This document shows positions 1-20,221 of a DNA stretch of 20,221 nt, piece after piece; within the stretch, counting starts at the first letter, position 1; each line of letters opens with the position of its first letter. Where the stretch lies: contig NW_003145106.1 in the NCBI RefSeq assembly GCF_000003605.2, forward strand, positions 1 to 20,221. Direction: 5' to 3'. This DNA is from Saccoglossus kowalevskii. Taxonomy: Eukaryota; Hemichordata; Enteropneusta; Harrimaniidae. The notes beneath the pieces are model-generated. The model did not search any database, was not told where the DNA came from, and was given only the letters and a program-made list of their open reading frames with translations. The position numbers and the translations under genes are program-made.

Positions 1-294
1 TTCATCATTACAAGTCTAATGAATTAATAGTAACACTGCTTGAATGAAGATAGTGGAAGTGATGGTGGTGGTGTAATTATTACAAGTCTAATGAATTAAT
101 AGTAACACTGCTTGAATGATGATAGTGGAAGTGATGGTGGTGGTGAAATCATTACAAGTCTAATGAATTAATAGTAACACTGCTTGAATGATGATAGTGG
201 AAGTTATGGTGGTGGTGTAATCATTACAAGTCTAATGAATCAATAATAACACTGCTTGAATGATGATAGTGGAAGTGATGTTGGTGGTGTAATC

Positions 295-329
295 ATTACA
301 AGTCTAATGAATTAATAGTAGCACTAATT
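295..329. repeat. 35-bp truncated unit, copy 1
   Basis: The unit runs from ATTACAAG to AGTAGCAC and then joins directly to TAATT and the next unit. A 37-bp internal deletion has removed the whole G-rich half. Seven further copies with the same breakpoint exist in the window (3206, 6048, 8671, 9560, 12469, 15312, 18002), so the deletion happened once and was then spread by block duplication. It is the best landmark for aligning blocks. Confidence 0.95.
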
Positions 330-1121
330 ATTACAAGTCTAATGAATCAATAGTAACAATGCGTGAATGGTGATAGTGGAAGTGATGGTGGTAGTGTAAT
401 TATTACAAGTCTAATGAATCAATAGCAACACTGCGTGAATGGTGACAGTGGAAGTGATGGTGGTAGTGTTATCATTACAAGTCTAATGAATCAATAGTAA
501 CACTGCGTGAATGTTGACAGTGGAAGTGATGGTGATGGTGTAATCATCACAAGTCTACTGAATCAATAGTAACACTGCGTGAATGTTGACAGTGGAAGTG
601 ATGGTGACGGTGTAATCATTACAAATCAAATGAATGAATAGTAACACTGTTTGAATGATGATAGTGGAAGTGATGGTGGTGGTGTAATCATTACAAGCCT
701 AATGAATCAATAGTAACACTTCGTGAATGGTGACATTGGAAGTGACGGTGCTGGTGTAATTTTTACAAGTCTAATGAATCAATAGTAACACTGCGTGAAT
801 GTTGACAGTGGGAGTGATGGTGGTGGTGTAATCATTACAAGCCTAATAAATGAATAGTAACACTGCTTGAATGAAGATAGTGGAAGTGATGGTGGTGGTG
901 TAATTATTACTAGTCTAATGAATTAATAGTAACACTGCTTGAATGATGATAGTGGAAGTTATGGTGATGGTGTAATCATTACAAGTCTAATGAATTAATA
1001 GTAACACTGCTTGAATGATGATAGTGGAAGTGATAGTGGTGGTGTAATTATTACAAGTCTAATGAATTAATAGTAACACTGCTTGAATGAAGATAGTGGA
1101 AGTGATGGTGGTGGTGTAATC

Positions 1122-1191
1122 ATTACAAGTCTAATGAATTGATAGTAACACTGTGAATGGAGACTGTGGAAGTGATGTTTGTGGTGTAATT
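1122..1191. repeat. 70-bp unit with CACTGTGAATGGAGACTG variant, copy 1
   Basis: This unit is two bases short: CACTGTGAATGG replaces CACTGCGTGAATGG. It also carries AGACTGTGG and GATGTTTGTGG substitutions, making it one of the more diverged units. The same type recurs at 2704, 6875, 8169 and 17500. It carries the AATTGATAG variant of the AT-rich half. Confidence 0.93.
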
Positions 1192-2271
1192 ATTACAAGT
1201 TTGATGAATTAATAGTAACACTGCGTGAATGATGATAGTGGAAGTGATGGCGGTGGTGTAATTGTTACAGGTCTAATGAATTAATAGTAACACTGCTTGA
1301 ATGATGATAGTGGAAGTGATGGTGGTGGTGTAAATATTACAAGTCTAATGAATTAATAGTAACACTGCTTGAATGAAGATAGTGGAAGTGATGGTGGTGG
1401 TGTAATTATTACAAGTCTAATGAATTAATAGTAACACTGCTTGAATGATGATAGTGGAAGTGATGGTGGTGGTGTAATCATTACAAGTCTAATGAATTAA
1501 TAGTAACACTGCTTGAATGATGATAGTGGAAGTTATGGTGGTGGTGTAATCATTACAAGTCTAATGAATCAATAATAACACTGCTTGAATGATGATAGTG
1601 GAAGAGATGTTGGTGGTGTAATCATTACAAGTCTAATGCATCAATAGTAACACTGCTTGAATGATGATACTGGAAGTGATGGTGGTGGTGTAATCATTAC
1701 AAGTCTAATGAATCAATAGTAACACTGCGTGAATGGTGATAGTGGGAGTTATGCTGGTGCTGTAATTATTACAAGTCTAATGAATCAATAGTAACACTGC
1801 GTGAATGGTGACAGTGGAAGTTATGCTGGTGCTGTAATTATTACAAGTCTAATGAATCAATAGTAACACTGTGTGAATGTTGACAGTGGGAGAGATGGTG
1901 GTGGTGTAATCCTTACAAGTCTAATGAATCAATAGCAACACTGCTTGAATGATGATAGTGAAAGAGATGGCGGTGGTGTAATTATTACAAGTCTAATGAA
2001 TTAATAGTAATACTGCATGAATGATGATAGTGGAAGTGATGGTGGTGGTGTAATTATTACAAGTCTAATGAATTAATAGTAACACTGCTTGAATGAAGAT
2101 AGTGGAAGTGATGGTGGTAGTGTAATTATTACAAGTCTAATGAATTAATAGTAACACTGCTTGAATGATGATAGTGGACGTGATGGTGGTGGTGTAATTA
2201 TTACAAGTCTAATGAATTAATAGTAACACTGCTTGAATGATGATAGTGGAAGTGATGGCGGTGGTGTAATT

Positions 2272-2703
2272 GTTACAAGTCTAATGAATTAATAGTAACA
2301 CTGCTTGAATGGTGATAGTGGAAATGATGGTGGTAGTGTAATTATTGCAAGTCTAATGAATTAATAGTAACACTGCTTGAATGATGATAGTGGAAGTTAT
2401 GGTGGTGGTGTAATTGTTACAAGTCTAATGAATTAATAGTAACACTGCTTGAATGGTGATAGTGGAAATGATGGTGGTAGTGTAATTATTGCAAGTCTAA
2501 TGAATTAATAGTAACACTGCTTGAATGATGATAGTGGAAGTTATGGTGGTGGTGTAATTGTTACAAGTCTAATGAATTAATAGTAACACTGCTTGAATGG
2601 TGATAGTGGAAATGATGGTGGTAGTGTAATTATTACAAGTCTAATGAATTAATAGTAAAACTGCCTGAATGATGATAGTGGAAGTTATGGTGGTGGTGTA
2701 ATC
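2272..2703. repeat. Triplicated 144-bp dimer (local expansion)
   Basis: Three tandem two-unit segments start at 2272, 2416 and 2560. Each pairs a GGTGATAGTGGAAATGATGG unit with a GATGATAGTGGAAGTTATGG unit. By eye the first two dimers are identical over all 144 bases. The third differs at a few sites, including ATTATTAC in place of ATTATTGC, AAAACTGCC in place of ACACTGC, and a C in its last spacer. The corresponding places in the other block copies (8025-8168 and 17356-17499) hold one dimer only. This explains the 288-bp difference between block I copies and marks a recent expansion by unequal exchange or slippage. Confidence 0.93.
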
Positions 2704-2773
2704 ATTACAAGTCTAATGAATTGATAGTAACACTGTGAATTGAGACTGTGGAAGTGATGTTTGTGGTGTAATC
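2704..2773. repeat. 70-bp unit, copy 2
   Basis: Same two-base-short type as 1122-1191, but with GAATTGAGACTG where that copy has GAATGGAGACTG. It directly follows the 144-bp dimers. The same arrangement occurs at 8169 and 17500, so the three share a common origin. Confidence 0.93.
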
Positions 2774-3205
2774 ATTACAAGTCTAATGAATCAATAGTAA
2801 CACTGTGTGAATGGTGACAGTGGAATTGATGGCGGTGGTGTAATCATTACAAGTATAATGAATTAATAGTAACACTGCTTTAATGATGATAGTGGAAGTG
2901 ATGGTGGTGGTGTAATTATTACAAGTCTAATGAATTAATAGTAACACTGCTTGAATGAAGATAGTGGAAGTGATGGCGGTGGTGTAATTATTACAAGTCT
3001 AATGAATTAATAGTAACACTGCTTGGATGATGATAGTGGAAGTGATGGTGGTGGTGTAATCATTACAAGTCTAATCAATTAATAGCAACACTGCTTGAAT
3101 GATGATAGTGGGAGTTATGGTGGTGGTGTAATCATTACAAGTCTAATGAATCAATAATAACACTGCTTGAATGATGATAGTGGAAGTGATGTTGGTGGTG
3201 TAATC

Positions 3206-3240
3206 ATTACAAGTCTAATGAATTAATAGTAGCACTAATT
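3206..3240. repeat. 35-bp truncated unit, copy 2
   Basis: Same 37-bp deletion as at 295. Downstream units carry AAGTAATGG and GGAATTGATGG variants, shared with the copy at 8671 and unlike the copy at 295. The array therefore has at least two lineages of this landmark. Confidence 0.95.
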
Positions 3241-3600
3241 ATTACAAGTCTAATGAATCAATAGTAACAATGCGTGAATGGTGATAGTGGAAGTGATGGT
3301 GGTAGTGTAATTATTACAAGTCTAATGAATCAATAGTAACACTGCGTGAATGGTGACAGTGGAAGTAATGGTGGTAGTGTAATCATTACAAGTCTAATGA
3401 ATCAATAGTAGCACTGCGTGAATGTTGACAGTGGAATTGATGGTGATGGTGTAATCATTACAAGTCTAATGAATCAATAGTAACACTGCGTGAATGGTGA
3501 CAGTGGAAGTTATGGTGGTGGTGTAATTATTACAAGTCTAATGAATTAATAGTAACACTGCTTGAATGAAGATAGTGGAAGTGATGGTGGTGGTGTAATT

Positions 3601-3888
3601 ATTACAAGTCTAATGAATTAATAGTAACACTGCTTGAATGATGATAGTGGAAGTGATGGTGGTGGTGTAATTATTACAAGTCTAATGAATTAATAGTAAC
3701 ACTGCTTGAATGATGATAGTGGAAGTGATGGTGGTGGTGTAATCATTACAAGTCTAAGGAATAAATAGTAACACTGCTTGAATGGTAATAGTGGAAGTTA
3801 TGGTGGTGGTGTAATCATTATAAGTCTAATGAATTAATAGTAACACTACGTGAATGTTGACAGTGGAAGTGATGGTGATGGTGTAATT
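3601..3888. repeat. Four ordinary units leading into module B1
   Basis: The first two units (3601-3744) are near-consensus 72-mers. The next two carry AAGGAATAAATAG, AATGGTAATAG and CACTACGTG variants. The left flank of B1 differs from that of B2, B3 and B4, which are preceded by a 66-bp unit. This is a different junction, and units at 18110-18253 resemble it (AATGGTAATAG, then GTTGACAGTGG with GATGGTGATGG). Confidence 0.85.
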
Positions 3889-4103
3889 TTTACAAGTCTG
3901 AGGAATTTATAGTACCACTGCGTGAATGGTGACAGTGGAACTGATGGTGATGGTGTAATCATTACAAATCTGAGGAATTTATAGTAAGACTGTGTGATTG
4001 GTGGCAGTGAAAGTGATGGTGTTGGTGTAATCATTTCAATTCTAATAAATTAATAGTATACTGCGTGAATGATGACAGTGGAAGTGATGGTGGTGGTGTA
4101 ATC
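3889..4103. repeat. Diverged module B1 (72+72+71 bp)
   Basis: These three consecutive units are the most diverged in the array. They carry TCTGAGGAATTTATAG in place of TCTAATGAATTAATAG, AGTACCACTG and AGTAAGACTG variants, GATTGGTGGCAGTG, and TTCAATTCTAATAA. The third unit lacks one base (AGTATACTG). Unit positions 18-20 read TTT in the first two units, which removes the minus-strand stop found in every ordinary unit. This creates the 62-codon minus-strand reading frame 3846-4034, which I regard as a by-product and not a gene. Copies lie at 10669, 17069 and 18961. Confidence 0.93.
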
Positions 4104-4247
4104 ATTACAAGTATAATGAATTAATAGTAACACTGCGTGAATGATGACAGTGAAAGTGATGGTGGTGGGGAAATCATTACAAATCCAATGAATGAATAGG
4201 AACACTGCTTGAATGATGATAGTGGAAGTGATGGTGGTGGTGTAATG
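4104..4247. repeat. Two marker units after module B1
   Basis: The first unit has AAGTATAATGAATT. The second has AAATCCAATGAATG and ATAGGAACACTG, with GGTGGGGAAATC at the end of the preceding unit. The pair recurs in the same place after B2 (10884-11027) and B4 (19176-19319) but not after B3, where the array has switched to another block. Confidence 0.9.
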
Positions 4248-4823
4248 ATCACAAGTCTAATGAATCAATAGTAACACTGCGTGAATGGTGATAGTGGAAG
4301 TTATGGTGGTGATGTAATCATTACAAGTATAATGAATTGATAGTAACACTGCTTGAATGAAGATAGTGGAAGTGATGGTGATGGTGTAATCATTACAAGT
4401 CTAATGAATTAATAGTAACACTGCTTGAATGATGATAGTGGAAGTTATGGTGGTTGTGTAATCATTACAAGTCTAATGAATCAATAATAACACTGCTTGA
4501 ATGATGATAGTGGAAGTGATGGTGGTGGTGTAATGATCACAAGTCTAATGAATCAATAGTAACACTGCGTGAATGGTGATAGTGGAAGTTATGGTGGTGA
4601 TGTAATCATTACAAGTATAATGAATTGATAGTAACACTGCTTGAATGAAGATAGTGGAAGTGATGGTGGTGGTGTAATCATTACAAGTCTAATGAATTAA
4701 TAGTAACACTGCTTGAATGATGATAGTGGAAGTTATGGTGGTTGTGTAATCATTACAAGTCTAATGAATCAATAATAACACTGCTTGAATGATGATAGTG
4801 GAAGTGATGGTGGTGGTGTAATC
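4248..4823. repeat. Tandem pair of 288-bp tetramers, copy 1
   Basis: Two four-unit segments start at 4248 and 4536 and begin with TAATGATCACAAG, a variant spacer containing TGATCA. Within each the order is a GATGTAATC unit, an AAGTATAATGAATTGATAG unit, a GGTTGTGTAATC unit and an AATCAATAATAAC unit. By eye the two tetramers differ at one internal base (GGTGATGGTG against GGTGGTGGTG) and at the last base. Copy number varies between blocks (see 11028 and 19320), so this is a variable sub-array within the satellite. Confidence 0.92.
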
Positions 4824-5039
4824 ATTACAAGTCTAATGAATTAATTGTAACACTGCTTGAATAATGATAGTGGAAGAGATGGCGGTGGTGTAATTATTAC
4901 AAGTCTAATGAATTAATAGTAATACTGCATGAATGATGATAGTGGAAGTGATGGTGGTGGTGTAATTATTACAAGTCTAATGAATTAATAGTAACACTGC
5001 TTGAATGATGATAGTGGAAGTGATGGTGGTGGTGTAATC
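4824..5039. repeat. Three-unit (216-bp) duplication preceding module M1
   Basis: This trimer repeats the start of module M: an AATTAATTGTAAC unit with GAAGAGATGGCGG, an AGTAATACTGCATG unit, and a GCTTGAATGATG unit. The next three units from 5040 repeat it, with the last diverging to GGCGGTGCTG. Other M copies lack this extra trimer. GAATAATGATAG is private to this copy. Confidence 0.88.
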
Positions 5040-5543
5040 ATTACAAGTCTAATGAATTAATTGTAACACTGCTTGAATGATGATAGTGGAAGAGATGGCG
5101 GTGGTGTAATTATTACAAGTCTAATGAATTAATAGTAATACTGCATGAATGATGATAGTGGAAGTGATGGTGGTGGTGTAATTATTACAAGTCTAATGAA
5201 TTAATAGTAACACTGCTTGAATGATGATAGTGGAAGTGATGGCGGTGCTGTAATTATTACAAGTCTAATGAATTAATAGTAACATTGCTTGAATGATGAT
5301 ACTGGAAGTGATGGTGGTGGTGTAATCATTACAAGTCTAATGAATCAATAGCAACACTGCGTGAATGGTGATAGTGGGAGTTATGCTGGTGCTGTAATTA
5401 TTACAAGTCTAATGAATCAATAGTAACACTGCGTGAATGGTGACAGTGGAAGTTATGCTGGTGCTGTAATTATTACAAGTCTAATGAATCAATAGTAACA
5501 CTGTGTGAATGTTGACAGTGGGAGTGATGGTGGTGGTGTAATC
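5040..5543. repeat. Module M1, 504 bp, seven units
   Basis: A fixed sequence of seven 72-bp units: AATTAATTGTAAC, then AGTAATACTGCATG, then GGCGGTGCTG, then AACATTGCTTG with GATGATACTGG, then two TTATGCTGGTGCTG units, then GTGTGAATGTTGACAGTGGG. The same order and exact length recur at 11893, 14376 and 16283, and partly at 19824. It has a constant left edge. At the right edge the GCATGAATG/GTTGGCGG unit usually follows, after which blocks diverge. Confidence 0.92.
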
Positions 5544-5759
5544 ATTACAAGTCTAATGAATTAATAGTAACACTGCATGAATGATGATAGTGGAAGTGTT
5601 GGCGGTGGTGTAATTGTTACAAGTCTAATGAATTAATAGTAACACTGCATGAATGATGATAGTGGAAGTGTTGGCGGTGGTGTAATTGTTACAAGTCTAA
5701 TGAATTAATAGTAACACTGCTTGAATGATGATAGTGGAAGTGATGGTGGTGGTGTAATT
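5544..5759. repeat. Linker with tandem pair of GTTGGCGG units
   Basis: Two identical-looking units (5544 and 5616) carry GCATGAATG and AAGTGTTGGCGG, with an ATTGTTAC spacer, and are followed by one consensus unit. Other places hold a single such unit (9131, 10387, 12397, 13800, 14880, 16787, 18679). The unit is a switch point: what follows may be block I, module B or the truncated unit. Confidence 0.88.
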
Positions 5760-6047
5760 ATTACAAGTCTAATGAATTAATAGTAACACTGCTTGAATGA
5801 AGATAGTGGAAGTGATGGTGGTGGTGTAATTATTACAAGTCTAATGAATTGATAGTAACACTGCTTGAATGATGATAGTGGAAGTGATGGTGGTGGTGAA
5901 ATCATTACAAGTCTAATGAATTAATAGTAACACTGCTTGAATGATGATAGTGGAAGTTATGGTGGTGGTGTAATCATTACAAGTCTAATGAATCAATAAT
6001 AACACTGCTTGAATGATGATAGTGGAAGTGATGTTGGTGGTGTAATC

Positions 6048-6082
6048 ATTACAAGTCTAATGAATTAATAGTAGCACTAATT
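6048..6082. repeat. 35-bp truncated unit, copy 3
   Basis: Equivalent to the copy at 295 (offset 5753), with the same upstream AATCAATAATAAC and GATGTTGGTGG units and the same downstream AATAGCAACACTGCG unit. Confidence 0.95.
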
Positions 6083-6874
6083 ATTACAAGTCTAATGAAT
6101 CAATAGTAACAATGCGTGAATGGTGATAGTGGAAGTGATGGTGGTAGTGTAATTATTACAAGTCTAATGAATCAATAGCAACACTGCGTGAATGGTGACA
6201 GTGGAAGTGATGGTGGTAGTGTAATCATTACAAGTCTAATGAATCAATAGTAACACTGCGTGAATGTTGACAGTGGAAGTGATGGTGATGGTGTAATCAT
6301 CACAAGTCTAATGAATCAATAGTAACACTGCGTGAATGTTGACAGTGGAAGTGATGGTGACGGTGTAATCATTACAAATCAAATGAATGAATAGTAACAC
6401 TGTTTGAATGATGATAGTGGAAGTGATGGTGGTGGTGTAATCATTACAAGCCTAATGAATCAATAGTAACACTTCGTGAATGGTGACATTGGAAGTGACG
6501 GTGCTGGTGTAATTTTTACAAGTCTAATGAATCAATAGTAACACTGCGTGAATGTTGACAGTGGGAGTGATGGTGGTGGTGTAATCATTACAAGCCTAAT
6601 AAATGAATAGTAACACTGCGTGAATGTTGACAGTGGAAGTTATGGTGATGGTGTAATCATTACAAGTCTAAGGAATCAATAGTAACACTGCTTGAATGAA
6701 GATAGTGGAAGTGATGGTGGTGGTGTAATTATTACTAGTCTAATGAATTAATAGTAACACTGCTTGAATGATGATAGTGGAAGTGATAGTGGTGGTGTAA
6801 TTATTACAAGTCTAATGAATTAATAGTAACACTGCTTGAATGATGATAGTGGAAGTGATGGTGGTGGTGTAATC

Positions 6875-6944
6875 ATTACAAGTCTAATGAATTGATAGTA
6901 ACACTGTGAATGGAGACTGTGGAAGTGATGTTTGTGGTGTAATT
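6875..6944. repeat. 70-bp unit, copy 3
   Basis: Counterpart of 1122-1191 at offset 5753, including GAATGGAGACTGTGG and the following TTTGATGAATT unit. The aligned region at 13256 has lost this unit in a 286-bp deletion. Confidence 0.93.
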
Positions 6945-8168
6945 ATTACAAGTTTGATGAATTAATAGTAACACTGCGTGAATGATGATAGTGGAAGTGA
7001 TGGCGGTGGTGTAATTGTTACAGGTCTAATGAATTAATAGTAACACTGCTTGAATGATGATAGTGGAAGTGATGGTGGTGGTGTAAATATTACAAGTCTA
7101 ATGAATTAATAGTAACACTGCTTGAATGAAGATAGTGGAAGTGATGGTGGTGGTGTAATTATTACAAGTCTAATGAATTAATAGTAACACTGCTTGAATG
7201 ATGATAGTGGAAGTGATGGTGGTGGTGTAATCATTACAAGTCTAATGAATTAATAGTAACACTGCTTGAATGATGATAGTGGAAGTTATGGTGGTGGTGT
7301 AATCATTACAGGTCTAATGAATCAATAATAACACTGCTTGAATGATGATAGTGGAAGAGATGTTGGTGGTGTAATCATTACAAGTCTAATGCATCAATAG
7401 TAACACTGCTTGAATGATGATACTGGAAGTGATGGTGGTGGTGTAATCATTACAAGTCTAATGAATCAATAGTAACACTGCGTGAATGGTGATAGTGGGA
7501 GTTATGCTGGTGCTGTAATTATTACAAGTCTAATGAATCAATAGTAACACTGCGTGAATGGTGACAGTGGAAGTTATGCTGGTGCTGTAATTATTACAAG
7601 TCTAATGAATCAATAGTAACACTGTGTGAATGTTGACAGTGGGAGAGATGGTGGTGGTGTAATCATTACAAGTCTAATGAATCAATAGCAACACTGCTTG
7701 AATGATGATAGTGGAAGATATGGCGGTGGTGTAATTATTACAAGTCTAATGAATTAATAGTAATACTGCATGAATGATGATAGTGGAAGTGATGGTGGTG
7801 GTGTAATTATTACAAGTCTAATGAATTAATAGTAACACTGCTTGAATGAAGATAGTGGAAGTGATGGTGGTAGTGTAATTATTACAAGTCTAATGAATTA
7901 ATAGTAACACTGCTTGAATGATGATAGTGGACGTGATGGTGGTGGTGTAATTATTACAAGTCTAATGAATTAATAGTAACACTGCTTGAATGATGATAGT
8001 GGAAGTGATGGCGGTGGTGTAATTGTTACAAGTCTAATGAATTAATAGTAACACTGCTTGAATGGTGATAGTGGAAATGATGGTGGTAGTGTAATTATTA
8101 CAAGTCTAATGAATCAATAGTAACACTGCCTGAATGATGATAGTGGAAGTTATGGTGGTGATGTAATC

Positions 8169-8238
8169 ATTACAAGTCTAATGAATTGATAGTAACACTG
8201 TGAATTGAGACTGTGGAAGTGATGTTTGTGGTGTAATC
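8169..8238. repeat. 70-bp unit, copy 4
   Basis: Counterpart of 2704-2773 with the GAATTGAGACTG variant. It follows a single 144-bp dimer and is matched by 17500-17569 at offset 9331. Confidence 0.93.
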
Positions 8239-8670
8239 ATTACAAGTCTAATGAATCAATAGTAACACTGTGTGAATGGTGACAGTGGAATTGATGGCGG
8301 TGGTGTAATCATTACAAGTATAATGAATTAATAGTAACACTGCTTTAATGATGATAGTGGAAGTGATGGTGGTGGTGTAATTATTACAAGTCTAATGAAT
8401 TAATAGTAACACTGCTTGAATGAAGATAGTGGAAGTGATGGCGGTGGTGTAATTATTACAAGTCTAATGAATTAATAGTAACACTGCTTGGATGATGATA
8501 GTGGAAGTGATGGTGGTGGTGTAATCATTACAAGTCTAATCAATTAATAGCAACACTGCTTGAATGATGATAGTGGGAGTTATGGTGGTGGTGTAATCAT
8601 TACAAGTCTAATGAATCAATAATAACACTGCTTGAATGATGATAGTGGAAGTGATGTTGGTGGTGTAATC

Positions 8671-8705
8671 ATTACAAGTCTAATGAATTAATAGTAGCAC
8701 TAATT
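8671..8705. repeat. 35-bp truncated unit, copy 4
   Basis: Counterpart of 3206-3240, with the same AAGTAATGG and GGAATTGATGG downstream variants. It lies only 889 bp before the next truncated unit (9560), whereas other spacings are 2.6 to 2.9 kb. This reflects the block switch at about 9130. Confidence 0.95.
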
Positions 8706-9065
8706 ATTACAAGTCTAATGAATCAATAGTAACAATGCGTGAATGGTGATAGTGGAAGTGATGGTGGTAGTGTAATTATTACAAGTCTAATGAATCAATA
8801 GTAACACTGCGTGAATGGTGACAGTGGAAGTAATGGTGGTAGTGTAATCATTACAAGTCTAATGAATCAATAGTAGCACTGCGTGAATGTTGACAGTGGA
8901 ATTGATGGTGATGGTGTAATCATTACAAGTCTAATGAATCAATAGTAACACTGCGTGAATGGTGACAGTGGAAGTTATGGTGGTGGTGTAATTATTACAA
9001 GTCTAATGAATTAATAGTAACACTGCTTGAATGAAGATAGTGGAAGTGATGGTGGTGGTGTAATT

Positions 9066-9199
9066 ATTACAAGTCTAATGATTATAGTAACACTGCTTGA
9101 TGATGATAGTGAAGTGATGGTGTGTGTATTATTACAAGTCTATGATTATAGTAACACTGCATGAATGATGATAGTGGAAGTGTTGGCGGTGGTGTAATT
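9066..9199. other. Two units of 65 and 69 bp with clustered one-base deletions
   Basis: Compared with ordinary units, ten single bases are missing between about 9081 and 9145, each from a doubled letter or GGT run: TAATGATTATAG for TAATGAATTAATAG, CTTGATG for CTTGAATG, AGTGAAG for AGTGGAAG, GGTGTGTGTATT for GGTGGTGGTGTAATT, and CTATGATTATAG. No other place in the window shows this density. Such loss in short homopolymers is the usual signature of uncorrected long-read consensus, and it sits exactly where the array switches from block I to a copy of 5616 onward. A real mutational cluster is possible but less likely. Confidence 0.85.
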
Positions 9200-10386
9200 G
9201 TTACAAGTCTAATGAATTAATAGTAACACTGCTTGAATGATGATAGTGGAAGTGATGGTGGTGGTGTAATTATTACAAGTCTAATGAATTAATAGTAACA
9301 CTGCTTGAATGAAGATAGTGGAAGTGATGGTGGTGGTGTAATTATTACAAGTCTAATGAATTAATAGTAACACTGCTTGAATGATGATAGTGGAAGTGAT
9401 GGTGGTGGTGAAATCATTACAAGTCTAATGAATTAATAGTAACACTGCTTGAATGATGATAGTGGAAGTTATGGTGGTGGTGTAATCATTACAAGTCTAA
9501 TGAATCAATAATAACACTGCTTGAATGATGATAGTGGAAGTGATGTTGGTGGTGTAATCATTACAAGTCTAATGAATTAATAGTAGCACTAATTATTACA
9601 AGTCTAATGAATCAATAGTAAAAATGCGTGAATGGTGATAGTGGAAGTGATGGTGGTAGTGTAATTATTACAAGTCTAATGAAACAATAGTAACACTGCG
9701 TGAATGGTGACAGTGGAAGTGATGGTGGTAGTGTAATCATTACAAGTCTAATGAATCAATAGTAACACTGCGTGAATGTTGACAGTGGAAGTGATGGTGA
9801 TGGTGTAATCATCACAAGTCTAATGAATCAATAGTAACACTGCGTGAATGTTGACAGTGGAAGTGATGGTGATGGTGTAATCATTACAAATCAAATGAAT
9901 GAATAGTAACACTGTTTGAATGATGATAGTGGAAGTGATGGTGGTGGTGTAATCATTACAAGCCTAATGAATCAATAGTAACACTTCGTGAATGGTGACA
10001 TTGGAAGTGACGGTGCTGGTGTAATTTTTACAAGTCTAATGAATCAATAGTAACACTGCGTGAATGTTGACAGTGGGAGTGATGGTGGTGGTGTAATCAT
10101 TACAAGCCTAATAAATGAATAGTAACACTGCGTGAATGTTGACAGTGGAAGTTATGGTGATGGTGTAATCATTACAAGTCTAAGGAATCAATAGTAACAC
10201 TGCTTGAATGAAGATAGTGGAAGTGATGGTGGTGGTGTAGTTATTGCAAGTCTAATGAATTAATAGTAACACTGCTTGAATGATGATAGTGGAAGTGATA
10301 GTGGTGGTGTAATTATTACAAGTCTAATGAATTAATAGTAACACTGCTTGAATGATGATAGTGGAAGTGATGGTGGTGCTGTAATC
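9131..10386. repeat. Copy of 5616-6874 (offset 3512)
   Basis: Units from the GTTGGCGG unit through the truncated unit, the GGTGACATTGG/GACGGTGCTGG unit and the GATAGTGGTGG unit match 5616-6874 in order. Private changes include AAAAATGCG at about 9620, GAAACAATAG at about 9681 and TAGTTATTGCAAG at about 10240. After 10386 the other copy continues with the 70-bp unit, while here the array switches to the lead-in of module B2. Confidence 0.88.
9560..9594. repeat. 35-bp truncated unit, copy 5
   Basis: Same breakpoint as the other copies and equivalent to 6048-6082 at offset 3512. Confidence 0.95.
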
Positions 10387-10668
10387 ATTACAAGTCTAAT
10401 GAATTAATAGTAACACTGCATGAATGATGATAGTGGAAGTGTTGGCGGTGGTGTAATTGTTACAAGTCTAATAAATGAATAGTAACACTGCGTGAATGTT
10501 GACAGTGGAAGTTATGGTGATGGTGTAATCATTACAAGTCTAAGGAATCAATAGTAACATTACGTGAATGGTGACAGTGGAAGTGATGCTGTAATCATTA
10601 CAAGTCTAATGAATCAATAGTAACACTACGTGAATTGTGACATTGGAATTGACGGTGGTGGTGTAATT
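10387..10668. repeat. Lead-in to module B2, with a 66-bp unit at 10531-10596
   Basis: A GTTGGCGG unit is followed by an AATAAATGAATAG/GTTATGGTGATGG unit, then a 66-bp unit, then a unit with TGAATTGTGACATTGG and TTTTTACATATCTG. The 66-bp unit ends AGTGATGCTGTAATC, having lost six bases from the GGT run. The same lead-in precedes B3 (16787-17068) and B4 (18679-18960) but not B1. Confidence 0.9.
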
Positions 10669-10883
10669 TTTACATATCTGAAGAATTTATAGTACCACTG
10701 CGTGAATGGTGACAGTGGAACTGATGGTGATGGTGTAATCATTACAAATCTGAGGAATTTATAGTAAGACTGTGTGATTGGTGGCAGTGAAAGTGATGGT
10801 GTTGGTGTAATCATTTCAATTCTAATAATTTAATAGTATACTGCGTGAATGATGACAGTGGAAGTGATGGTGGTGGTGTAATC
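10669..10883. repeat. Diverged module B2
   Basis: Equivalent to B1 at offset 6780, with TTTACATATCTG in place of TTTACAAGTCTG at its start and TCTGAAGAATTT in place of TCTGAGGAATTT. It again lacks the minus-strand stop in two units, giving the 62-codon frame 10626-10814, which I consider non-coding. B2, B3 and B4 are more like one another than like B1. Confidence 0.93.
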
Positions 10884-11027
10884 ATTACAAGTATAATGAA
10901 TTAATAGTAACACTGCGTGAATGATGACAGTGAAAGTGATGGTGGTGGGGAAATCATTACAAATCCAATGAATGAATAGGAACACTGCTTGAATGATGAT
11001 AGTGGAAGTGATGGTGGTGGTGTAATG

Positions 11028-11892
11028 ATCACAAGTCTAATGAATCAATAGTAACACTGCGTGAATGGTGATAGTGGAAGTTATGGTGGTGATGTAATCA
11101 TTACAAGTATAATGAATTGATAGTAACACTGCTTGAATGAAGATAGTGGAAGTGATGGTGGTGGTGTAATCATTACAAGTCTAATGAATTAATAGTAACA
11201 CTGCTTGAATGATGATAGTGGAAGTTATGGTGGTTGTGTAATCATTACAAGTCTAATGAATCAATAATAACACTGCTTGAATGATGATAGTGGAAGTGAT
11301 GGTGGTGGTGTAATGATCACAAGTCTAATGAATCAATAGTAACACTGCGTGAATGGTGATAGTGGAAGTTATGGTGGTGATGTAATCATTACAAGTATAA
11401 TGAATTGATAGTAACACTGCTTGAATGAAGATAGTGGAAAGTGATGGTGGTGGTGTAATCATTACAAGTCTAATGAATTAATAGTAACACTGCTTGAATG
11501 ATGATAGTGGAAGTTATGGTGGTGGTGTAATCATTACAAGTCTAATGAATCAATAATAACACTGCTTGAATGATGATAGTGGAAGTGATGGTGGTGGTGT
11601 AATGATCACAAGTCTAATGAATCAATAGTAACACTGCGTGAATGGTGATAGTGGAAGTGATGGTGGTGGTGTAATGATCACAAGTCTAATGAATCAATAG
11701 TAACACTGCGTGAATGGTGATAGTGGAAGTTATGGTGGTGATGTAATCATTACAAGTATAATGAATTGATAGTAACACTGCTTGAATGAAGATAGTGGAA
11801 GTGATGGTGGTGGTGTAATCATTACAAGTCTAATGAATTAATAGTAACACTGCTTGAATTATGATAGTGGAAGTTATGGTGGTTGTGTAATC
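11028..11892. repeat. 288-bp tetramer sub-array, copy 2 (expanded)
   Basis: Tetramers start at 11028, 11316 and 11677. A single hybrid unit at 11605-11676 lies between the second and third. The second is 289 bp because of an extra A (GGAAAGTG, 11438-11440), a one-base homopolymer gain not seen elsewhere. The third carries GAATTATGATAG and is three units long before module M2. Compared with 4248-4823 there are four extra units. Confidence 0.9.
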
Positions 11893-12396
11893 ATTACAAG
11901 TCTAATGAATTAATTGTAACACTGCTTGAATGATGATAGTGGAAGAGATGGCGGTGGTGTAATTATTACAAGTCTAATGAATTAATAGTAATACTGCATG
12001 AATGATGATAGTGGAAGTGATGGTGGTGGTGTAATTATTACAAGTCTAATAAATTAATAGTAACACTGCTTGAATGATGATAGTGGAAGTGATGGCGGTG
12101 CTGTAATTATTACAAGTCTAATGAGTTAATAGTAACATTGCTTGAATGATGATACTGGAAGTGATGGTGGTGGTGTAATCATTACAAGTCTAATGAATCA
12201 ATAGCAACACTGCGTGAATGGTGATAGTAGGAGTTATGCTGGTGCTGTAATTATTACAAGTCTAATGAATCAATAGTAACACTGCGTGAATGGTGACAGT
12301 GGAAGTTATGCTGGTGCTGTAATTATTACAAGTCTAATGAATCAATAGTAACACTGTGTGAATGTTGACAGTGGGAGTGATGGTGGTGGTGTAATC
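11893..12396. repeat. Module M2, 504 bp
   Basis: Same seven-unit order as 5040-5543. Private changes are AATAAATTAATAG (about 12048), AATGAGTTAATAG (about 12121) and GATAGTAGGAG (about 12227). All three also occur in M5 near the window end, linking these two copies as nearest relatives. Confidence 0.92.
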
Positions 12397-13799
12397 ATTA
12401 CAAGTCTAATGAATTAATAGTAACACTGCATGAATGATGATAGTGGAAGTGTTGGCGGTGGTGTAATCATTACAAGTCTAATGAATTAATAGTAGCACTA
12501 ATTATTACAAGTCTAATGAATCAATAGTAACAATGCGTGAATGGTGATAGTGGAAGTGATGGTGGTAGTGTAATTATTACAAGTCTAATGAATCAATAGC
12601 AACACTGCGTGAATGGTGACAGTGGAAGTGATGGTGGTAGTGTAATCATTACAAGTCTAATGAATCAATAGTAACACTGCGTGAATGTTGACAGTGGAAG
12701 TGATGGTGATGGTGTAATCATCACAAGTCTAATGAATCAATAGTAACACTGCGTGAATGTTGACAGTGGAAGTGATGGTGATGGTGTAATCATTACAAAT
12801 CAAATGAATGAATAGTAACACTGTTTGAATGATGATAGTGGAAGTGATGGTGGTGGTGTAATCATTACAAGCCTAATGAATCAATAGTAACACTTCGTGA
12901 ATGGTGACATTGGAAGTGACGGTGCTGGTGTAATTTTTACAAGTCTAATGAATCAATAGTAACACTGCGTGAATGTTGACAGTGGGAGTGATGGTGGTGG
13001 TGTAATCATTACAAGCCTAATAAGTGAATAGTAACACTGCGTGAATGTTGACAGTGGAAGTTATGGTGATGGTGTAATCATTACAAGTCTAAGGAATCAA
13101 TAGTAACACTGCTTGAATGAAGATAGTGGAAGTGATGGTGGTGGTGTAATTATTACTAGTCTAATGAATTAATAGTAACACTGCTTGAATGATGATAGTG
13201 GAAGTGATAGTGGTGGTGTAATTATTACAAGTCTAATGAATTAATAGTAACACTGCTTCAATGAAGATAGTGGAAGTGATGGTGGTGGTGTAATTATTAC
13301 AAGTCTAATGAATTAATAGTAACACTGCTTGAATGATGATAGTGGAAGTGATGGTGGTGGTGTAATCATTACAAGTCTAATGAATTAATAGTAACACTGC
13401 TTGAATGATGATAGTGGAAGTTATGGTGGTGGTGTAATCATTACAAGTCTAATGAATCAATAATAACACTGCTTGAATGATGATAGTGGAAGAGATGTTG
13501 GTGGTGTAATCATTACAAGTCTAATGCATCAATAGTAACACTGCTTGAATGATGATACTGGAAGTGATGGTGGTGGTGTAATCATTACAAGTCTAATGAA
13601 TCAATAGTAACACTGCGTGAATGGTGATAGTGGGAGTTATGCTGGTGCTGTAATTATTACAAGTCTAATGAATCAATAGTAACACTGCGTGAATGGTGAC
13701 AGTGGAAGTTATGCTGGTGCTGTAATTATTACAAGTCTAATGAATCAATAGTAACACTGTGTGAATGTTGACAGTGGGAGAGATGGTGGTGGTGTAATC
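12397..13799. repeat. Rearranged copy of block I
   Basis: A GTTGGCGG unit (12397) joins directly to the truncated unit at 12469; the five units that separate them at 5688-6047 are missing. From 12469 to about 13255 the sequence follows 6048-6834 (offset 6421). It then skips 286 bp (three 72-mers and the 70-mer) and follows 7120-7665 (offset 6135) to about 13799, including the ATGCATC unit at 13521. Confidence 0.88.
12469..12503. repeat. 35-bp truncated unit, copy 6
   Basis: Same breakpoint as the others, but the preceding unit is the GTTGGCGG type and not the usual GATGTTGGTGG type. A five-unit deletion or exchange has therefore occurred just upstream. Confidence 0.95.
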
Positions 13800-14375
13800 A
13801 TTACAAGTCTAATGAATTAATAGTAACACTGCATGAATGATGATAGTGGAAGTGTTGGCGGTGGTGTAATTGTTACAAGTCTAATGAATTAATAGTAACA
13901 CTGCTTGAATGATGATAGTGGAAGTGATGGTGGTGGTGTAATTATTACAAGTCTAATGAATTAATAGTAACACTGCTTGAATGAAGATAGTGGAAGTGAT
14001 GGTGGTGGTGTAATTATAACAAGTCTAATGAATTAATAGTAACACTGCTTGAATGATGATAGTGGAAGTGATGGTGGTGGTGAAATCATTACAAGTCTAA
14101 TGAATTAATAGTAACACTGCTTGAATGATGATAGTGGAAGTTATGGTGGTGGTGTAATCATTACAAGTCTAATGAATCAATAATAACACTGCTTGAATGA
14201 TGATAGTGGAAGTGATGTTGGTGGTGTAATCATTACAAGTCTAATGAATCAATAGTAATACTGCATGATTGATGATAGTGGAAGTGATGGTGGTGGTGTA
14301 ATTATTACAAGTCTAATGAATTAATAGTAACACTGCTTGAATGATGATAGTGGAAGTTATGGTGGTGGTGTAATC
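13800..14375. repeat. Copy of 5616-6047 plus two connector units
   Basis: 13800-14231 follows 5616-6047 (offset 8184). Where the truncated unit would come next, 14232 instead carries AATCAATAGTAATACTG with GCATGATTGATG, a variant shared only with 15851. The unit at 14304 then leads into module M3. Confidence 0.86.
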
Positions 14376-14879
14376 ATTACAAGTCTAATGAATTAATTGT
14401 AACACTGCTTGAATGATGATAGTGGAAGAGATGGCGGTGGTGTAATTATTACAAGTCTAATGAATTAATAGTAATACTGCATGAATGATGATAGTGGAAG
14501 TGATGGTGGTGGTGTAATTATTACAAGTCTAATAAATTAATAGTAACACTGCTTGAATGATGATAGTGGAAGTGATGGCGGTGCTGTAATTATTACAAGT
14601 CTAATGAATTAATAGTAACATTGCTTGAATGATGATACTGGAAGTGATGGTGGTGGTGTAATCATTACAAGTCTAATGAATCAATAGCAACACTGCGTGA
14701 ATGGTGATAGTGGGAGTTATGCTGGTGCTGTAATTATTACAAGTCTAATGAATCAATAGTAACACTGCGTGAATGGTGACAGTGGAAGTTATGCTGGTGC
14801 TGTAATTATTACAAGTCTAATGAATCAATAGTAACACTGTGTGAATGTTGACAGTGGGAGTGATGGTGGTGGTGTAATC
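14376..14879. repeat. Module M3, 504 bp
   Basis: Same seven-unit order as M1 and the same length. It shares AATAAATTAATAG (about 14530) with M2 but has GATAGTGGGAG like M1 and M4. Confidence 0.92.
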
Positions 14880-15562
14880 ATTACAAGTCTAATGAATTAA
14901 TAGTAACACTGCATGAATGATGATAGTGGAAGTGTTGGCGGTGGTGTAATTGTTACAAGTCTAATGAATTAATAGTAACACTGCTTGAATGATGATAGTG
15001 GAAGTGATGGTGGTGGTGTAATTATTACAAGTCTAATGAATTAATAGTAACACTGCTTGAATGAAGATAGTGGAAGTGATGGTGGTGGTGTAATTATTAC
15101 AAGTCTAATGAATTAATAGTAACACTGCTTGAATGATGATAGTGGAAGTGATGGTGGTGGTGAAATCATTACAAGTCTAATGAATTAATAGTAACACTGC
15201 TTGAATGATGATAGTGGAAGTTATGGTGGTGGTGTAATCATTACAAGTCTAATGAATCAATAATAACACTGCTTGAATGATGATAGTGGAAGTGATGTTG
15301 GTGGTGTAATCATTACAAGTCTAATGAATTAATAGTAGCACTAATTATTACAAGTCTAATGAATCAATAGTAACAATGCGTGAATGGTGATAGTGGAAGT
15401 GATGGTGGTAGTGTAATTATTACAAGTCTAATGAATCAATAGCAACACTGCGTGAATGGTGACAGTGGAAGTGATGGTGGTAGTGTAATCATTACAAGTC
15501 TAATGAATCAATAGTAACACTGCGTGAATGGTGATAGTGGGAGTTATGCTGGTGCTGTAATT
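14880..15562. repeat. Copy of 5616-6266, ending at a switch point
   Basis: Matches 5616 onward at offset 9264, including the truncated unit at 15312 and the AATAGCAACACTGCG unit. At about 15515-15562 it switches to a unit with GGGAGTTATGCTGGTGCTG, the type found before the last unit of module M. Confidence 0.86.
15312..15346. repeat. 35-bp truncated unit, copy 7
   Basis: Same breakpoint as the others and equivalent to 6048-6082 at offset 9264. Confidence 0.95.
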
Positions 15563-16282
15563 ATTACAAGTCTAATGAATTAATAGTAACACTGCTTGAA
15601 TGAAGATAGTGGAAGTGATGGTGGTGGTGTAATTATAACAAGTCTAATGAATTAATAGTAACACTGCTTGAATGATGATAGTGGAAGTGATGGTGGTGGT
15701 GTAATCATTACAAGTCTAATGAATTAATAGTAACACTGCTTGAATGATGATAGTGGAAGTTATGGTGGTGGTGTAATCATTACAAGTCTAATGAATCAAT
15801 AATAACACTGCTTGAATGATGATAGTGGAAGTGATGTTGGTGGTGTAATCATTACAAGTCTAATGAATCAATAGTAATACTGCATGATTGATGATAGTGG
15901 AAGTGATGGTGGTGGTGTAATTATTACAAGTCTAATGAATTAATAGTAACACTGCTTGAATGATGATAGTGGAAGTTATGGTGGTGGTGTAATCATTACA
16001 AGTCTAATGAATTAATAATAACACTGCTTGAATGATGATAGTGGAAGTGGTGGTGGTGGTGTAATTATTACAAGTCTAATGAATTAATAGTAATACTGCA
16101 TGAATGATGATAGTGGAAGTGATGGTGGTGGTGTAATTATTACAAGTCTAATGAATTAATAGTAACACTGCTTGAATGATGATAGTGGAAGTTATGGTGG
16201 TGGTGTAATCATTACAAGTCTAATGAATCAATAATAACACTGTTTGAATGATGATAGTGGAAGTGATGGTGGTGGTGTAATC
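15563..16282. repeat. Copy of 13944-14375 followed by four related units
   Basis: Six units match 13944-14375 at offset 1619, sharing the rare ATTATAACAAG spacer (14011 and 15630) and the GCATGATTGATG unit (14232 and 15851). The one visible spacer change is GTGTAATC here for GTGAAATC. The following units alternate GTTATGG and GTGATGG types and include GTGGTGGTGG (about 16048), then reach module M4. Confidence 0.86.
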
Positions 16283-16786
16283 ATTACAAGTCTAATGAAT
16301 TAATTGTAACACTGCTTGAATGATGATAGTGGAAGATATGGCGGTGGTGTAATTATTACAAGTCTAATGAATTAATAGTAATACTGCATGAATGATGATA
16401 GTGGAAGTGATGGTGGTGGTGTAATTATTACAAGTCTAATGAATTAATAGTAACACTGCTTGAATGATGATAGTGGAAGTGATGGCGGTGCTGTAATTAT
16501 TACAAGTCTAATGAATTAATAGTAACATTGCTTGAATGATGATACTGGAAGTGATGGTGGTGGTGTAATCATTACAAGTCTAATGAATCAATAGCAACAC
16601 TGCGTGAATGGTGATAGTGGGAGTTATGCTGGTGCTGTAATTATTACAAGTCTAATGAATCAATAGTAACACTGCGTGAATGGTGACAGTGGAAGTTATG
16701 CTGGTGCTGTAATTATTACAAGTCTAATGAATCAATAGTAACACTGTGTGAATGTTGACAGTGGGAGTGATGGTGGTGGTGTAATC
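16283..16786. repeat. Module M4, 504 bp
   Basis: Matches M3 at offset 1907 with few changes (GAAGATATGGCGG for GAAGAGATGGCGG). It is followed by the GTTGGCGG unit and the lead-in of module B3. Confidence 0.92.
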
Positions 16787-17068
16787 ATTACAAGTCTAAT
16801 GAATTAATAGTAACACTGCATGAATGATGATAGTGGAAGTGTTGGCGGTGGTGTAATTGTTACAAGTCTAATAAATGAATAGTAACACTGCGTGAATGTT
16901 GACAGTGGAAGTTATGGTGATGGTGTAATCATTACAAGTCTAAGGAATCAATAGTAACAATACGTGAATGGTGACAGTGGAAGTGATGCTGTAATCATTA
17001 CAAGTCTAATGAATCAATAGTAACACTACGTGAATTGTGACATTGGAATTGACGGTGGTGGTGTAATT
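16787..17068. repeat. Lead-in to module B3, with a 66-bp unit at 16931-16996
   Basis: Matches 10387-10668 at offset 6400, including the six-base-short unit ending AGTGATGCTGTAATC. It differs by AACAATACG for AACATTACG. Confidence 0.9.
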
Positions 17069-17283
17069 TTTACATATCTGAGGAATTTATAGTACCACTG
17101 CGTGAATGGTGACAGTGGAACTGATGGTGATGGTGTAATCACTACAAATCTGAGGAATTTATAGTAAGACTGTGTGATTGGTGGCAGTGAAAGTGATGGT
17201 GTTGGTGTAATCATTTCAATTCTAATAAATTAATAGTATACTGCGTGAATGATGACAGTGGACGTGATGGTGGTGGTGTAATT
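17069..17283. repeat. Diverged module B3, fused to another block at its end
   Basis: Equivalent to B2 at offset 6400 and carrying the 62-codon minus-strand frame 17026-17214, with a CACTACAAATC change. In the third unit, GATGACAGTGG runs directly into ACGTGATGG (about 17259-17267), the marker of block I position 2174/7928. The array switches block here without losing the 72-bp register. Confidence 0.92.
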
Positions 17284-17499
17284 ATTACAAGTCTAATGAA
17301 TTAATAGTAACACTGCTTGAATGATGATAGTGGAAGTGATGGCGGTGGTGTAATTGTTACAAGTCTAATGAATTAATAGTAACACTGCTTGAATGGTGAT
17401 AGTGGAAATGATGGTGGTAGTGTAATTATTACAAGTCTAATGAATCAATAGTAACACTGCCTGAATGATGATAGTGGAAGTTATGGTGGTGATGTAATC

Positions 17500-17569
17500 A
17501 TTACAAGTCTAATGAATTGATAGTAACACTGTGAATTGAGACTGTGGAAGTGATGTTTGTGGTGTAATC
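17500..17569. repeat. 70-bp unit, copy 5
   Basis: Counterpart of 8169-8238 at offset 9331, with the GAATTGAGACTG variant. Confidence 0.93.
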
Positions 17570-18001
17570 ATTACAAGTCTAATGAATCAATAGTAACACT
17601 GTGTGAATGGTGACAGTGGAATTGATGGCGGTGGTGTAATCATTACAAGTATAATGAATTAATAGTAACACTGCTTTAATGATGATAGTGGAAGTGATGG
17701 TGGTGGTGTAATTATTACAAGTCTAATGAATTAATAGTAACACTGCTTGAATGAAGATAGTGGAAGTGATGGCGGTGGTGTAATTATTACAAGTCTAATG
17801 AATTAATAGTAACACTGCTTGAATGATGATAGTGGAAGTGATGGTGGTGGTGTAATCATTACAAGTCTAATGAATTAATAGCAACACTGCTTGAATGATG
17901 ATAGTGGGAGTTATGGTGGTGGTGTAATCATTACAAGTCTAATGAATCAATAATAACACTTCTTGAATGATGATAGTGGAAGTGATGTTGGTGGTGTAAT
18001 C

Positions 18002-18036
18002 ATTACAAGTCTAATGAATTAATAGTAGCACTAATT
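18002..18036. repeat. 35-bp truncated unit, copy 8
   Basis: Same breakpoint as the others and equivalent to 8671-8705 at offset 9331. The downstream unit changes at about 18142 to the AATGGTAATAG type, so the matched block ends soon after. Confidence 0.95.
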
Positions 18037-18109
18037 ATTACAAGTCTAATGAATCAATAGTAACAATGCGTGAATGGTGATAGTGGAAGTGATGGTGGTA
18101 GTGTAATTA

Positions 18110-18390
18110 TTACAAGTCTAATGAATCAATAGTAACACTGCTTGAATGGTAATAGTGGAAGTTATGGTGGTGGTGTAATCATTACAAGTCTAATGAATTA
18201 ATAGTAACACTGCGTGAATGTTGACAGTGGAAGTGATGGTGATGGTGTAATCATTACAAGTCTAATGAATCAATAGTAACACTGCGTGAATGTTGACAAT
18301 GGAAGTGATGGTGATGGTGTAATCATTACAAGTCTAATGATTCAATAGTAACACTGCGTGAATGTTGACAGTGGAAGTGATGGTGTAATC
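18110..18390. repeat. Connector units, with a 66-bp unit at 18325-18390
   Basis: Three 72-bp units resemble the left flank of module B1 (AATGGTAATAG, then GTTGACAGTGG with GATGGTGATGG; one has GACAATGG). A unit short by six bases follows (AGTGATGGTGTAATC). The loss lies in the GGT/GAT triplets, like the 66-bp units before B2 to B4, but it is a separate event because the resulting sequence differs. Confidence 0.85.
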
Positions 18391-18960
18391 ATTACAAGCC
18401 TAATAAATGAATAGTAACACTGCGTGAATGTTGACAGTGGAAGTTATGGTGATGGTGTAATCATTACAAGTCTAAGGAATCAATAGTAACACTGCTTGAA
18501 TGAAGATAGTGGAAGTGATGGTGGTGGTGTAATTATTACAAGTCTAATGAATTAATAGTAACACTGCTTGAATGATGATAGTGGAAGTGACAGTGGTGGT
18601 GTAATTATTACAAGTCTAATGAATTAATAGTAACACTGCTTGAATGATGATAGTGGAAGTGATGGTGGTGCTGTAATCATTACAAGTCTAATGAATTAAT
18701 AGTAACACTGCATGAATGATGATAGTGGAAGTGTTGGCGGTGGTGTAATTGTTACAAGTCTAATAAATGAATAGTAACACTGCGTGAATGTTGACAGTGG
18801 AAGTTATGGTGATGGTGTAATCATTACAAGTCTAAGGAATCAATAGTAACATTACGTGAATGGTGACAGTGGAAGTGATGCTGTAATCATTACAAGTCTA
18901 ATGAATCAATAGTAACACTACGTGAATTGTGACATTGGAATTGACGGTGGTGGTGTAATT
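18391..18960. repeat. Copy of 10099-10668, leading into module B4
   Basis: Matches at offset 8292 from the GCCTAATAAATG unit onward. It includes the GACAGTGGTGG unit (GATAGTGGTGG in the other copy), the GTTGGCGG unit at 18679 and the 66-bp unit at 18823-18888. Confidence 0.9.
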
Positions 18961-19175
18961 TTTACATATCTGAGGAATTTATAGTACCACTGCGCGAATG
19001 GTGACAGTGGAACTGATGGTGATGGTGTAATCATTACAAATCTGAGGAATTTATAGTAAGACTGTGTGATTGGTGGCAGTGAAAGTGATGGTGTTGGTGT
19101 AATCATTTCAATTCTAATAAATTAATAGTATACTGCGTGAATGATGACAGTGGAAGTGATGGTGGTGGTGTAATC
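18961..19175. repeat. Diverged module B4
   Basis: Equivalent to B2 at offset 8292, with GCGCGAATGG replacing GCGTGAATGG. The 62-codon minus-strand frame 18918-19106 arises as in the other copies. It is followed by the same two marker units as B1 and B2. Confidence 0.93.
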
Positions 19176-19319
19176 ATTACAAGTATAATGAATTAATAGT
19201 AACACTGCGTGAATGATGACAGTGAAAGTGATGGTGGTGGGGAAATCATTACAAATCCAATGAATGAATAGGAACACTGCTTGAATGATGATAGTGGAAG
19301 TGATGGTGGTGGTGTGATG

Positions 19320-19823
19320 ATCACAAGTCTAATGAATCAATAGTAACACTGCGTGAATGGTGATAGTGGAAGTTATGTTGGTGATGTAATCATTACAAGT
19401 ATAATGAATTGATAGTAACACTGCTTGAATGAAGATAGTGGAAGTGATGGTGGTGGTGTAATCATTACAAGTCTAATGAATTAATAGTAACACTGCTTGA
19501 ATGATGATAGTGGAAGTTATGGTGGTGGTGTAATCATTACAAGTCTAATGAATCAATAATAACACTGCTTGAATGATGATAGTGGAAGTGATGGTGGTGG
19601 TGTAATGATCACAAGTCTAATGAATCAATAGTAACACTGCGTGAATGGTGATAGTGGAAGTTATGGTGGTGATGTAATCATTACAAGTATAATGAATTGA
19701 TAGTAACACTGCTTGAATGAAGATAGTGGAAGTGATGGTGGTGGTGTAATCATTACAAGTCTAATGAATTAATAGTAACACTGCTTGAATTATGATAGTG
19801 GAAGTTATGGTGGTTGTGTAATC
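19320..19823. repeat. 288-bp tetramer sub-array, copy 3
   Basis: One full tetramer at 19320-19607 is followed by a three-unit partial one at 19608-19823 that carries GAATTATGATAG. The partial tetramer matches 11677-11892 at offset 7931. Relative to the 11028 copy, five units and one inserted base are absent. Private changes are GGTGTGATGATCAC and GTTATGTTGG. Confidence 0.9.
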
Positions 19824-20221
19824 ATTACAAGTCTAATGAATTAATTGTAACACTGCTTGAATGATGATAGTGGAAGAGATGGCGGTGGTGTAATTATTAC
19901 AAGTCTAATGAATTAATAGTAATACTGCATGAATGATGATAGTGGAAGTGATGGTGGTGGTGTAATTATTACAAGTCTAATAAATTAATAGTAACACTGC
20001 TTGAATGATGATAGTGGAAGTGATGGCGGTGCTGTAATTATTACAAGTCTAATGAGTTAATAGTAACATTGCTTGAATGATGATACTGGAAGTGATGGTG
20101 GTGGTGTAATCATTACAAGTCTAATGAATCAATAGCAACACTGCGTGAATGGTGATAGTAGAGTTATGCTGGTGCTGTAATTATTACAAGTCTTAATGAA
20201 TCAATAGTAACACTGCGTGAA
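19824..20221. repeat. Module M5, cut by the window end
   Basis: Follows M2 at offset 7931, with the same AATAAATTAATAG, AATGAGTTAATAG and GATAGTAG variants. Near the end it lacks one G (GATAGTAGAG at about 20160) and has an extra T (AGTCTTAATG at about 20193). Both are one-base homopolymer changes unique in the window and may be sequence errors. Confidence 0.9.

Follow-up and report, generated by a model that had tools for sequence, protein, structure and literature searches.

Ten one-base deletions cluster within 68 bases of a satellite array and, judged from the assembled letters, they are very probably uncorrected sequencing errors, an artefact of one kind or another, rather than differences in the DNA. 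The window, that is, the whole stretch of DNA that was analysed, is a complete contig (C3599, positions 1-20221) of a genome assembly of 572 Mb in 4830 contigs. The patch is truly present in the assembled sequence, but it looks like an error at a poorly supported spot and not like biology. Block structure, unit lengths and unequal-exchange events are unsafe to read near 9080-9160 in this contig and, if the patch is indeed an artefact, some short satellite contigs of the assembly contain error patches. Near-identical array copies can act as their own reference for finding such patches without reads.

The 72-bp array and its patch of deletions

From end to end, the contig is an array of 72-bp repeats. 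Its head-to-tail units, without coding capacity, place it in satellite DNA. We found no open frame of at least 100 aa in the window, the longest stop-free stretch being 68 codons, and a coding function was rejected on this ground; in an Rfam search of the window, no family reached its gathering score. The satellite gave no blastn match in plasmids or phages and, searched as exact patterns, was absent from prokaryote genome contigs and viral contigs, with records from the window's own genome possibly excluded in both cases. The observed/expected CpG ratio is 0.28 in the satellite, and 1.15 and 1.12 in two flanking 10-kb stretches; since these flanks show no depletion, the low CpG probably comes from the repeat unit, rather than being genome-wide. 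More of the satellite is found on C4694 (18,065 bp). Two longer contigs, C4772 (611 kb) and C1816 (127 kb), also begin with its edge; the two edges are oppositely oriented, and the contigs may flank one array:

L003 (C4772), 1-271: satellite edge
L004 (C1816), 1-66: satellite edge

Compared with its consensus, the array carries 1317 substitutions, yet 260 of its 286 units are free of indels. Internal repeats were mapped by a diagonal scan of the window, and self-copying is high (1203 of 1677 108-bp tiles have an exact copy elsewhere in the window). Blocks are nested, lengths change in register and copies are nearly identical, as in higher-order satellite arrays, which evolve by unequal exchange. 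A 35-bp truncated unit occurs in eight copies (296, 3207, 6049, 8672, 9561, 12470, 15313, 18003), which are markers of larger blocks of ~2.6-2.9 kb.

Wrap-around alignment to the repeat unit confirmed what an earlier sequence-only reading of this DNA had noticed, namely ten clustered one-base deletions, all of them within 9080-9147, and two short adjacent units of 65 and 69 bp in a 72-bp array:

9080..9147: patch with ten single bases missing relative to 3601-3705 (an A lost from AA seven times, a G from GG three times)
9080, 9083, 9099, 9110, 9121, 9123, 9127, 9141, 9144, 9147: the single-base deletions
9067..9131, forward strand: 65-bp unit with seven deletions
9132..9200, forward strand: 69-bp unit with three deletions
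11438 (insertion), 20161 (deletion), 20193 (insertion): the other private one-base indels, the last two in the final 61 bases

The patch differs from its best source, 3601-3705, by ten deletions, with neither substitutions nor insertions. The order of its bases is unchanged and only run lengths differ; in run-compressed form, eight runs are shorter and none is longer. The losses had been described as coming from doubled letters or GGT runs, and this is borne out: all ten fall in AA or GG doublets (AA lost a base in 7 of 13 cases and GG in 3 of 4, giving 10 of 17 purine doublets shortened, versus none of 6 TT doublets and none of 59 single letters). The chance of all ten landing in doublets is 1.4e-4. 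Among the AA doublets, a base is missing from 7 of 8 AAT sites and from 0 of 5 AAC or AAG sites.

Such indels are nearly absent from the rest of the 20 kb, as the same reading had stated, the three listed above being the only other private ones. Ten further one-base indels recur between blocks (2740 and 2743 with their counterparts, and 4057 with its counterparts). The bound for 10 of 13 private one-base indels falling inside 68 bp, ~1.6e-19, only formalises the clustering, since the 13 include the ten and the cluster was picked after being seen. When each of the 1677 tiles was compared with its best match elsewhere in the window, the worst were those at 9061 and 9073, with 11 edits. Other poor tiles (at most 9 edits) lie near 3817, a region without indels versus the consensus, and near 18301, with one six-base deletion at 18380. 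At 18312-18326, shorter and longer runs are mixed, and this stretch was set aside as expected from ordinary substitutions.

The patch appears to exist in a single copy. A genome search with it gave 502 matches and, among the best candidates, which were the ones scored, the only full-length match was at its own place (192 bits); the next best reached 131 bits and the others listed had 84-89% identity. No second cluster was flagged in the window, and neither the patch nor its junction was found in the 17,903 of 18,065 bases of C4694 that were read. The window junction, aligned to C4694, gives left, right and spanning mismatches of 15, 0 and 29 with 300-bp flanks, 2, 0 and 10 with 150-bp flanks, and 0, 0 and 6 with 100-bp flanks. 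Judged by these counts, C4694 holds the right block, and the left block only in a form diverged beyond ~100 bp. A run-length test pooling C3599 and C4694 flagged seven clusters, and only the window patch was one-directional. With so much self-copying in the array, a patch that had been passed on, whatever its age, might be expected to have a second copy.

Run-length clusters and contig ends elsewhere in the assembly

The patch resembles errors in some other satellite contigs and at contig ends of the assembly. For a wider sample, 40 further contigs were chosen by number and their starts added to those of C4772 and C1816, making 42 stretches (17 all N and 3 partly N). Sixteen of the 42 had an array suitable for the wrap-around test (>600 bp, period 20-150), and a cluster was flagged where five or more isolated one-base indels of one sign fell within 90 bp. 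One-signed clusters occur in 3 of these 16 other arrays, one consisting of deletions and two of insertions, all less clean than that of the window:

L039 (C3450), 2851-2910: 7 deletions versus consensus
L036 (C3150), 3484-3573: 8 insertions versus consensus
L030 (C2550), 274-435: 5 + 5 insertions versus consensus

L016 yielded four more, but in sequence that does not conform to its repeat, and these were discounted. Any two flagged clusters have fewer than four positions in common. Aligned to its nearest copy, the L039 cluster shows 8 deletions and 5 substitutions, that of L036 8 insertions, 4 deletions and 2 substitutions, and that of L030 10 insertions, 1 deletion and 11 substitutions; changes between single and double letters are frequent in these alignments, but other changes are present too. 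In run-compressed form, shorter and longer runs number 6 and 0 in L039, 1 and 5 in L036, and 0 and 5 in L030. Most other flagged run-length clusters mix shorter and longer runs, and those of several arrays, including L030 2927-2936 (4 shorter, 1 longer), were set aside as expected from ordinary substitutions. Thirteen of the 16 other array contigs are 10-40 kb long, lengths that would fit few reads per contig.

Two further features appeared among these stretches. At 2194/2195 of L017 (C1250), a 44-bp array flips into its own reverse complement, a fold-back due either to a genuine inversion or to an artefact of the reads. Positions 1-6000 of L010 (C550) form a tandem array of ~468 bp per unit in 12.9 copies, whose units mostly carry a tRNA-Ile (aat) gene (ARAGORN finds 12 in 6 kb).

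For five ends of contigs carrying the 72-bp satellite, we also compared 120 bases with the nearest copy, excluding the C1816 start, whose edge is too diverged to judge. Three of the five ends bear indels. The last 30 bases of C4694 (L053) have two deletions and no substitutions, the C4772 start (L003, near position 18) has one deletion and 3 substitutions, and the third is the end of the window itself:

20161..20193: C3599 end, a GG-to-G deletion and a one-base T insertion, with no substitutions over the last 120 bases

The C4694 start has no differences, and the C3599 start has one substitution and its first 3 bases unaligned, with no indel. Four of the five indels at ends are AA-to-A or GG-to-G, the very changes seen in the patch, although errors per end (0-2) are far below the ten of the patch. 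In 14 start-anchored arrays, the window included, the first 100-bp tile, with substitutions and indels counted together, lay further from its best partner than the median tile in 9 arrays, at the same distance in 3 and closer in 2.

The block switch beside the patch

The array switches blocks at the patch, as the sequence-only reading had proposed: the sequences to its left and right have different sources, and the switch sits at the patch's right edge. The features concerned are the following:

8162..9081, forward strand: left block, exact copy of 2697-3616 (920 bp)
9148..10405, forward strand: right block, 99.28% copy of 5636-6893, mismatch-free to 9362
9132..9160: interval necessarily containing the switch, where the copy of 2697-3705 gives way to that of 5636 onward, from alignments to both sources
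8672..8706, forward strand: 35-bp truncated unit left of the patch (marker)
9561..9595, forward strand: next 35-bp truncated unit, on the right side of the patch (marker; 889 bp from the previous one)

No exact ungapped repeat found in the window is longer than the 920 bp of the left block. Since 9131 fits the left source only and 9161 the right source only, the switch must fall within 9132-9160. Seven of the ten deletions lie to the left of this interval, three inside it and none beyond.

Spacings between successive truncated units are 2911, 2842, 2623, 889, 2909, 2843 and 2690 bp. The deletions had been offered as the cause of the 889-bp spacing, an explanation that fails: they account for only 10 bp, and with the deletions aligned away the spacing becomes 899, still far below the other six (2623-2911). 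Subtracting 899 from 2842 leaves 1943 bp, which is 27 units less one base, this base being missing in the unit at 4034. The rest of the short spacing is 27 units missing at the switch, possibly lost in a real exchange.

How unusual such a switch is was measured as the extra mismatches of a single spanning partner versus the best separate partners of the two flanks, with controls every 25 bases. Controls at least as discontinuous as the patch, which overlap and are not independent, numbered 56 of 753 with 300-bp flanks and 60 of 777 with 150-bp flanks. With ~7% of control positions equally discontinuous, the coincidence of patch and switch is suggestive and not strong evidence. Only 4 of 97 segment-end clusters have a private indel within 40 bp, namely both patch edges, 11439 and the contig end, and the clusters at the patch edges and at 11439 exist only because an indel there interrupts an ungapped match. 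The remaining 93 clusters have no private indel nearby, and in this the parallel between the patch and higher-order arrays evolving by unequal exchange ends. The L039 and L036 patches are not at unusually strong switches: controls were as strong in 26 of 185 (300-bp flanks) and 96 of 209 (150-bp flanks) for L039, and in 134 of 178 and 162 of 202 for L036, where the test is weak because the right flank lacks a good partner. The L030 junction was examined without controls.

At the switch 27 units are missing relative to the parallel block, and either a false join or a true rearrangement of the array may be responsible. The sequence-only reading had attributed the patch to unpolished read sequence bridging two contig ends; its artefact part is well supported, and the join of two contig ends is no more than a possibility. 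A narrow form of the artefact explanation, being a subset of it and not an alternative, would have an unpolished left piece end at ~9147 and be falsely joined to the right block within 9132-9160, dropping ~27 units. We hold this form tentatively, a little short of an even chance. It is consistent with the position of all ten deletions to the left of or inside the switch interval, with the similar errors at contig ends of this satellite, and with the one spacing that stands apart from the other six. The window junction was not found in C4694 either, but a junction need not occur in another contig of the array. Against a false join, equally strong switches are common among the controls, nearly all segment-end clusters lack a private indel, and the patches of L039 and L036 do not fall on switches of exceptional strength. 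A loss in register to the base fits real unequal exchange as well as it fits a false join driven by repeats. More broadly, because the patch stops at the block switch, the odds are about even that it also marks the buried end of a read or contig, whatever its kind.

Sequencing error or mutation

We favour an artefact because the patch has no substitutions, is restricted to doublets and has a single full match in the genome, and because similar changes are seen at 3 of 5 contig ends and in 3 of 16 other arrays. Over ~70 bases, the order of the bases would have been read correctly and the run lengths under-called (AA to A, GG to G). We infer that the patch originated in one long read or very few, with a locally poor signal, and its errors would have persisted at a place where consensus building or polishing did not work among near-identical satellite copies.

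Long-read technologies are prone to related errors. In one nanopore study, about half of the errors, chiefly deletions, come from homopolymers and short repeats; deletions and an error above 20% accompany fast translocation, and insertions slow translocation; most homopolymers of no more than 4 or 5 bases (over 70%) are read without error (PMC8486125). Two other papers give homopolymer length as the main HiFi error (PMC7545148) and deletions in runs of at least 3 as most of the false small variants in the nanopore data of that paper (PMC11927395). Like such nanopore or PacBio run-length errors, the patch keeps the order of bases and gets the lengths wrong, in one direction per patch. It differs from them in affecting two-base runs and in forming a short dense cluster in clean sequence. 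Two-base runs are seldom hit by such errors, which points to a single read or to a stretch of very poor quality. With unpolished contig ends and false joins in satellites the patch shares the similar errors at the ends and the block switch, and it differs from the ends in its ten errors, versus at most two at those read. A literature search found no paper on run-length clusters or HiFi dropout patches. The preference for AAT over AAC and AAG, and for purine doublets over TT, is left unexplained by reading error.

A real mutation cluster, in which error-prone repair or synthesis at a repeat recombination junction produced ten slippage deletions in the left copy, is in our judgement very improbable. 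The deletions do adjoin a junction of two blocks, and all are in two-base runs, where slippage can act. However, there are ten of them in 68 bp without a single substitution, which far exceeds any rate of polymerase slippage known to us, and our literature search on deletions by Y-family polymerases found no paper. Segment-end clusters in the window mostly carry no private indel, and a cluster made by mutation would have to remain in one copy in an array that copies itself freely. Arrays built on other repeat units also contain mostly-insertion clusters, and a mutational process behind those as well would need to make insertions in those satellites too. There is scant likelihood of a true mutational process leaving short clusters of mostly one-signed, one-base run-length changes in several satellites with different repeat units, sometimes at exchange junctions.

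An old, decayed repeat unit that gathered its indels over time is almost certainly not the answer, and was rejected for the lack of substitutions versus the sister copy at 3601-3705, with exact identity running over 920 bp up to the patch, although edge units of the satellite, at the C4772 start, are diverged and bear indels.
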